From contig NZ_AP017372.2 of NCBI RefSeq assembly GCF_002356555.2, positions 248,001-312,000 of the forward strand: DNA of 64,000 nt, read 5' to 3'. The notes under the pieces were generated by a model, which saw nothing but the letters and a program-made list of their open reading frames with translations, did not search any database and was not told where the DNA came from. A program made the position numbers and the translations under genes. This document shows positions 1-64,000 of the stretch, one piece after another (within the stretch, counting starts at the first letter, position 1; the number at the start of each line of letters is the position of its first letter). This DNA is from Halorhodospira halochloris. GTDB lineage: Bacteria; Pseudomonadota; Gammaproteobacteria; Nitrococcales; Halorhodospiraceae.

Positions 1-124
1 CACCATCCGCCCCGGTGTGGAGGACGCCGTGAATCCATCCCTGGAGGCTTCATGGCGCCATCCCTAGCGCCAAGACCTCCACACCGGGGCGGATGGTGGC
101 GCCGGCGAGGTTTTAGAGGTTCCC
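1..124 (+). mobile_element. Palindromic MITE-like element, copy A (left end cut by window edge)
   Basis: This is a forward-oriented copy of the interspersed palindrome. The core half-sites CCCCGGTGTGGAGG (10-23) and CCTCCACACCGGGG (76-89) flank the asymmetric loop. The right arm (90-119) belongs to class 1 (CGGATGGTGGCGCCGGC and onward) and ends AGAGGTTCCC at 115-124. By comparison with the 149-bp copies at 25863 and 46514, about 25 bp of the left arm lie outside the window. The copy lies about 80 bp upstream of aspS. Confidence 0.85.
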
Positions 125-202
125 TAAGGGGGGTTCTGAATGAACATTTTTACCGCGCAGCTCGCGCTGTAGTGAATACTCCAACAGTCTGGGAAACATA
201 CC

Positions 203-1999
203 ATGCGTAGCCATTATTGCGGCGAGATTAGTGAAGATCACCTTGGCAGTGAAATAACCGTATGCGGCTGGGTTCATCGCCGCCGTGACCACGGGGGGGT
301 AATATTCATTGACCTGCGTGATCGCGCTGGCTTGGTTCAAGTGGTATTCGACCCGGATACTGAAGAGGCTTTTGCTACGGCCGATAGGGCCCGTTCCGAG
401 TACGTGCTGCGCATCACCGGCAGGGTCCGGCATCGCCCTGAGGGCACCGAGAATCCGGACCTCTTCTCCGGTCGGATAGAGGTCCTCGGGCGCGAGGTCG
501 AGGTCCTGAACACCGCTAAGACCCCGCCCTTTCAGCTCGATGAGCACGAGCATGTCGGCGAGGATGTGCGCTTGCGCTATCGCTACATAGATTTGCGTCG
601 CCCGGAGATGCAGCAGCGTTTGCAGCTGCGCGCAAAGGTGACCTCGGCCATGCGCCGCCACCTCGAGCAAGAGGGTTTTCTGGATATGGAAACCCCCATG
701 CTGACCAGGGCCACCCCGGAGGGCGCGCGCGACTACTTGGTGCCGAGCCGTAATCACTCGGGACGCTTCTTTGCTTTACCGCAATCGCCGCAGCTGTTTA
801 AACAGCTGCTGATGATGGCCGGTTTCGATCGCTATTATCAGATAGTGCGCTGCTTCAGGGATGAGGATTTGCGCGCTGATCGGCAGCCGGAGTTTACCCA
901 GCTCGATATGGAGGCCTCCTTTGTCGATGAAGAGGCCGTTATGGGCGTTACCGAGCGCATGTTACGACAAATATTCGAGGAGGTTCTAGGGGCTGAATTG
1001 CCTGATCCCTTCCCGCGCATGAGCTATGCCGAGGCAATGGACCGCTACGGCTCGGATAAGCCCGATCTGCGCATCCCGTTGGAGTTGATAGAGGTTGCCG
1101 ATCTGGTTGCTGATGTCGACTTCAAGGTCTTTTCGGCCCCGGCGAAAGATCCCCGTGGTCGGGTTGCCGCTCTGCGTGTGCCAGGCGGGGGGGAGTTGAC
1201 GCGCAAGCAGATCGATGACTATACCGACTACGTCGGGCGCTATGGCGCTAAGGGGCTCGCCTATATCAAGGTCAATGATCCGGGGCGCGGGGCAGAGGGC
1301 CTGCAGTCACCGATTGTCAAATTTATGAGCGAAGATGCTGTACAAGGCATCCTCGAGCGGACTTCGGCTCAGGCCGGTGACTTGATCTTCTTTGGCGCTG
1401 ATCGTGCGAGGGTCGTCAATGATGCCTTGGGCGCCCTGCGCGTGCGCATCGGTCACGACCTGGAAATGGTTGAGGCGGCTTGGCGACCGTTGTGGATTGT
1501 CGACTTTCCAATGTTTGAATACGACGAACAGGATGGTCGCCTCTATTCCCTGCACCACCCGTTCACCTCGCCGCGCGTTGCCGAGCCGCAGGAGTTGGAC
1601 AGCACTAAAGATCCGGAGTCACTGCTCTCACGAGCCTATGACTGCGTGCTTAACGGCGTCGAGCTCGGCGGTGGGTCAGTGCGTATCCACGACACCGATA
1701 TGCAGCAGGCCGTATTCGGCTTGCTGGGCATCGATGAAGAGCAAGCACGTGCCAAGTTTGGCTTCCTGCTCGATGCCCTGGAGCATGGTTGCCCGCCACA
1801 TGGTGGGATCGCCTTCGGCCTGGATCGACTGGTCATGCTCATGTCTGGCGCTGATTCGATCCGTGAGGTTATGGCCTTCCCGAAGACTCAAACTGCCACC
1901 TGCTTGCTCACCGAGGCCCCGGCCGAGGTCAGCGAGGCACAGCTCCAAGAGCTTGGCCTGCGGCTAAGGAGAGTTGGTGGAGGGGAGCAGCAAGGCTAA
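203..1999 (+). CDS. aspS: Aspartyl-tRNA synthetase
   Basis: This class II aminoacyl-tRNA synthetase charges tRNA-Asp in the cytoplasm. The 598 residues match the usual bacterial-type length. An N-terminal OB-fold anticodon-binding domain (about 1-110, with [11 protein letters not shown]) is followed by the class II core. The core carries motif 2 ([14 protein letters not shown], about 218-231), a GAD-type insertion (about 290-420) and motif 3 ([12 protein letters not shown], about 535-546). The ATG at 203 gives the canonical start MRSHYCGEI. In many gammaproteobacteria aspS sits next to yebC-ruvC; here yebC is 22 kb away, so the cluster has been split. It converges on rtcB with only 15 bp between stops. 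Whether the enzyme also mischarges tRNA-Asn cannot be told from this window. Confidence 0.97.
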
Positions 2000-2014
2000 C
2001 GGTTCAAGCAGTTG

Positions 2015-3268
2015 CTAGCCCTGCTCCTTGATGTTGATAAGTGGCCGGATGCGGTCAACCTGTTCAATGAGCCCGTACTCTATTTGTAGAGCGATTATAT
2101 CGTGGATATCTTTATACGCTCCCGGTGCCTCATCGAGCGTGCCGGGAGTCACGCAAGCCTGGACGTTGGCTTGCTGCATAGTGGTACGAAACTGCTCAAT
2201 GTCGAGCTGCTGCTTGGCTTGCCGGCGGCCGAGTTTGCGCCCTGCTCCATGGGAGCTGGAATTTAAGGCTTGCGCATTCCCCAGCCCCCTGACTAGATAG
2301 GAGCCGCGACTCATATCCCCGGGGATTACCCCAGCCATACCGTCCTCGGCGTGGGTGGCCCCCTTACGATGAATATAATAGCCGTTTGCATCAGGCTCAG
2401 CATGGTTGTGGTTGCGGTTGACTAGCTCGTCCATACAGACTTCACCCGCCAGATCGATGTCTTGGAGTGCTTGTTCGACGGATTCAAGCATTAAGCGCCG
2501 ATCTAATAGCGCGAAGCGGGTCATCCAGTCGAGACTAGCCAGATAGCTTTGCCCTTCGGCGCTATCTATAGAGAGCCCATAATGACCCTGTTTGGCTTTG
2601 GAGCTGGAACTGGCAAGCTTCATAAAGTGGCCAGCTACGCCATGCCCTGGGCCACGGGAGCCGGAGTGCAAGACAATCCAGACGCGCTGATCGGAATCAG
2701 CTACCCCTATCTCGATAAAGTGGTTACCACCGCCAAGGGTGCCGCACTGCCGATCGCCGTGGCGCGACTTGTAGATTGAGCGCGTCTTGTTATCGGGTAA
2801 CTTGCCAAGTTCCCGCTCGGGATCCACGATAGGTTTGTTATGCCCTTTGGTGCCAACCGGGATGCGCCGATAAATCGACCTGAAGATAAGTTGGCGGTTG
2901 GCTAAAATCTCTTCTACTGAAAAGCTTGTTGGCGCTGCACACATCCCACAGCCAATGTCGTAACCGACCCACGCCGGGACCACGACATCTTGGGTGGCTA
3001 CTACCCCGCCGATAGGCAGGGCGTAACCTTGATGCATATCGGGCATGCCCGCTGCACGCACCACAAAGCCTTCGCTGGCAGCGTCCATTAGTTGATAGAT
3101 TGAAGCAAAATCAACTTGCTCGGGATGCTGGCCAGAAAAAAAACCGGCAATACTCGCGGCGCTAAGCTTTACCCCCTGGCTGCGTTTTTCGAAAAACCAT
3201 TGCCACAGTGCCGATAAGTTAAGGCGCTCCTCCAGAAATGCGCGGTCGAAAACAGTTAATTGTTTCAT
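2015..3268 (-). CDS. rtcB: RNA-splicing ligase RtcB
   Basis: RtcB joins RNA 2',3'-cyclic phosphate or 3'-phosphate ends to 5'-OH ends, using GTP and Mn2+, in RNA repair or tRNA splicing. The 417-residue protein shows the metal-binding segment GYDIGCGMCA (about 102-111), GGGNHFIEIG (about 179-188) and NSSSHGAGRKLGR, which contains the histidine that becomes guanylylated. Length is close to the E. coli protein. No rtcA, rtcR or archease gene lies next to it, so regulation by the usual RtcR/sigma-54 system is not indicated here. The ATG at 3268 has only a weak ribosome-binding site. The assignment is firm; the physiological substrate is unknown. Confidence 0.95.
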   Translation of the reverse strand: MKQLTVFDRAFLEERLNLSALWQWFFEKRSQGVKLSAASIAGFFSGQHPEQVDFASIYQLMDAASEGFVVRAAGMPDMHQGYALPIGGVVATQDVVVPAWVGYDIGCGMCAAPTSFSVEEILANRQLIFRSIYRRIPVGTKGHNKPIVDPERELGKLPDNKTRSIYKSRHGDRQCGTLGGGNHFIEIGVADSDQRVWIVLHSGSRGPGHGVAGHFMKLASSSSKAKQGHYGLSIDSAEGQSYLASLDWMTRFALLDRRLMLESVEQALQDIDLAGEVCMDELVNRNHNHAEPDANGYYIHRKGATHAEDGMAGVIPGDMSRGSYLVRGLGNAQALNSSSHGAGRKLGRRQAKQQLDIEQFRTTMQQANVQACVTPGTLDEAPGAYKDIHDIIALQIEYGLIEQVDRIRPLINIKEQG

Positions 3269-3306
3269 TGTTGTGGCATTAACACTTCCTTGAAGTGGTT
3301 TGATGC

Positions 3307-3528
3307 TCAGCTAGGCTTGTGCTCTTGTTTGGGATTTTTCTCGGCTACATTGCCCGTTAGGCTCCATAAGAATGCCCATAGCCAACCAAATACTGTCCAG
3401 GCAAGCAGGGTGTTTACGGCTATGATCGCTAAATAACTTCGGTGCTTGCGGAAAATGGCGATAATAGAAGGTGCAAAATAGGCTAGGATGCTTAAAATCA
3501 GGTAAAGAATTTCTATGTCTGCCTCCAT
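3307..3528 (-). CDS. Small membrane protein, superinfection-immunity-like family
   Basis: A 73-residue protein begins at the ATG at 3528, preceded by GGAGGACCTC, a strong ribosome-binding site. A longer in-frame reading to 3618 would overlap the opposite gene and is not used. Two hydrophobic segments (about 8-24 and 35-58) surround FRKHR, and the tail is charged (EKNPKQEHKPS). The pattern of two helices with a W-x-x-AFLWSL ending resembles the small T4 superinfection-immunity (Imm) membrane family that occurs widely in bacterial chromosomes. That is family resemblance only, and no immunity role is shown. Its start codon is 15 bp from that of the divergent reductase gene. Confidence 0.7.
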   Translation of the reverse strand: MEADIEILYLILSILAYFAPSIIAIFRKHRSYLAIIAVNTLLAWTVFGWLWAFLWSLTGNVAEKNPKQEHKPS

Positions 3529-3543
3529 GAGGTCCTCCACGCT

Positions 3544-5790
3544 ATGGATAATTTCCGGAAAGTCCTGCAAACGATGGTAATGCCGGCATGGTGGCACCGC
3601 AAGTTGCGATTTGCCCACCGCTGGGCGGCGTTGCTCTTTACCCCACTGCTAGCCATGATCCTGATTACCGGGCTGATCTTGGCCTTTGAAGGGGTTGTGG
3701 AGCGGCATCATTCCGGGTCGCCTGCGGCGCAGCCGGTGGCGGTTGAGCAGCTGGAGGGATTTCTGCAGCAGGTAGACAGGCGGCAGCGGGCACGGGAGTT
3801 AGCCCTAGAGTCTGGGGACGTCGGTGTCCTGACGTTCAGTGCAGCCGGGCAACGTTATGTCGAGGCCTACGACCTTGCCAGCGCCGAGCTAATCGAGGAG
3901 CGCCCTAGCGCTACGGGATTTTTCCGGACAGTTCGCCACCTGCACAAGGATCTCGGCTTGGGGTTGGACTGGGTTGTAGAATTGGCTACCTATGCACTGC
4001 TGGTAGTGCTGGTAATAGGACCACTACTGGCCTGGCCTTATCTGCAGCATACTTTGGTTAGCTGGCATAACTTATTAGGCTGGCTGACCCTGCCCTTGGT
4101 GTTGCTAGTAAGTGCGACTGCCGTGTTAATGATCCATGAGATAGGCACCCCGCACTTACCACCCATTGACCGAGATGCCCAGCGACCCTCGCTCAGTGAG
4201 GCGGTTGCGCGTGCTGCTGATGAGGGCGGGCTTACCCATGTCTGGCATGTTGAGCGCTTCGAGCAAGTCGCCTACGCCGTGGAAGGGCGCAGCGATGCGG
4301 GCCCGCGGACATTGATCGTAACCCCTGATCAGGTTGCCGAGGTGGGCTCATATCCAGGCTGGATAGCAAACCTGCATCAGGGCACATGGGCTGGAATTTG
4401 GTCGGCGTTACTTAACGCCTTTATAGCTCTGATATTGCTGGCACTGACGGTAACTGGATTGCTCTCCTGGGGGTTGCGTAGGTTCAGGCAGCAGAGTGGA
4501 GGTGTGGATATTGGCGCGCAAGTGCTGATTGCCCACGCTAGCCAAACCGGGACCGCTGCAAAGCTCGCCCATGAGAGCGCTGCATCCATGCGTAAAGCCG
4601 GCATCAAGGTCGCCGAGAGCTCGCTGGCTAGCTTGCGTCCCGAGCAGCTCAACGACTTTCACCGGGTCTTGCTGATTGTTTCAACGGCCGGTGATGGTGA
4701 AATGCCTGATGCCGGGCAGGCTTTCCTAAATTCGCTAGCGAGTGCCGATTTGCGGGGGTGTAAATTCCACCTTCTGGCCTTAGGTGATCGCCGCTATCGA
4801 CACTTCTGCGCTGCTGGGGATATGTTGCATGAGGCACTTGATAAGGCTGGGGCAGAGCCGCTGACGATGCTAACTCGGGTCGATGGCAAACCGGGCAGGG
4901 AGTGGCAAGACTGGCTGGCCAACGCAGCGGGGGATTTGGGTGTAAGCCTTGGTGGTGTGCCAGAGATCGTAGTTGATAAACAGATTAGCTTGAGCCTCAA
5001 CCGGCGCGAGCGGCTCGATGACCCTGAAGATGCCGAGCTTCAGGAGGTTTGGAGTCTGGAGTTTGAGGCCGCGGAGCCCCTTGACTATCGCCCGGGCGAC
5101 TTGCTTCTCGTCGAGCCGTGTGCCGGAGAACCGGCGCGCCCGTATTCCATCGGCAGTAGTCCACTTGAAGATCCCCGACTTATCCGGCTCACCGTGGCTG
5201 TTACCAGCCGACTCGATAGTTCTGGTCAAGCTGTGCCGGGTAAGTGCTCAGGCCTGCTCGGACGTGAGCTTAGAGTAGGTGAGAGCCTACATGCCGCCCT
5301 GCGCAGCCACCCCTCGTTTAGGCCTCCGGATGACCAGCGCCGCCCCTTGGTGCTTATTGCTGCCGGCTGCGGGATAGCGCCGTTCGTTGGTTTCCTTGCT
5401 GAGCGGGCTCAACAGTCACAGGCCGGCCCGGTATGGCTGATTTTTGGCAACCGCAAACGCTGTGGCGATGCGCTTTATTCGCAGTGGCTGGAGCAGTGGC
5501 AGCGTGATGGAGTTCTCAGGCGCTTAGATCAGGCCTTTTCCCGCGACTCTGAAGACGGTTCCTATGCTACCGATCGGATCCGGGAGAACGCTGCAGAGCT
5601 GCTGAGGTGGATTCGAGATGACGGGGCGTTGATCTATGTCTGCGGCAGGCGGGCGACGCTTGGCGAGGGGGTGATGGCAGCCTTCATTGCGCTGCTTGTC
5701 GAACAGGCGGGGTTTACGCAGCAGCAGGCTGAGGCGGAGTTGGAGCAGTGGCGAGCTGATGGGAGGTTGCGGATGGATCTGATCGGGTAA
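3544..5790 (+). CDS. PepSY membrane / flavodoxin / ferredoxin-reductase fusion oxidoreductase
   Basis: The 748-residue inner-membrane flavoprotein probably transfers electrons from NAD(P)H through FAD and FMN to a periplasmic or membrane acceptor; relatives are annotated as iron-siderophore or sulfite-reductase-like. The N-terminal PepSY-type membrane part has four helices (about 22-46, 142-166, 176-198, 278-304). A flavodoxin domain follows (about 322-465, phosphate loop ASQTGTA). The C-terminus is an FNR module with the FAD motif RPYSIGSS (about 531) and the nucleotide motif GCGIAPFVGFL (about 608). The ATG at 3544 has a poorly spaced GAGG; ATGs at 3574 and 3580 are alternatives that would leave more room for the divergent gene. 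The natural acceptor is unknown. Confidence 0.85.
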   Translation: MDNFRKVLQTMVMPAWWHRKLRFAHRWAALLFTPLLAMILITGLILAFEGVVERHHSGSPAAQPVAVEQLEGFLQQVDRRQRARELALESGDVGVLTFSAAGQRYVEAYDLASAELIEERPSATGFFRTVRHLHKDLGLGLDWVVELATYALLVVLVIGPLLAWPYLQHTLVSWHNLLGWLTLPLVLLVSATAVLMIHEIGTPHLPPIDRDAQRPSLSEAVARAADEGGLTHVWHVERFEQVAYAVEGRSDAGPRTLIVTPDQVAEVGSYPGWIANLHQGTWAGIWSALLNAFIALILLALTVTGLLSWGLRRFRQQSGGVDIGAQVLIAHASQTGTAAKLAHESAASMRKAGIKVAESSLASLRPEQLNDFHRVLLIVSTAGDGEMPDAGQAFLNSLASADLRGCKFHLLALGDRRYRHFCAAGDMLHEALDKAGAEPLTMLTRVDGKPGREWQDWLANAAGDLGVSLGGVPEIVVDKQISLSLNRRERLDDPEDAELQEVWSLEFEAAEPLDYRPGDLLLVEPCAGEPARPYSIGSSPLEDPRLIRLTVAVTSRLDSSGQAVPGKCSGLLGRELRVGESLHAALRSHPSFRPPDDQRRPLVLIAAGCGIAPFVGFLAERAQQSQAGPVWLIFGNRKRCGDALYSQWLEQWQRDGVLRRLDQAFSRDSEDGSYATDRIRENAAELLRWIRDDGALIYVCGRRATLGEGVMAAFIALLVEQAGFTQQQAEAELEQWRADGRLRMDLIG

Positions 5791-5820
5791 GAGGTCGTCG
5801 TCGCCTTTAAAGGTTCCCCA

Positions 5821-6032
5821 CTGAGCCTAGCTGCCCCGGTGTCGAGGACGCTGTGAATCCATCCCTGGAGGGTGCCTCTAAAAACTTCGCCTGCGCCACC
5901 ATCCGCCCCGGTGTGGAGGTCTTGGCGCCAGGGATGGCGCCATGAAGCCTCCAGGGATGGATTCACGGCGTCCTCCACAACGGGGCGGATGGTGGCGCAG
6001 GCGAAGTTTTAGAGGTTCCCTGGAGGCTTCAT
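5821..6032 (+). repeat. Older, truncated palindromic element interrupted by copy C
   Basis: Positions 5823-5870 (GAGCCTAGCTG, then CCCCGGTGTCGAGGACGC and the loop to CCCTGGAG) and 6021-6032 (TGGAGGCTTCATG, sharing the duplicated bases) are the left half and centre of a forward element with class 2 arms. Its right half is missing. A complete reverse-oriented element (5871-6020) sits inside it, so this copy is older. The recD reading frame runs into both. Confidence 0.8.
5871..6020 (-). mobile_element. Palindromic MITE-like element, copy C (nested insertion)
   Basis: This complete 150-bp reverse-oriented class 1 copy is flanked by direct duplications TGGAG at 5866-5870 and 6021-6025, inside an older element. 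Its left arm reads CGCCTGCGCC where other class 1 copies read CGCCGGCGCC. The right arm carries the matching change (GGCGCAGGCG), so pairing is preserved. One core half-site has a single change (CCTCCACAACGGGG). It supplies the recD stop codon. Confidence 0.9.
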
Positions 6033-8066
6033 GCCGATGAGCTGGTCGTGGAGGCCGGCGCTGCGGTTGACGCGGGCGGCAAGGCCGGCGGCGAGGACAC
6101 TGTGGCCGGGGTCAAGCAGGGTAAAGCGGTTCCGCGCCCGGGTGATGGCGGTGTAGATGAGTTCGCGGGTAAGGATGGGGCTCGGCCGGTCGGGGAGCAG
6201 TAGGGCGGCGTGATCGAACTCGGAGCCCTGGGCCTTGTGCACGGTCATGGCGAAGACGGTTTCGATGTTGTTAAGGCGCGCCGGTAGCACCCAGCGCAAC
6301 GCCGCTTTGCCGCCGTCGGCGGCCGGGAAAGCGACCCGTAGAGTGGTGCGGTGCGGCTCGTCGGTGTCGGGTAGCGGCAGGGCGATGCCAATATCGCCAT
6401 TGTTCAGGCCGAGTTCGTAGTCATTGCGGGTGACCATCACTGGCCGCCCCGGATACCAGTGGGCACCGGATTCGATGAGCCCGCTAGCCGCTAGCCTGGC
6501 AGCGATGCGCCTATTTAGCCCCTCGACCCCCCAAGGGCCGCGGCGCAGGGCGGTCAGCAGCTGGAAACGTCCATGCTCGGTGAGGACGCGGTGGGCCCAC
6601 TCGTCATACTCGGCCGCCGTGGCTGTGGCATCAGGGCGGGCGGCGACGGCCTCCAGATAGGGGCGGTAGCCGGCTTCGGCTAGTTCCTCCAGGGCGTTAT
6701 CATCGGGGCCGCGCAGGTGCTGGTGGTGGAGGTCGGTGTAGCCGCCGGTGGCCAGTAGGGTCTTGGCGGTGGCAATGTCGCCGCTGTTGACGGCGTTGGC
6801 CAGGCGACCAATGCCACTGTCAGCAGCGAAGCGGTGGCTGTGGCGGAGCATGACAACGTGTTGATCCAAGGCGCTGCCAGCGGTATCACGCAGCTGCTCG
6901 GGGATGCTCTCGCCACTGACCGACTCCAGCCAGTCGCAAGTGGTGGGCATATAGTGGCCTTGCGCAGCGCGCTGGCAGAGTTCCCCTAGCACGGCACCGG
7001 CCTCCACCGAGGCGAGCTGGTCGTGGTCGCCGAGTAGGATCAGCCGAGCCCGAGGTGGCAGGGCAGCCAAGGTCGATGCCATTAGTTCGACATCTATCAT
7101 CGACGCCTCGTCTACCACCAGCACATCGAGCGGCAGCAGGTTATCGGCATCATGGCGAAAGCGGCGCGAGCCTGGCCGGACACCCAGAAGTCGGTGGATG
7201 GTGGTGACCTCGGTGGGTATGTTGGCACGGAGTTGCTCGTCGGGCAGGTTTAGACCGTGAACAGTGCCGGCAACGGAGGCGTTCAAGCGGGCGGCGGCCT
7301 TGCCGGTGGGGGCAGCCATGCGGATGCGCAAGGGGCGCTGCTCGGCATCGCGACGCAGCCCCTGGAGCAGGGCGAGCAGGCGCACCACGGTAGTGGTCTT
7401 GCCGGTGCCGGGGCCGCCGGTGACCACCGCGAAGCCGCTGCCAGCGGCCACCGCGCAGGCTAGTCGCTGCCAGGTTTCGGTGGGGTCCTGTGGCCCGAAT
7501 AGGGTGTCGAGCCAGCGGCGCACCGCTTTTGGCTCCAGTTCGTCCCGCCACTGCGTGACCTGTGCCATGCGCCTCTCCAGGGTGACGGCGATACGCCTTT
7601 CGCTCTGCCAATAGCGGCGTAGATAGAGGCGGTGGCCATCAAGGATAAGCGGTGGCTGTTCATCTGCGTCGGGGCTGGCCTCTATCGGCGCGCCAACCAC
7701 GTCGCTGTCGGCGTTTAGGGTCGCCACCAGGGTGCTACGATCGAGACCGGAGAGACACTGGGCGGGACGCGGCAGGGGCTGCTCCGTCATTGCTTCAGCG
7801 CCGCGTCCATCTTCCGGTGGCAGCGACAGGCTGCGATCAGGATCGGATAGTAGTGCATCGAGGTCGAGGCAGACGTGGCCGCGTCCGGCCTGATGGCTGA
7901 CCAGGGCAGCACAGAGCAGGGTCGCTGGGGTGGTACCCGGGGCCTGGTCATGGAGGAAGGCGACTAGGGCGTGATCGAGGGGCCGCAGCCAATCGCAGTC
8001 GCGCCAGTCCTTCAGTAGGGCGAGGGCCGCTGTCGCGCTGTCCAGGGGATGGCTAGCAGCGCTCAT
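6009..8066 (-). CDS. recD: Exodeoxyribonuclease V alpha subunit (RecD helicase)
   Basis: RecD is the fast 5'-3' helicase subunit of RecBCD, the enzyme that processes double-strand ends for recombination and degrades foreign linear DNA. The 685-residue protein has a regulatory N-terminal domain, Walker A GGPGTGKTT (217-225), a Walker B-like VVDEASMID (about 318-326) and the C-terminal helicase motif TVHKAQGSEFDHA (about 617). Its ATG overlaps the recB stop (ATGA), indicating translational coupling in recC-recB-recD order. The last residues (GMKPPGNL) and the TAA stop are encoded by two nested palindromic elements, so the native C-terminus was probably slightly different. Confidence 0.95.
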   Translation of the reverse strand: MSAASHPLDSATAALALLKDWRDCDWLRPLDHALVAFLHDQAPGTTPATLLCAALVSHQAGRGHVCLDLDALLSDPDRSLSLPPEDGRGAEAMTEQPLPRPAQCLSGLDRSTLVATLNADSDVVGAPIEASPDADEQPPLILDGHRLYLRRYWQSERRIAVTLERRMAQVTQWRDELEPKAVRRWLDTLFGPQDPTETWQRLACAVAAGSGFAVVTGGPGTGKTTTVVRLLALLQGLRRDAEQRPLRIRMAAPTGKAAARLNASVAGTVHGLNLPDEQLRANIPTEVTTIHRLLGVRPGSRRFRHDADNLLPLDVLVVDEASMIDVELMASTLAALPPRARLILLGDHDQLASVEAGAVLGELCQRAAQGHYMPTTCDWLESVSGESIPEQLRDTAGSALDQHVVMLRHSHRFAADSGIGRLANAVNSGDIATAKTLLATGGYTDLHHQHLRGPDDNALEELAEAGYRPYLEAVAARPDATATAAEYDEWAHRVLTEHGRFQLLTALRRGPWGVEGLNRRIAARLAASGLIESGAHWYPGRPVMVTRNDYELGLNNGDIGIALPLPDTDEPHRTTLRVAFPAADGGKAALRWVLPARLNNIETVFAMTVHKAQGSEFDHAALLLPDRPSPILTRELIYTAITRARNRFTLLDPGHSVLAAGLAARVNRSAGLHDQLIGMKPPGNL

Positions 8067-11000
8067 GACCTAGCTCCTTGTTCGCTCATGCCGGCGGGGC
8101 GGTCGGGGCCGTCGCGCAGGGCGGCGTCCAGGGTCTCGATCAGTGTGCGCGGCGGCCGCTCGCAGTGTAGCCCCTGGCCCTCGGCATCTAGCCCGCGTAG
8201 GAATAAGGTGACAGAGCCGCCCATATGGCGGTCGTAGTCGTAGTCTGGCAGACGCGCCTTGAGCTGGCGATGTAGGGCCACGGTATATAGCACTCCCTGG
8301 AGATCGTAGCGGTGGTTGAGCAGTGCCGCGCGCACCGCCTCTGGGGTGTATTCGGCAGCACTTTCACCGAGGCGGTTGGACTTATAGTCGGCGACGTAAT
8401 AGCGGCCCTCGTGTTCGAAGGCGAGGTCGATAAAGCCCTTCAACAGGCCATTGAGCCTTTTCGGCGCCATGGCCGGACGCGGTTCACCATTGAGGGTCGC
8501 CGCGGTAACCGCCTCATCGATGCGCCGGGCATCGACCCAGTGAGTCTCCAGCCAGAACTCCAGTTCCGGTTGATAGCGGGTCAGGTTGGCTAGCTGTAAC
8601 GGGCTAGTAGCCACGGGCAGGAGGAGCGGCGCCTGCAGCAGATGGAGCACCCAGTCACCCAACTGATCGATCCACGCCGTCCAGCCACGGCGCTGACAGC
8701 GCCGGGCAATGACCTCGCGCAACTCGGCGGGATCGGCAACCACTTGCCCAAATCCTGCCTCTGCGGCCCACTCCAGCAAACCGTGGAGGAAGGTGCCGGG
8801 GCCCGGCCCCGGGGGGAAGTCGTGGAGGGCCGGAGTAACCACCTCGGGCGAGGCAGATGGTGGTCTCAATTCATTGTCACCATCAAACATGCCGGGCTGA
8901 TAGTGCCGTGATCCCCCAGGCGCTGGTGCTAAGGGTGTTGGCTGCAACTGTGTTTGATCCACCGGCAGTGCTGGCGGAGTAAGCACGGCAGCGAGTTCTT
9001 CGCTGAGGGTGGCGGCCGCGGCGGTCTCCGGGGCCTCGGCAGCGCCGGTCCATTCGGCCTCGGCGCGGGGCAGGGCGCTGTAGCTGGCGATCCACCAGGG
9101 CTCTTTGACACGCCGTGTTGGGGTGCGGGCGCGACCTGGGGTCTGGCTCTCAGCGGCGCCGTGGTAGCGGCCACCCTCTTGGTCAGGGTCACTCTCTTGC
9201 GGTAGCGGTGCCACGCGGATCGCCGGGCTATCGCCAGCCAGGCGCTCCATGGCCCCCTTTACGGCGTCGTTGGCCAGGGCTTCGCGGCCGTTGAGCAGGT
9301 AGCCGATGGCGCTTCGGTGGAGCTGGTTTTGCTTCTGCCCGCCCGGGGCTAGCGGGGCAATGCCCATCCAGGTGGCGTGGCGGGCGCGGGTGGTGGCGAC
9401 GTAGAGCAGCCGCAGATCCTCGGCAAGGCGCTCATCGTCGGCAGCGCGCACATCCTCATCGGTCGGTTCGAACACCGGTTGCGGCCGGGTCGGTTCGGCG
9501 CAGCCTTCGGTCGCTCGGCGCACGAACAGCGGCGTCTCCCGGCCGCTCTTTGCCCGGAAGCTGGCGATAAAGGGCAGGAAGACCAGCGGGTATTCTAGCC
9601 CCTTGGACTTGTGGATGGTCACCACCCTTACCAGCGCCTCGTCGCTCTCCAAGCGTAAGATCTGGTCATCGGCCGACTCGCCGTCGCCGTTGCAGTGCTC
9701 GGCGAGAAAACGAATTAGGGCGTGTTCACCGTCGATGGCCACGGCAGCACGTTGGAGCAGCTCACCGAGGTGGAGCAGATTGGTCAGACGGCGTTCGCCG
9801 TCGGTCTCGGCGAGCAAGTGGCGAGGCAGGTCGAAATCGTGGAGCAGCCGGCGCACCATCGCCAGCACCCCCTGCTGCTGCCAGATCTCTCGGTAGCCAC
9901 GGAACTGCAGCACCCGCTCTTCCCAAAAGCGCTCATCGTGGTTGAGGCGGTCGAGCTCCGCGAGAGGGCGGTCGAGGGTGGCGGTAGCAAGGGCGGCACG
10001 CAGGCGGCGCCCTGACTCGGGTTCGGCGCAGGCGCGCAGCCAGTGGAGTAGGTCGACCGCCTCCGGGGTGGCGTAGACCGACTCGCGATCCGAGAGGTAG
10101 ACGCTGCGCACGCCGCGCCGGCTTAACTCGTAGCGGATGGCGTCGGCCTCGATGCGGCTGCGCACCAGCACTGCCATGTCTCGCGGGCGTAGCGGTTCCA
10201 GTTTAGAATCGGTGCTAAAGCCGCAGCGCTCGGCCCGACCCGCTTCTAAAAGCTCGACCATGGCGCTTGCACAACTTGCGGCCGCGCGCCGGCGATAGAC
10301 GCCGCTGGTCACTGCCTGCTCGTCGGCCTCGGTGTCGGGCCAGTGCCACAGGGTCAGCGGTGTGAGCGGCACGCCGTCGAACACTAAGGTTTCAGCGCGA
10401 CCGTTGGCGGCCACCGGCTGAAACGGTAGCGGGTCGTCGGAGGAGTCGTCCTCACGGAATAGGAATGGCCCCTCGGGGTGGCCGTTGGCTTGCCCAAAGA
10501 GCCGGTTGACCGCTGCCACCGCGCCTTCGGTGGAGCGGAAGTTGGTGCCGAGGGTGGCGTGGCGACCGGTAGTGGCCTGTCGCGCCTGCAGGTAGCTGTG
10601 GATGTCGGCACCGCGAAAGCCGAAGATCGCCTGCTTTGGATCGCCGATTAGCAGCAGTCCGCGGGAAGGGTCATCTGCCGCGACGTCATAGATACGATCG
10701 AAGATGGCGTACTGTACCGGGTCGGTATCCTGGAACTCGTCGACTAGCGCTACCGGGAATTGGCGGCGGATGGTGCGCGCCAGCCGACCGCCGCCGTCGG
10801 CGTCGGGTCGGGCGGCGTCGTGGTCGAGGGCGTCGCGCAGCCGGGTCAACAGGTCGTTGAAGCCGAGCATGGCGCGGCGGCGTTTCTCGGCGTCCAGCCG
10901 CTGGCGGATCCAGGTGGCGGCGTGGGTTAACAGATCACTCTCAAGCACGGGGTCGACCAGCCCGGTCTGATCGTCTAGGGCGGCGAATGCGGGGTGGAGG

Positions 11001-11992
11001 TCGTCGGGCAGCGACTTGCCCTTTTTAAGTTTCGCGCGCATCTCGGCACGGCTGAAGTGGATCAGCAGGTCCTTATCGCCGTTACCGACAGGGTCTCGGG
11101 GGTGTAGCTGACCGGGACGACAGGCCCACTCGTGCATGGCCTGCAGACGTCGCTGTGTGGGTTCAGTTCGGTATGCATTGCCGTTGAGACCGGGCCGAGC
11201 CTGTTCGAAGCTAGCAAGTATGGCCTCGAAGTCGTCGCGCCACGGCGCCTTGGCCCGTTCCAGCGCCGCTAGTTGTGCGGCCAGCCGGCGCTCCAGCGTT
11301 TCCTGGTCCGCGGCGGCGAATGTGTCGGTCTGTTTGAGTAGCGGGTCGATGGCCTTGAGTAGGGCGGCTGGGGTGCGGCCGAGGAATTCGAACAGCAGCC
11401 CCAACTCATCGGCGCTGCGCGGCAGCACGTGGCGGCGCCAGTAGTCGTGGACCGCCTCATCACGTAGCTCGGTCTCGTCGCTGCTCAACTCCTGGTGGAA
11501 GAGGCTACCGCTGTCGAAGGCGTGTTCGCGCAGCATGCGTAGACACCAGGCGTGGATGGTGGTTACCGCCGCCTCGTCCATCCACTGCGCAGCCTCCTCC
11601 AGCCGGTGAGCGGCGGCGGGCCAGTGCGCCGCGGGCCAGTCGTCGCAGAGGCGGTTGAGGAAATCGTCAGGATCGTCCGGCACCGCGCCGGGCAGGGGTG
11701 TCTCGCCGGACGCGAGAGCGGCGCGTCCCCGAAAGCAGCGTGCTGCATCGGTGAGACGGGCGCGGATTCGATCGCGTAGTTCCTGGGTCGCCGCCTCGGT
11801 GAAGGTCATGACTAGGATCTGCGGCGGCAGCAGCCGTTTGCCGAAGGCGTTGTCCGCGCCGTGGTCAAGCACCAGCCTTACATAGAGGGCGGCGATGGCG
11901 TAGGTCTTGCCAGTGCCGGCGCTGGCCTCGATGAGACGGCTACCGTGGAGCGGGAATTGCAATAAGAAAGTGGTCGGATCGGTGCTGCTCAT
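8063..11992 (-). CDS. recB: Exodeoxyribonuclease V beta subunit (RecB helicase-nuclease)
   Basis: RecB is the 3'-5' helicase and only nuclease subunit of RecBCD. The 1309-residue protein carries Walker A ASAGTGKT (23-30), the UvrD/Rep motif VDEFQDTDPVQY, GDPKQAIFGFRGAD, and the superfamily 1 motif VVTIHKSKGLEYPLVF. Its C-terminal nuclease domain contains ADYKSN (about 1203-1208), the metal-binding catalytic motif. An acidic and proline-rich stretch (about 920-1010) links helicase and nuclease parts. The start overlaps the recC stop by 4 bp (ATGA), and its own stop overlaps the recD start. Length is somewhat above the E. coli subunit (about 1180), mainly in the linker. Confidence 0.96.
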   Translation of the reverse strand: MSSTDPTTFLLQFPLHGSRLIEASAGTGKTYAIAALYVRLVLDHGADNAFGKRLLPPQILVMTFTEAATQELRDRIRARLTDAARCFRGRAALASGETPLPGAVPDDPDDFLNRLCDDWPAAHWPAAAHRLEEAAQWMDEAAVTTIHAWCLRMLREHAFDSGSLFHQELSSDETELRDEAVHDYWRRHVLPRSADELGLLFEFLGRTPAALLKAIDPLLKQTDTFAAADQETLERRLAAQLAALERAKAPWRDDFEAILASFEQARPGLNGNAYRTEPTQRRLQAMHEWACRPGQLHPRDPVGNGDKDLLIHFSRAEMRAKLKKGKSLPDDLHPAFAALDDQTGLVDPVLESDLLTHAATWIRQRLDAEKRRRAMLGFNDLLTRLRDALDHDAARPDADGGGRLARTIRRQFPVALVDEFQDTDPVQYAIFDRIYDVAADDPSRGLLLIGDPKQAIFGFRGADIHSYLQARQATTGRHATLGTNFRSTEGAVAAVNRLFGQANGHPEGPFLFREDDSSDDPLPFQPVAANGRAETLVFDGVPLTPLTLWHWPDTEADEQAVTSGVYRRRAAASCASAMVELLEAGRAERCGFSTDSKLEPLRPRDMAVLVRSRIEADAIRYELSRRGVRSVYLSDRESVYATPEAVDLLHWLRACAEPESGRRLRAALATATLDRPLAELDRLNHDERFWEERVLQFRGYREIWQQQGVLAMVRRLLHDFDLPRHLLAETDGERRLTNLLHLGELLQRAAVAIDGEHALIRFLAEHCNGDGESADDQILRLESDEALVRVVTIHKSKGLEYPLVFLPFIASFRAKSGRETPLFVRRATEGCAEPTRPQPVFEPTDEDVRAADDERLAEDLRLLYVATTRARHATWMGIAPLAPGGQKQNQLHRSAIGYLLNGREALANDAVKGAMERLAGDSPAIRVAPLPQESDPDQEGGRYHGAAESQTPGRARTPTRRVKEPWWIASYSALPRAEAEWTGAAEAPETAAAATLSEELAAVLTPPALPVDQTQLQPTPLAPAPGGSRHYQPGMFDGDNELRPPSASPEVVTPALHDFPPGPGPGTFLHGLLEWAAEAGFGQVVADPAELREVIARRCQRRGWTAWIDQLGDWVLHLLQAPLLLPVATSPLQLANLTRYQPELEFWLETHWVDARRIDEAVTAATLNGEPRPAMAPKRLNGLLKGFIDLAFEHEGRYYVADYKSNRLGESAAEYTPEAVRAALLNHRYDLQGVLYTVALHRQLKARLPDYDYDRHMGGSVTLFLRGLDAEGQGLHCERPPRTLIETLDAALRDGPDRPAGMSEQGARS

Positions 11993-14900
11993 GCCGTCTC
12001 CTCTGCGCTAGTAGTCGGCGCCTCCACCTCCTCTATGGCCTCGAACAGCGGGCGGTAGAGCGCTTCGGCCCAGGCCTGGAAGGAGCCGTCCTCCAGCAGC
12101 AGCTGGCTGTCGGGGTAGAGGCGCTGCAGATAGGGGTTGCGGCCAGCCTCACCCGCCTGCCAGTCGTTACCGTCATAGTACTTGCATACCTCCTTATCGG
12201 GGTCAGGCGGCCTCTTGCCCTTGGCCTCAGCCTGTTCGGCGCGCCGCTGCGCATCTAGCCAGGTGCAGGCGGTCTGACAGGTGACCGGCAGCGCCTGGTT
12301 CTGGCCGCGTTGCCACGCTGCCAACAGCTGTCCCAGATGTTCGCGTGCCTGGTCCGTTGGCAGAGGCGCTAGCTGCACCGAATGGTCGCTAGTAACTACT
12401 ACTGTGCACAGTCCTTGGCCGCCGGCGCAGGCGAGAAGGTGCTCGACCCAGGCCTCTGCCAACCGGTCGAAACGGCGGTAGGGGGCTTGATTGAGGCCGA
12501 AGCGGCTAACCTGATGAGTCAGCCGCAGCGGCGAGCCGTCGCCCTCGCGGCAGTCGGCCAGCCAGCCTTCAAGCCTCAGGCCGTTGTGTTCAAACACCAG
12601 CTCTAGTGGACCGTCGAGGTGCTGCGGGTCACGCAGCGGGAAGGCGTGGGCCCAGGCGGCCCAGGTTTGGTAAAGGGCCATGACCTCGTCGCGTAGTTCG
12701 TCGGCGTGGATCCCGCCCAGGGCGCGCGGCGGCAGGGTGCCGCTGCGGCGCAACCGAGCTAGGCCGGCCTCCAGTGCCGCCTCGGCGTCGCCATCGGGGT
12801 GTTCGGCTAGCGGCAACACCCCCCGAGCCAGGGTCTCCCGGGCTTGCCACGCCTCCAACCCAGCTAGGGTTAGCGGCTCGGTATCCTCACTGCCCTCGTC
12901 GCTATCGTCGAAGTATATCCCGAGGCGCTGTTGGCAGAAGGCCTGTACCGGATTTTTGAGGAAGGCGGCCAGCTCGGTCGGGCTGAGCGGCGCCTCCCGC
13001 TCGAGTGCGGGGAGGGGTGAAGCGTTGTCGCCCCCGATATCTTTCTTGTCTATCAGGGCGGCCTGCCATTCATGGGCGTAGCTGAACAGCGGGCCTTGGC
13101 CGTCGACAGGGAAGTTGGCAGGGCTGAACGGTTGGAGTGGGTGGTGGACGGTGAGCTGCTTGAGCAGGGCGCTCGGTTCGTATGCGTCGCAGTCGGGACG
13201 CCAAGCGGCGGCCAGGTGGTCACGCAGTTGGCCGACCAGCACCGACGGGGGCCGCTGGCTATTGTCGCGGATATCGAGGCCGTTCCAGCTGATGTAGAGC
13301 TGGTCGCGAGCCGATAGCAGCGCCTCGAGGAACAGGTAGCGGTCGTCCTCGCGGCGGGAGCGGTCGCCGGGGCGGTAGTCGTGGGCCATCAGGTCGAAGT
13401 CGGTGGGGGTTGGTGAGCGCGGGTAGGCGTCGTCGTCCATGCCGAGCAGGCAGACCACCCGGAACGGGATAGCGCGCATCGGCATCAGGGTGCAGAAGTT
13501 TACTGCCCCGGCGAGGAAGCGCTGGGCCAGGCCGCCGTCATCAAGGGCGGCCAACCAGCTCTCACGTACCACCGTCAGCGGCAGAGGATCTTCAAGGCCG
13601 GCGGCGGCGCAGTGGACTTCCCAGCTCTCCAGCTCGCTGAGCAGCCGGTTGAGCGTCTGTAGCTCGGCCTCGTCCTCGGCCAGGAACAGGTCGTCGAGCA
13701 GGCCGCGCAACCGTGCGCCCCAGTCCGCCGGCGCCGCCTCGCTGGAGAGCTCGTGCCACCAGTGGCGCAGCCGCTCCAGCAGCTGCGCCAACGGCCCGAC
13801 CAGCGCGGCGTCGAGACCGGCGATATCGCCGTGGGGCTCGATGTCGCGCCACGTCCCGCCGGCGCCGGCGGCGTAACCTAGCAGTAGCCGCCGCAGGCCG
13901 AAGGCCCAAGTGTTCTCCTCGAAGGCGGGTAGGTCGAGTGCTGCGCGCTGTTCACCGTCGAGGCCCCAGCGTATCCCGGCCTCGGCAACCCACTGGTGCA
14001 GCCGGGGCAGGTCGCCGGCGTCAAGGCCGAAGCGGCGGCGCAGCGCCGGAGTATCGAGCAGATCGAGCAGTTCACTTACCGTAATCCTTGCTTGGGGTAA
14101 ATGAAGCAGTGTCTCGAGAGCTACCAGCAGCGGGTCCTGGCCGCGCGGGCCCTGATCCGAGATGGTAAACGGGATGTGGCGATCGTCATCCTCCGACAAT
14201 TGGCCGAATACCGCCCGCACATGGGGGGCGTAGAGGTCGACGTCGGGGACCATGACGATGATATCTCGGGGGCGCAGGGACGGGTCGGCATCGAACCGCG
14301 CCAGCAGCTGGTCGTGGAGGATCTCAACCTCGCGCTGCGGGCTGTAGGCGACGTGGAAGCGCAGCGAATCGTCATCGGCTGCCACCGGCGGCCAATGTTC
14401 GCGCGACTCGGCCGCCGGGCGTAGGGCGCGGATGTCGTCTTGGAGCTGTTGCAGCAGGCTTGCCGGCCGGTCATCTGCCGGCAGCGGCGAGGCGAACAGG
14501 TCGATGCGCTGCCAGGGCAGCTTCTCGAGCAGGTCGCGGTAGCTATCCGGCTGGTCGTATTCGTCAAGCAGCCGGATGTAGTCGCGCCCTTGCTTGCCCC
14601 AGGCGGCCAGTAGCGGGTGGGCGTGGGCGTGCAGCTCGGCAGGTTCGGTTGTCTCCGGCATGTCGGCTCGGTGGGCCTGGCGGCGGTGTTCGGCGCGCAG
14701 CAGGTCACGGCCTTGAATTATGTCGGCCCAGTAGAATTCACACGGGTTGTGGACGCAGAGCAGGATCTGGCAGTGGCGCGCTAGCCCTGCCAGCGCCTCC
14801 AGCGCCTGATGTGGTAACGACGAGATCCCGAAGACGATGATTCGCCGCGGTAGCCCTGTTGGACGGTGCTCTTGCGTTGCCACCGCCTGCATGAACCGGG

Positions 14901-15510
14901 TGTGGACGGCGGCGCGGCTGTGGCGCGCCTCGTCTGTACCGATGTCGTCGAGCAAAGCGCGCCACAATTCGGCCTGCCAGCGCTGTTCCGGCGCCAGCCT
15001 CTCGCTGTCGCCCCCCACCCGGCGCAACTTGTCGTCGCCGTGAGCCCAGTCTTCCAGCCAGTCGGCGCGGTAGACCTGATACTGATCGAAGAGGTCGGCG
15101 AGTTGGGCGGCGAGCTGGTAGCGTTTGCGCCGGTCGGGGTCGTTGGCGAGAAAGTTGGCCAGCGGTGCGAAAACCGGCTGCTCGGAGCGCTCCGGCAGCA
15201 GTCGCATCAGCCGCCAGATCAACGGCTCCTTGTCGAACGGTGAGGTGCGTGGCACCTCGGCGGGGCCAAGCACGGCGCGGTAGGCCTGCCAGAGAAAACG
15301 CGCCGGGAGTTGCATATCGAGGGCGGCAGCGATGCCGCAACCGGGCTCAGCGGCATCCGGATCCCGCGCCAGGGCCAGTCGCAGCCACTGAGCTATGCCG
15401 TTGCTCTGCACCAATACGGTCTCGTTCTCCAGCGGATCGAGGGGGTGACGGCGCATCCACTCCACGGTAAGTTCCCGCAGGTCTTCCATGCGGTTGCCGT
15501 GGACGATCAT
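11989..15510 (-). CDS. recC: Exodeoxyribonuclease V gamma subunit (RecC)
   Basis: RecC is the Chi-recognition and scaffold subunit of RecBCD. The 1173 residues begin MIVHGNRMEDLREL and carry the conserved LVQSNGIAQWLRLAL near the N-terminus. The inactivated helicase fold continues to a nuclease-like C-terminal region. The ATG at 15510 lacks a ribosome-binding site. Twelve codons upstream in the same frame, a CTG at 15546-15544 is preceded by AGAGGA at 6-nt spacing and would add HNHTTNLQPGF. From memory, Pseudomonas-type RecC proteins have a similar PGF-M-hydrophobic-HGNR entry, so the true start may be this CTG. It is the first gene of recC-recB-recD. Confidence 0.94.
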   Translation of the reverse strand: MIVHGNRMEDLRELTVEWMRRHPLDPLENETVLVQSNGIAQWLRLALARDPDAAEPGCGIAAALDMQLPARFLWQAYRAVLGPAEVPRTSPFDKEPLIWRLMRLLPERSEQPVFAPLANFLANDPDRRKRYQLAAQLADLFDQYQVYRADWLEDWAHGDDKLRRVGGDSERLAPEQRWQAELWRALLDDIGTDEARHSRAAVHTRFMQAVATQEHRPTGLPRRIIVFGISSLPHQALEALAGLARHCQILLCVHNPCEFYWADIIQGRDLLRAEHRRQAHRADMPETTEPAELHAHAHPLLAAWGKQGRDYIRLLDEYDQPDSYRDLLEKLPWQRIDLFASPLPADDRPASLLQQLQDDIRALRPAAESREHWPPVAADDDSLRFHVAYSPQREVEILHDQLLARFDADPSLRPRDIIVMVPDVDLYAPHVRAVFGQLSEDDDRHIPFTISDQGPRGQDPLLVALETLLHLPQARITVSELLDLLDTPALRRRFGLDAGDLPRLHQWVAEAGIRWGLDGEQRAALDLPAFEENTWAFGLRRLLLGYAAGAGGTWRDIEPHGDIAGLDAALVGPLAQLLERLRHWWHELSSEAAPADWGARLRGLLDDLFLAEDEAELQTLNRLLSELESWEVHCAAAGLEDPLPLTVVRESWLAALDDGGLAQRFLAGAVNFCTLMPMRAIPFRVVCLLGMDDDAYPRSPTPTDFDLMAHDYRPGDRSRREDDRYLFLEALLSARDQLYISWNGLDIRDNSQRPPSVLVGQLRDHLAAAWRPDCDAYEPSALLKQLTVHHPLQPFSPANFPVDGQGPLFSYAHEWQAALIDKKDIGGDNASPLPALEREAPLSPTELAAFLKNPVQAFCQQRLGIYFDDSDEGSEDTEPLTLAGLEAWQARETLARGVLPLAEHPDGDAEAALEAGLARLRRSGTLPPRALGGIHADELRDEVMALYQTWAAWAHAFPLRDPQHLDGPLELVFEHNGLRLEGWLADCREGDGSPLRLTHQVSRFGLNQAPYRRFDRLAEAWVEHLLACAGGQGLCTVVVTSDHSVQLAPLPTDQAREHLGQLLAAWQRGQNQALPVTCQTACTWLDAQRRAEQAEAKGKRPPDPDKEVCKYYDGNDWQAGEAGRNPYLQRLYPDSQLLLEDGSFQAWAEALYRPLFEAIEEVEAPTTSAEETA

Positions 15511-15712
15511 AAAGCCCGGCTGAAGATTGGTCGTGTGGTTATGCAGCGGTAATCCTCTTAATAATTTCTGATGCTAGGCAGCGCGGATGGTGTTTCTAAT
15601 GCTTGCGCAATACAAGTTAGATAATTCAGGGTACAAGTGGAGCGAAAAGCCTTGAATTCGGAGCCTTGAGGTGGGTGTTTCGGTCGTCAATGGACATTGC
15701 TGGGAGTGAGTA
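15511..15712. other. Intergenic region between recC and tRNA-Lys
   Basis: Apart from the possible recC upstream start region (15544-15558), no gene, palindromic element or convincing terminator is visible here. The stretch around 15580-15660 is relatively AT-rich and presumably holds the recC promoter. Confidence 0.5.
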
Positions 15713-15788
15713 TGGTGGGCCGTGGAGGATTCGAACCTCCGACCAGCGGATTAAAAGTCCGATGCTCTACCAACTGAGCTAACGGCCC
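15713..15788 (-). tRNA. tRNA-Lys (anticodon UUU)
   Basis: A 76-nt tRNA lies on the minus strand with an encoded CCA end. The acceptor stem GGGCCGT pairs with ACGGCCC, the discriminator base is A, the D arm reads TAGCTCAGTTGGTAGAGC, and the T arm contains GGTTCGAATCC. The anticodon loop CTTTTAA gives anticodon TTT, which decodes AAA and AAG as lysine. All canonical positions are intact. Confidence 0.98.
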
Positions 15789-15798
15789 AATAGTGTGC

Positions 15799-15827
15799 AT
15801 TATAATAAAAGGTCTGCGGCAATGGAA
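15799..15827 (-). promoter_or_regulatory. Probable sigma-70 promoter of tRNA-Lys
   Basis: On the minus strand a perfect TATAAT (15804-15799) lies 10 nt before the tRNA 5' end. A weak -35 TTCCAT (15827-15822) stands 17 nt further up. Transcription would begin only a few bases before the mature tRNA. Confidence 0.6.
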
Positions 15828-15849
15828 CCGTCTGGCGCCATAGATTTTA

Positions 15850-16647
15850 TCACCTGTCTTCTTCAGGCATCAGGCGGCGAATATCGGATATGCGTTGCTG
15901 AGCAAGCTCCGCTGCCGTCGTCTCCGGATGCTCATCCCGAACCTGCTCCAACTTGGCCATAGCCTTCTCTAACTCATCCTCCTCGAAGGCAATGTAACCA
16001 AGCTTAAGCAGGGCATCCGGTGCCTTGTCACTCTCTGCATAGTCATCGAGGATCTGCTCAAAGTAATCGGCTGCTACTTCAAAGTCGTTTTCGGCGTAAT
16101 ATGTCTCGGCTATCCAGTAAAGCGCGTTGGCGGCGTACCTGCCCTCCGGAAAGTGCTCCAAAACTAGGGCGAAATCATCCCGCGCTTGTTCGAATAAGCC
16201 ATCACTAAGCTTCTCAAAGGCTTGTTGGTAGAGTTCGCTCTCATCACCTACCTGCTCTGGATGCTCACCGTCATCGTTCAGGTGCAGGTCTTCCTCTAAA
16301 GAGGCCAGAGGAGTGTGGCGGGGGGCTGCCTCTTTATCCTCTCTTGTCGGTCTGCGGTGCAACTCGGCTATCCGGTCGTCGAGGTCTTCATACAACGAGT
16401 GTTGGCGCTGCTCGAGTCGCCTGAGTTGATGGTTGAGCTGCTCAATATCGCCGCGCAGCTCTCTATTCTCTTGCTTGATGCGCTCCAGGTCACGAATCAC
16501 CTCCGAGAAGCCGCGCCCTTCTAGCTTGTCTTCGAGTTGCTCGAGGCGTTGCTCGAGTTGCTCTCTTTCGTCGGCGCTCAAGCCTGCGGGCAATACCAGG
16601 GTTAAGGCAAGCCCGGCGGCGAAAATAAAGCGATTGGCACTCAGCAC
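15850..16647 (-). CDS. cpoB: Tol-Pal system cell-division coordinator CpoB (YbgF)
   Basis: This periplasmic protein links peptidoglycan synthesis (PBP1B) to Tol-driven outer-membrane constriction. A signal peptide (ending about AGLSA-DE) precedes an N-terminal trimerizing coiled coil rich in Glu, Gln and Arg. An acidic linker and C-terminal TPR repeats (YQQAFEKLSDG, ANALYWIAETYY, APDALLKLGYIA) follow. The GTG at 16647 is preferred because GGGAGAG lies 8 nt upstream; a TTG at 16653 overlapping the pal stop is possible but has its ribosome-binding site too close. It is the last gene of the tol operon, as in other gammaproteobacteria. Confidence 0.9.
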   Translation of the reverse strand: MLSANRFIFAAGLALTLVLPAGLSADEREQLEQRLEQLEDKLEGRGFSEVIRDLERIKQENRELRGDIEQLNHQLRRLEQRQHSLYEDLDDRIAELHRRPTREDKEAAPRHTPLASLEEDLHLNDDGEHPEQVGDESELYQQAFEKLSDGLFEQARDDFALVLEHFPEGRYAANALYWIAETYYAENDFEVAADYFEQILDDYAESDKAPDALLKLGYIAFEEDELEKAMAKLEQVRDEHPETTAAELAQQRISDIRRLMPEEDR

Positions 16648-16649
16648 GG

Positions 16650-17318
16650 TCAATCTCTCCCTTCATAGAGCAGTTCAGCACGGCGGTTCTCTGCCCAGGC
16701 CTCTTCGTTCGATTCGGCCACGAGGGGATCCTCCTCGCCGTAACTGACAATTTCTAGCTGATCGCGGTTGGCGCCATTGGCTACCAGTAAACGCATTACC
16801 GATTCTGCTCGGCGCTCGCCGAGGGCGAGATTGTATTCGCGCGAGCCGCGTTCATCGGTGTGGCCTTCTATCGTCATGCTGCGCTCAGGATGGTCAGCAA
16901 GGTAGGCGCCGTGAGCCTCGATCACCGGGATGAATTCATCGCGAATCTCGCTGGAGTCAAAGGCGAAATGGATACGCCTTACCGCAAGAGGATTTTCTTG
17001 CTCATCTGGATCCTCGAGCATCGCCGCGTCCAGCGGGTCATCCAAGTCTAGGCCTCGGGCTTCGGCCTCCTCACGGCGCTCTAGATCCTCCTCATCGAGT
17101 CCCTCTGCCTCGGCGGCGGGTTCACCCTCCGGCTCCTCGGCCGCGATTGGTGTCTCCTCAACCTCCTCGGTTTCAAGATCATCCTCGGGTGGTGGTTCTT
17201 CGAGCATTGCCGCACAGCCACCGAGCAAGATAGCAGTCAATGTTATGGCTAGTGCCGGCTGGTAGATTGGGTAGCGGAGGCTGTAGGGGCGTCGCTTATG
17301 AAAATCTGGCCTGTTCAT
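16650..17318 (-). CDS. pal: Peptidoglycan-associated lipoprotein Pal
   Basis: This outer-membrane lipoprotein binds peptidoglycan through its OmpA-like domain and works with TolB. The ATG at 17318 gives a 222-residue precursor with a hydrophobic signal and lipobox LLGGC. The extension to 17420 overlaps tolB and lacks sense as a signal peptide. After the lipid-anchored Cys comes an extremely acidic linker of about 85 residues, a trait of halophile exported proteins. The OmpA domain carries IEGHTDERGSREYN, the diaminopimelate-binding loop region. The upstream AAGAGG is 12 nt from the ATG, rather long. It lies between tolB and cpoB. Confidence 0.95.
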   Translation of the reverse strand: MNRPDFHKRRPYSLRYPIYQPALAITLTAILLGGCAAMLEEPPPEDDLETEEVEETPIAAEEPEGEPAAEAEGLDEEDLERREEAEARGLDLDDPLDAAMLEDPDEQENPLAVRRIHFAFDSSEIRDEFIPVIEAHGAYLADHPERSMTIEGHTDERGSREYNLALGERRAESVMRLLVANGANRDQLEIVSYGEEDPLVAESNEEAWAENRRAELLYEGRD

Positions 17319-17397
17319 GGTAAATGTTAACCTCTTGAGCCTTTTGCAGCATTGGTGGCCTTGCCGGGTTGTTGCGAGCGTAAATATTCGCGCACGA

Positions 17398-18702
17398 TCA
17401 CCATGCAGGTTCGCGCACACGCGTGTTATCCCGCTCGGTTGGAGTTAAGGGTATAACAGCTTGCCCCAGGGTCGAAGCTGTACTCAGTTTGGTCCCCTCG
17501 CGTCCTCCCGCAGTGAAGATAACCATCTCGCCATTAGGGGCGAAACTTGGGGACTCATCGGCCGGTCCGTCGCTGACAACCTGCAGCGTCTCGCTTTCCA
17601 AGTCCTTTATGGCAATGTAGAAGTCACCGTCACGCTGGTGAACCATTGCCAACTTTTCCCCATCAGGGGAGATGCTGGGTCGGGCATTATAGTTGCCTTC
17701 GAAGGTAACCCTTTCAATGTTGCCGCCATCGCTATCCATTCGGTAGATTTGCGGCCTGCCGCCGCGGTCTGATGTGAAATAAAGGCTTTCGCCATCGGGT
17801 GACCAGGCGGCTTCAGTATCTATAGCCCAATGATCGGTAAGGGCGGTTACCTCGCCGCTGCCAAGCTCGATCAGGTAGATGTTCGCAGCTCCGTCGCGCG
17901 AGAGGGTTACTGCAATGCGCTCACCATCCGGCGACCACGACGGTGCGCTGTTAATACCGCGGAAGCTGGCAAGGCGCTCCCTCTCTCCGGTTGCTATGTC
18001 CTGGACAAAGATTTCGGAGCGCCTCCCCTCGAAGGAGACGTAGGCTATCCGGTCCCTATTCGGCGACCAGGCAGGAGACAATAAAGGCTCATCTGAGCTG
18101 AGAATTGTCTGCCCGCCGTGGCCGTCTGAGTCGGCCACCACTAGACGGTATTTGCGTTCTTCGCGGTTCTCAGCGTCATCGACTGCAACGTAGGCGATGC
18201 GGGTATTATATGCCCCTTCAATGCCCGTGATGTTCTCATAAATTAGATCTGAAATGGTATGAGCGACTAGGCGCAGGTTGGCTTGTGATGCTTGAAAGCG
18301 GCGCCCTTCACTGCGCTGACCGCGAAATACATCAAGCAGCTCAAAACGCACTTCGACGCGCTCATCTCCGGCGCTGCGGATATTGCCGAGTACCAGGTAG
18401 TCCATGCCCAAGGCTCTCCAAGTGGCAAATTGTACCTGCTCAAGGCGACTTGGCTCGGCGACCATGTCTTGTTCGGGCAGCAAGTCAAAGCGGCCGCTGC
18501 GGGCTAGGTTGGTCGAAATAATCTGGGCAATTTGCACCTCATCACCAATATCTTGGCCATCGTATGCAAATGGCACTACTGCAATAGGGGTAGCCCCTTC
18601 GATACCGCCGACTATGTCGATGACTATGTCTTGTTCTTCTGCCAGGACCGCGGCAGGAACTAAAAAGATCAATAAAATCCAAGCTCGGGCGAAATTTGCC
18701 AT
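17398..18702 (-). CDS. tolB: Tol-Pal translocation protein TolB
   Basis: This periplasmic beta-propeller protein shuttles between Pal and TolA. The 434-residue precursor has a signal peptide (MANFARAWILLIFLVPAAVLA), an N-terminal domain with IAVVPFAYDGQD, and a C-terminal six-bladed propeller. The blades show repeated SPAWSPNRDRIAYVS, APSWSPDGERIAVT, EAAWSPDGESLYFTSDRGG and related blocks. It starts 2 bp after the tolA stop. Length and domain layout are standard. Confidence 0.97.
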   Translation of the reverse strand: MANFARAWILLIFLVPAAVLAEEQDIVIDIVGGIEGATPIAVVPFAYDGQDIGDEVQIAQIISTNLARSGRFDLLPEQDMVAEPSRLEQVQFATWRALGMDYLVLGNIRSAGDERVEVRFELLDVFRGQRSEGRRFQASQANLRLVAHTISDLIYENITGIEGAYNTRIAYVAVDDAENREERKYRLVVADSDGHGGQTILSSDEPLLSPAWSPNRDRIAYVSFEGRRSEIFVQDIATGERERLASFRGINSAPSWSPDGERIAVTLSRDGAANIYLIELGSGEVTALTDHWAIDTEAAWSPDGESLYFTSDRGGRPQIYRMDSDGGNIERVTFEGNYNARPSISPDGEKLAMVHQRDGDFYIAIKDLESETLQVVSDGPADESPSFAPNGEMVIFTAGGREGTKLSTASTLGQAVIPLTPTERDNTRVREPAW

Positions 18703-18704
18703 TT

Positions 18705-19772
18705 TTAGCTCCGATCCGGCGCGAAACGGAAGGTGATAGTGCTCATTCTTTGCTGCAAGGCGGCCTCATCCGAGTCTGGGAAAGGCACCGGCGAGGCCCT
18801 GTGAACGGCCTGTTCTACAGAACGGTCAAAACCGCTGTCGCCGCTGCCGTCGACCACCTCAACTCTGCGTACTGTACCATCGCGGGTAAAAGAAACGCGT
18901 ATGACAGCCTCGAGCCCTTCTGGGGTGCCTCGAGGCCGACTCCACGAACTCTCCACGCTGTCGGCAATGGCCCTCATATAGCGGTTCTGTAACCCTTCGA
19001 GCCGTTGCTGCTCTTCGGCCTGCTGGCGCTCTTGTTGTAAGCGTTGACGCTCGTCATCGAGCTGCTGCTGACGCTGTGCTTCGCGCTCTTGATCCATTGC
19101 CTGGCGCATCTCTTCGCGCAATCGCTCGCGTTCAGCAGCAGGATCAGGTTGTTCCTGCTCCGGTTCCGGCTCTGGCTCAGGCTCCGGTTCCGGCTCCGGT
19201 TCTGGCTCAGGCTCCGGCTCCGGTTCTGGCTCAGGCTCAGGCTCGGGCTCAGGCTCTGGCTCTGGCTCAGGCTCAGGCTCGGGCTCAGGCTCAGGCTCTG
19301 GCTCAGGCTCTGGCTCAGGCTCTGGCTCTGGTTCTGGCTCCGGCTCAGGCTCTGGCTCAGGCTCTGGTTCTGGCTCCGGTTCTGGCTCCGGCTCCGGTTC
19401 CGGCTCAGGCTCCGGTTCCGGTTCCGGTTCCGGCTCTGGCTCAGGTTCCGGCTCTGGCTCAGGCTCAGGCTCGGGTTCTGGCTCAGGCTCCGGTTCCGGC
19501 TCCGGTTCAGGTTCTGGCTCCGGTTCAGGTTCTGGCTCCGGCTCTGGCTCCGGTTCCTCCTCTACCGCGAAGGCCTGAGTGTCAACAACGCTTGCCTCAA
19601 TAACCGGGCTATCCTGCTCCGGGCGTTGGAAATCTGGTGTGCGCAGGCTTATATTGGCGGCAAAAAGGAGCATAATCGCCAAATGGCCGAGCACCGAATA
19701 GAGCACAAAGCGCTGCGGACTGGCAAACAACCAGCCTAAATATGGGCGGATTCTTTCTTTGATCCCATACAT
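18705..19772 (-). CDS. tolA: TolA with an extreme Glu-Pro repeat linker
   Basis: TolA spans the periplasm and couples the TolQR proton motor to TolB-Pal at the outer membrane. Residues 24-43 form the single membrane helix ([20 protein letters not shown]). Residues 73-204 are about 66 uninterrupted Glu-Pro dipeptides encoded by a hexanucleotide repeat (19161-19556). Then follow a charged Gln/Glu/Arg coiled-coil segment (about 210-265) and the C-terminal TolA/TonB-like domain ([20 protein letters not shown]). In E. coli the middle domain is a long Ala/Lys-rich helix; here much of it is replaced by an EP rod, as in some TonB proteins. The C-terminal domain and position in tolQRAB support TolA. 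Confidence 0.93.
19161..19556 (-). repeat. Hexanucleotide (GAR CCN) microsatellite in tolA
   Basis: There are about 66 tandem copies of a degenerate 6-bp unit encoding Glu-Pro (GAACCG, GAGCCT, GAGCCA and variants). Both third positions vary, so the array is translationally pure but not identical at DNA level. This suggests selection on the protein, with old slippage events. No frameshift is seen. Confidence 0.95.
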
Positions 19773-19776
19773 ATGC

Positions 19777-20244
19777 TCAGTCTGAGCCGGCTCCGGGGTC
19801 TGCCCCGGAGTTCGGTTCGCTCATCAAACCTACGCTCTGAACATTTGCATCGCGCAGATCAGCCATCAGGGCCACAACCTCACCGTAAGAGACGTGCTGA
19901 TCGCCGCGCAATAGCACCCGTCGGCCAGGTGACTCAACCATAAGAGCGGTGATAACCTCGATAAGTTCATGGCGCTCAAGAGGTTCATCAGGGTCATCGG
20001 CCTTGTTCAGATAAGTCTGCCCTTCGGCGTCGAGGCTGACGACCAATGGCTCCTCTTGCTCTTCCTCGATAGGCTCGCTGCTTACTTGGGGGAGGTCTAA
20101 ATCGACTCCGTGATATATCAGCGGAGCTGTAATCATAAAGATGACCAAAAGCACCAGCATAACGTCGATATAAGGGACGACGTTTATCTCCGACATTGGT
20201 CGGCGGCGATTGCGGCGCGCTCCCGTTGGTGTAACCCGTGCCAA
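19777..20244 (-). CDS. tolR: TolR, ExbD-family motor protein
   Basis: TolR forms the proton channel of the Tol motor with TolQ. The 155-residue protein has a short cytoplasmic N-terminus and one membrane helix containing the conserved Asp ([19 protein letters not shown], about 21-39). A periplasmic domain ends in acidic residues. The start is a TTG at 20244 preceded by AGGGGG. It lies 8 bp after tolQ and 4 bp before tolA. Confidence 0.95.
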
Positions 20245-20252
20245 GTTGCCCC

Positions 20253-20951
20253 CTACCTTGCCGCTGTTGCCGCGGCGTGAGTATGGCGCTCGAGAATGCT
20301 AGTAAACTCCTCGACGAAGGTTTCGTACCTGTTCGCCAGTCGTTCTGCTCGGTTGGAGTAGTGGTTATACGCCACCACCGCCGGGATGGCAGCAAAAAGC
20401 CCAAGCGCAGTTGCTATTAGGGCCTCAGCAATACCCGGGGCAACAGTAGCCAATGTCGCTTGTTGTTGTCCGGCGAGGGCACGGAATGAGTTCATGATTC
20501 CCCAAACAGTGCCGAACAGTCCAACATACGGGCTCACCGAGCCGACGGTGGCGAGAAATGGCAAATGTTGCTCGGCACCATCTATCTCGCGACTCACCGA
20601 GACGCGCATGGCCCGGTGCGCGGCCTCGACTACCGAGGCCGGAGGCGCCCCGCTTTGCTTGCGCATGCGGGAGAACTCCTGGAAGCCAGCGCGGAAGATT
20701 CGTTCCAAGCCGGCACTGCTCTCGCCTTGGCCTTCTTCGTTGATGCGCTTGTAAATCTCGGCTAGGTTGCCACCTGCCCAAAATTCCTCCTCGAAGTTTA
20801 TTGCCCCCTGCTCGGCCTTTTTCAGCGAGTGGCGTTTGAAAAATATCAGCGCCCACGAAGATACAGATGCTAGCAGCAGGAGCAGCATTACAGCCTGGAC
20901 AAGCAGACTGGCGTCGAGAATCAATTGGGTGACGGAAACGTCAGCGGTCAT
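20253..20951 (-). CDS. tolQ: TolQ, MotA/TolQ/ExbB proton channel protein
   Basis: TolQ is the inner-membrane channel subunit of the Tol-Pal motor. The 232-residue protein has three membrane helices: about 15-37 (ASLLVQAVMLLLLLASVSSW), about 135-160 (TVGSVSPYVGLFGTVWGIMN) and about 170-195 (APGIAEALIATALGLFAAIPAVVAY, given here in part). It heads the operon. The ybgC thioesterase gene that usually precedes tolQ is absent; the space upstream holds only a relic of the palindromic element before ruvB. Confidence 0.96.
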   Translation of the reverse strand: MTADVSVTQLILDASLLVQAVMLLLLLASVSSWALIFFKRHSLKKAEQGAINFEEEFWAGGNLAEIYKRINEEGQGESSAGLERIFRAGFQEFSRMRKQSGAPPASVVEAAHRAMRVSVSREIDGAEQHLPFLATVGSVSPYVGLFGTVWGIMNSFRALAGQQQATLATVAPGIAEALIATALGLFAAIPAVVAYNHYSNRAERLANRYETFVEEFTSILERHTHAAATAAR

Positions 20952-20983
20952 GAGGTTTAGTAGTTGCTGTGATCTTGGAGTTT

Positions 20984-21012
20984 AATTTAACGTCAGGATG
21001 TTACAATGACAA
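20984..21012 (-). promoter_or_regulatory. Possible sigma-70 promoter for tolQRAB-pal-cpoB
   Basis: On the minus strand TTGTCA (21012-21007) and TAAATT (20989-20984) are separated by 17 nt, upstream of the tolQ ATG at 20951. The -10 match is partial, so this is a candidate only. Confidence 0.4.
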
Positions 21013-21059
21013 GTTACAGATAAACATCATCTGCTAACCTTGCGGAAATTATAGCCACG

Positions 21060-21112
21060 TAACCCCTAAGGGGACGCCGTAAATCCTTCCCTGAAGAACC
21101 TTTAAAGCTTCC
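21060..21112 (+). repeat. Decayed relic of the palindromic element
   Basis: The segment GGGGACGCCGTAAATCC, then TTCCCTGAAGAACC, matches the core and loop of the element (GGAGGACGCCGTGAATCCATCCCTGGAGG) with several substitutions. The right half is not recognizable. It lies between ruvB and tolQ, where ybgC would be expected. Confidence 0.5.
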
Positions 21113-21165
21113 CCCGAGCCCATCGCCATGGAACCAAAAGGCTGTCGGGTGGCTGAACTGCTTTG

Positions 21166-22266
21166 CTACGGGGGTGGCTCATGGGTATTGAGATGGTCAG
21201 CGAATAGGTCTGGCTGTCTATCCTCAAGCGGACCCGCCGGTTTTAATCCCATCAGGGTGTAGGTATGGGCAGTTGCGACCCGCCCCCTGGGGGTTCGCAT
21301 CAGGTAGCCTTCTTGAATGAGGTACGGTTCGACAACGTCTTCAAGCGTGCCGCGTTCCTCGCCGATAGCAGTAGCCAGGTTATCAAGACCTACCGGCCCG
21401 CCGCCAAACTTGTGCACAACCGCCTCAAGGAGACGGCGATCCTGCTCGTCTAACCCGTTACGGTCGACGTCCAATAGCTCCATAGCCGAGGCAGCCACCT
21501 CAGCGCTAATTCGGCCGTCGGCGCGAACCTCGGCGAAGTCGCGCACCCTGCGCAAGAGCCGATTGGCTACTCGGGGGGTGCCGCGGGCACGTCGGGCTAT
21601 CTCGTTAGCGCCCTCGCTATCTGCACCAACGCCCAGCTTCGCTGCCGAGCGCAGGACAATCTTAGCGAGTTCATGGACCGGGTAGTACGCCAGTCTCTGC
21701 ACTATACCAAAGCGATCGCGCAGCGGCGAGGTTAGCAGTCCCGCGCGGGTGGTTGCGCCGACCAGAGTGAATGGTGGCAAGTCGAGCTTGATTGAGCGGG
21801 CAGCAGGCCCCTCACCGATCACTATATCTATGCGGAAATCCTCCATGGCGGGGTAAAGGACCTCCTCAACCACCGCGGAGAGCCGATGTATCTCGTCGAT
21901 AAAGAGCACATCCCCCGGTTCTAAGTTGGTCAGAATGGCAGCCAGATCTCCTGGCCGATCCAGCACCGGACCCGAGGTCTGGCGTAGCTTGCTGGCCATC
22001 TCATTGGCAACTATGTGGGCCAGGGTAGTCTTGCCCAGTCCCGGGGGGCCAAACAGCAGGGTATGGTCGAGCGGTTCGGTACGGCCACGCGCGGCCTGAA
22101 TAAAAATGCCCAGCTGCTCGCGGATCGTCTGCTGGCCTACATACTCGTCAAGCGAGGTGGGCCGCAGGGCGCGTTCTACGGCCTCCTCCTCGCCCCCCGT
22201 GCCAGCACCAACGATGCGCTGGGCCTGTTGTTCAGTACTGGGCGTTGGCCCGTCTGCGCTGTGCAT
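21166..22266 (-). CDS. ruvB: Holliday junction branch-migration ATPase RuvB
   Basis: RuvB forms the hexameric motor that drives branch migration with RuvA. The 366-residue protein shows [11 protein letters not shown], Walker [10 protein letters not shown] (about 72-80), Walker [10 protein letters not shown] and sensor GATTRAG. A C-terminal winged helix (PRGRVAT) follows. Gene order ruvC-ruvA-ruvB is conserved, and ruvB starts 7 bp after the ruvA stop. Length is typical. Confidence 0.98.
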
Positions 22267-22273
22267 GATCTAC

Positions 22274-22906
22274 TCAGCCTCCGGCAGGTACGGCACGTTG
22301 CAATGCGCGGCGGAGAATCGCCTCGCAACTCATGCCTGGCTCTGCCGCGGTGCGCGCCATGCGCGCTGCCTCGCCAGGCTTGTAACCGAGGGCGACTAGC
22401 CCGTCAATTGCCTCACCGACGCTGCCACCGCTAGCACCGCCATCGTCACGCTCGCCACTAGCAGAGGAGGCACCAGTTCCCGGTGGGTTAACTGCAAAGC
22501 CACAACCTTCGAGCCGGTCGCGCAATTCGACTATGAGCCGCTCTGCGGTCTTGCGGCCCACCCCGGGCACGGCGGTTAGCCGTTTAGGGTCATCTTCATT
22601 AACGCACCTTACCAGCTCATTACCGTCGACACCGGATAGCAATGCCAAGGCCATTTTGGGTCCGACTCCAGAGACGCGAATCAAGCGGCGAAAGAGCTCT
22701 CTTTCGTTGCGTGATCGGAACCCAAACAGTGCTTGACCGTCTTCGCGCACGCTCAGATGGGTATAGATGGTGACCTCAGAACCGCTCTCGGGAAGTGACT
22801 CTAGGGTTGATAGGGGTGCGTTAACCTCATAGCCGACCCCGTTTACATCGAGCACTAGAATAGGCGGGTGCTTTTCGATCAGACGACCGTGCAATTGGGT
22901 TATCAC
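22274..22906 (-). CDS. ruvA: Holliday junction DNA-binding protein RuvA
   Basis: This tetrameric protein binds Holliday junctions and loads RuvB. The 210 residues comprise an OB-fold N-terminus (MITQLHGRLIEKHPP), two helix-hairpin-helix motifs (VSGVGPKMALALL and VPGVGRKTAERLI) and a C-terminal RuvB-binding domain after a Gly/Ser-rich linker. The start is a GTG overlapping the ruvC stop (GTGA), indicating coupling. Confidence 0.97.
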   Translation of the reverse strand: MITQLHGRLIEKHPPILVLDVNGVGYEVNAPLSTLESLPESGSEVTIYTHLSVREDGQALFGFRSRNERELFRRLIRVSGVGPKMALALLSGVDGNELVRCVNEDDPKRLTAVPGVGRKTAERLIVELRDRLEGCGFAVNPPGTGASSASGERDDGGASGGSVGEAIDGLVALGYKPGEAARMARTAAEPGMSCEAILRRALQRAVPAGG

Positions 22907-23406
22907 CGTATGTCTCCTGCCGCGGCTCGTGCTATCGGTGAGTCTTTATGATGGGCATGGCAGAGGGCTGCCGCAAGTGCGTCCGCTGCATCTTCGGCGG
23001 GTTGGCAGCGCAGCCCCAGCAGGGCGCGTACCATGTAGCCTATCTGTTGCTTATCGGCGCGACCGCCGCCTACTATGGATTGCTTTATCTGCGCCGGAGT
23101 ATATTCGGCGATGGTTAGCTCAGCAAGAACACAAGCGGTGATTGCTGCGCCCCGGGCGTGGCCAAGTTTTAGGGCTGTATCGGCATTACGGTGGACGAAG
23201 ACGCGCTCAAGGGCTACTTCATCTGGCCGGTGGTCTTCGATTATGCCCTCAATCCCCCGATGTATCTCGCCGAGTCGAGCGGCTAGGCTGGAGTTGCGCT
23301 GCAGGCGCAGGGTGCCCTGAGTTACCAGACTACACTGGGCATAGTTATCAATAACGCCATAGCCGGTGACGCGTGAGCCTGGATCAATGCCGAGGATGCG
23401 GGGCAT
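22903..23406 (-). CDS. ruvC: Crossover junction endodeoxyribonuclease RuvC
   Basis: This nuclease resolves Holliday junctions. The 167-residue protein begins with the RNase H-fold strand RILGIDPGSRVTGYG, carrying the first catalytic Asp. The Glu in DEVALERVF and the C-terminal acidic pair in AEDAADALAAALCH complete the site. It precedes ruvA with a 4-bp overlap. Confidence 0.97.
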   Translation of the reverse strand: MPRILGIDPGSRVTGYGVIDNYAQCSLVTQGTLRLQRNSSLAARLGEIHRGIEGIIEDHRPDEVALERVFVHRNADTALKLGHARGAAITACVLAELTIAEYTPAQIKQSIVGGGRADKQQIGYMVRALLGLRCQPAEDAADALAAALCHAHHKDSPIARAAAGDIR

Positions 23407-23474
23407 CTGGGAACTACCGCCTGAGTCGTACGACTAAAGCCGTGGAGATGCCCGCGATCCCTTCCCTAGGGGTT

Positions 23475-24218
23475 TTAGAGGCTCTCATAGGCTTGCTCAG
23501 GAATATCCGCATTGGTGTAGACGTGTTGCACATCGTCCAGGTCCTCAAGCCGGTCGATCAGCTTGGCGTTCTTGATAGCGTCCTCGCCCTCAACCTGTAC
23601 GGTTATGTCTGGGCGTTGGGTGACATCGGCTTCCGCCGGGTGGAGCTCGGCGGCAAGCAACGCGTCCCGTACTTGGCGGTAACTATCGGGGGATGTTATT
23701 ACCTCGGTCGAGCCGTCGTCGTTTTCAATCATATCTTCAGCACCGGCCTCAAGCGCTACCTCGAGAATGCCCTCGCGGTCACTCTTCGGTGGGAATAGCA
23801 ACACACCTCGCTCTTGAAACAGGTAGGCAACCGAATTATCGGTGCCGAGTTTGCCGCTATGCTTGCTAAACGCGTGGCGCACCTCGGAGACTGTGCGGTT
23901 GCGATTATCGGTCATACAGTCGACCATTATGGCTGTGCCACCTGGGCCATAGCCCTCGTAGCGTAGCTCTTCGTAGTTGCCGACCTCCTCCAGGCCTGCC
24001 CCTTTTTTTACGGCGGCATCGGCGCGGTCTTTGGGCAGGTTGACAGCAAAGGCACGATCAAGGGCTAGGCGCAATCGGGCGTTGGTATCAGGGTCGGGCC
24101 CGCCGAGGCGAGCAGCCACGGTGATCTCACGGATATGCTTGGTGAATATCTTAGCCCGCTTGGCGTCCTGCGCCGCCTTGCGATGCTTTATATTAGCCCA
24201 CTTACTGTGTCCGGCCAT
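23475..24218 (-). CDS. yebC: YebC/PmpR-family protein
   Basis: The 247-residue protein begins MAGHSKWANIKHRK, the family signature, and contains EVRHAFSKHSGKLG and an acidic C-terminal half. The family is described both as DNA-binding regulators and as translation factors that relieve ribosome stalling at proline-rich stretches. The TolA poly-Glu-Pro tract nearby makes the latter role notable, though linking the two is inference. It lies upstream of ruvC in the usual order. The stop codon falls in CCTCTAAAAC, identical to the outer end of the palindromic element, so the 3' end may contain a relic. Confidence 0.93.
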   Translation of the reverse strand: MAGHSKWANIKHRKAAQDAKRAKIFTKHIREITVAARLGGPDPDTNARLRLALDRAFAVNLPKDRADAAVKKGAGLEEVGNYEELRYEGYGPGGTAIMVDCMTDNRNRTVSEVRHAFSKHSGKLGTDNSVAYLFQERGVLLFPPKSDREGILEVALEAGAEDMIENDDGSTEVITSPDSYRQVRDALLAAELHPAEADVTQRPDITVQVEGEDAIKNAKLIDRLEDLDDVQHVYTNADIPEQAYESL

Positions 24219-24267
24219 GGTTCTTAATTTAACCTTTCAGCCCAAATCTATAACTGCTCAGGATATC

Positions 24268-24444
24268 ATGAAAAGCGATTTGGCAACCAAGAGAGAGCTA
24301 CGACAAGCTCTGCTGCCCCCTGGGCTAACCCAGGGGTTGACCCGCGGTTTGACCTATGGGTTGACCCAGGCGTTTAGTCAGCGGCGAGCCTCTCACAACC
24401 ATTCGTGCTCCGCGACCCTCAACTGTGCAGGAACGGTAAAGTGA
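24268..24444 (+). CDS. 58-residue ORF translationally coupled to pabB
   Basis: An ATG at 24268 with AGGA 4 nt upstream opens a 58-codon frame (MKSDLATKRELRQALL at the start) whose TGA overlaps the pabB GTG as GTGA. Its middle is encoded by a 12-bp tandem repeat and reads GLTQGLTRGLTYGLTQ. I recognise no family. It has no Trp run, so it does not look like a classical attenuator peptide, but the coupling suggests it could set pabB translation. It may equally be a chance frame; conservation in relatives would decide. Confidence 0.45.
   Translation: MKSDLATKRELRQALLPPGLTQGLTRGLTYGLTQAFSQRRASHNHSCSATLNCAGTVK
24322..24381 (+). repeat. Five 12-bp tandem repeats upstream of pabB
   Basis: The units are GGGCTAACCCAG, GGGTTGACCCGC, GGTTTGACCTAT, GGGTTGACCCAG and the decayed GCGTTTAGTCAG. 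Most units are near-palindromic (GGGT-TG-ACCC). They are in frame with the 58-residue ORF and encode Gly-Leu-Thr-X repeats. Confidence 0.85.
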
Positions 24445-25862
24445 CCGTGTCAGCGACCTTAGATTATCAGGCTATGCCCTACATCGCTGAGCCGGGGGCC
24501 GCGCTGCATGCTCTAGGCGGGGAGCAGTGGTCGGCATGGCTTGACTCAGGCCACCCTGGGCAGGGTAGCGGACGCTTCGACATCCTAGTCGCGCGCCCCG
24601 CCGCCACTCTGGTTATGAGCGGCGGCGTTACCCGGCTGGCTCGAGGTTCAGCGGTTCGCTACGCCTCCGGCAACCCGCTGGAGCATCTAGATGAGTTGCT
24701 CAGTGAGTTTGGTGAGGTTACCAGCGATCCTGACTTGCCCTTCGTCGGCGGTGCGCTGGGGTATTTCACCTACGATCTAGGTCGCCGGCTGCTGGGGATT
24801 GGTGCCGGTCAGGGAGAACAGGGCCGCCCTGAAATGGCGGTTGGCATATACGAGTGCGCCATAGTCACGGATCACTTAAGGCGATATTCGGTTGCTGTCG
24901 GCAGAAGGCTTGACCACGATTGGCTGGCGCTCGTGCGGGATAGGCTGGGCGAATACTCTAGCTTGAGTAGTCGGGAGGGCACCGAGTGCCAGGGCTATCA
25001 GCCTTTTCGGCTGGAGGGCGAGGTCCTCGTTGAGCCGACCGCGCAAGCTTATGCGGAGCAGTTTAGACGGGTGCAGGAGTATCTTCACGCCGGCGACTGT
25101 TATCAGGTCAATCTAGCCCGCAGGTTTACTGCGCCTTTCAGTGGCGACCCGCAAAGCGCCTATCTGGCTCTGCGCGCTTGTTCCCCAGCCCCTTTTGCGG
25201 CTTGGATGCGCTCGCCGCGTTCAGACCTGTTGAGCTTTTCCCCGGAGCGGTTCTTGAGTGTTGATGCCCAGCGCCGGGTGGTCACTGAGCCGATCAAAGG
25301 GACGCGCCCACGGGGGATAAATCGCGAGCAGGATCAGGACTACATCAGTGAGCTCAGCTGCAGCAGCAAGGATAGGGCTGAGAATGTCATGATCGTCGAT
25401 TTGCTGCGCAATGACCTAGGCAAAGGGTGTAAGTTCGGCACCGTTAAAACAACCGAGCTGTGCCAGGTACATAGCTACGCCAGCGTTCACCATTTAGTTA
25501 GCCGGATAACAGGTCAGTTGGGCGCAGGTTACACGCCGCTCGCTTTGCTGCACGACTGTCTGCCCGGGGGTTCAATAACAGGTGCGCCTAAGCGGCGGGC
25601 CATGGAGATAATCGATGAACTGGAGCCGGGGCCGCGTAGGGTCTACTGCGGCTCAATCGGCTACATCGGCTTTGATGGCCGGATGGATAGCAACATAGCC
25701 ATCCGTACCGCAATATGTGAGCGGGGACAGGTAACCTATTGGGCGGGTGGCGGCGTGGTTGTCGATTCGACGCTCGATGCCGAGCTGCAGGAGACAGTGG
25801 ATAAAGCCTATGCCTTCTTGCGTTTGGCTCAGTCCAGCGAGGATAAAAAACGGAATGCATAG
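24441..25862 (+). CDS. pabB: Aminodeoxychorismate synthase component I
   Basis: PabB converts chorismate plus ammonia to 4-amino-4-deoxychorismate in folate synthesis. The preferred start is GTG at 24441, with AGGA 8 nt upstream and an overlap with the small ORF; an ATG at 24405 is possible. The chorismate-utilizing domain carries GDCYQVNLARRF, SFSPERFL, PIKGTRPRG and GGSITGAPKRRAMEIIDELE. The lysine in PIKGT distinguishes PabB from TrpE and forms the covalent intermediate. No pabA or pabC follows. The TAG stop lies within the CATAG duplicated by the adjacent mobile element. Confidence 0.93.
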   Translation: MTVSATLDYQAMPYIAEPGAALHALGGEQWSAWLDSGHPGQGSGRFDILVARPAATLVMSGGVTRLARGSAVRYASGNPLEHLDELLSEFGEVTSDPDLPFVGGALGYFTYDLGRRLLGIGAGQGEQGRPEMAVGIYECAIVTDHLRRYSVAVGRRLDHDWLALVRDRLGEYSSLSSREGTECQGYQPFRLEGEVLVEPTAQAYAEQFRRVQEYLHAGDCYQVNLARRFTAPFSGDPQSAYLALRACSPAPFAAWMRSPRSDLLSFSPERFLSVDAQRRVVTEPIKGTRPRGINREQDQDYISELSCSSKDRAENVMIVDLLRNDLGKGCKFGTVKTTELCQVHSYASVHHLVSRITGQLGAGYTPLALLHDCLPGGSITGAPKRRAMEIIDELEPGPRRVYCGSIGYIGFDGRMDSNIAIRTAICERGQVTYWAGGGVVVDSTLDAELQETVDKAYAFLRLAQSSEDKKRNA

Positions 25863-26011
25863 GCGGCCTCTAAAACTTCGCCGGCGCCACCATCCGCCCC
25901 GGTGTGGAGGACGCCGTGAATCCATCCCTGGAGGCTTCATGGCGCCATCCCTGGCGCCAAGACCTCCACACCGGGGCGGACGGTGGCGCCGGCGAAGTTT
26001 TAGAGGTTCCC
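25863..26011 (+). mobile_element. Palindromic MITE-like element, copy E
   Basis: This full-length 149-bp forward class 1 copy has duplications CATAG at 25858-25862 and 26012-26016. The outer arms begin GCGGCCTCTAAAACTTCG and end TTTTAGAGGTTCCC. One arm mismatch (CGGACGG against CCATCCG) is a tolerable G-U pair in RNA. It lies between the convergent genes pabB and the HDOD gene, immediately after the pabB stop. Confidence 0.92.
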
Positions 26012-26039
26012 CATAGCGAGCGAAAAAACTCGCCCTATT

Positions 26040-26891
26040 TTAGTCGTCACTTTGGGCAAGCAGTTCAGCAAAGGCTGCCAAGGACTCTTCCTCGGCGGCA
26101 CAGGATTTGGCGATCCTTTGGAGCAGGGCCTGATCCGGGTGCAGGGTAGTATCTATCTGACTGGCATCGTAGCCGTTCTTGAGCCACTCATGAGTGAAGT
26201 GGACAACCGCGACGAGTTCGGCATGGGGGCCGGCATAGCCGGGGCTGTGGCTGTTGGCGGCGACGGCGATGATCGGTTCGGGTAGCCCCCACTCACGTAA
26301 TAGAATTCCCCCGGCGTCGGAGTAGTCGCTGCCTAAGGCTTGATAAATCAAATGCGACAGCGATGTCTCAGGTTTTTGGTTGTGTTCGGCAAGCGCTTGA
26401 TTGAGGATGGAGGGGAAGGTGTGCACTAGCAGAGGTAGACCTATGCTGTGCAGCATACCACCGAGATAGGCGGCGTCGGTGCTGTATCCCGGGCAGTAGT
26501 GGGGTGCTAGGCGGGCGGCGGCAAAGGCGGTAGAAATCGCATCGAGCCAATACCGCTGCAGGTGAAACTCCGGGCAATTCTTGGTGTTGAACAGTTTGTT
26601 CAGGATTAAGGAGGTCGCAAGAACACGGACACGGTTCATGCCTATGCGCATGATAGCGCTCTCCAGCGAGTAGACTGTCTCGCGGCGGGTGAAGAATGCA
26701 TAATTGGCGACCGCCACGACCCGAGCTGACAGCCCCGGCTCGCGTGAGAGGGTCTCGGCTACGTGGGATATGTCGACATCATTGGAGCTAGTGCTGACAA
26801 TAATGTCGTGAGCTACATAGGGCAAAGCTGGCAGGATTTGCCCTGAGCTAAGCTGTGTTTCAAGGGTTTTTTGAGCATTCTTATCGGACAT
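26040..26891 (-). CDS. HDOD-domain signalling protein
   Basis: The 283-residue cytoplasmic protein is essentially one HDOD domain, a non-catalytic relative of HD phosphohydrolases that often works in two-component or c-di-GMP signalling. The start of the domain reads LPALPYVAHDII, followed by REPGLSARVVAVANYAFF, YSLESAIMRIGMNRVRVLA and a conserved late segment with HSIGLPLLVHTFP. No receiver, GGDEF or EAL domain is attached and no partner gene is adjacent. The specific role is unknown. Confidence 0.85.
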   Translation of the reverse strand: MSDKNAQKTLETQLSSGQILPALPYVAHDIIVSTSSNDVDISHVAETLSREPGLSARVVAVANYAFFTRRETVYSLESAIMRIGMNRVRVLATSLILNKLFNTKNCPEFHLQRYWLDAISTAFAAARLAPHYCPGYSTDAAYLGGMLHSIGLPLLVHTFPSILNQALAEHNQKPETSLSHLIYQALGSDYSDAGGILLREWGLPEPIIAVAANSHSPGYAGPHAELVAVVHFTHEWLKNGYDASQIDTTLHPDQALLQRIAKSCAAEEESLAAFAELLAQSDD

Positions 26892-27041
26892 TTGAATAGC
26901 CGCCGTTAGGGAGAGTTGTCTTTAATCAAAAAAACCATGTGGTTGATTGTGTTTTGCCGGAGAAGCCCCAATTAGTGCTGCAACTTGACATAACATATCG
27001 GCCAACCTAACGTGCTTATGCCTTGCTCGGAGTGTCAAGCT

Positions 27042-27668
27042 ATGACTGAATCGCGAATTATCAAAAAATACCCTAACCGTCGGCTATACGATACAGCAAT
27101 ATCGAGCTATATCACCTTAGCAGACGTCAAGAATCTTGTTCTTGACGGGGTCGAGTTCCAGGTTGTCGATGCCAAGACCCGTGAGGATCTTACTCGTACC
27201 ATCTTACTGCAAATTATCAGTGAAGAAGAGGAAGGGGGGGAGCCGATCTTCTCCAGTCAACTGCTCGCTCAGTTGATCCGCTCCTATGGCGGTAATATGC
27301 AGAACATGCTGACTAATTACTTGGAAAAAAGCCTGGAGCTGTGGGCCGATCAACAGCGTGTATTCCACGAGCGCACCCGCGAGCTAATCGACCACAACCC
27401 GGTCAACCTGATGACTCAAATAGCCGAACGCAATTTACAGATGTGGCGCCAGATGGGTGGATTCGAGTCGTGGGAGTCTTGGGGCGGGGGCTCAGGTTCG
27501 GCTGGCTCAGCGAAATCTGATGGCAATGGCAGCAACAGCAGCACCGGCGAGCCGAGCGCTGGAGGTGCTTCTGGCTCCGGCCAGAGCGCTGGCAAGAGCG
27601 GTAAGAGGGCTGGCAATGCGCGGCAGTCTGGTAGCGAGCAGCGTTCTAAAGGCAGTAGTAACTCATAG
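27042..27668 (+). CDS. phaR: Polyhydroxyalkanoate synthesis regulator PhaR
   Basis: PhaR binds PHA granules and DNA and represses phasin and other PHA genes. The ATG at 27042 (CGGAG upstream) gives 208 residues beginning MTESRIIKKYPNRRLYDT, the conserved N-terminal DNA-binding region. The PHB-accumulation regulatory domain follows (GEPIFSSQLLAQLIRSYGG). The last 60 residues are a low-complexity Gly/Ser/Ala tail ending with basic residues. It lies just upstream of phaB, with phaC and phaE further on. Confidence 0.92.
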   Translation: MTESRIIKKYPNRRLYDTAISSYITLADVKNLVLDGVEFQVVDAKTREDLTRTILLQIISEEEEGGEPIFSSQLLAQLIRSYGGNMQNMLTNYLEKSLELWADQQRVFHERTRELIDHNPVNLMTQIAERNLQMWRQMGGFESWESWGGGSGSAGSAKSDGNGSNSSTGEPSAGGASGSGQSAGKSGKRAGNARQSGSEQRSKGSSNS

Positions 27669-27905
27669 CTGTGGGGTTTTCTTGGAGTGTCGAGTGCGGG
27701 AGTGGGGCAGTAAGAGAGTTCCTGAGGCTACCCGATAGGTTTCTGTGCAGTCTTTTGTGCGCTTATCAGGGAGCCAATCGAAAAGCGTTGACAGATACTG
27801 CAGCACAGGCTGGCTGCTGATCGCTGTTACAACGTACAATCCGGGCCTGTGCCCAGCCACTTGGTTAGGGGCTTATCCCTAAAGTTGAATAGAGAGGTAA
27901 TAGTT

Positions 27906-28652
27906 ATGACAGGTCGAGTTGCCTTAGTGACCGGAGGTAATGGGGGGATCGGGACTCCCGTATGTATCGCTTTAGCCAGTGCAGGTTATCGCGTCGTAAC
28001 CACCTGCATGGATGCCGAGGCCGAGAATATAACCGACTGGCAGGCTCAGTTGCGTAAAGAGGGGCATGAGGTCGGCTACGTTGAGTGCAATGTCGCTGAC
28101 TATGAGTCCTGCCAGCGGATGGCTGCCGAGGTTGAGCGTGAGCACGGCCCGGTGGATGTGCTGGTCAATCTTGCCGGTATAACCCGCGATGGTTTTCTGC
28201 ACAAGATGGCTGCCGAAGACTGGAGCGCTGTCATTAAGGTCAACTTGGATAGCGTCTTTAACGTTACCCGCCAGTTTGTCACTGGTATGCGCGAGCGTGG
28301 CTTCGGCCGGATCGTCAACGTTTCCTCAGTTAATGGCCAGACGGGACAGTTTGGTCAGTCTAACTACTCGGCGTCCAAGGCGGGTATGCACGGGTTCACC
28401 ATGGCACTGGCCAAAGAGGGCGCCCGCAAAGGCGTCACGGCGAATACCGTCTCGCCCGGTTATGTTGAGACAAGCATGACTGCCGCGATTGCCGACGAAG
28501 TCCGCCAGCAGATCATCGCTCAGGTTCCCGCAGGGCGGATGGCTAAGCCCGAAGAGATTGCTCGTGTCATCGTCTTCTTGGCCGCCGATGAGTCGGCCTA
28601 TATAAATGGGGCCAATATCCCGGTTAACGGGGCGCAGTTTTGTAGCTTCTAG
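27906..28652 (+). CDS. phaB: Acetoacetyl-CoA reductase PhaB
   Basis: PhaB reduces acetoacetyl-CoA to (R)-3-hydroxybutyryl-CoA with NADPH, the monomer step of PHB synthesis. The ATG at 27906 (GAGAGG upstream) gives 248 residues of a short-chain dehydrogenase. The nucleotide loop is TGGNGGIG (about 8-15), followed by NLAGITRDG, the catalytic Ser in VSSVNG, and the Tyr-Lys pair in YSASKAG. TANTVSPGYVET matches PhaB/FabG-type enzymes. FabG is the alternative, but the PHA context and the GxTRDG form favour PhaB. No beta-ketothiolase (phaA) gene is in the window. Confidence 0.92.
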   Translation: MTGRVALVTGGNGGIGTPVCIALASAGYRVVTTCMDAEAENITDWQAQLRKEGHEVGYVECNVADYESCQRMAAEVEREHGPVDVLVNLAGITRDGFLHKMAAEDWSAVIKVNLDSVFNVTRQFVTGMRERGFGRIVNVSSVNGQTGQFGQSNYSASKAGMHGFTMALAKEGARKGVTANTVSPGYVETSMTAAIADEVRQQIIAQVPAGRMAKPEEIARVIVFLAADESAYINGANIPVNGAQFCSF

Positions 28653-28845
28653 TTCACTCGTCATTGCAGATAGGCGGTTTCTAGGCCCCTTCTGTCGTCT
28701 TACATGCGGCTCGGCAGGGGGTCGTGGCGCCCAGATGGGTGTCATGCCACTCCCTGGCGGGCGCCATCTAGGCAGTCGGCCTAACGAGCAGAGGTGCTAG
28801 CTTAGAAGTTGCATTGCGAGTTCGTGGCTGCGAGCAAAAAACTGA
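28653..28845. other. Intergenic segment with a possible element relic
   Basis: No gene is visible. A segment around 28724-28775 (GTGGCGCCCAGATGGG, then CTCCCTGGCGGGCGCCATCT) has GGCGCC-based inverted symmetry. It vaguely resembles the loop of the palindromic elements, but too weakly to call a copy. Confidence 0.35.
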
Positions 28846-28874
28846 TTGACACTAAAACATGAATCGGCTATCAT
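28846..28874 (+). promoter_or_regulatory. Strong sigma-70 promoter of a candidate small RNA
   Basis: A perfect -35 TTGACA (28846-28851) and a near-perfect -10 TATCAT (28869-28874) are separated by 17 nt. Transcription would start near 28881. No convincing ORF with a ribosome-binding site follows before the terminator at 29045. Confidence 0.75.
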
Positions 28875-28880
28875 GCTGCA

Positions 28881-29072
28881 CAGCAGCAATTAAAGACAAA
28901 AACAAAGGGAGCGCGGGCTCCCTTTGGAAGTGCACTCAGCCGGTTGCTTTGGCGAGTGCTAGCGAAGAGTTTTTATTATTTGTGACTGATCTCCTCCTGG
29001 CGGCGCTTCCCTACTTTGGGGAAGCCGATCGTCGCCAAGCTTAGCCCCCTCTCCTGAGGGGGTTCTTTTTTT
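28881..29072 (+). ncRNA. Candidate structured small RNA between phaB and phaC
   Basis: The interval between the promoter and the intrinsic terminator would give a transcript of about 190 nt. It contains a perfect 10-bp hairpin (28903-28912 with 28917-28926) and a second hairpin GCTTCCC/GGGAAGC (29005-29011 with 29019-29025) bracketed by GGCG/CGCC. Between them lie a U-rich stretch (TTTTTATTATTT) and an unpaired TCTCCTCCTGG that is complementary to Shine-Dalgarno sequences. It does not match what I recall of 6S, 4.5S, tmRNA or CsrB-type RNAs. A role on PHA genes is only suggested by position. Confidence 0.55.
29045..29072 (+). terminator. Intrinsic terminator of the candidate small RNA
   Basis: A perfect 7-bp GC-rich stem (CCCCCTC, loop TCCT, GAGGGGG) is followed by TTCTTTTTTT. 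It is oriented for plus-strand transcripts and lies 113 bp beyond the phaC stop on the opposite strand. Confidence 0.85.
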
Positions 29073-29184
29073 GTGTAATCCATAGCGCTTGCGGAGCGAT
29101 CCCGCTCAAGCACAAGGTCAGGCATTTTCGCTGCAAAGGTCGCCTTATGCAAGCAGATCCTGTGCTGCGCTGCACCAGCAGGCC

Positions 29185-30246
29185 TCATTTCCGTGTGGCA
29201 GCAAACCAGCTTAATGCCTGTGGCACTAGCTCGCTCTGCGCTCGGCGGCTTATGAAAACACCAAGATGCCCCCCCGCAAAGCATATCTCCTGGTAGTTGG
29301 CGCTAGCGATATGCTTGCCAAGCGCCTGTGCAGCTGCAGGCGGTACCAAATGGTCGTGTTCAGCATAAATGTTAAGGATTGGGCAGCTGACCTTATCAAG
29401 CTCTATAGTCTTGCCACACAGGCGTAAAGTGCCTTGGGTAAGCGCATTGCGCTGGTAAAAGTCGGTAGCAAACTGGGCTAGCGCTCTGGCAGGCTGATTC
29501 GGGCTGTCGTACATCCAGCGCTCCAGGCGGACAAAGTCTTCAACTGCCTGGGGGTTATCAGCAATCTCGGGGAAATCTAAATAGCGTTGCCCAAGCAAGC
29601 GATAGGGTTTAAGGGCTATAAATACGGCATTGAGCCAATGAGCACTGACATTGCCAAGGGTGTTGATGATGCGTTCAAAGTCAATTTGCTGGACGAGACG
29701 GCTAAGTTGATCACCTGGAGTGTGAAAGTCTACCGGTGTAACAAGATTAACGATCCTGTTGACGAGGTGCGCGTGGGTTGATGCTAGGCAGAGGGCCAGC
29801 GTACCCCCTTGGCATATGCCCAATATGTTGGGGGGATGGCCGGCGTGCCTATCTCGAACACACTGAGCTGCGCCGCCAATGGAGTGCTCAAGGTGGTCAT
29901 CGAGGCTAAGAAAGCGATCAGCACCGCACGGCTCTTGCCAATCGGTTAGGTAAACAGGGTGGCCCGCCTCAAGCAGGGGGCGTAGCCATGAACGTTGAGC
30001 GGTCAAATCGAGAATGGATGGGCGGTTGACCATTGAGTAGATAATCAGCACCGGGGTTGAGCGCTCCTGCTCAGGGGTAAATACCCGCAGCTGGAGGCGA
30101 TTGCCGATTGTTATGCGCTGATCTGGCGTGCTAGCCCCAGCACTTGCAGTATCTTTGGCCTGTGCCTCATGGGCTTGTTCAAGAGCCCTGATCAGCCGCT
30201 GATGCCACGCTTGTATCTCTTGCTGGGCTTGATCTGGGGCTATCAT
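29185..30246 (-). CDS. phaC: Class III polyhydroxyalkanoate synthase, PhaC subunit
   Basis: PhaC polymerizes (R)-3-hydroxyacyl-CoA into PHA at the granule surface, as a complex with PhaE. The 353-residue length is that of class III enzymes. The lipase-like box GICQGG places the catalytic Cys at 145. Asp298 (YAEHDHLVP) and His327 (FAGGHLG) complete the triad. Its ATG overlaps the phaE stop (ATGA), so the subunits are co-translated. Class III enzymes are typical of purple sulfur bacteria and cyanobacteria. Confidence 0.96.
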   Translation of the reverse strand: MIAPDQAQQEIQAWHQRLIRALEQAHEAQAKDTASAGASTPDQRITIGNRLQLRVFTPEQERSTPVLIIYSMVNRPSILDLTAQRSWLRPLLEAGHPVYLTDWQEPCGADRFLSLDDHLEHSIGGAAQCVRDRHAGHPPNILGICQGGTLALCLASTHAHLVNRIVNLVTPVDFHTPGDQLSRLVQQIDFERIINTLGNVSAHWLNAVFIALKPYRLLGQRYLDFPEIADNPQAVEDFVRLERWMYDSPNQPARALAQFATDFYQRNALTQGTLRLCGKTIELDKVSCPILNIYAEHDHLVPPAAAQALGKHIASANYQEICFAGGHLGVFISRRAQSELVPQALSWFAATRK

Positions 30247-31115
30247 TGGGTGGTTTTTTGGTTCGCTCCGGTATCGCGTAACTGCGCTACTTCGGCGCGC
30301 AGTTCTACTACCTCCTGGCGCAGCTGCTCTAACTCGCCGCTGAGGTGACTGGCTGCCGGGCAGAGTCCGCTATAACTATCCGGGTGCTGAGAGCAGCGCG
30401 CTGTCTGAGAATCCGGGAATCCCTGCTCAGTCGGTGGGGGTCGCTGGTGGATTTTCTCTAACTCATACACACGGCGCTGCGTATCGATGAAATCGGTGCG
30501 GTTGGGCAAATCGATGGAACGCAGCCCGCTATCGAGGATCTGTTGGTATTGGGCAATCAACTCGGTGCCGGCGTGGGTAAGCTCGGTAAAGGCAGCGCAC
30601 CATTGCTCGGAGCTGAGGGTCTGCTCATAGGCGCGTTCACTCTCATTGAGCCATAGCTCATAGAGTTCGCGCAGACTCTTGGGCATCTCGTCCGAGCCAG
30701 TCGAGCATGCCTTTGAAAGGCGTGTGTAAAAGTTCTGCATGCCCTGGTAGGTGCTTGCCTGGAGCAGTTCAGTGCAGCGTGCTTGGGCGCGGGTGTAGCG
30801 CTCAACTGCCTGGCTTAGGGCAAGCGAATCCTGTTGGGGGCATTGTAGGGGGCCGAGTCGGGTTAAGGTTTCAAGCCATGAGGTTAGGCTGGTGCCATCA
30901 AGCAAGGCGCTGATTTGATCCGGGGCGGTGTGGCCGGCGCTAAGCAGCGCGCTCAGGGATTGGTCGACATGCTCCTGGAGTTGCTCGCAGGCCCTTGATA
31001 TTGCTGCCTCACGTTGCTCGACCGGGAGTGAAAGAGCCTGCCACAGTTCAGCCAACGCCTCAAGTGCAGCGGCCCAGTCAGCTTTCTCATTGCTATGACT
31101 GCTCGGGCTGTTCAT
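30243..31115 (-). CDS. phaE: Class III polyhydroxyalkanoate synthase, PhaE subunit
   Basis: PhaE is the non-catalytic partner that activates PhaC. The 290 residues are largely helical, with the conserved TRLSKACSTG-type segment (about 132-142), SLRELYELWLNESERAY, and a C-terminal coiled coil (SGELEQLRQEVVELRAEVAQL). Sequence conservation in PhaE is low, so the call rests on these features and on the 4-bp overlap with phaC. Confidence 0.92.
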   Translation of the reverse strand: MNSPSSHSNEKADWAAALEALAELWQALSLPVEQREAAISRACEQLQEHVDQSLSALLSAGHTAPDQISALLDGTSLTSWLETLTRLGPLQCPQQDSLALSQAVERYTRAQARCTELLQASTYQGMQNFYTRLSKACSTGSDEMPKSLRELYELWLNESERAYEQTLSSEQWCAAFTELTHAGTELIAQYQQILDSGLRSIDLPNRTDFIDTQRRVYELEKIHQRPPPTEQGFPDSQTARCSQHPDSYSGLCPAASHLSGELEQLRQEVVELRAEVAQLRDTGANQKTTQ

Positions 31116-31196
31116 TCTCTCTAACCTGCTACTCAGCTGCTTACGGCGGTTTGCCGGGAGTGGCGCTCGAGGCTGCTATGTGGCGTTGCGCTAGAC

Positions 31197-32699
31197 TCAA
31201 CGCGCGGAGTGACGCTCCTGCCATTGTTCGTAGAGGGCGCTTGCCCTGGCCTGGTGGTAGCGGTCGTCGTCGAGTCGTATGGCGTTTTCGAGCTGCGCTA
31301 GCGCCATGTTTATATCCCCGCGCAAATGGTGATAACGCGCATACGCTATATGACTCTCGGCCTGATTACCACTCTCGTGGGCTGCTTCAGCATACAGGCG
31401 CATCAAGTCGGCAGTAATATTATGACTTTGGCGGGTGGCGCGGGAAAGCATGCGGCGGGCCTGCTCGGCTTGATCGATGGCCAATAAGGTCTCCGCATGG
31501 CGGAAAATGACAGCCCTGTTGCCAGGGTAAAGGGATGAGGCATCCTGGTAAATTGCCAGTGCTTCTTGGTGCTGATCTGCTTTGCGGTGGATCTCGGCGC
31601 GTCCGAGCAACACATAGAGCCTCTCACCATCGATCTGCTGGAGGTTGTTCAGCAAGGCTAAGGCCTGCTCATAGTCGCGCCGTTCGTAGGCGATGGCCAA
31701 GGCCAGGCCATAAAGTGCACCGGCGCGCGCACTAGGGTCGTGCACCTCGTGGAGGCGATCGGCCATGCGTGCCGTGGCGCTAATGCGCCCATCCAGGTTG
31801 GCCAGCACCTCAAGGCGAGCGCGGATAAAGGGGTGATGGCCGCTCTCAAAAACATCACCACCCTCAAGTCGCTCCGCTATGCTGCGCGCCTCGCTCATCC
31901 GCGCCTCGGTCAGGGGGTGGGTACGCAGGTACTCGGGGACCTCCTCAGCGTGGCGAGAAAACTCGGCTAAGCGTTCGAAGAAGACCGGCATGCCGTGAGG
32001 ATCGAGGTTCGCCGCGGCCAGGTTACGGATGCCAATCCGATCGGCCTCGCGTTCATGTTGCCGGGAGTGGCCTAGTTGTTGCTGGATCGGGGCAGCTATA
32101 CCGGCCATGGCTGCTGCCGTTCCGGCCTGCGGGTTGTGTGCACCGATGATGATGGCGGCTAGGATTGATGCCGCCGTTTGCAGATTGAGGCGTTGCGATT
32201 GAGCAAATTGGCGGGCGATATGCCGTTCCGAGACGTGGGCTATTTCGTGCGCTAGCACGCCGGCCAACTCGCTCTCCGATTCGGTTTTGCGAATCAGCCC
32301 GGAATGGACCCCAATGTGGCCCCCGGGCAAGGCGAAGGCATTGATCTGCTCATCCTCGACGACAAAGAACTGGTAGCCAAAATCGGGAGCATTGCTGTGA
32401 GCAGCCAAGCGCTGCCCTAGGTCGTGAATGTATTGGTTGATCTCGACATCGTTGTGCAGCTTCATGTGGCTGCGCACCTTGCGCATTATTTCGCTACCGA
32501 GTTCGCGCTCTTTATGGATGGGCAGCGTATCTCCACCCGGAGGCCCCAAATCGGGGAGCCTGATCTGCTCGGCTAAGGCACTGGGCTGCGCGGCCAGCGC
32601 GATGAGGATAGCGCATGCTAAGCTGCCGGCGGCACGGCAGAGTATTGCGGGCAATGTGCGTGACCGTGGTCTTGGTTTAGAGCTTATGCATTGGATCAT
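31197..32699 (-). CDS. bepA: BepA/YfgC-like periplasmic M48 metalloprotease with TPR domain
   Basis: This exported zinc protease assists outer-membrane protein assembly and degrades stalled substrates in E. coli. The 500-residue precursor has a long, Arg-rich signal peptide (cleavage near ALAEQ, about 43). The M48 domain carries HEIAH at 151-155 and a READRIG third-ligand helix. C-terminal TPR repeats follow (about 330-500). Length is close to E. coli BepA (487). It is a stand-alone gene. Confidence 0.9.
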   Translation of the reverse strand: MIQCISSKPRPRSRTLPAILCRAAGSLACAILIALAAQPSALAEQIRLPDLGPPGGDTLPIHKERELGSEIMRKVRSHMKLHNDVEINQYIHDLGQRLAAHSNAPDFGYQFFVVEDEQINAFALPGGHIGVHSGLIRKTESESELAGVLAHEIAHVSERHIARQFAQSQRLNLQTAASILAAIIIGAHNPQAGTAAAMAGIAAPIQQQLGHSRQHEREADRIGIRNLAAANLDPHGMPVFFERLAEFSRHAEEVPEYLRTHPLTEARMSEARSIAERLEGGDVFESGHHPFIRARLEVLANLDGRISATARMADRLHEVHDPSARAGALYGLALAIAYERRDYEQALALLNNLQQIDGERLYVLLGRAEIHRKADQHQEALAIYQDASSLYPGNRAVIFRHAETLLAIDQAEQARRMLSRATRQSHNITADLMRLYAEAAHESGNQAESHIAYARYHHLRGDINMALAQLENAIRLDDDRYHQARASALYEQWQERHSAR

Positions 32700-32879
32700 T
32701 GCTGGGTAAGTTGCATAATTTCGGTGTCGCTGTACTGTAGGTTGGTATAGGCGCCATCAACAACGGCTGCACAGGGAGACTTGCCGGCCTTTTTTGGCAA
32801 CATCCCTAGGCGTTTGACCGTAGCACAGGTTAGCCGGTTTCACCTTATCATTAGAGCGCTTGAACTGGAGGGCCATAGC

Positions 32880-34001
32880 GTGGATCTGATCAGGAACTGG
32901 GTTCGTAGGACAATGGACGACCCACAGATCGCGGCTTTCATAATCCTGCTTGTAGCCGGGCTGCTGGTGCTCATTACCCTGGGTGGGTTGTTGGCTCCGG
33001 TTATAGCGGCGCTGGTCATCGCTTATCTTCTCGAAGGATTGGTGCGTACCTTTGAGAAGTTTGGCGTGCCACGGCTATTGGCAGTCACAGTGGTTATACT
33101 CTTTTTAACGGCCTTTCTAGTGCTGGTGCTGTTTGCCCTTATACCTATGTTATATAGGCAGGTAGCGCAGTTGGTTGATCAACTGCCTGCCATACTTACC
33201 CAGGGGCAGATGCTGTTACTGCAGCTGCCCGAGCACTATCCGCAGCTCTTCTCCGAATCACAGATCCGCGAGATGCTTGATGCGGCAAGGCGCGAGATAA
33301 CCGACTGGGGTCAACGCGTGGTGGCATCTGTCACAGTTCAGTCGCTCTTTATCCTCGGTACTCTGGCTATATATGCGGTGCTGGTGCCGTTCCTGGTATT
33401 TTTCTTCTTGAAGGATAAGCGCAAGTTGCTCGATTGGCTGAGCAACCACATGCCGCGTCACCGTGCCCTTGCCTATGAGGTCTGGGGCGAGGTCGATCTG
33501 CAGATCGGCAACTATGTCCGGGGCAAGATCATTGAGATCCTCATTGTTTGGGCGGTGACTTATGTGACTTTCTCACTACTTGGCCTACAGTTCGCCATGC
33601 TGCTCGCTGTAGCAACCGGTCTGTCAGTAATAATCCCTTACATAGGCGCCTTTGCGATAACAGTCCCGGTGGCGCTGATCGCTTATTTTCAGTTTGGTTT
33701 GTCCGAGCAGTTCCTCTACGTCATCCTCGCCTACCTGGTAATCCAGGTGCTCGATGGCAACGTCCTGGTACCGATCCTCTTCTCCGAGGCGGTCAATATC
33801 CACCCGGTGGCAATCATAATCTCCATCCTGGTATTTGGCGGTATATGGGGTTTTTGGGGCGTCTTTTTCGCCATTCCATTGGCAACCTTCATTCAGGCAG
33901 TGATCAAGGCCTGGACACGGCGCCGATCGCCGGCATCTGAGTCGCCGCCGCTAGAGGGGGGCGAAGATTCTTCCTCTGCGGGGTCCGTGCAAACCAGTTG
34001 A
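32880..34001 (+). CDS. AI-2E/PerM-family membrane transporter
   Basis: The 373-residue protein has about eight hydrophobic segments in the AI-2E transporter (UPF0118) pattern: an N-terminal pair (about 16-54), a long loop, and a C-terminal bundle containing GLSVIIPYIGAF and QVLDGNVLVPILFSEAVNIHPV. The GTG at 32880 is chosen because GGAGGG lies 7 nt upstream. A longer reading from 32781 adds 33 residues without membrane character. PerM and TqsA belong here; the substrate is unknown. It converges on the PIN/PhoH gene. Confidence 0.85.
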   Translation: MDLIRNWVRRTMDDPQIAAFIILLVAGLLVLITLGGLLAPVIAALVIAYLLEGLVRTFEKFGVPRLLAVTVVILFLTAFLVLVLFALIPMLYRQVAQLVDQLPAILTQGQMLLLQLPEHYPQLFSESQIREMLDAARREITDWGQRVVASVTVQSLFILGTLAIYAVLVPFLVFFFLKDKRKLLDWLSNHMPRHRALAYEVWGEVDLQIGNYVRGKIIEILIVWAVTYVTFSLLGLQFAMLLAVATGLSVIIPYIGAFAITVPVALIAYFQFGLSEQFLYVILAYLVIQVLDGNVLVPILFSEAVNIHPVAIIISILVFGGIWGFWGVFFAIPLATFIQAVIKAWTRRRSPASESPPLEGGEDSSSAGSVQTS

Positions 34002-34016
34002 GGGCTGTTTGATAGG

Positions 34017-34065
34017 GCGGTGTAAATCCTCATGCAGGGGCTGCATGGCGCCGGCCCTACACCGC
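34017..34065 (+). repeat. Short palindrome related to the element family
   Basis: GCGGTGTA (34017-34024) and TACACCGC (34058-34065) enclose a loop with CTGCATGGCGCCGG. The design (GGTGTR stem, GGCGCC in the loop) recalls the main elements, but the sequence is different. It could be a diverged miniature relative. Confidence 0.45.
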
Positions 34066-34134
34066 TAGATCCTCGGTTGCAGGTTGGTGTCGGGGTGGCC
34101 GAAATTGGTCTCCCTCAGCGTTCCTAAGGGTGCT

Positions 34135-34272
34135 ACTGCCTCCCTCCTGAGCCATTTAGTTGTCCCGGTGTGGAGGTCTTGGCGCCAGGGATGGCGCCAT
34201 GAAGCCTCCAGGGGTGGACTCACGGCGTCCTCCACACCGGGGCAGCTAAGTGGCTCAGAGGGAGGCAGGGAC
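34135..34272 (-). mobile_element. Palindromic MITE-like element, copy F
   Basis: This reverse-oriented copy has arms GCCTCCCTCCTGAGCCATTT on the left and AAGTGGCTCAGAGGGAGGC on the right. GTGCT occurs on both sides (34130-34134 and 34273-34277), a possible duplication of lower certainty because the two arm lengths differ. It lies between the convergent genes perM-like and phoH-like, ending within 6 bp of the latter's stop. Confidence 0.85.
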
Positions 34273-34277
34273 GTGCT

Positions 34278-35615
34278 TTATAGCGCCTCAGAGGCGTAGT
34301 CGGCCAGGCGCGAACGCTCACCCCTTTGCAGCGTGACGTGGCCGCTGTGCGGCCAGTCCTTGAGCCTGTCGACGACATAGGTCAGCCCCGAGGTGGATTC
34401 GGTCAGGTAGGGCGTATCAATCTGGCCGATATTGCCCAGGCAGATAACCTTGGTCCCCGGTCCGGCCCTAGTTATGAGGGTCTTCATCTGCTTGGCGGTT
34501 AGGTTCTGCGCCTCGTCGAGGATAACAAACTTCTCCAGAAAGGTGCGTCCACGCATGAAGCTTAGCGAACGGATCCGCACCCGGGAATGGAGCAGGTCAG
34601 CGGTGGCTGCTCGGCCCCAATCTCCGCTGCTTCCCCCTGGTGATGCCAAGACCTCCAAGTTATCCATCAGGGCACCCATCCACGGCGTCATCTTCTCCTC
34701 CTCGGTGCCGGGCAGATAGCCTATCTCCTCACCGATAGCCACCGTGGCTCGGGTAGCGATCACCTCGCGGTAGCGGTTCTCGTCCATGGTCTGACTCAGG
34801 CCTGCGGCAAGGGTCAAGAGCGTCTTACCGGTGCCGGCGCTGCCGAGCAGGGTTACTAGGTCGATCTCGGGGTCCATGAGCAGGTTAAGGGCGAAATTCT
34901 GCTCACGGTTACGGCCTCTTATCCCCCAGACCGAGTGCGCAGCGCGGAAATCGCGCAGGGGGGCGAGTAGCGCCCAACCATCAGCAATAGAGCGGATAAT
35001 GCCTTCGAAATTGTCCCGTTCTGTAAACAGGCACTGGTTTACCCGCCAAGCTGCCCCGGGAGGCACTGGCAGCCGCAGGCACTCACCCTGTTGCTGCGCC
35101 TGTTCCCAGGTCTGCGCCGGGATCTCTGCCACGCCGGTGGGCAGCAGATCGATGTCATCGATGGCACGATCGCTCTCGTAGTCCTCGGCGGCTATGCCGG
35201 AGACCTGGGCGCGGATGCGCAGATTGATATCTTTGGAAACGAGCACCGGGGCGAATTCACCCTGCCTGGCGTTCAGGCTTCTGGCAGCGGCAAGGATCGC
35301 CGTATCGCCGTGGGTGTGGTGCTCGATCTCAAAAAAGAGCCGGCCGGTGGGCTGGCCAGGCCCTCCCGCTCCTAGCGGGAGGCCGTCGGACAGCTGCGCA
35401 GGAGTCCTGCCGGCGAGTAACTGATCAAGAAAACGGCTTACCTGGCGGGCGTTACGGGCCACCTCAGAGAGCCCTTCCTTGGCTGAGTCAAGCTCTTCGA
35501 GTACTGCGCCGGGAATACAGACGTGATGCTCCTCAAAGCTAAACAGGGCAGTCGGGTCATGGACCAACACAGATGTGTCGAGTACGTAGATTCTCGGCCG
35601 TGGCTCACTAGTCAT
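34278..35615 (-). CDS. PIN-domain / PhoH-family ATPase
   Basis: The 445-residue protein fuses an N-terminal PIN RNase domain (about 1-150; VLDTSVLVHDP and DTAILAAARSL supply acidic residues) with a C-terminal PhoH ATPase. The latter carries Walker A GSAGTGKTLL (about 257-266) and Walker B FVILDEAQNLT. The architecture is that of the YlaK/PhoH2 family, probably an RNA helicase-nuclease. Some PhoH2 genes pair with small toxin-antitoxin partners, but none is evident here. The biological target is unknown. Confidence 0.9.
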   Translation of the reverse strand: MTSEPRPRIYVLDTSVLVHDPTALFSFEEHHVCIPGAVLEELDSAKEGLSEVARNARQVSRFLDQLLAGRTPAQLSDGLPLGAGGPGQPTGRLFFEIEHHTHGDTAILAAARSLNARQGEFAPVLVSKDINLRIRAQVSGIAAEDYESDRAIDDIDLLPTGVAEIPAQTWEQAQQQGECLRLPVPPGAAWRVNQCLFTERDNFEGIIRSIADGWALLAPLRDFRAAHSVWGIRGRNREQNFALNLLMDPEIDLVTLLGSAGTGKTLLTLAAGLSQTMDENRYREVIATRATVAIGEEIGYLPGTEEEKMTPWMGALMDNLEVLASPGGSSGDWGRAATADLLHSRVRIRSLSFMRGRTFLEKFVILDEAQNLTAKQMKTLITRAGPGTKVICLGNIGQIDTPYLTESTSGLTYVVDRLKDWPHSGHVTLQRGERSRLADYASEAL

Positions 35616-35657
35616 CAGTTTTACCTGTTCGGATGTATCGCCAGCAGCGTAGATAAC

Positions 35658-36185
35658 CTATTTCGCAGGCTCCATGATGGAGTCAAGGTTGAGCTGATCG
35701 CAAAAGCTCATGAATTCGTCGCGCAATGTAGATATGTGGATGCCAGCCGGAACATCTATGGTAAGCTGCAGGGAGAACATGATGGTACCTGTGCCGGAGG
35801 TGGTGTAATTGGAGGTGTTCATCTCGCGTATGTTGATATCGCGGCTAGCGAAGAATTCGGTCAGCTGCGCCACGATACCAGGTGCGTCGAGTGCAATTAC
35901 CTCCACAGAGTAGGGCAACAGCTGCCCGCCTTGTTCTTGCGCCTCGGTGCGTCTGATCTGGATATCCATGCCCATCCGTTTGGCACAATTGGGCAGGCTG
36001 GATTCCAGTTTGGCGAGCTCATTCCAGCGTCCGGAGACCATCATCATCAGTGCAACCTCCTTACCGAGGATGCTCAGGCGACAATCCTCGATGTTGCTGC
36101 CGGTTTCGCTGATGGCGCTGGATAGATTACGGATTATCCCCGGGCGATCCTCGCCCAGGGCGGTGATGACAATAAGGTTTTTCAT
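35658..36185 (-). CDS. gcvR: GcvR-like tandem ACT-domain regulator
   Basis: The 175-residue protein consists of two ACT domains (about 1-80, starting MKNLIVITALGEDRPG, and about 90-170, with DAPGIVAQLTEFFASRDINI). GcvR in E. coli binds GcvA and represses glycine-cleavage genes. Many genomes place the GcvR-type gene next to dapA or bcp, and here it diverges from dapA. The glycine link is from the family, not from context. Confidence 0.85.
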   Translation of the reverse strand: MKNLIVITALGEDRPGIIRNLSSAISETGSNIEDCRLSILGKEVALMMMVSGRWNELAKLESSLPNCAKRMGMDIQIRRTEAQEQGGQLLPYSVEVIALDAPGIVAQLTEFFASRDINIREMNTSNYTTSGTGTIMFSLQLTIDVPAGIHISTLRDEFMSFCDQLNLDSIMEPAK

Positions 36186-36327
36186 CTCAATGCAGCCGAC
36201 CGTAACAGTGAATGTACGCCGATCATTGTATCATGGCGTGATGCCTTGCTTGGCGGTTACCCTGCCGCTAGGTACCATAAGTAGGCCCTTATTCCCTTGA
36301 ACCCGCATATTTTGATGGAGGTGCTTG

Positions 36328-37215
36328 ATGTTCCGCGGCAGCATGGTGGCGATGGTCACCCCAATGCAGGCACAGGATGGTATTCGCGACGCCGTCGATG
36401 ACCAGGCCTTGAGGCGTTTAGTCGACTACCATGTCGACAACGGCACGGACGCGATAGTGGCTGTGGGGACCACAGGCGAATCGGCGACCCTCGACTATCA
36501 AGAGCATGAGAATGTCATCAGGATAGTGGTTGAAGCTGCTGCGGGGCGGATCCCGGTAATCGGCGGTACCGGAGCCAACTCCACCTGGGAGGCCATAGAG
36601 CTTACCCGCAGTGCCCAGGAGAGTGGCTGCGACGGCGCCTTATTGGTAGTTCCCTACTACAATAAGCCAACCCAGCAAGGCCTGTATGACCACTTTAAGG
36701 CGGTAGCGGATGCCGTGCCGATACCGCAAATCCTCTATAACGTGCCCGGGCGCACTGGCTGCGACATGCTACCGCAAACAGTGGCCAGACTCGCCGATAT
36801 TGACAATATAGTCGGCCTTAAAGAGGCCCAAGGAACTGTCGAGCGGGCGCGCGAGGTGGTTGAACTGTGCGGTGACCGGCTGGATGTCTTCTCCGGCGAT
36901 GATTTTAACGCCCTGGGTATAATGCGCGCCGGTGGTAAGGGGGTTATATCGGTCAGCGCCAACATTGCTCCCCGGCAAATGCACGAGCTTTGTGAGGCAG
37001 CCCTGAGTGGCGATGATGAGAGGGCGGAGCAGATCAATGACAAGCTCAGCGATTTGCACCAAGCCATGTTTAGTGAGTCCAATCCTATCCCGGTAAAATG
37101 GGCGGTGGAGCATCTCGGTCTAGCCGGTGCCGGGATGCGGCTGCCGATGACTAGACTGACCGCGGATAATCAGCAGCGGGTGCTGAGGGCAATGGAGCAG
37201 GCCGGACTGCTGTGA
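36328..37215 (+). CDS. dapA: 4-hydroxy-tetrahydrodipicolinate synthase
   Basis: DapA condenses pyruvate with aspartate semialdehyde in lysine and diaminopimelate synthesis. The ATG at 36328 follows GGAGGT at good spacing; a TTG one codon earlier is unnecessary. The protein of about 295 residues shows GTTGESATL (about 45-53), the proton-relay Tyr in YNVPGRTG, and the Schiff-base Lys in VGLKEAQG (about 161). It is followed by bamC, the usual gammaproteobacterial order. Confidence 0.97.
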
Positions 37216-37241
37216 CTGTTAACTCTGAGGTATGTTTTAAG

Positions 37242-37838
37242 ATGTTGCGCCTGTTACCTGTGGTTGCAGCCGGTTTAGGACTGAGCTTGCTGGTCGCCTG
37301 CGGCAAGGAGCCCATGACTCGTGAAGAGGCTGAGTATCCCGATAATTTGGTGATTCCACCAAGCCTTATCGATGAGCCCGAACGTGACGTTGAGGTAGCC
37401 GAACGCCGGCCCCGCTCAGCAGAGGAAGAGGATCGGCCTGATTTGCCGGTAGATGTTGAGCAGACTATCCCTACCCGAGTGCAGGCTGACGGCGATGCGC
37501 TGGAACTGCGCGTGGATATGGCGCTCAACCAGGCTTGGGTGGATACCGGCCAGGCGTTGAATAGGCTCGACTTCACGATTCTAGAGCGTGAGCGCGATGA
37601 TCTGCGCTATGAGATACGCTACGCCCCCAGCAGCGAAGAGGAAGTTGAGCAGCCCGGCTTTTTTGCGCGCGTCTTTGGCGGAGCCGAGCGGGTCGAGACG
37701 AGCCCGCAGCGCTATACGATAGAGCTCGAGCAGCGGGCATCCGGGGTGGCGCTCCGGGTAAAAGATCGCCAAGGCCAGCCGGCCCCGCGCGAGGTATCTG
37801 AGCGCTTGCTCACCCTTATCGACCGGGAGTTGCACTGA
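37242..37838 (+). CDS. bamC: Outer membrane assembly lipoprotein BamC (NlpB)
   Basis: BamC is an accessory lipoprotein of the beta-barrel assembly machine. The ATG at 37242 yields a 198-residue precursor with signal and lipobox LLVAC. An acidic unstructured N-terminal part with YPDNLVIPPSL follows, the BamD-binding stretch. One helix-grip domain comes next (LNQAWVDTGQALNRLDFTI). A GTG at 37212 overlapping the dapA stop is an alternative. It is shorter than E. coli BamC (about 344), apparently having only one of two helix-grip domains, as in many non-enteric relatives. Confidence 0.85.
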   Translation: MLRLLPVVAAGLGLSLLVACGKEPMTREEAEYPDNLVIPPSLIDEPERDVEVAERRPRSAEEEDRPDLPVDVEQTIPTRVQADGDALELRVDMALNQAWVDTGQALNRLDFTILERERDDLRYEIRYAPSSEEEVEQPGFFARVFGGAERVETSPQRYTIELEQRASGVALRVKDRQGQPAPREVSERLLTLIDRELH

Positions 37839-37947
37839 TCCGGTCTATCCAACCAAGTAAATGCGGCCGTGGCGCAGACCATGACTGCTCCTCAGCAGCC
37901 CATAAGGTGGGCTAATTTGATCCGGAAGTGTCCGAAAATTGCCTGAT

Positions 37948-40900
37948 ATGTCTGACAATATTCTCACCATACCTGGTAAAAGAGCCAGTTCGCCGTTCCG
38001 TCTAATCAAGCTGCGTGATCAACTGCTCAACCAAGACCTGCCGGTGCTGGAGATAGATGCCCAGCAGCTGCACTTTGTAGCCGTGAGCGAGCCGCTTGAT
38101 GGCGCTGAGCGCAAGCTGCTGGAGGGTCTGCTCGACTACGGTGCTGAGTATGCCAGCTCGGCGGGGCTCGAGCAGGACCGCCACAGCAGCGCGCCGGGCC
38201 AGCAACCAGATAGCCAGCGCGGCGCTGCGCCGAGCCCGGACGGAGCGGATGGTGAGAGCGGCGAAGATCACGAGTCTTGCGTCTTAGTTGTGCCACGTCC
38301 GGGGACAGTATCGCCCTGGTCGAGCAAGGCTAGTGATATCGCCCACAACTGCGGCCTGGCCAAGGTCGAGCGCATAGAGCTCGGCACCCGTTACAAGCTG
38401 ACGCTGCGCGAGGACGTGGGCGCAGATGGCTGGGCGCAAATACTCGCACAACTCCACGATCCGCTCACCGAGGTGGCGATGCGCGAGGACGCCGATGTCG
38501 CCGCCCTGTTTGCTGAGCGCACCCCGGCTCCTTTGCAAGTGGTTGATCTACTTGAGCGCGGACGTCCAGCACTGGAGGAGGCTGATCGCGATTTAGGCTT
38601 GGCCCTAGCTGTCGATGAGATCGACTACCTAGAGCACAGCTACGCGCAACTGGGCCGTAACCCAACCGATGTTGAGTTGATGATGTTCGCCCAGGCCAAC
38701 TCCGAGCATTGCCGGCACAAGATTTTTAATGCCGATTGGGTAATCGATGGACAGGAGCAGGAACTGAGCCTGTTTGAGATGATCCGCTGTAGCTACGCTG
38801 CGCGCAGCGCCGGGGTTCTGTCTGCCTATAGCGATAATGCCGCGGTGGTGGCCGGGCAGCCGTCAACTCAGCTGTTTGTTGATAGCGATCAGGTCTATCG
38901 GCGTAGCGCCGAGGCAGCGCACCTGGTGATGAAGGTGGAGACTCACAACCATCCGACCGCCATAGAGCCGTTTGCTGGGGCTGCCACCGGAGCCGGTGGT
39001 GAGATTCGGGACGAAGCGGCGACAGGCCGGGGCGGGCGATCCAAGGCCGGCTTGACCGGATTCTCCGTTGCCAACCTGTGCATCCCCGGCTTTGAGCAGC
39101 CTTGGGAAGGTCGGCAGCGGCGTCCGCAGCGGATCGCCTCGCCGTTGTCGATTATGACCCAGGGCCCATTAGGCGCTGCCGGCTATAACAATGAACTGGG
39201 TCGCCCCGCGCTGGCGGGTTACTTCCGTACTCTGGAGATTGCCGAGCCACAGCCTGATAGTCGGGCGCCGACGGTGGCGGGGCAGCAGCACGAGGGCAGT
39301 GCTGAAGATGAGGCGATTAACCTGCTGCGTGGTTACCACAAGCCGATTATGATTGCTGGAGGCATGGGCAATATCCGTACTGACCATGTCCATAAGCAGG
39401 AACTGCCGGCAGGTACCCCGATAGTCGTGCTCGGCGGACCGGCGCTGCTGATCGGGCTCGGCGGTGGCGCTGCCTCTTCGGTGGCCAGCGGCAGTAGCGC
39501 TGAGCAGCTCGATCTGGCCTCGGTGCAGCGGGCCAATCCAGAGATGCAGCGCCGGGCTCAGGGGGTTCTCGACGCCTGCACAGCCCGGGGGGATGAGAAT
39601 CCGCTGCTCTCTATCCACGATGTCGGGGCCGGTGGTCTATCCAACGCCATTCCCGAGATCATCGACGACGCCGACAGGGGCGGTGAGATCGAGTTGCGCA
39701 CGGTGCCGCTCGCCGACCCGGGCATGTCGCCGCTGGAGATCTGGTGTAACGAGTCTCAGGAGCGCTACGTCCTGGCCGTGGCCGGCGAGCGCTTGGCAGA
39801 GCTCGAGCGAATGTGCGCGCGCGAGCGCTGCCCATATGCAGTTGTCGGCGTTACGACCGCCGCACGGCAACTTAAGGTCAGTGATAGCAGGTTCGCCAAT
39901 ACACCGGTGGATCTGCCCCTGGAGCTGTTGCTCGGTAAGCCGCCGAAGATGCTGCGCGATGTTCGCCGGCTCCCTGCCCGCGCTAAGCCACTGCAACTCT
40001 CTGGAGTAAGCGTTGCAGCGGCGCTAGAGCGCATCCTCTGCCTGCCGGCGGTAGCGAGCAAGGAATTTCTCATAACCATCGGCGATCGGACGATCACTGG
40101 TCTAGTGGCTCGGGATCAGATGGTTGGGCCGTGGCAGGTGCCGGTAGCCGACTGCGCGGTGACCACATCTGATCATGTCGGCTACGCCGGCGAGGCGATG
40201 GCAATGGGCGAGCGGCCGTTGGTGGCGCTGCTCGATGCCCCCGCCTCAGGGCGGCTGGCGGTAGCCGAGGCGCTGACTAATTTGGCCGCTGCCCCGGTAG
40301 GGCGGCTGCGCGAGGTCAATCTGTCGGCCAACTGGATGGCTGCCTGCGGGCATGAGGGCGAAGATGCGGCGCTCTACGATACCGTCGCTGCGGTGGGGCG
40401 GGATCTCGCCCCGCAACTGGGTATAGCCATACCGGTGGGCAAGGATTCGCTGTCGATGCGCACGGTTTGGCGCGATGAGCAGGGCAGTCACGCGGTGGTC
40501 GCGCCGGTCTCGCTGGTCGTCTCCGCATTCGCGCCGGTTACGGATGTCCGCGCTAGCGTCACCCCTCAGCTTGATCGCCAAGCAGAGGATACGGTGCTCC
40601 TGGCGATAGACCTAAGCGCGGGGCGCAATCGCTTGGGCGGCTCAGCACTGGCCCAGGTCTACAATCAAATCGGAGCGCAGCCGGCCGATCTGGATCAGCC
40701 CGAGGCGTTGCGCTGGGCCTTCGATGCCATTCAGCAGCTGCTGGATGAGCGGCGCGTGTTGGCGCTACACGATCGCTCCGACGGTGGGCTGCTGGTGACC
40801 CTCTGTGAGATGGCCTTCGCCGGATGCTGCGGGGTTGATGTCGATCTCGCCGAGTTGGACACGGCGCTGACAGGGTCGGCGGCAGCTGGCGATCGCGGCA

Positions 40901-42051
40901 GTATTATGGATGAGCCGGGCCTGGCCGCGGCATTTAGCGAGGAACCAGGCTGGGTAGTGCAGATGCGGCGCAGCGATGCCGAGCTATTCCAGCAACGCTG
41001 CGCTGAACAGGCCCCAGAGGACCTGCGGGTAAACGAGATTGGCGCCGTGCGCGCAGATGATCAGATAGTCGTGCGCTGGGGCCAGCAGACCCTGCTCGAG
41101 CGCCCGCGTCGCGAGCTGCAGCAACTCTGGGCCCGGACCAGTTTCGAGATGCAGCAACTGCGCGATGAGCCGCAGTGCGCCGCGGAGGCTTGGGCGAGTA
41201 TTCCAGACAGCGCTGATCCCGGCCTTACAGGTTGCCAGCTTAGCTTCGATGCGCAGGAGGATGTTGCCGCACCAGCGGTGGTGGGCGGTGCCCGACCGCG
41301 GGTAGCGATCCTGCGCGAGCAGGGTGTCAATGGCCATGTTGAGATGGCTGCAGCCTTTACTGCCGCCGGTTTTGAAGCGGTAGACGTGCATATGAGCGAT
41401 ATCCTCAGCGCCCGTGACGATCTGCGCAGCTACTATGGCCTGGCCGCCTGCGGCGGGTTCTCATACGGCGATGTGCTCGGGGCCGGGGGCGGCTGGGCGA
41501 AGAGTATCCTGTTCAATGAACAGGCACGTGAGGCCTTTCAAGCCTTCTTCGAGCGGAGCGAAACCTTCACCTTGGGCGTCTGTAATGGCTGTCAAATGCT
41601 CGCTCACCTGCGCGAGCTGATCCCTGGGGCTGCTGCTTGGCCGCGCTTCGTCCGCAACCGCTCGGAGCAATTCGAGGCGCGCTTGGCCATGGTCGAGATT
41701 ATGGAATCACCCTCGATAATGTTGGCCGGCATGGCCGGTTCGCGGTTGCCGATTGCAGTCGCTCACGGTGAGGGGCAGGTCGATTTCGGCAGCGCAGAGA
41801 GTGCCGCGGCGCTGCCGGTAATGCGCTACGTGGATGGTTGGGGCCATGTTGCCCAGACCTACCCGGCCAATCCTAACGGTTCGCTGGGTGGGTTGACCGG
41901 ATTTACCAGCACTGATGGCCGGGCGACCATTCTGATGCCGCACCCCGAGCGGGTATTTCGCGCCGTGCAGTTCTCATGGCGGCCGCCAGAATGGGAGGGT
42001 GACGGGCCGTGGCTGCGGATGTTCCGCAATGCCCGGCGCTGGATCGGGTGA
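37948..42051 (+). CDS. purL: Phosphoribosylformylglycinamidine synthase (large form)
   Basis: PurL converts FGAR, glutamine and ATP to FGAM in purine synthesis. The single chain of about 1367 residues has an N-terminal PurS-like part, duplicated AIR-synthase-like ATP-binding halves ([34 protein letters not shown]) and a C-terminal class I glutaminase with the Cys in [10 protein letters not shown] (about 1213). The ATG at 37948 is preferred; a TTG at 37939 is in frame and neither has a good ribosome-binding site. A low-complexity insert (about 75-105) distinguishes it from E. coli PurL. Confidence 0.97.
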
Positions 42052-42137
42052 CGGCTTGGTTAACTTTTCTGTAACCTTGAAGGTCGATTGCTAAGTCCAT
42101 ACGTATTACGGCAGGGACAAGTGTACGGAGGCTGCCA

Positions 42138-43043
42138 ATGTCTACTCCTAACAAGCCCATTCGAACTGTAGTCTTCCCCGTCGCTGGCCTCGGTACCCGG
42201 TTCCTGCCGGCGACCAAGGCAAGCCCGAAAGAGATGCTGCCGATTGTCGATCGCCCGCTGATCCAGTATGCGGTAGATGAAGCCGCCGCAGCCGGCGCCG
42301 AATACCTGGTCTTTGTTACCGGGCGGACCAAACGGGCGATCGGCGATCATTTCGATACGGCCACTGAGCTTGAGCATGAGCTCGAAGCCAAGGGCAAGTA
42401 TGAACTGCTCGACACGGTAAAAAACACCGTGCCGCCGGGGTTAAGCTGTATCTATATCCGCCAGGGCAGGGCCCTCGGTCTAGGCCACGCGGTGGCATCG
42501 GCAAGGGCGGCGGTGGGTCGGCGTGAGCCATTCGGGGTGATCCTTGCTGACGATTTGATCGATACAGCCGACCAACTCCCAGTTTTGGCCCAGATGGCCG
42601 CTGTGGTCGAGGAGTATGGCGGTTCGGTGCTCGGCGTAGAAAGGGTGCCGCATCAAGAGACCGATAAGTACGGCGTGGTTGAAGGTGAGTCTATCGCCTC
42701 AGGTATAACGGCGGTCAAGGGTATGGTCGAGAAGCCTGAACCCAATGAAGCGCCATCGAATCTCGCTGTTGTTGGCCGCTATATCCTTGAGCGCGACATC
42801 TTCGAGTATCTTGAACAGACTCAGCCCGATAAGCGCGGGGAAATCCAGCTAACCGATGCCATAGTGGCGATGATGCAAGAGCGGCCGGTCTATGCGTATG
42901 AGTATAGCGGTCGGCGTTACGACTGCGGCGATAAGCTCGGCTATCTTAAGGCGGGAGCGGCATACGGTCTCCAGCACCCGAGCCTCGGTCCGGCCTTTGA
43001 GGCTTATCTGCGCGAACTGCTCGATGAGCGTTCGCGCGGTTGA
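42138..43043 (+). CDS. galU: UTP-glucose-1-phosphate uridylyltransferase
   Basis: GalU makes UDP-glucose for polysaccharide and lipopolysaccharide synthesis. The 301 residues carry the nucleotidyltransferase signature GLGTRFLPATKASPKEMLP, the metal-binding DD in VILADDL and VEKPEPNEAPSN. GGAGG precedes the ATG. Length is standard. It converges on the ArsA-type gene across element copy G. Confidence 0.96.
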   Translation: MSTPNKPIRTVVFPVAGLGTRFLPATKASPKEMLPIVDRPLIQYAVDEAAAAGAEYLVFVTGRTKRAIGDHFDTATELEHELEAKGKYELLDTVKNTVPPGLSCIYIRQGRALGLGHAVASARAAVGRREPFGVILADDLIDTADQLPVLAQMAAVVEEYGGSVLGVERVPHQETDKYGVVEGESIASGITAVKGMVEKPEPNEAPSNLAVVGRYILERDIFEYLEQTQPDKRGEIQLTDAIVAMMQERPVYAYEYSGRRYDCGDKLGYLKAGAAYGLQHPSLGPAFEAYLRELLDERSRG

Positions 43044-43063
43044 TGGCCGTTACTAGCCTTTAG

Positions 43064-43219
43064 GGGAGATCCAAAGCCGCACCCCGGAGCCACTCAACCT
43101 TCCCCGGTGTGGAGGTCTTGGCGCCAGGGATGGCGCCATGAAGCCTCCAGGGATGGATTCGCGGCGTCCTCCACACCGGGGAAGTTGAGTGGCTCCAGGG
43201 TGGGGCTTTGGAGGCTACC
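43064..43219 (-). mobile_element. Palindromic MITE-like element, copy G
   Basis: This 156-bp reverse-oriented copy carries its own arm sequence: GGAGCCACTCAACCTT on the left pairs with AAGTTGAGTGGCTCC on the right, and further out CCAAAGCCGCACCCC pairs with GGGTGGGGCTTTGG. The flanks TTTAG (43059-43063) and TTGAG (43220-43224) may be a decayed duplication. It lies between convergent galU and the ArsA-type gene. Confidence 0.88.
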
Positions 43220-43259
43220 TTGAGGAGGATATTGCCCGGCGGCAATACGTTCCTGGCGA

Positions 43260-44255
43260 CTAGTCCCCTTGCTGCCACTGCGCTGCGACCCGGCGCAGTG
43301 CCTCCAGAGAGTGGACATCGGTACTCTGCAGCTCGATGAAGCTGCGTGGTAAATCTGCGAATAAACGCTCTATGGTCTCCAGATGGCGCCCCTGCGCCGC
43401 CCGCCGCTGGCCAAGGAAGTCGTCCGGGCCTGGTTGCCCAACAGGTTCCTTAGCAGCTCCCTTAGCAACTCCCGGGAGCACCTTATTGATCGCTAGGGCA
43501 CTGACCGGCAAGCGGTGTTCGGCGAGCTCGGCGACCGCCCGCTGGGTCTCCCTAACAGGCAAGTGTTCGGGAGTTAGGACAAAGACAAAAGAGCTCTGCT
43601 CGTGGTCAAGGAGCATGTCGCGAACCACGGCGATACGCCGCCGCCTTTCATGGAGCAGCTCATAGAGCGGATCTTGGGGCGGCTCATTCTCTCCTAGCCA
43701 CTGCGAACGCTCCCTATTGTGCTCGTGGCGCTGGCGCAACAGCCCGTCTATCCAGGCGCCCATAAGCTCGGGCAGGTTGAGCAGGCGGATGGTATGGCCG
43801 GTGGGGGCAGTATCGAAGACCACCTGATCATAACCGCGCTCCTCACCAAGTTGTGCCTCGTCCAAGATGATCGCCACCATGCGATCAAACAGCGCCGCCT
43901 CGTAGGCACCCGGAGAACCGGCCGCTAAATCGATATGGCGCTCGGCTTCGGCGAGCAGGCTGGAGCGGACAGTGGCGCGGATATTCTCCTTGACCCTGGC
44001 TATGTAGCTGCGGCACTCGGCATCCGGATCTATCTCCAAGGCGTCCACCCCGGGTGCTACCGCACGCGCCGTGCCATCCAGTTCGCGGTCAAAGGTGTCG
44101 CCCAGGTTGTGGGCCGGGTCAGTAGAGATCAGCAGCACCCTCTTGCCCAGATTGGCCCGGGCCAGGGCGTGGGCGGCGGCAAGGGTAGTCTTGCCGACCC
44201 CGCCCTTACCAGAGAAAAAGAGCAAAGGGGTGTTGAGGTTAGCAGCAGCGCACAT
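43260..44255 (-). CDS. ArsA-family (GET3-like) ATPase
   Basis: The 331-residue single-domain ATPase begins with the deviant Walker A FSGKGGVGKTTLAAA (about 13-27), followed by ISTDPAHNLGDTF and VVFDTAPTGHTIRLLNLPE. This is the ArsA/TRC40 pattern. No arsenite genes are nearby. Its ATG lies inside the 3' end of the CC-ending gene, which in turn follows cstA, so the three form one unit. The context suggests it acts with the carbon-starvation permease or the CC protein rather than in arsenic resistance; this is inference. Confidence 0.88.
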   Translation of the reverse strand: MCAAANLNTPLLFFSGKGGVGKTTLAAAHALARANLGKRVLLISTDPAHNLGDTFDRELDGTARAVAPGVDALEIDPDAECRSYIARVKENIRATVRSSLLAEAERHIDLAAGSPGAYEAALFDRMVAIILDEAQLGEERGYDQVVFDTAPTGHTIRLLNLPELMGAWIDGLLRQRHEHNRERSQWLGENEPPQDPLYELLHERRRRIAVVRDMLLDHEQSSFVFVLTPEHLPVRETQRAVAELAEHRLPVSALAINKVLPGVAKGAAKEPVGQPGPDDFLGQRRAAQGRHLETIERLFADLPRSFIELQSTDVHSLEALRRVAAQWQQGD

Positions 44256-44508
44256 GGTCTAGCGGTGAGTGCTCCATGCCCATGCGCTTGTGCCACTGAT
44301 GGTAGGACTCGATCAGTGCCGGGTAGAGCTCAAGGGTGTAGTAGCTAGCAGGGTTGGGCAGCCCCATGGTTTCGCTAAAGAGCATAAGCATGATCAGATC
44401 CTCACGCTCGGCAAGCTCGCGCCGCACCTCGGCCTCGTGGCCAAGGCGCAGCATACGGTCATAGCCTGAGGCAAAGGCGGCAAGTCGCTCGCGTAGTTTC
44501 TGAGCCAT
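44239..44508 (-). CDS. Small conserved protein ending Cys-Cys (cory-CC-star-like)
   Basis: An 89-residue protein starts at the ATG at 44508, one base after the cstA stop, with GGGAGAG in the end of cstA as ribosome-binding site. It is helical and soluble (MAQKLRERLAAFASGYDRM at the start, SYHQWHKRMGMEHSPLDH near the end) and finishes VRCC-stop. Size and the terminal Cys-Cys match the family I recall as 'cory-CC-star'. The terminal pair could bind metal or a thiol ligand and may be delivered to or by the adjacent ATPase. Function is unknown. Confidence 0.75.
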   Translation of the reverse strand: MAQKLRERLAAFASGYDRMLRLGHEAEVRRELAEREDLIMLMLFSETMGLPNPASYYTLELYPALIESYHQWHKRMGMEHSPLDHVRCC

Positions 44509-44509
44509 A

Positions 44510-46348
44510 TTATGACTCTCCCTTATCGGTTTGCTCGGTTTGCTGTCCCTTACCGGTTGGTCGTCCATTCTCGGCACTATCGTTTGTCTCCTCGGCTGTC
44601 TCATCGGCTGGGTCGCGCAGCGCTTCGAGCTCTTCGCGATGGTAGAACAGGCGGATTGCCTCGAGAAGTATCCATACCGCAAAGCCGAGGATTATGGCGC
44701 CGAGTGCGAATAGCAGCCACTGGGCATCAGCCTCACCGACCCCGGACCAGTCGAGGACTAATTGCTGGGTTAGAGCCCAGATCGTCATGGCTAACAGAAA
44801 GATCATCGGTACCAATGTAGGTAGGGGGTTGCGACCCTGGCGGAAGAGCCAGAGCGAGATGAGCATGAGGGTTATCCCAGCAAGGAGCTGATTAGATGTA
44901 CCGAATAGTGGCCAGAGCAGATAGCCTCCGGAGCCGACCCCTTGGCCGCCATCGGGGACAAGGGCGAGCAGGGCGGTCATGCCTATAGCCAGCGAGGTGC
45001 CGATGTGACGCCGGGTAAGATGATGGACCCGATACTCGTTGCCCAACTCACCGATTATATAGCGCAGCAAGCGCACAGCTGAATCAAGGGTGGTAGCGGC
45101 AAAGCAGACTATAATCAAGGCCACGATAGTTGCTGCGATCTCGCTCGGGATGCCAACACCGGAGGCCAGGACAGAGGCGCCCTCGACAAAGTTGCCGATG
45201 CCGACATCACCGGCCTTAGCGAAGCTTGAGTAGCTGTCGAGAAATTCGCTTTGGCTGGCGAAGACCGTAGCAACCGCAATGATCGCGATGAGCGCCAGGA
45301 TCCCTTCGCCCAGGGCTCCTAGGTAGCCGACAGTGCGGGCGTCAGGCTCCCGATCAAGCTGTTTGGAAGAGGTCCCGGAGGCGACAAGGCCGTGGAACCC
45401 GGAGATTGCCCCGCAGGCGATGGTGATAAAGAGCAGCGGGAACCATGAGGTCTCGGCGGCGTTGTTATAAATCGGTGCGGTGACCTGCGGCTGGGTCAGC
45501 AGCAAGCCGAGATAGAGGATAGCTAAGCCGACGATCAATTGCTGCGCGTTAATATAATCGCGGGGCTGGAGCAGCTTCCAGACCGGCAAGGTGCTGGCGA
45601 CATAGACATAACCGAGCAGTGCCAGGATCCAGATCAGGAAGCTCGCCGGAGTTGCCTCAAGACCGAAGACAAAGGTACTCGCGCCTTCGCCGCCGAACCA
45701 TCTGACCAAATCGATTTGTAGCCATTCGACGTAAGTCGTAACTACCGCAGTGCCATACATAAGCGCTAGCGCTATTATGGATGGCAGTAGCAAATTGCCG
45801 CCACGGCGCAGAACCTTGTAGCCGATCCAGATTGCAACCGGGATCTGGAGTATTACTGGGAGGACTGCAGAGGGGTTATTGATAAAGAGATTGGCAATGG
45901 CCCAGGCAAAAACCGCATTCACCATCAAAATCAATATGAGTATTATAAATAAAAATAATATCTTGGCGCGTCTGCCGATTATGCGGTTGGCCATGGTGCC
46001 GATTGATTGGCCACGGTGGCGGTTGGAGAGCACTAGGGCGCCGAAATCATGGACCCCGGCGGCGAAGACCGTGCCCAGGGCAACCCAGGCTAGAGCCGGT
46101 CCCCAGCCCCAGTAAATAGCAATGGCGGGGCCGATTATCGGGGCAGCACCGGCGACAGAGGTGAAGTGGTGCCCCCATAAGATCCACTTATTGGTGGGCA
46201 CAAAGTCAACACCATCGCGGTAACGGTGCGCCGGGGTGATAAAATTCGGATCGAGTCGATAGATGTGGTTGGCAAGGTAGCGTGAGTACCACAACCAGCC
46301 GAAGATGTATAGGGCTAGTGCAGCCATGGCCAACCAGATGGCGCTCAT
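44510..46348 (-). CDS. cstA: Carbon starvation CstA-family permease
   Basis: The 612-residue inner-membrane protein has about 16 hydrophobic segments and CstA landmarks (FVPTNKWILWGHHFTSVAGA, GVHDFGALVLSNRHRG, GLVASGTSSKQLD). CstA and its paralog BtsT are peptide or pyruvate transporters in E. coli. The ATG follows AAGGAG. It heads cstA - CC protein - ArsA ATPase. The cytosolic C-terminus is charged (ETAEETNDSAENGRP). Substrate (pyruvate or peptides) cannot be set from sequence. Confidence 0.93.
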   Translation of the reverse strand: MSAIWLAMAALALYIFGWLWYSRYLANHIYRLDPNFITPAHRYRDGVDFVPTNKWILWGHHFTSVAGAAPIIGPAIAIYWGWGPALAWVALGTVFAAGVHDFGALVLSNRHRGQSIGTMANRIIGRRAKILFLFIILILILMVNAVFAWAIANLFINNPSAVLPVILQIPVAIWIGYKVLRRGGNLLLPSIIALALMYGTAVVTTYVEWLQIDLVRWFGGEGASTFVFGLEATPASFLIWILALLGYVYVASTLPVWKLLQPRDYINAQQLIVGLAILYLGLLLTQPQVTAPIYNNAAETSWFPLLFITIACGAISGFHGLVASGTSSKQLDREPDARTVGYLGALGEGILALIAIIAVATVFASQSEFLDSYSSFAKAGDVGIGNFVEGASVLASGVGIPSEIAATIVALIIVCFAATTLDSAVRLLRYIIGELGNEYRVHHLTRRHIGTSLAIGMTALLALVPDGGQGVGSGGYLLWPLFGTSNQLLAGITLMLISLWLFRQGRNPLPTLVPMIFLLAMTIWALTQQLVLDWSGVGEADAQWLLFALGAIILGFAVWILLEAIRLFYHREELEALRDPADETAEETNDSAENGRPTGKGQQTEQTDKGES

Positions 46349-46513
46349 GAGCCTTACTCCTTAATATGTTTTCGTGACTGGATGACTGCTATCGCCTCGC
46401 TACCCCGACAACCTACAGCGTGGTTTACGGGGGCGAAATGCTAGCATCGCGCTAGATGCTAGCTTGTCGGGGAATCGTTGTCATGTCTGGTGGAGAGTTT
46501 TCTTGCCACACAG

Positions 46514-46662
46514 GGAACCTCTAAAACTTCGCCGGCGCCACCATCCGCCCCGGTGTGGAGGACGCCGTGAATCCATCCCTGGAGCCTTCATGGCGCCATC
46601 CCTGGCGCCAAGGCCTCCACACCGGGGCGGATGGTGGCGCCGGCGAAGTTTTAGAGGCCACC
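46514..46662 (+). mobile_element. Palindromic MITE-like element, copy H
   Basis: This full 149-bp forward class 1 copy has exact duplications CACAG at 46509-46513 and 46663-46667. Ends are GGAACCTCTAAAAC and GTTTTAGAGGCCACC. Unlike most copies it lies between divergent genes (cstA and uspA) and occupies nearly half of their shared upstream region, so it may affect promoters. Confidence 0.92.
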
Positions 46663-46686
46663 CACAGTTACATACTTGGAGGCAGC

Positions 46687-47124
46687 ATGAGCGAAATAGT
46701 AGTAGGGTTGGATGGCTCAGAGGGCTCGCAAAGGGCTCTGGAATGGGCGGTCGATGAAGCACGCCTGCGTTCAACCGGGGTGCGGGCAGTCTATGTCATT
46801 GACCGGCGCTACCTCGATTCGGAACTAGGGGTGCTCGTAGCTCAGCCGGCATCAGAGCTCGAGGCGGAGGCGCATGGCATCGTTGATCGGGCCATAGAAT
46901 CACTCTCCGCAGCTGACGATGTGGCGATCGACAAGCATGTTTTGCATGCCAAGGATCACGGAGTAGTAGGTACATTGCTCGACCAGATCGGCGCCGATGC
47001 GCAGCTATTGGTTGTTGGTAGCCGCGGGCATGGCGGTTTCGCCGGGCTGCTGCTCGGTTCGGTAAGCCATCAGATTCTTCAGCATGCCCCTTGTCCGGTA
47101 GTGGTAGTACCCTATCGACGCTAG
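46687..47124 (+). CDS. Universal stress protein (UspA family)
   Basis: The 145-residue single Usp domain begins MSEIVVGLDGSEGSQRAL. The ATP-binding signature is GSRGHGGFAGLLLGSVS followed by CPVVVVP near the end. The ATG at 46687 has GGAGG four bases upstream; an upstream in-frame extension would read through the mobile element and is rejected. Usp proteins accumulate under starvation and stress; no partner is indicated. Confidence 0.93.
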   Translation: MSEIVVGLDGSEGSQRALEWAVDEARLRSTGVRAVYVIDRRYLDSELGVLVAQPASELEAEAHGIVDRAIESLSAADDVAIDKHVLHAKDHGVVGTLLDQIGADAQLLVVGSRGHGGFAGLLLGSVSHQILQHAPCPVVVVPYRR

Positions 47125-47149
47125 CAGGAGGCTGGATGTTGCCGGCAGC

Positions 47150-47178
47150 AAAAAGGCTGCGCAGTTTATGCGCAGCCT
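47150..47178 (-). terminator. Intrinsic terminator of hsp20
   Basis: A perfect 10-bp stem AGGCTGCGCA / TGCGCAGCCT (47154-47163 and 47169-47178) is followed on the minus strand by TTTTT. It lies between the convergent uspA and hsp20 stops and ends hsp20 transcripts. Confidence 0.8.
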
Positions 47179-47239
47179 GGCAGAGGGGGTTATGTGAAGA
47201 TTTATACAGAGGAGAAGCAAAGGCACGGCTTGAGATTAG

Positions 47240-47698
47240 TCAGCTTGCCTGCTCAACCTTGATCCGCTTACCGGGTTGCTCCTCGCGCTTGGGTACGGCT
47301 ACCTCAAGCACGCCGTTGCGGCACCGCGCCTGGATGTTGTCCGCATCGACATTCTCCGGCAGAGTGAAGCGGCGGAAGAAGGTCCCGCGGACTCGCTCAA
47401 CCCTCTTCCAGTTGGGCCCATCCTCGGATTTATTATCTTCGCGGTACCCTTTGATGGTCAGCATACCGTTGTCCATGGCAACATCGATGTTCTCAGCGTC
47501 AACCCCAGGCAGGTCGACGTGGACGTGGTACGCCTTGTCGTCTTCAGCGATATCTACGGCGGGCATCCAGTTAGAGGCAGACTCGCCATTCTCCGATGGG
47601 GTTCCAAGCATGCCCTGGCTGCCTGCACTAAAGATCCGGTCCAGGTCGGTTTGTAATTGGCGTAAGGTATTAAGAGGATCATAACGCATCATAGCCAT
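47240..47698 (-). CDS. Small heat-shock protein, Hsp20 family
   Basis: The 152-residue alpha-crystallin-domain chaperone holds unfolding proteins. The N-terminus is MAMMRYDPLNTLRQLQ; the crystallin domain (about 42-140) contains VDLPGVDAENIDVAMDNGMLTI (in part) and ends with GVLEVAVPK; the tail is basic and Lys-rich. GGGAGG precedes the ATG. No sigma-32 promoter or obvious RNA thermometer was recognised upstream. Confidence 0.94.
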   Translation of the reverse strand: MAMMRYDPLNTLRQLQTDLDRIFSAGSQGMLGTPSENGESASNWMPAVDIAEDDKAYHVHVDLPGVDAENIDVAMDNGMLTIKGYREDNKSEDGPNWKRVERVRGTFFRRFTLPENVDADNIQARCRNGVLEVAVPKREEQPGKRIKVEQAS

Positions 47699-47798
47699 AG
47701 GTATTACCTCCCGAATAGGTATACTGTGCGTTATTAGGAGCGGAGCAGATCAGCTGAACTTGCCCTGCTCCTAACTTCATAGTTGGAGGCTAGTTTTC

Positions 47799-48674
47799 GT
47801 GTTTTCAAGTGGTGATAATAACTCTCAGCACAACTATTCTGCCGGGCTGCGCGGGCGTATTCAGTGGTTGGTGGAAACGCCCTGGTTCCAGAACACTATC
47901 ATCGTTCTTATCTGCATAAATGGTGTCACTCTTGGCCTAGTTACCTCGGATGACATCAAGGCCTGGGCCGGTGGCCTAATACCGCTTATCAACCAGGTTA
48001 TTATTGGCGTCTTTGTGGTCGAAGTGGCCCTGCGTATAGTGGCCTGGGGTCCGCGTTTCTTCCGCGGCCCGTGGAATTTGTTTGATTTCTTTGTGGTGGC
48101 GATAGCTCTGGTGCCTGATGGCGGGGCATATTCCGTGTTGCGTGCCTTACGCATCCTGCGCCTGCTGCGCTTGATCTCGCAGGTTGGCCGGTTGCGCATA
48201 ATAGTTGAGTCACTGCTGCGCGCCTTGCCCGGTATCGGTTGGATCGGTGTGCTGCTTCTGCTGGTCTACTATGTATTTGCGGTTATGGGCACGGAGCTCT
48301 ATGGCGAGAGTTTCCCAGAATTTTTCGGGACCGTTGGTTTGAGTATGTATACCCTATTCCAGGTAATGACCCTGGAGAGCTGGTCGGAGGCGATAGCTAG
48401 GCCGGTAATGGAGCAGTATGCCGGGGCTTGGTTCTATTTTGTAACATTTATCCTGGTATCTGCCTTTACCGTTCTCAACCTATTCATAGGTATTATCGTA
48501 AACAGTATGCAGTCGCTGCACTGGGAAGAGGAAGAAGAGAAGCGTATGGAATCAGAGGGCAAGGCGCATACTGAGCGGGAAGAGATGTTACATCAAATTA
48601 AAGAGATGAACGCTAAGATAGATCGCCTGGAGCGCAGGTTGAGTAATAACGGAGAGCGAGATGGAAGCGGTTAA
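47799..48674 (+). CDS. NaChBac-type voltage-gated sodium channel
   Basis: The 291-residue protein is a single six-helix voltage-gated channel subunit that should assemble as a tetramer. S4 carries regularly spaced arginines (LRALRILRLLRLISQVGRLR, about 107-126). The pore has TLESWSE (about 190-196), the LESW selectivity filter of bacterial sodium channels. The C-terminal tail is a coiled coil (IKEMNAKIDRLERRL). The GTG start follows GGAGG. Such channels are known from alkaliphiles and halophiles, in pH homeostasis and motility. The 3' end overlaps the copZ-like gene by 14 bp. Confidence 0.93.
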   Translation: MFSSGDNNSQHNYSAGLRGRIQWLVETPWFQNTIIVLICINGVTLGLVTSDDIKAWAGGLIPLINQVIIGVFVVEVALRIVAWGPRFFRGPWNLFDFFVVAIALVPDGGAYSVLRALRILRLLRLISQVGRLRIIVESLLRALPGIGWIGVLLLLVYYVFAVMGTELYGESFPEFFGTVGLSMYTLFQVMTLESWSEAIARPVMEQYAGAWFYFVTFILVSAFTVLNLFIGIIVNSMQSLHWEEEEEKRMESEGKAHTEREEMLHQIKEMNAKIDRLERRLSNNGERDGSG

Positions 48675-48873
48675 GATCCGTATTGAAGGCATGAGTTGTA
48701 GCCACTGCGAGGCCTCAGTGCGTGAGGTATTGGAGACCTTGCCGGGGGTTGAACAGGTGATAGAGGTAAGTGCCGAGGCGCAACAGGCGCAGGTCAAGGG
48801 ACGCCCTGATCCGGCACTGGTGGCGCAGCGCTTGGAGGAGATTGGATTCGCGGGCATGGTTACGGACGATTAG
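48661..48873 (+). CDS. copZ: CopZ-like heavy-metal-associated domain protein
   Basis: The 70-residue ferredoxin-fold metallochaperone has the binding loop GMSCSHCEASV. It most likely passes Cu(I) to the CopA ATPase encoded 240 bp downstream. The ATG lies within the end of the channel gene, so the two are translationally linked. The TAG stop adjoins mobile element copy I, whose likely duplicated GATTA ends at this stop codon. Confidence 0.9.
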   Translation: MEAVKIRIEGMSCSHCEASVREVLETLPGVEQVIEVSAEAQQAQVKGRPDPALVAQRLEEIGFAGMVTDD

Positions 48874-49023
48874 AAGGGACATCTAATAAACTCCCACCCT
48901 GGGCCTAGCTGCCCCGGTGTGGAGGTCATGGCGTCAGGGATGGCGCCATGAAGCCTCCAGGGGAGGATTCACGGCGTTCTCCACACCGGGGCAGCTAGGC
49001 TCGGGGGGGTTAGAGGCGCCCCA
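48873..49023 (-). mobile_element. Palindromic MITE-like element, copy I
   Basis: This 151-bp reverse-oriented copy has class 2 arms (GGGCCTAGCTG / CAGCTAGGCTC). The outer arms have decayed (ATCTAATAAACTCCC against GGGGGTTAGAGG). GATTA occurs at 48868-48872 and 49024-49028. It separates copZ from copA and is the only copy between co-directional genes. Confidence 0.87.
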
Positions 49024-49058
49024 GATTAACCAGAGTAACTAGAGTAACTAGAGTAATC
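49023..49058 (+). repeat. Four 9-bp tandem repeats upstream of copA
   Basis: The units are AGATTAACC, AGAGTAACT, AGAGTAACT and AGAGTAATC. They start at the edge of element copy I and lie about 57 bp before the copA start. They could be binding sites or simple slippage; no CueR-type operator is seen. Confidence 0.7.
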
Positions 49059-49114
49059 AGATGCTCTATATATGGGAAACAACAGGCCTAGACATTCCGG
49101 CCGAGGTGGGGTGA

Positions 49115-51355
49115 ATGGCTGAACAGAGCCTAGAATTGGTTATAGAGGGGATGACCTGCGCATCCTGTGTGGCACGGGTTGAGCGCATGGCTACCCGCCT
49201 GCCGGGCGTCCATTCGGCTTCGGTTAGTCTGCCTACCGAGCGGGCCACGATCAGCTTCGATCCGGCCCAGGTCGACAGTGAGCAGATAATCGAGGCGATA
49301 TCCAAGGGCGGCTTTAAAGCCACAGTCCGGCGCGATCAAGAGCGCTCCATGCCTGATTCAGCTCGGGAGCTGGGCTCTTTGTGGCGCGATTTATGGCTGG
49401 CAGTGGCGCTGACCATACCTTTGGTAGCCGTGGCCATGGGGCCGATGCTGCTGCCCGGACTAGACTCTGCCATGCAACAAGTTCTGGCGGAGAGGTCCTG
49501 GCTGTGGGTTGAGTGGCTATTGGTGACGCCGGTATTGCTCTGGGCTGGCAGAAGATTCTTTGCTCGGGGCGCACCAGCCCTATTGCGTCTCCACCCGGAG
49601 ATGAACTCGCTGGTAATGCTCGGCACCAGCGCCGCCTGGCTCTACTCAACCACGGTCTTGCTATGGCCAGAGCTCTTTCCCGAGCAAGCCCGCGGTGTCT
49701 ACTTCGAGGCGGTGGGGGTGATCATTACCCTGGTCTTGGTTGGTCGTTACTTTGAACTCAAGAGCAGGGGCCAGGCATCTCAGGCGATACGCCGCCTGCT
49801 CGAGCTACAGGTGCCAAGCGCGCGAGTGATCCGCCAGGGCCGCGAAGAAGAGGTTGAGGTCAAGCGGTTAGAGCCAGGCGATCAAGTCGTGGTGCGCCCG
49901 GGTGAACGGCTCCCGGTGGATGGCCGGATTATCGAGGGCTCAAGCTATATCGATGAGTCGATGGTAACCGGTGAACCGGTGCCGGTAGCGCGGGGGGTTG
50001 GCGATGAGGTGGTCGGCGGTACTGTCAATCGCAGCGGCTCGTTCACCTTTGCCGCCTCGCGTGTGGGCGCAGACACAGTGCTCGGCCAGATCGTGCGCAT
50101 GGTCGAGGGGGCGCAGGCCTCCAAGCCCCCCATCCAATCACTCGTCGATCGCGTTGCCGGCTGGGTGGTTTGGGCGGCCATAGCCTTGGCGATTGGGGCA
50201 GCGCTGAGTTGGTCGCTGCTCGGTTTCGGCATCGACCATGCGTTAGTGGTGGCAGCGGCAGTGCTGCTTATTGCCTGCCCTTGTGCCATGGGGCTGGCTA
50301 CGCCGATGGCGATAATGGTCGGCACTGGGCGTGGTGCCGAGCAGGGGATCCTGTTTCGGCGCGGGGCGGCCTTCCAGGCCTCTGCCGGGGTAAACGTCGT
50401 GGTCATGGATAAGACCGGGACGTTGACCGTGGGGCGGCCGGTGTTGACCGATATTGAGCCGGCGGATGGCTTTATGGCCGATGATGTACTGGTTCAGGCA
50501 GCGGCGGTGGAGGGGCGCAGCGAGCACCCTCTGGCTGAGGCCATAGTTGCCGCTGCCCACGCCCGCAATCTTGGCGTTGCCGAAGTAGCAGACTTTGCAG
50601 CTGTCCCGGGCTACGGGGTACAGGGTAAGGTCGATGGTGAAGAGATTGTGGTCGGAGCGCGCCGCTTTCTCAACCAGCTCCAGATAATGGTGCCGCGCGG
50701 TTTGCATGAGCGCGCTGCAGAACTCGCCAAGCAGGGTCGGACGCCGCTGTTTGTCGCCATAGGTGGCCGAGTGGCTGCCTTGCTCGCGGTTGCCGATCCG
50801 ATCAAAGAGGGCTCGAAGCCTGCCATAAATGCGCTGCACAGCATGGGGCTGCGCACCGTGATGTTGACCGGTGACGATCGTGAGACTGCTGATGCGGTGG
50901 CGCGCCAGATCGGCATCACTGAAGTCAAGGCCGATGTGCTGCCGGCTGATAAAGAGGCGGTTATTGGCGAAATGCAAAGTAAGGGGCTGCGGGTGGCGTT
51001 TGTCGGTGACGGTATCAATGATGCCCCCGCCCTGGCCCGGGCGGATGTCGGAGTAGCTGTAGGGACAGGCACCGATGTGGCCATTGAGGCCGGCGATGTG
51101 GTGATCATGGCCGGCGACCCGAGGAGCATGGCGCGGGGCCTCAGCTTGGCGCGACGGACTTTTCGCACCATCAGGCAAAATCTCTTTTGGGCATTTGTCT
51201 ACAACATAACCCTGATGCCAGTAGCCGCGGGGGTGCTCTACCCGCTGTGGGGAGTACTGCTATCGCCGATGATGGCGGCGGCGGCAATGAGCCTGTCAAG
51301 CCTGCTGGTGGTCTCTAACAGCCTGCGCCTGCGCCGCGTGGAGCTGGTCCGCTAG
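49115..51355 (+). CDS. copA: P1B-type copper-exporting ATPase CopA
   Basis: The 746-residue inner-membrane pump exports Cu(I). One N-terminal heavy-metal domain has GMTCASC (Cys15 and Cys18). The transmembrane metal site is [11 protein letters not shown] (about 387). The phosphorylation site is DKTGTLTVG (about 431), with [10 protein letters not shown] for nucleotide binding and [10 protein letters not shown] in the hinge. The last helix has [10 protein letters not shown] and [15 protein letters not shown], as in CopA. The ATG follows GAGGTGGGG. It forms a copper group with copZ. Confidence 0.95.
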
Positions 51356-51373
51356 TGGGCCACTAGTGGCTTT

Positions 51374-53641
51374 CTAGTGGCTATTACGGGGGTCGCCACA
51401 ACAGCGCTTGTATTTTTTGCCGCTGCCGCATGGACACGGTTCGTTCCGGCCGACCTTGTTACTGCGCGCCGGCTGTTGTGGCCCCGGTTGCTGCGGCGGC
51501 TGCGTTGAGGGGGTTGAGAATGGTATTTGATCGAGCCGTGGCTCACCCTTCTCAGAAGCGTTAGCGGCCGTCCCAGCCGGCATCCCCATTGATCCTTGCT
51601 CATCATCATCGCTATCTATATCGCGGCGGAGCGTGCCGGCAAAGATGGCGATATCGCTAAAACTTTCATAGAAAGTAGTGTGGGCGAACTTGGCCATATT
51701 CTCGATGGTGGTCTTTTCATTATCCTCCTGGGCACCGCGGCAGACCCGCTCGGCCTTTTGGCGATCGGCGAAGATCTCCAGTGCCATCGTCGAAAAGCCA
51801 CACACTTCGGCTACTTCCATCTCCCAATTCTCTCTCTCTTGGCTGTTTTGAGGCATATCCTCTCGCGCCTCGTCCAGCCAATCGAGCAAGTGGCCAAAAC
51901 ATCTGCGGGCGGTCCTGAACCCGCGTGCCCACTGGCTCACCGGGGCATCAGGATGAAAGTTATCCATTGGCTCACTCTTGAGAGTGCACCCTTCGGGCAA
52001 TTCAGCAACGCCTTCAAAAACTTGCGAGTTGATGACGTTATAAAGTTGCAGTAGGTTGCCGATGATCTCGCTAAACTCTGCTTTATTCGCCGCCACACCA
52101 GCTTGGCTTTGGTCGTCCGGATTGAGCAGTGGGCCGAGCCACTCGCTGGGGGAGATGGGTTCCGGATGGGTGGCTATGGCGAAGAGGTAGCCGTGCAGAC
52201 CCATAAAGCCACTATCCCAGACGGCCTTGGCGTGTTCTCGGTTGTAAAAGCCCTCCAGGCTTTGGCGTAGCTTGTCAGGGATGTGCAGTGATTCCGGGCG
52301 CAGCGATGGGTCACTAAATGGATCGCCGTCGAGATCTTCGTCTAGCTTACTAGATCCAGAGCACCTGCAGCCTCTTTCATGGGCCTCCAGGGTAGCGCTA
52401 AGGATGCTATCGAAGATCGGGATTTTGCGCAGTTCGCGGCCATCCAGCAACGCCTTGCCAACGGCGGCAAAGCTCATCCAGGTATCCTGGTTCCAGCCCT
52501 GTTGCAGGGCTAATGCCGAGCGAAAGCAATGTTCTGCCCACCAGGGACGGCGATCAACGTCAAGGTGTCGGCGCAGCTCCAACTCGCGCTTATTCGGGCT
52601 GGAGTAGGCATCGATTATAGATGCGCTCTCTGGGTTGTCATCGAACCAGGTGTCGACAATCGGGAACTGCTCAGCCCATTTTGCACTCTGGTTGATCAGC
52701 CGGCCACGCTTTTGCGGGGTTAGTGACTCGAGCTTGTTATCGGGGTCTAATATATCAAGCCATTGGCGAGTGCTTATTGGTTCAGGGGCGATTTGCCCTT
52801 GCAGGGCAAAGATGGTTACCAGATCAATCAAACTGGCGGGCGGTGGTTCTTCGCTTTCGAGCTGACTGGCGAGGGCGTTGTTAAGCAAGGCAATGGCAAT
52901 ATCTGGGGTGGCTTCGCCGAGTGGCGAGTCGATCTGCAGAAGCTCCAGTTCTTCGCTTAGCTGCCGCTGGTCAAGGCCGCAAAGAGTCTCCACTGAGTAG
53001 AAGCCGCTGTCGACCTCCAGCTCAACTAAGCCGAGAAAGTGCTCACCCTCGTTGTGGCCCGTGATCGCTAGATGTTGTAAGGCGCCGCCCTCAGGTATTG
53101 AGAGATAGATACCGTCGACACTCGCTTGTTGCTCAAAGACCGGTTTTGCCGAGCTACCGTCGGTTGGGGCGTCATCGATTATGTCTGCGACTAACTCTGC
53201 ACATTCCTCGTCTGGCAGCCAATGGGCGATGATCGGCAGCCGTGCCCTGACGTAGGGGCTGAGGGTCTGATCTTGAGCATGGCTCAGGAAGCAGAGCAGA
53301 ACAATGTGACGTAACTCCCAGAGCGTGTCCAGGGCCCAATAGAGGGCCAAGCGCTGCCAAATATCCTCTTGGCGTGATGCAAGCCGCCACGCCATATCTA
53401 TGAATAGGTTCTTGGGGATCTCGGGGCCGTGATCCTCGATTGCTTCGTATAACTCAGCGACGCTTTCTGGGCGCGGGCTATCAATTTGTATCTCTAACTC
53501 AGCGGGCAGGTCAGAGGTTACGATCGAGAGCAGCCCATCAAGAACCTCTTCATCTTGCAGATCATCGTCTTCTACCAGTCGTCTGATTTGACTGTGAAAT
53601 GATATGCTCTCCTCGTACGGGGGATATTCGTGATCTTTCAT
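51374..53641 (-). CDS. Large SEC-C zinc-motif protein of unknown function
   Basis: The 755-residue acidic soluble protein ends with a SEC-C zinc-binding motif [15 protein letters not shown], preceded by a Pro/Gln-rich linker. The rest appears helical and repeat-like (many WxxxLA and LxxLL-type segments) and I recognise no catalytic motif. SEC-C tails occur on SecA and on many uncharacterised proteins, where they mediate binding. The TAG stop is 19 bp from the copA stop. It diverges from the yhaO-like gene, from which it is 84 bp away. Function is unknown. Confidence 0.75.
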
Positions 53642-53724
53642 ACAAGTGCTCTCTTGGGCTACTTTAAATGGTTTAAAAACTTACGCGCCGAGAATAGCAA
53701 AGGCCTCACCCGGATGACTCTACT

Positions 53725-55044
53725 ATGCCTGTGAAGATCTTGGCCAGTGCCGACCTGCATCTGGGCCGGCGTCCTTCGCGTCTGCCGGAGAGCTTGCGGT
53801 CCTCATCGCGCGAACTCGGGCCGGCCGGTGTGTGGAGTAAGATGGTTGATGCTGCCCTGGAGGCGGAAGTCGATGTGGTGGTTCTGGCAGGGGATGTCGT
53901 TGAGCATGAGAACGATTTTTATGAGGCTTATCGTGAACTGTACCAAGGTGTACAGCGCTTAAGCGCGGGTGGGATAAAGGTATATGCGGTTGTTGGCAAT
54001 CACGATGTCCACGTTTTACCGCGTTTGGCCGGGCAGATAGAAAATATCGAACTACTCGGCCGCGCCGGCGAGTGGGAGTCGGTGACCCTGCAAGTGAAGA
54101 GCGAACGGGTTACCTTTTGGGGGTGGTCTTTCCCGCGGCCGCAGGTTACTTATAGTCCACTGGCCGGGCAGCGCCTGGAGCGGGGGGCAGGCCCTAACAT
54201 CGGCGTTCTCCACTGTGATCGGGGCCAGAGCTCCAGCCCTTATGCTCCGGTTGCAGAGGGTGAGCTAGTAGCGGCGGGAGTCGATTGCTGGTTATTGGGT
54301 CACACCCACGCCGCCGATGACTGCAGCTACGACTATAAAAGTGCTTACTCGGGCGATGGTCTTGGCGGTTATTTGGGCGGTTATTTGGGCTCACCGGTGG
54401 GGACGGATCCGGGGGAGCCGGGTGCGCACGGCCCCTGGCTAATAACCATAGAGGGTGGCCAGATCGGCCGCATAGAGCAGTGGCCGTTGGCGGCGCTGCG
54501 CTGGGAAGAGCTACGCGTCGATCTGTCTGCTATCACGGCAGCCGAACAGGCCCGCGAGCGCGTGCTGGAGGTGGCGCGCGATCTTGATCAGCAGCTGCAA
54601 GATGCCCCTCCTCAGGCGGTTGGGTTACGGGTAGTCCTGGGTGGCCAGAGCGATTTGGGTAGTGAGGCGGTTGCCCTCTTCGGCGATGAAGCGCGTGATC
54701 ATCTGCTCAACGGCGCGGCGGGCACCCATTACTTCATCGAGCGGGTGCAGCTGGCGACCCGCCCCAGTATTGATCTCGCCGAGTTGGCTGCGGATAGCGA
54801 TCCGCCGGGGCTGTTGGCACGGCAATTGTTGCTGCTCGAACGGCCGCTGGATGACCCGCAGCGCCAGCAGCTGATTGCCGAAGCGAGAAGGCGCCTGCAA
54901 GAGAGGGCACGCGAGGCGCGCTGGCAGGAGATCAGTCCGGCCACGATCGACGATGAACAGGCTGCTGAGTGGCTGCGTCAGGCCGGTCTGCGCATCCTAG
55001 AGCGGCTACGTGCTCAACAGCCGCAGGAGGAGGCTGAGCAGTGA
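53725..55044 (+). CDS. YhaO/SbcD-like DNA-repair metallophosphoesterase
   Basis: The 439-residue calcineurin-type phosphoesterase has all metal motifs: ADLHLGR (about 8-14), GDVVEHEND, VGNHDVH (about 91-97), LHCDRG and LGHTHAADD. It is related to SbcD/Mre11 and B. subtilis YhaO. A C-terminal helical region (about 300-439) may dock the ATPase partner. Its stop overlaps the next gene's GTG (GTGA), so the two products are made together, as in SbcD-SbcC and YhaO-YhaN pairs. Confidence 0.88.
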   Translation: MPVKILASADLHLGRRPSRLPESLRSSSRELGPAGVWSKMVDAALEAEVDVVVLAGDVVEHENDFYEAYRELYQGVQRLSAGGIKVYAVVGNHDVHVLPRLAGQIENIELLGRAGEWESVTLQVKSERVTFWGWSFPRPQVTYSPLAGQRLERGAGPNIGVLHCDRGQSSSPYAPVAEGELVAAGVDCWLLGHTHAADDCSYDYKSAYSGDGLGGYLGGYLGSPVGTDPGEPGAHGPWLITIEGGQIGRIEQWPLAALRWEELRVDLSAITAAEQARERVLEVARDLDQQLQDAPPQAVGLRVVLGGQSDLGSEAVALFGDEARDHLLNGAAGTHYFIERVQLATRPSIDLAELAADSDPPGLLARQLLLLERPLDDPQRQQLIAEARRRLQERAREARWQEISPATIDDEQAAEWLRQAGLRILERLRAQQPQEEAEQ

Positions 55045-58000
55045 GGTTGACGCGCCTGGAGATTCAAACCCTGCCCGGCATTGAGCCCGGTTTTGCTATT
55101 ACCGACTTCGGCCCTGGGCTGAATCTTGTCACTGGCCCCAATGGCAGCGGTAAGAGCAGCCTGATCAGGGCGTTACAGGCCTTGGTGGTCGAGCCGGGGC
55201 CTGACGATCACTTCGCCATTGCGGTTGCGGCTAGCTTCAGCGGTGATGGCCAGTGGACGGTCAGGCGCACCGGTCAGCAGCAGGTTTGGGAGCTCGATGG
55301 CCGCCCTGCCCACTCTCCACGTCTGCCGCGGCGCGATGTGCTGCGCTGTTATTGGCTGACCATGGAGGATCTGCTCGTCGCTGACGAGCGGGATGATCGC
55401 CTCGGTGCCGAACTGCGCCGCAGCCTAGCGGGCGGCTATGACCTGGTGGCGTTGCGTAACGAAGAGCAGTTCCGAGTTGGCAAGCAAAACGGTGTGCGGG
55501 AGGCAAAGGCCTTGCGCGAGGCTCAGGCCGAGCAGCGCCGCGTCGAAGCCGAGTATGCCGATTTGTACCGCCAGGAGGCGCAGCTGCCTGAGCTCGATGA
55601 GCAGATCGATGCCGCACGGCGGGCGGCGGGGCGCAGCGAGCAGCTGCGCCAGGCCTTAGCACTGCTTCAGGCACGGCGTCGGCGTCAGCAGGTCGAGGCG
55701 GTTTTGGCCGACTTCGCAACTGGCCTGGAGCGCTTGCGCGGCGATGAGATGGAGCGCCTCAATAAGCTTGAGCAGCGGCGTCTGAATCTTGAGCATGAAC
55801 TCAGACGCCAAGGCGAGCGTCGCGAGCAGGCGCGTGACCAGTTGGCCGCGGCCGGGTTCGGCGATACTCCTCGGCCACAGGCGGTCGAGCTGGATAGTGC
55901 CCGTGATGAGCTTGAGGAGGCGCGCCGTGCCCAGGAGCAGCTTGATCAGGAACAGCGGCAATTGGAGCGGGCGCGGGCGAGTGAGCAGCGGGCGCGGGCG
56001 GAACTTGCCGGTACGGCTAATACTGAGCAGAGTAACCCTGAATCGGCTAACTTGATCTCCCCTCAAGCCTTACACGAGGCAGAAAGCCTGGCCCGGCGTC
56101 TGCAGCGCTGCCAGGCGCAACAAGCCGATCTGCAGGGTAAGCTCGAGGGTATGCCGGCCGCTACCTTTGCTACTAGCCATGTCGAGCTATATTGGCAAGC
56201 AGCTCACGCCCTGCGCGTCTGGCTGGCTGTGGGCGGCTTTGACGCTCGGCTGCTCTATGCGGTCCTGGCGCTGGCGTTAGCAGGATGCGGCGCAGCCGGG
56301 GTAGGCGCCTACCAAGTCGAGGACTGGATTGCCCTGGGTGGATCGGTCTTAGCCGGCCTGGGCATTGCCGCTGCCGGCTGGTTGGCTCCTAGTGATGACC
56401 GGCGCGCAGCGCAGCAGCGCTTTAGCGAAACCGGACTGCAAGCCCCGTCGCGCTGGCGAGCCGATGCCGTACGCGAGCGTTTGCAGGAGCTGGAAACCGC
56501 CCGCGCCGATTTGCAGCGGCGCCAGGCTGATGCAGAGCGGGCGGCGGAGTTGCGCAATGCCCTGCAACAAGTTGATAAGGAGTTGGCGGAGTTGGAAGCC
56601 GAGCGCCACGAGCTTGGCCACCGGCTGGGGTTCGATCCGCAGCTTACCGCCGCGGCCTTGGATCGATTCGTCCGCCTCAGCGAGCAGCTCGATCGGGCTC
56701 GGGATGAAGGCGCCGCGGCACAGGAGAATTGCCGCCGCTTAGAGAAGACGCTGGAAAAGTCGCTGGCTCGGGTACGGCAGCATTTAGCAGCGAGTGGAGT
56801 TGAATGCAGTGCAGCAACCGGCGGCCTGGTTGAACTCGAATCGGCCCTACATGAACTGCGCGAGCGCAGCCGCCGGGCCGAGAGCGCCGAGCGTGAATAT
56901 CATCAGGCCCACAGCGAGCAGCAGCGCTTAGAGCGCGAGCTAGATGAGCTCGCTAGTGAGCGCGGCCAGCTGTTTGAACAGGCCGGGCTAGAAGAAGATC
57001 AACGCGACGAGTTGGCGCGGCGCTGTGAGCAGCACCCGGCCTGGCGCGAACAGCGCGATCGGCTGCGTGAGGCGGCGGCGGTAGAGGCTGAACGGCGCAG
57101 CGCGCTGGCGAGCGATGAACAGTTGTTGAGCCGGGTAGATAGTGGTGATGAGCAGGGTTTGCAGGCCGAACTTGAACAGGCCGAAAACGAGGCTGCCGAA
57201 CTCGAGAAGCTGCGTGATCAAGCTAGCACGATCCGTACCCGGCTCCACGACGCCGGCCGCGATTGGCGCCTGGAGCAGGCTATGGCTGCTACCGAGAGCC
57301 GCCAAGCAGCGCTCCATGAGCGCTTTGCTGAGGGGCTTTTTGCCGAGGCGGCGCAGGTGCTCTTGGATAACGTCGAGCGCGAGCACCGCCAGCACCATGA
57401 GCCGCAGGTGCTAAGTGATGCCCGCGATCGGTTTCGCCGTTTTACGCGGCATAACTACGACTTGTGCTTGGGTGAGGATTTTACCTTTTTTGCCCGCGAT
57501 CTCAGTCAACAAGTCGACCGTGATCTGGGGGAGCTGTCTACAGGTACCCGGATGCAGCTACTATTGGCGGTGCGCCTGGCCTGGGCAGACCAACTCGAGC
57601 AGGATCGCGAGAGCCTGCCACTCTTTCTCGATGAGGCCTTAACTGCCAGCGATGAGGAGCGCTTTGTGCTGATCGGTGCCACCCTCGGGCAGATGGCCCG
57701 GGAAGAGGGCAGGCAGGTCTTTTATTTGAGTGCCCGGCGCCATGAGCTGCCACTCTGGCAGCGGGCGGTCGGGGAGCTGCCGCACGTAATAGATCTGGCG
57801 CAGATTCGCTTTGGCGCTGCAAGTGACTCTGCCCAGGTCGATTTTGCCTTGCCTGAACGCGACCCGGTTCCAGCGCCTGGCGAGCAGGAGCCGGCTTACG
57901 ATTACGCCCAGCGCATCGGTGTCCCGGCGATAGCGCCGCGGGCGCCGGCGGGTTCGATGCACATCTTCCACCTATTGCGTGATGATCTGCCGCTGCTGCA

Positions 58001-58493
58001 TAGGCTGCTGGAGGATTGGCGGACCATGACGCTCGGTCAGTTCGAGGGGTTGCTGGATAGTAGCGCAGCCCCGGCGGTGATCGCCGCCCAGACAGAGCGC
58101 CAGCGCTTGCGCGGGCGCTGCAGTGTGGCGCGGTTGTGGCTAAATGCTTGGCGGTATGGTCGCGGCACCCCGGTCGATCGGACGGTTCTGGAGAGGTCCG
58201 CGGCAGTGTCAGCGACATTCATCGACCGCGTCGCTGAGCTCTGTGACGGCCTTAGCGGCGATGGCGAAGCGCTGATTGAGGCCCTGCGCAATGGCGAGGT
58301 GCGGCGCTTCCAGAGTAGTAAGATCGATGAGCTGGCGCAGTGGTTGGAGGATGAAGGATATATCGATCCGGCTACACCTCTCGATGCCGAGGCGCGCGAG
58401 CGTCAGGTGGTGCAGGATGCAGCGATGATTGCTTCAGTTGATGAGATTAGGCGGGTGGTGGCGTGGTTGGAGGCCGGTTTGGCAGCTGCTTAA
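55041..58493 (+). CDS. YhaN-like SMC/Rad50-type ATPase
   Basis: The 1150-residue ATPase pairs with the upstream nuclease. Walker A GPNGSGKSSLIRAL (about 33-46) is N-terminal. Long coiled coils (about 150-390 and 480-780) flank a hydrophobic hairpin (about 404-452, LLYAVLALALAGCGAAG and GLGIAAAGWLAP), a feature of YhaN rather than SbcC. The signature LSTGTRMQLLLA and Walker B LPLFLDEAL lie at about 833 and 862. A C-terminal extension of about 200 residues follows the ATPase. There is no zinc-hook CxxC. It may act on DNA ends at the membrane; this is inference. Confidence 0.86.
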   Translation: MRLTRLEIQTLPGIEPGFAITDFGPGLNLVTGPNGSGKSSLIRALQALVVEPGPDDHFAIAVAASFSGDGQWTVRRTGQQQVWELDGRPAHSPRLPRRDVLRCYWLTMEDLLVADERDDRLGAELRRSLAGGYDLVALRNEEQFRVGKQNGVREAKALREAQAEQRRVEAEYADLYRQEAQLPELDEQIDAARRAAGRSEQLRQALALLQARRRRQQVEAVLADFATGLERLRGDEMERLNKLEQRRLNLEHELRRQGERREQARDQLAAAGFGDTPRPQAVELDSARDELEEARRAQEQLDQEQRQLERARASEQRARAELAGTANTEQSNPESANLISPQALHEAESLARRLQRCQAQQADLQGKLEGMPAATFATSHVELYWQAAHALRVWLAVGGFDARLLYAVLALALAGCGAAGVGAYQVEDWIALGGSVLAGLGIAAAGWLAPSDDRRAAQQRFSETGLQAPSRWRADAVRERLQELETARADLQRRQADAERAAELRNALQQVDKELAELEAERHELGHRLGFDPQLTAAALDRFVRLSEQLDRARDEGAAAQENCRRLEKTLEKSLARVRQHLAASGVECSAATGGLVELESALHELRERSRRAESAEREYHQAHSEQQRLERELDELASERGQLFEQAGLEEDQRDELARRCEQHPAWREQRDRLREAAAVEAERRSALASDEQLLSRVDSGDEQGLQAELEQAENEAAELEKLRDQASTIRTRLHDAGRDWRLEQAMAATESRQAALHERFAEGLFAEAAQVLLDNVEREHRQHHEPQVLSDARDRFRRFTRHNYDLCLGEDFTFFARDLSQQVDRDLGELSTGTRMQLLLAVRLAWADQLEQDRESLPLFLDEALTASDEERFVLIGATLGQMAREEGRQVFYLSARRHELPLWQRAVGELPHVIDLAQIRFGAASDSAQVDFALPERDPVPAPGEQEPAYDYAQRIGVPAIAPRAPAGSMHIFHLLRDDLPLLHRLLEDWRTMTLGQFEGLLDSSAAPAVIAAQTERQRLRGRCSVARLWLNAWRYGRGTPVDRTVLERSAAVSATFIDRVAELCDGLSGDGEALIEALRNGEVRRFQSSKIDELAQWLEDEGYIDPATPLDAEARERQVVQDAAMIASVDEIRRVVAWLEAGLAAA

Positions 58494-58531
58494 TGCGCCA
58501 GGTCTGGCGCTGCGGATTTCTGAATGGAACT

Positions 58532-58770
58532 TCTACGAATCCCCCGGAGCCATTTGCTACCCCGGTGTGGAGGACGCCGTGAATCTATCCCGGGAGGCTT
58601 CATGGCGCCATCCCGGCGCCAAGACCTCTACGAATCCCCCGGAGCCATTTGCTACCCCGGTGTGGAGGACGCCGTGAATCCATCCCTGGAGGCTTCATGG
58701 CGCCATCCCTGGCGCCAAGACCTCCACACCGGGGTAGCTAAATGGCTCCGGGGGAGTTTTAAGAGGCGCC
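58532..58770 (+). mobile_element. Palindromic element copy J with 95-bp tandem duplication
   Basis: A forward copy with arm GGAGCCATTTGCTAC is present as two direct units: 58532-58626 and 58627-58770, period 95 bp. The first unit ends within the core (GACCTCTACG) and lacks a right arm; the second is complete and ends GTAGCTAAATGGCTCCGGGGGAG in two pieces. The loop differs slightly between units (CTATCCCGGGAGG against CCATCCCTGGAGG). It lies between the convergent yhaN-like gene and the DPW-repeat gene. Confidence 0.87.
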
Positions 58771-58811
58771 TACCAATTGGATCAATGGGAGTTTAGGGGG
58801 TTCCTAAAAGA

Positions 58812-58844
58812 GGAAGGCTCAACTCTTCCTGAGTTGAGCCTTCC
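58812..58844 (-). terminator. Strong intrinsic terminator after the DPW-repeat gene
   Basis: A perfect 14-bp stem GGAAGGCTCAACTC / GAGTTGAGCCTTCC with a 5-nt loop is followed on the minus strand by TCTTTT. It lies 44 bp past the stop at 58888 and is unrelated in sequence to the mobile palindromes. Confidence 0.85.
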
Positions 58845-58887
58845 GAGAGAGCCCAATTTACACATCGAGGGTTAAGCTAGAAGGCGC

Positions 58888-59202
58888 TTACCACTGCTGA
58901 CCACCCTCAAAGTCATCAAGGTCTTCACCTCCTTCGGTATCACCTTCCTCGGCGGGTTCGCCGAACGGGTCGGCTGCCTCACCTTCCGGCTGGCCCCATG
59001 GATCCTCTGCGGCCTCTTCTTCCGGCTGACCCCACGGATCCTGTGCGGCCTCACCTTCGTCTTGCTCCATCTCTTCTCCGGCAGGCTCGGCCCACGGATC
59101 ACCGGCATCCTCGCCCTCTGCGGCATCGAATGCCAGGGCAGAAGTGGATGCTAGGGCAAAGGCTGAGGCCAGTAGAGTTGCGAGGAAAGTCTTGTTTTGC
59201 AT
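58888..59202 (-). CDS. Secreted acidic DPW-repeat protein
   Basis: The 104-residue precursor has a clear signal peptide (MQNKTFLATLLASAFALAST then SALA-FDA). The mature part, about 80 residues, is extremely acidic and built of four degenerate repeats, DPWAEPAGEE, DPWGQPEEEAAE, DPWGQPEGEAA and DPFGEPAEEGD, with no Cys. It has a near-perfect AGGAGGTGA ribosome-binding site (59215-59207), a strong terminator and its own spacing, so it is likely well expressed. I recognise no family. A disordered periplasmic or extracellular protein is likely; metal (Ca2+) binding is a guess. Confidence 0.75.
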   Translation of the reverse strand: MQNKTFLATLLASAFALASTSALAFDAAEGEDAGDPWAEPAGEEMEQDEGEAAQDPWGQPEEEAAEDPWGQPEGEAADPFGEPAEEGDTEGGEDLDDFEGGQQW

Positions 59203-59215
59203 GCTATCACCTCCT

Positions 59216-59756
59216 GTTAGGAGCTAAGGATTTATCAAGTGATTCAGTCAGTAACTGCTCAAAGAGTAGTTTTATGAGTCATCATCAGAAGTTCGGCGAT
59301 GAAATTGAGCCAACTATGCTGATCACTATCTAGGGCTTTGCATTACCCATGCCAAAACAATCGCCATCTAAGTTAATCCCAGTAATATCAGGCAGATAGA
59401 GATTTTATCTGGCAATAACAAATGATTTGCCGCAGAGGACAGCCTTAGTAAGTGTTGGGTCTGGGCGACACCAATATAGGCCTGACTGGTAAGCACCTGA
59501 GAGTAAAGGATTATATATGTAGTTTGTGAGCGACACGAGGTTCAGTATGACGTTTGTAAGCGACGCAATTGCTTCTGCGGTGCGGCGTTAGCGGGACTTC
59601 GAGAGATCACCCCAAGACCAGCCTACACCCCCCATCAAAGGCCCTCCTTGAGATATTACCTCAGGTAACCTCAAAAGGGTCCCTTTCGATCCTCACTAGA
59701 TGCGAGAATTGCGGTCAAAGACTCCTCGAAGGTAACTAGAGACTAGGAGCAAGGCC
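59216..59756. other. 540-bp intergenic region, probably decayed
   Basis: No supported gene is present. The region is more AT-rich than its surroundings and holds two direct repeats (59522-59565). The rest shows no palindromic element and no recognisable gene fragment. It presumably contains promoters for the genes on either side. Confidence 0.5.
59522..59565 (+). repeat. Pair of 14-bp direct repeats, possible transposon end
   Basis: GTTTGTGAGCGACA (59522-59535) and GTTTGTAAGCGACG (59552-59565) are spaced exactly 30 bp apart. Repeated sites near one end are a feature of some insertion sequences, so this may be the relic of an IS terminus. No transposase fragment is adjacent. Confidence 0.45.
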
Positions 59757-62700
59757 TTGCTGCGAAAATTATTTTGCCTGATCTGCATAGTGGCCATGGG
59801 CTGTTTCACCGTCCTGACGGCGGCCGAGCGCGAGGCCGTAGAGCTGCCACGGTTTCCTTCGCTGAGTCCCGATGGCGAAGAGATCGTCTTTAGCTGGGGC
59901 GGCGATCTGTGGCGGGTTGGCAGTGACGGCGGCGAGGCAACCCGCCTGACCGCGCATCAGTTTGATGATCTATACTCATCATGGAGCGGGAATGGCCAGT
60001 GGCTCGTCTTCAACTCCATGCGTGATGGCTATCTCAACCTCTACCGGATGCGTCGCGATGGCAGCGAGCTGAGCCAACTGACTTATAGCGATCGGTTTAT
60101 CCGCTCTCCGGATTACAGTGAAGATAGTGATGGTGAGCCGGTTATCACCTTCTCCAGTTACCTCGAAGGGGATGTCTATCGCGAACAGCGCCCCTATTCG
60201 CTCTCACCCCAGGGCGGTGAGCACTCGCGTCTGCTGGAGGCCTTCGGCTCCGAGCCGCGGCTGTCGCCGAATGGTGAGCGTGTTGTCTTTACCCGCGGCG
60301 GCTACTATCACGGCTGGAACAGGCGCCACTATCAGGGCCCGGAGGCGCGCAACATCTGGGTCTATGACTTTGCCAGCGAACAGTTTAGCGCCATAACCAG
60401 TCGCGATGGTGACGATGGTCGAGCCCGCTGGTTGGATGACGAAACGCTTATTTTCATGTCCGACCGCGAAGATCGCACGGTGAATCTCTATCGCGTTGCA
60501 TTGACTGAGAATGGCTCCTGCGACTCACAGCAGGACAGCGCAGATGAACCCTGTGAGCCAATCAGCGCCGCCCAAGCCGAGCGCCTGACCCCCTTTGATG
60601 AACGCGATGTGCGCTACTTTGATGTCGCACCCGACGCAGAGAAGGCGGTCCTCCAAGTATGGGATAGCCTATATACGCTCGATCTTGCCGACCCCGAGGC
60701 CGAGCCAGTCAAGTTATCGCTGCGCGCCGGTGAAGTAGGCCGCGACAAGCATGAGCTGCGCCGCATCGACCGTGATGTTACCGAAGCGGCACTCAGCCCG
60801 GATGGCCAAGTCATGGCCTATATCGCCTACGGGCGGGTCTATGTCCGCAATCTGGATGAGCACAGTCCGACCCGGCGGGTGTCGCCGCCAAACCATGCTC
60901 GACATAAGGACTTGGCTTGGTCCCCGGATGGCCTCACCCTCTACTTCACCAGTGATGCCGATGGCAGCGAGTCGATATATGCGGCCCGGGTCCTGCTTAC
61001 CCGGGATGAAATCGAGCAGGCCTATCAGCAACCTGGCTATGAGTTGCCCACAGCGGCAATCGATGAGCTACCCGCAACACGCGCACCTATAGCAGAAGAG
61101 GAGGCGGATCAGCAACGCCCAGATGAGCCTGAACGGCAACAGCCTGAGCGGCAACCGCGCCAAGAAGACCAACGGCCGGCTGATGCAGAAAATGATAGTG
61201 GCGCCAGTGGTGTCGATGAAGACCCGTTCGGCCCGCATGAGCCGCCTGACCCAATCGACCCACAACCGGACCCCGACCCAGCCGATCCTGACCCAATGGG
61301 GCCGGATCCGCTCGACCCGCAACCCGACCCGGTGGAGCCTGAGCCGAGCGAGCCTGTGGCTGATCCGGATACCGTCCCCGAGGATGAGCTGACCGATGAG
61401 GTAGCAGAGGATGCGGATGTCGAAGGCCTGCTCGATCCAGAGCGTTGGCACGAAGCGGTGCAGTTTGTGGTCAGCCCGCTGATCGCCGATGAGCAGTCCT
61501 CTGATCGTCAGGCGAGCCCCTCACCGGATGGCAATTATCTAGCCTTTCGACGCGGCCGGGGCGATCTGAAGATCAAGGATCTCAGCAGCGGAGAGATCGA
61601 GAAGCTGGTACCTGGTTGGGATAGTTCGATTGAGTGGCGCTGGTCGCCGGATAGTCGCTATATCGCCTACTCGCAGAACGACTTGAACTTCGCCGCGAAT
61701 ATCTTCGTCGTTCCTGTCGACGGCTCACATGAACCGGTCAACATAACCCGTCATCCGCGCAACGACTTGAACCCGCGCTGGTCGCAGGATGGGCGCAAGC
61801 TCGCCTTTATCTCCAATCGCTCCAACGAGACCTACGACATCTACCGGGTCTATCTTGATCGTGGACTAGAGCGTTACTCGCCACGCGATATTACCCGCTA
61901 TTATCGCGACTCACGCCGTGCCGCCGGGCAGCTTGAGCCGCTACCCGTAGATCTTGACGAGCGCGCCGCCAAGCTCGAAGAGCTTGAGGAACAGCCTGCT
62001 GAACTTGATTTGGAAAACGCCTGGCGGCGGGTCGAGCGGGTGACCGCAACCCCGGTCAACGAGTATGCATTAGAGATAACCCCCGGCGGCGATCGCTATA
62101 CCTTCAACCGCTCCGGTGAGGGCTTGATGCTGCGCAGTTGGGACGGTAGCGAGAGTAAGCGCCTGGGTGGCGTGGCCAGTGTGCAGCAGCTGAGCTTGAC
62201 CGGGGATCGGCTGGTTTATGTCTCGGGTGGCCGTGCCGGGGTGGTCAAACTCGACAACGCAAAGCACGAGCGACCGGATATCTCTGACCGGCTGCGCATT
62301 GATCTTCGCGAGCAGTCACTGCAAAAGTTCCACGAGGCGGCGCGGGTAATCGAGGAGGGCTTCTATCGGCCGGACATGAAGGGGCTCGACTGGCAAGGGT
62401 TGGTCGCCGATTACGAAAGCCTGATCGAACGGGCCCGAACCCCCAGTGAGTTCAGTGATATCGCCAATCAGCTCATGGGTGAGCTTGCTGCCTCGCACAT
62501 GGGGGTCAACAACCCCGGTGACTATATCCAGCGCCGCGAGCCATCCGGCCGACTGGGGATTGAGCATGAGCGCGTCGAGTTGGCTGATGGCGTTAGCGGC
62601 TATCGTGTCCTGAGCCTGGTCCCCGAGGGGCCGGCGGCTGAGGAGCCGATGCCCCTGCGCCCGGGGGATGTGATTACCGCGGTTGAGCAACAGCGTTTTG

Positions 62701-63476
62701 CTGGCGATGAGTCGCTGTTGCAGGTGTTACGCGGGCGGGTCGGTAAAGAGCTGTTGATAACCTTCCGCCGTCCTGACGATGGCCCCAATGTTGAGCGTCA
62801 GGCGCTGATCACACCGATCAGTTTCAGTGAGCTAGCGCGCCTGAAATACGACGACTTTAAGCGGCGCAGCCGGAATAAGGTTGCCGAACTCTCCGAGGGG
62901 CGCTTGGGCTACGTGCATATCCAGGCGATGAACCACGTCTCGCTAGAGCGGTTCCAGGCCGATCTTTATGCCGCCGCGCACGGTAAGGAAGGGCTCATCA
63001 TCGATGTGCGCAACAACGGCGGCGGCCATACCACTGATCGGATCCTCACCTCGCTGATGTCGCCGGTCCATGCCTTTACTCTCCCGGCAGGTGCCGATGA
63101 GAATGAGACCGGCCACTACCCCCAGGATCGGCTTGATGCGCCACGCTATACGGCCCCGGCAAATATGCTGGCCAATGAGAAGAGCTATTCGAATGCGGAG
63201 ATCCTCGCCCACGCCTTTCGCACCTTGAATAGAGGCACCCTAGTCGGTGAGCAGACATATGGCGGGGTAATCTCCACCGGCAGCCGCACCTTGATCGACG
63301 GGGCCACGGTGCGGCGTCCGTTCCGGGGCTGGTATCTGCCTGATGGCACGGATATGGAGCATAATGGGGCCCAGCCCGATATCCACATAGAGCAGCGTCC
63401 CGAGGATGAAGTGGCCGGTCGTGACAGGCAGCTGGAGAAGGCGGTGGAGGATCTGCTTGAGCGGTTAGATTCCTGA
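59757..63476 (+). CDS. Tricorn-type S41 protease with propeller and PDZ domains
   Basis: This 1239-residue exported peptidase resembles archaeal tricorn protease. The start is TTG with AGGAG 7 nt upstream. A signal peptide (MLRKLFCLICIVAMGCFTVL) is followed by WD40-like propeller repeats (LSPDGEEIVFSWGGDLW; SPDGLTLYFTSDADG; SPDSRYIAYSQ). An Asp/Pro-rich linker (about 440-560) interrupts the second propeller. A C1 region, a PDZ domain (about 920-1010) and an S41 catalytic domain follow, with IDVRNNGGGHTTD and a nucleophile region SYSNAEILAHAFR (about 1142-1154). It probably degrades peptides in the periplasm. Confidence 0.9.
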   Translation: MLRKLFCLICIVAMGCFTVLTAAEREAVELPRFPSLSPDGEEIVFSWGGDLWRVGSDGGEATRLTAHQFDDLYSSWSGNGQWLVFNSMRDGYLNLYRMRRDGSELSQLTYSDRFIRSPDYSEDSDGEPVITFSSYLEGDVYREQRPYSLSPQGGEHSRLLEAFGSEPRLSPNGERVVFTRGGYYHGWNRRHYQGPEARNIWVYDFASEQFSAITSRDGDDGRARWLDDETLIFMSDREDRTVNLYRVALTENGSCDSQQDSADEPCEPISAAQAERLTPFDERDVRYFDVAPDAEKAVLQVWDSLYTLDLADPEAEPVKLSLRAGEVGRDKHELRRIDRDVTEAALSPDGQVMAYIAYGRVYVRNLDEHSPTRRVSPPNHARHKDLAWSPDGLTLYFTSDADGSESIYAARVLLTRDEIEQAYQQPGYELPTAAIDELPATRAPIAEEEADQQRPDEPERQQPERQPRQEDQRPADAENDSGASGVDEDPFGPHEPPDPIDPQPDPDPADPDPMGPDPLDPQPDPVEPEPSEPVADPDTVPEDELTDEVAEDADVEGLLDPERWHEAVQFVVSPLIADEQSSDRQASPSPDGNYLAFRRGRGDLKIKDLSSGEIEKLVPGWDSSIEWRWSPDSRYIAYSQNDLNFAANIFVVPVDGSHEPVNITRHPRNDLNPRWSQDGRKLAFISNRSNETYDIYRVYLDRGLERYSPRDITRYYRDSRRAAGQLEPLPVDLDERAAKLEELEEQPAELDLENAWRRVERVTATPVNEYALEITPGGDRYTFNRSGEGLMLRSWDGSESKRLGGVASVQQLSLTGDRLVYVSGGRAGVVKLDNAKHERPDISDRLRIDLREQSLQKFHEAARVIEEGFYRPDMKGLDWQGLVADYESLIERARTPSEFSDIANQLMGELAASHMGVNNPGDYIQRREPSGRLGIEHERVELADGVSGYRVLSLVPEGPAAEEPMPLRPGDVITAVEQQRFAGDESLLQVLRGRVGKELLITFRRPDDGPNVERQALITPISFSELARLKYDDFKRRSRNKVAELSEGRLGYVHIQAMNHVSLERFQADLYAAAHGKEGLIIDVRNNGGGHTTDRILTSLMSPVHAFTLPAGADENETGHYPQDRLDAPRYTAPANMLANEKSYSNAEILAHAFRTLNRGTLVGEQTYGGVISTGSRTLIDGATVRRPFRGWYLPDGTDMEHNGAQPDIHIEQRPEDEVAGRDRQLEKAVEDLLERLDS

Positions 63477-63548
63477 CTTTCTAAACCTCAGGAGAGTATT
63501 ACCAGATAGCACCCAAACGCGTCCTCGGCCGCAAGTATGGGACCGTAA

Positions 63549-63557
63549 AGCCTCCAG
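63549..63557 (-). repeat. Fragment of an older palindromic element at the insertion site of copy K
   Basis: AAGCCTCCAG just before copy K equals part of the element loop (ATGAAGCCTCCAGGG in reverse orientation). Copy K may therefore have inserted into a relic, as copy C did. The match is short. Confidence 0.4.
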
Positions 63558-63712
63558 GGGCGCCTCTAACACTCCCCTCGAGCCACAACCGGCTACCCCG
63601 GTGTGGAGGACGCCGTGAATCCATCCCTGGAGGCTTCATGGCGCCATCCCTGGCGCCAAGACCTCCACACCGGGGTAGCCGGTTGTGGCTCGAGGGGAGT
63701 GTTAGAGGCTAC
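63558..63712 (+). mobile_element. Palindromic MITE-like element, copy K
   Basis: This 155-bp forward copy has private arms: CTCGAGCCACAACCGGCTA pairs exactly with TAGCCGGTTGTGGCTCGAG, and CCTCTAACACTCCC with GGGAGTGTTAGAGG. TCCAG flanks both sides (63553-63557 and 63713-63717). It lies between the convergent tricorn-type and hydrolase genes. Confidence 0.92.
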
Positions 63713-63767
63713 TCCAGAGACCGACTTACGGTGTCCCAATATGTGCGCTTACTGACGCGTTTGGGCG

Positions 63768-64000
63768 CTACCTGGCAAAACTCTCCTGGAGTTTAGCGTC
63801 AGCAATATTGAAAATGATCTCTAGGGTTCGGGCGGGGTCCTCCTCATGGGCAAAATGGCCTAGCCCATCAAGCCGTATTACGCTCGCCCGCGGCATCCGG
63901 TTGGCAACATCGACGGCCTCGTCTGGATCGACCAGACCGTCCTCCTCGCCTGCCACCAGCACTACCGGCAAATCAAGTTTAGATAAGTGCGGCTCGAGTT
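63768..64000 (-). CDS. Alpha/beta hydrolase, C-terminal part (runs off the window)
   Basis: The frame is open from the window edge to the TAG at 63768, giving the last 76 residues of a longer protein. LPVVLVAGEEDGLVDP carries the acidic residue and LDGLGHFAHEEDP the histidine of the alpha/beta hydrolase triad. The nucleophile lies beyond the edge, so the substrate class cannot be named. An internal TTG at 63971 is not a start. Confidence 0.8.
   Translation of the reverse strand, partial: LEPHLSKLDLPVVLVAGEEDGLVDPDEAVDVANRMPRASVIRLDGLGHFAHEEDPARTLEIIFNIADAKLQESFAR

Follow-up and report, generated by a model that had tools for sequence, protein, structure and literature searches.

The palindromic repeats of Halorhodospira halochloris are probably IS5-type MITEs that carry a widespread T-shaped core on top of mostly unrelated arms, with the arms matched by template switching and the core recognised by a protein. 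The duplications and ends described below fit non-autonomous MITEs of ~150 bp, which an IS5-family transposase would cut at GGNNNCCTCTAAAA ends and insert so that 4 bp of the target are duplicated, with some preference for intergenic C|YNNR|G sites. Several hundred copies would have built up in this way, and of a matching transposase only a broken relic was found in H. halochloris. The tip itself is probably not IS-derived, as a class-wide core sits atop mostly unrelated arms, including those of the TA-flanked palindromes of a related genus. Template switching by the polymerase may copy one arm onto the other and could also flip the core, which is probably retained because a putative protein recognises its two matching loops.

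The window, the whole 64-kb stretch of DNA that was analysed, covers positions 248001-312000 of the single-contig 2,834,560-bp genome of H. halochloris. The repeats pointed out in it by the first-pass annotation are real, as are the nested copy and the flanking duplications. The features are listed here by their positions in the window.

1 to 124, plus strand: palindrome copy truncated by the window start (whole-genome match 247979-248124)
5834 to 5869, plus strand: older copy (core), left part, recipient of copy C; resumes at 6025-6035; once joined, the two flanks align over the junction to columns 1-47 of the core HMM
5866 to 5869, plus strand: target duplication TGGA, left of copy C (end offsets from the duplication scan)
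5870 to 6020, minus strand: copy C, a 151-bp palindromic MITE with its core on the minus strand
6021 to 6024, plus strand: target duplication TGGA, right of copy C
6025 to 6035, plus strand: continuation of the older copy around copy C (joined flanks)
25858 to 25861, plus strand: target duplication CATA, left, overlapping the end of the pabB ORF
25862 to 26011, plus strand: 150-bp copy of the young subfamily, which served as query
25909 to 25965, plus strand: example of the T-shaped core, two hairpins with loops CATCCCTG; other strand CAGGGATG
26012 to 26015, plus strand: target duplication CATA, right
34136 to 34268 (approximate ends), minus strand: older copy, arms diverged, lacking a clear duplication
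~43064 to 43219, minus strand: older copy with imperfect duplication (TTAG / TTGA)
46509 to 46512, plus strand: target duplication CACA, left
46513 to 46662, plus strand: 150-bp copy
46663 to 46666, plus strand: target duplication CACA, right
48875 to 49021, minus strand: older copy with imperfect duplication (TAGA / CAGA)
58526 to 58774, plus strand: copy with a partial direct (tandem) duplicate of its own left part ahead of it (58529-58614), 95 bp apart
63554 to 63557, plus strand: target duplication CCAG, left
63558 to 63713, plus strand: 156-bp copy whose self-complementary arms have another sequence; it lies inside an older copy
63714 to 63717, plus strand: target duplication CCAG, right

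Genome-wide, a search for a 20-base core pattern, allowing at most 3 mismatches, gave 295 matches, and its reversed control gave 0. A core profile detected 228 copies in 1.664 Mb, comprising the window and regions chosen blind to the repeat, at a density of ~1 per 7.3 kb; the family numbers several hundred copies in this salt-loving purple bacterium. The copies are 150-156 bp long and non-coding, and their arms are self-complementary (199 copies measured), which gives them the terminal inverted repeats of a MITE. Predicted ORFs, called mechanically, are overlapped by 18 of 227 copies. Of the copies, 107 lie between co-directional, 60 between convergent and 42 between divergent genes, compared with 463, 142 and 155 available gaps of at least 30 bp, respectively. 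A search of the 64-kb window against Rfam at the gathering score matched tRNA alone, leaving the palindromes without a match.

An exact 4-bp target duplication flanks 56 of the 114 copies, among the 228, that could be anchored at both ends, whereas ~0.4 would be expected at 1/256. The exact 4-mer is absent from the remaining 58 anchored copies, which counts against our favoured explanation; we assume that these copies are old or that their ends were misplaced. An offset scan performed best at symmetric offsets, with a 4-mer match in 31 of 60 anchored copies (of 99) and a 5-mer match in at most 21 of 60; in this 60-copy set a target G follows 21 of the 31 duplicated 4-mers. Among the 56 duplications, the preceding base is C in 38, the following base is G in 42, and both hold in 26. 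The duplication is 4 bp, not 5, and the extra G is the first base of the element combined with a target preference for C|NNNN|G.

These results bear on the first-pass annotation, which had placed TGGAG on both sides of copy C and CATAG, CACAG and TCCAG around other copies, and had proposed a duplication of 4-5 bp with either a preference for AG or a G contributed by the element. The duplications are real and the G does come from the element, but the 5-bp, AG-preferring version does not hold: CATAG, CACAG and TGGAG are CATA, CACA and TGGA (the last at 5866-5869 and 6021-6024) plus the first G of the element, and TCCAG is CCAG, the shared T being the base with which the right side of the element ends by chance. 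Around the copy at ~43064-43219, the reported pair TTTAG/TTGAG reduces to the imperfect TTAG / TTGA. The statement that every duplication ends in AG does not survive the wider set, in which the 4-mers are varied (CATA, TTGC, AAAA and CTCG among others). The duplications begin with Y in 39 of 56 and end with R in 47 of 56, and many are not YTAR, so that the fit to the YTAR target of the IS5 group is loose. The element ends themselves consist of GGNNN followed by CCTCTAAAA, on each arm.

When the element and one 4-mer were removed, the joined flanks of 6 of these 56 copies, copy C and the copy at 63558 among them, re-formed an older core that spans the junction. Two of the six cases span nearly the whole core (E 4.8e-21 and 9.9e-18) and the weakest has E 1.3e-4; these nested junctions are empty sites within the genome itself. 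For copy C, the joined flanks restore the core across the junction, in agreement with the earlier proposal that the surrounding older copy displays the pre-insertion sequence. In eight congeners, with at most 21 candidates scored per genome, no element with H. halochloris arms was found. Some match was present in three of the eight: in G002 and G006 solely within query positions 39-109, and in G008 over 36 bases (E 6e-4). The core was also absent from the pabB-region loci of two Halorhodospira MAGs (L089 and L103); the first-listed match to the PabB of the window is from a Halorhodospira MAG, at 56% identity. Together, the generalised 4-bp duplications, the six nested copies and an IS5-family element of a congener, whose ends and target are of the same type, indicate that the palindromes are mobile, as first proposed.

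The congener element, located in the sister species G002 (G002:C70), has ends GGGCACCTCGAAAAACC / GGGAGGCTCGAAAAACTG and the target C|CATT|G, which the ends and target of the MITEs resemble, so that these palindromes share their ends with an IS. It matches NF033581 (NCBIfam) in two pieces, one of 265 aa above the cut-off and one of 179 aa below it; its gene is interrupted, which counts against it as an intact partner. Its N-terminal part, searched against 9 genus genomes, retrieved itself and one weak relative (G006, E 6e-6), and nothing in H. halochloris. The latter carries an IS5-family relic with stops, scoring 49 bits against NF033581, below the cut-off of 140, with the end GGGAGCCTCTATAAACTG. 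A search for an intact partner through repeats longer than 450 bp in 864 kb of H. halochloris detected no pair of MITE ends, nor did inspection of the 6 PF01609 loci of the whole genome, one of which is the relic, at 2244 kb. Used as a query against 54 genomes of the order, the relic matched 3, its own genome counted. A distant relative in another family of the order (G036; 33% identity, E 5e-5) has ends GGAGACTCTGAACT and 4-bp duplications, with TTAR in 7 of 10 copies. The interpretation that best fits these sequences is that the palindromes are IS5-type MITEs, with no intact partner known from H. halochloris.

The tip of the palindrome, ~60 nt, forms a T-shaped core composed of an outer stem and two hairpins with conserved loops. 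Hits in relatives were mostly restricted to the middle of the query; on inspection they proved to be the same core, topping palindromes whose arms are different. In an alignment of 15 sequences from 12 genomes the unpaired stretches are invariant and the stems covary, with two-sided changes in 11 of 17 pairs. The covariance model built for the core (R1) matched 48 of 229 genomes of the class, in 42 of 196 genera, H. halochloris included; since 23 candidates were scored per genome, copy numbers from this search are lower bounds. In a phylum sample of 249 genomes the core was found in 16, with one single match (E 1e-5) outside the class. A search of plasmids and phages gave no core match at E 1e-5. 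Relaxing the limit to E 1 brought up five weak hits, all on plasmids and all with E 0.4, which look like chance.

Thirty core loci from the search of the class were fetched, and the arms are self-complementary in all 28 that were testable, one of them from H. halochloris. The median number of paired arm bases is 26.5, compared with 4.0 in 108 cross-genome controls; 28 of 28 loci exceed the 95th percentile of the controls and 26 of 28 exceed every control. Between genomes the arms are mostly unlike, with related arms in a few. In G009, a genome of a related genus, the palindromes end TAC..ACC; both ends were visible in 7 of the 10 loci read, and 6 of these 7 have TA at each end. Inspection by eye of 20 more regions, from G135, G141 and G230, showed arms that vary among copies and match within a copy (motif displayed for 19).

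The same pattern holds within H. halochloris, where the two arms of a copy pair over a median of 47 nt at a median identity of 0.88 (199 copies), and divergence between copies is 0.39 in the arms versus 0.09 in the core. Among the 178 copies whose arms reach 30 nt or more, comparison of 154 nearest-copy pairs revealed 401 coordinated substitutions (218 transitions, 183 transversions) versus ~9 expected if the arms changed independently, a count that is inflated by kinship within subfamilies, some differences possibly being inherited rather than made in place. There were 995 single-arm substitutions (600 transitions, 395 transversions) and 259 other variable cells, and indel columns affected both arms in 242 cases and one arm in 463. 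Arm mismatches in 181 copies comprise 206 G·U and 211 A·C (p 0.84); as the two are equal, the match between the arms is probably not maintained by pairing at the RNA level. One orthologous site was compared in three Rheinheimera species; R. lutimaris has the element there in inverted orientation between collinear flanks (score 68 on the opposite strand versus 10 on the same strand), as template switching would do. From the coordinated substitutions and indels, the lack of a G·U preference and this one in-place inversion, we infer that the arms are matched by template switching. Two observations temper this view: in the young subfamily (51 copies) 275 deviations affect one arm versus 90 both arms, and in only 83 of 178 copies do the two arms resemble each other more than they resemble the nearest other copy. 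An initial comparison of arms in fixed 36-nt windows (own arm strictly best in 30 of 99) was discarded because the windows were out of register, and was replaced by anchored alignments.

Two other accounts of how the palindromes spread and stay palindromic have to be weighed at this point. It is extremely improbable that they are REP/BIME palindromes spread by a RAYT (Y1) transposase and flanked by 4-mers through coincidence. The genome does contain six Y1_Tnp matches, and the many copies and intergenic placement are as in REPs, but the 4-bp duplications, exact in 56 of the 114 anchored copies, and the conserved DDE-type ends speak against it; Y1 transposition is not known to leave a target duplication. 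The Y1 transposase at 1197746 fits an IS200/605 element beside the gene-cassette cluster 1184958-1199464 described for H. halochloris DSM 1059 (PMC7923331). Arm complementarity might also be preserved by selection on an RNA hairpin through compensatory evolution instead of template switching, for which the pairing of arms in all testable loci and the two-sided changes in the core pairs could be invoked. The equal numbers of G·U and A·C mismatches argue against such selection, as does the share of transitions, which is lower among coordinated (218:183) than among single-arm changes (600:395), and the coordinated changes include indels. RNA-level compensation of the arms is thus not supported by the mismatch and substitution counts, and we regard it as distinctly unlikely.

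On one strand, both loops of the core have the sequence C A N G G A N G. Across 72 distinct rows from outside H. halochloris the fixed loop positions are conserved at 0.96-1.0 and the two N positions at 0.72-0.83; these rows derive from 79 matches, several per genome, that score best with the model, which favours conserved loops. Two copies of CANGGANG are present in 63 of the 72 cores and one in 9, and the spacing is 23 nt in 59 of the 63. CANGGANG is the published Rsm (CsrA/RsmA) motif (PMC6849547), and all 9 genus genomes have csrA. Among the 228 H. halochloris copies, 132 have two motifs, 71 have one and 25 have none; here the fixed loop positions are no more conserved than the remaining core (both ~0.92-0.97), and the core column that varies most (0.77) is an N position in one of the loops. 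Core orientation relative to neighbouring genes shows no strand bias in H. halochloris (58 of 107 co-directional copies, p 0.44) or in other genomes (11 of 26, p 0.56; 46 of 48 loci usable). The core stems are Watson-Crick in 1038 of 1062 cells (forward A.C 7, G.T 3).

The candidate ligands of the core, judged from these patterns, are CsrA bound to RNA and a protein reading a DNA cruciform. A DNA cruciform or hairpin recognised either way round by a candidate protein, such as a recombinase, hairpin nuclease or nucleoid protein, is a serious possibility, although we place it somewhat below an even chance. It would agree with the absence of strand bias, the almost strictly Watson-Crick stems, the in-place inversion tolerated at the orthologous site and the conservation of unpaired stretches besides the loops; the exact fit of the loops to the CsrA motif would then be a coincidence. 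That fit, with only the N positions variable in both loops, and the occurrence of csrA throughout the genus instead favour an RNA device, a double CsrA/RsmA-binding site that would act as a dispersed CsrA sponge or as cis-regulators: once the GGA strand is transcribed, two hexaloops CANGGANG lying 23 nt apart could capture one CsrA dimer. GGA does lie in hairpin loops as in CsrA targets, but its placement is not strand-specific, only 132 of 228 H. halochloris copies keep both motifs, wobble pairs are rare in the stems, and the 72 rows are a choice that favours conserved loops, which leaves this device doubtful though worth entertaining. A strand-biased RNA role of the core was looked for in H. 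halochloris and in other genomes and is rejected, as no bias was found. More speculative, and on the whole unlikely, is the proposal that one T-shaped module with two CsrA/RsmA-type loops constitutes a mobile, vehicle-swapping CsrA sponge with arms rewritten by template switching; it would form the apex of unrelated palindromes (IS5-type in Halorhodospira, TA-type in the related genus, and others) in dozens to hundreds of chromosomal copies through Gammaproteobacteria.

IS-derived MITEs with target duplications are an already known kind of element. The IS5-family MITEs described in PMC10969869 are likewise short and non-coding, with terminal inverted repeats, a target duplication and many, mostly intergenic copies, and their ends are common to a transposase-coding IS, as are those described here. 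Compared with IS-derived MITEs, however, the palindrome here extends along the full length of the element up to a T-shaped tip, which is found again in palindromes whose ends are different, and the arms are strongly unlike between copies yet matched within a copy. ERIC (IRU, RU-1) elements, 127 bp long and known from enterobacteria and Vibrionaceae (PMC2229807, PMC10969869), are also intergenic palindromic repeats with a conserved centre, and by eye a short stretch resembles the core (GTGAATCC); they have TA termini (PMC2229807), unlike the elements of H. halochloris with their 4-bp target duplication. ERIC is the closest named repeat among those considered, but kinship with it was rejected for the one E. 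coli ERIC locus examined (L309), which gave no R1 match up to E 5 with filters off. Correia/NEMIS elements are palindromic MITEs of similar size that likewise reach a high copy number. Their TA termini (PMC2229807) differ from the ends of the H. halochloris palindromes.

REP/BIME sequences associated with RAYT are repeated extragenic palindromes, often in more than 100 copies, as here (PMC2817692); they are single hairpins of ~20-30 nt, many starting with GTAG, in contrast to the ~150 bp, 4-bp duplications and two-hairpin tips of the present family. CsrA-sequestering RNAs of the CsrB/RsmZ kind, and CsrR1/CsrR2 (PMC9788540), similarly display several GGA motifs in loops, whereas here there are two loops per dispersed copy and no strand bias. 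A link between CsrA and repeat elements was not found in the open-access literature searched, and PMC9788540 concerns single-copy sRNAs. Template switching has been described in yeast as homogenising the arms of inverted repeats and inverting their spacers (PMC8604942), which is how we read the present data, with the difference that our case concerns a mobile bacterial family and an orthologous bacterial site and is drawn from sequences. Core strings gave no relevant paper in the open-access literature, and a class-wide core in palindromes of different ends, with arms matched only within copies, was not found there either; subscription papers on ERIC or gammaproteobacterial repeats may be missed by such a search.

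The analysis leads from the mobile repeat of one genome to a core that is conserved across a bacterial class, with surrounding arms that mostly differ. Three questions become testable: by what means long palindromes retain matching arms, how one tip came to be common to elements whose ends differ, and whether repeats titrate the global regulator CsrA. For measuring template switching in nature, the family offers a large number of insertions that still have their duplications, nested ones among them.

Several further observations were made along the way. The recD ORF of the window (6009-8066, minus strand) terminates within copy C (5870-6020), which seems to supply its stop codon and last residues. 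A 62-bp palindrome of the same genome (G000:C1:1621013-1621074) has the same ends, CGCCTCTAAAA...TTTTAGAGGCG, and no core, and is possibly a core-less member of the family. In the genome G462 (C1:94440-95636) six core matches lie on the same strand at ~227 bp spacing, as though the palindrome belonged to a tandem array, and near pabB of Rheinheimera hassiensis (L136:11921-11981) there is a second, weaker core match (E 0.0012) whose arms pair by eye. An ORF at 18705-19772 of the window (minus strand) contains a long array of 12- and 18-bp repeat steps at 19061-19636 (28 overlapping copies). Elsewhere in the H. halochloris genome (G000:C1, 380404-385272) a 1.4-kb insertion sequence is split by a 3.46-kb element, which is found again at no fewer than 2 other places in the sample.
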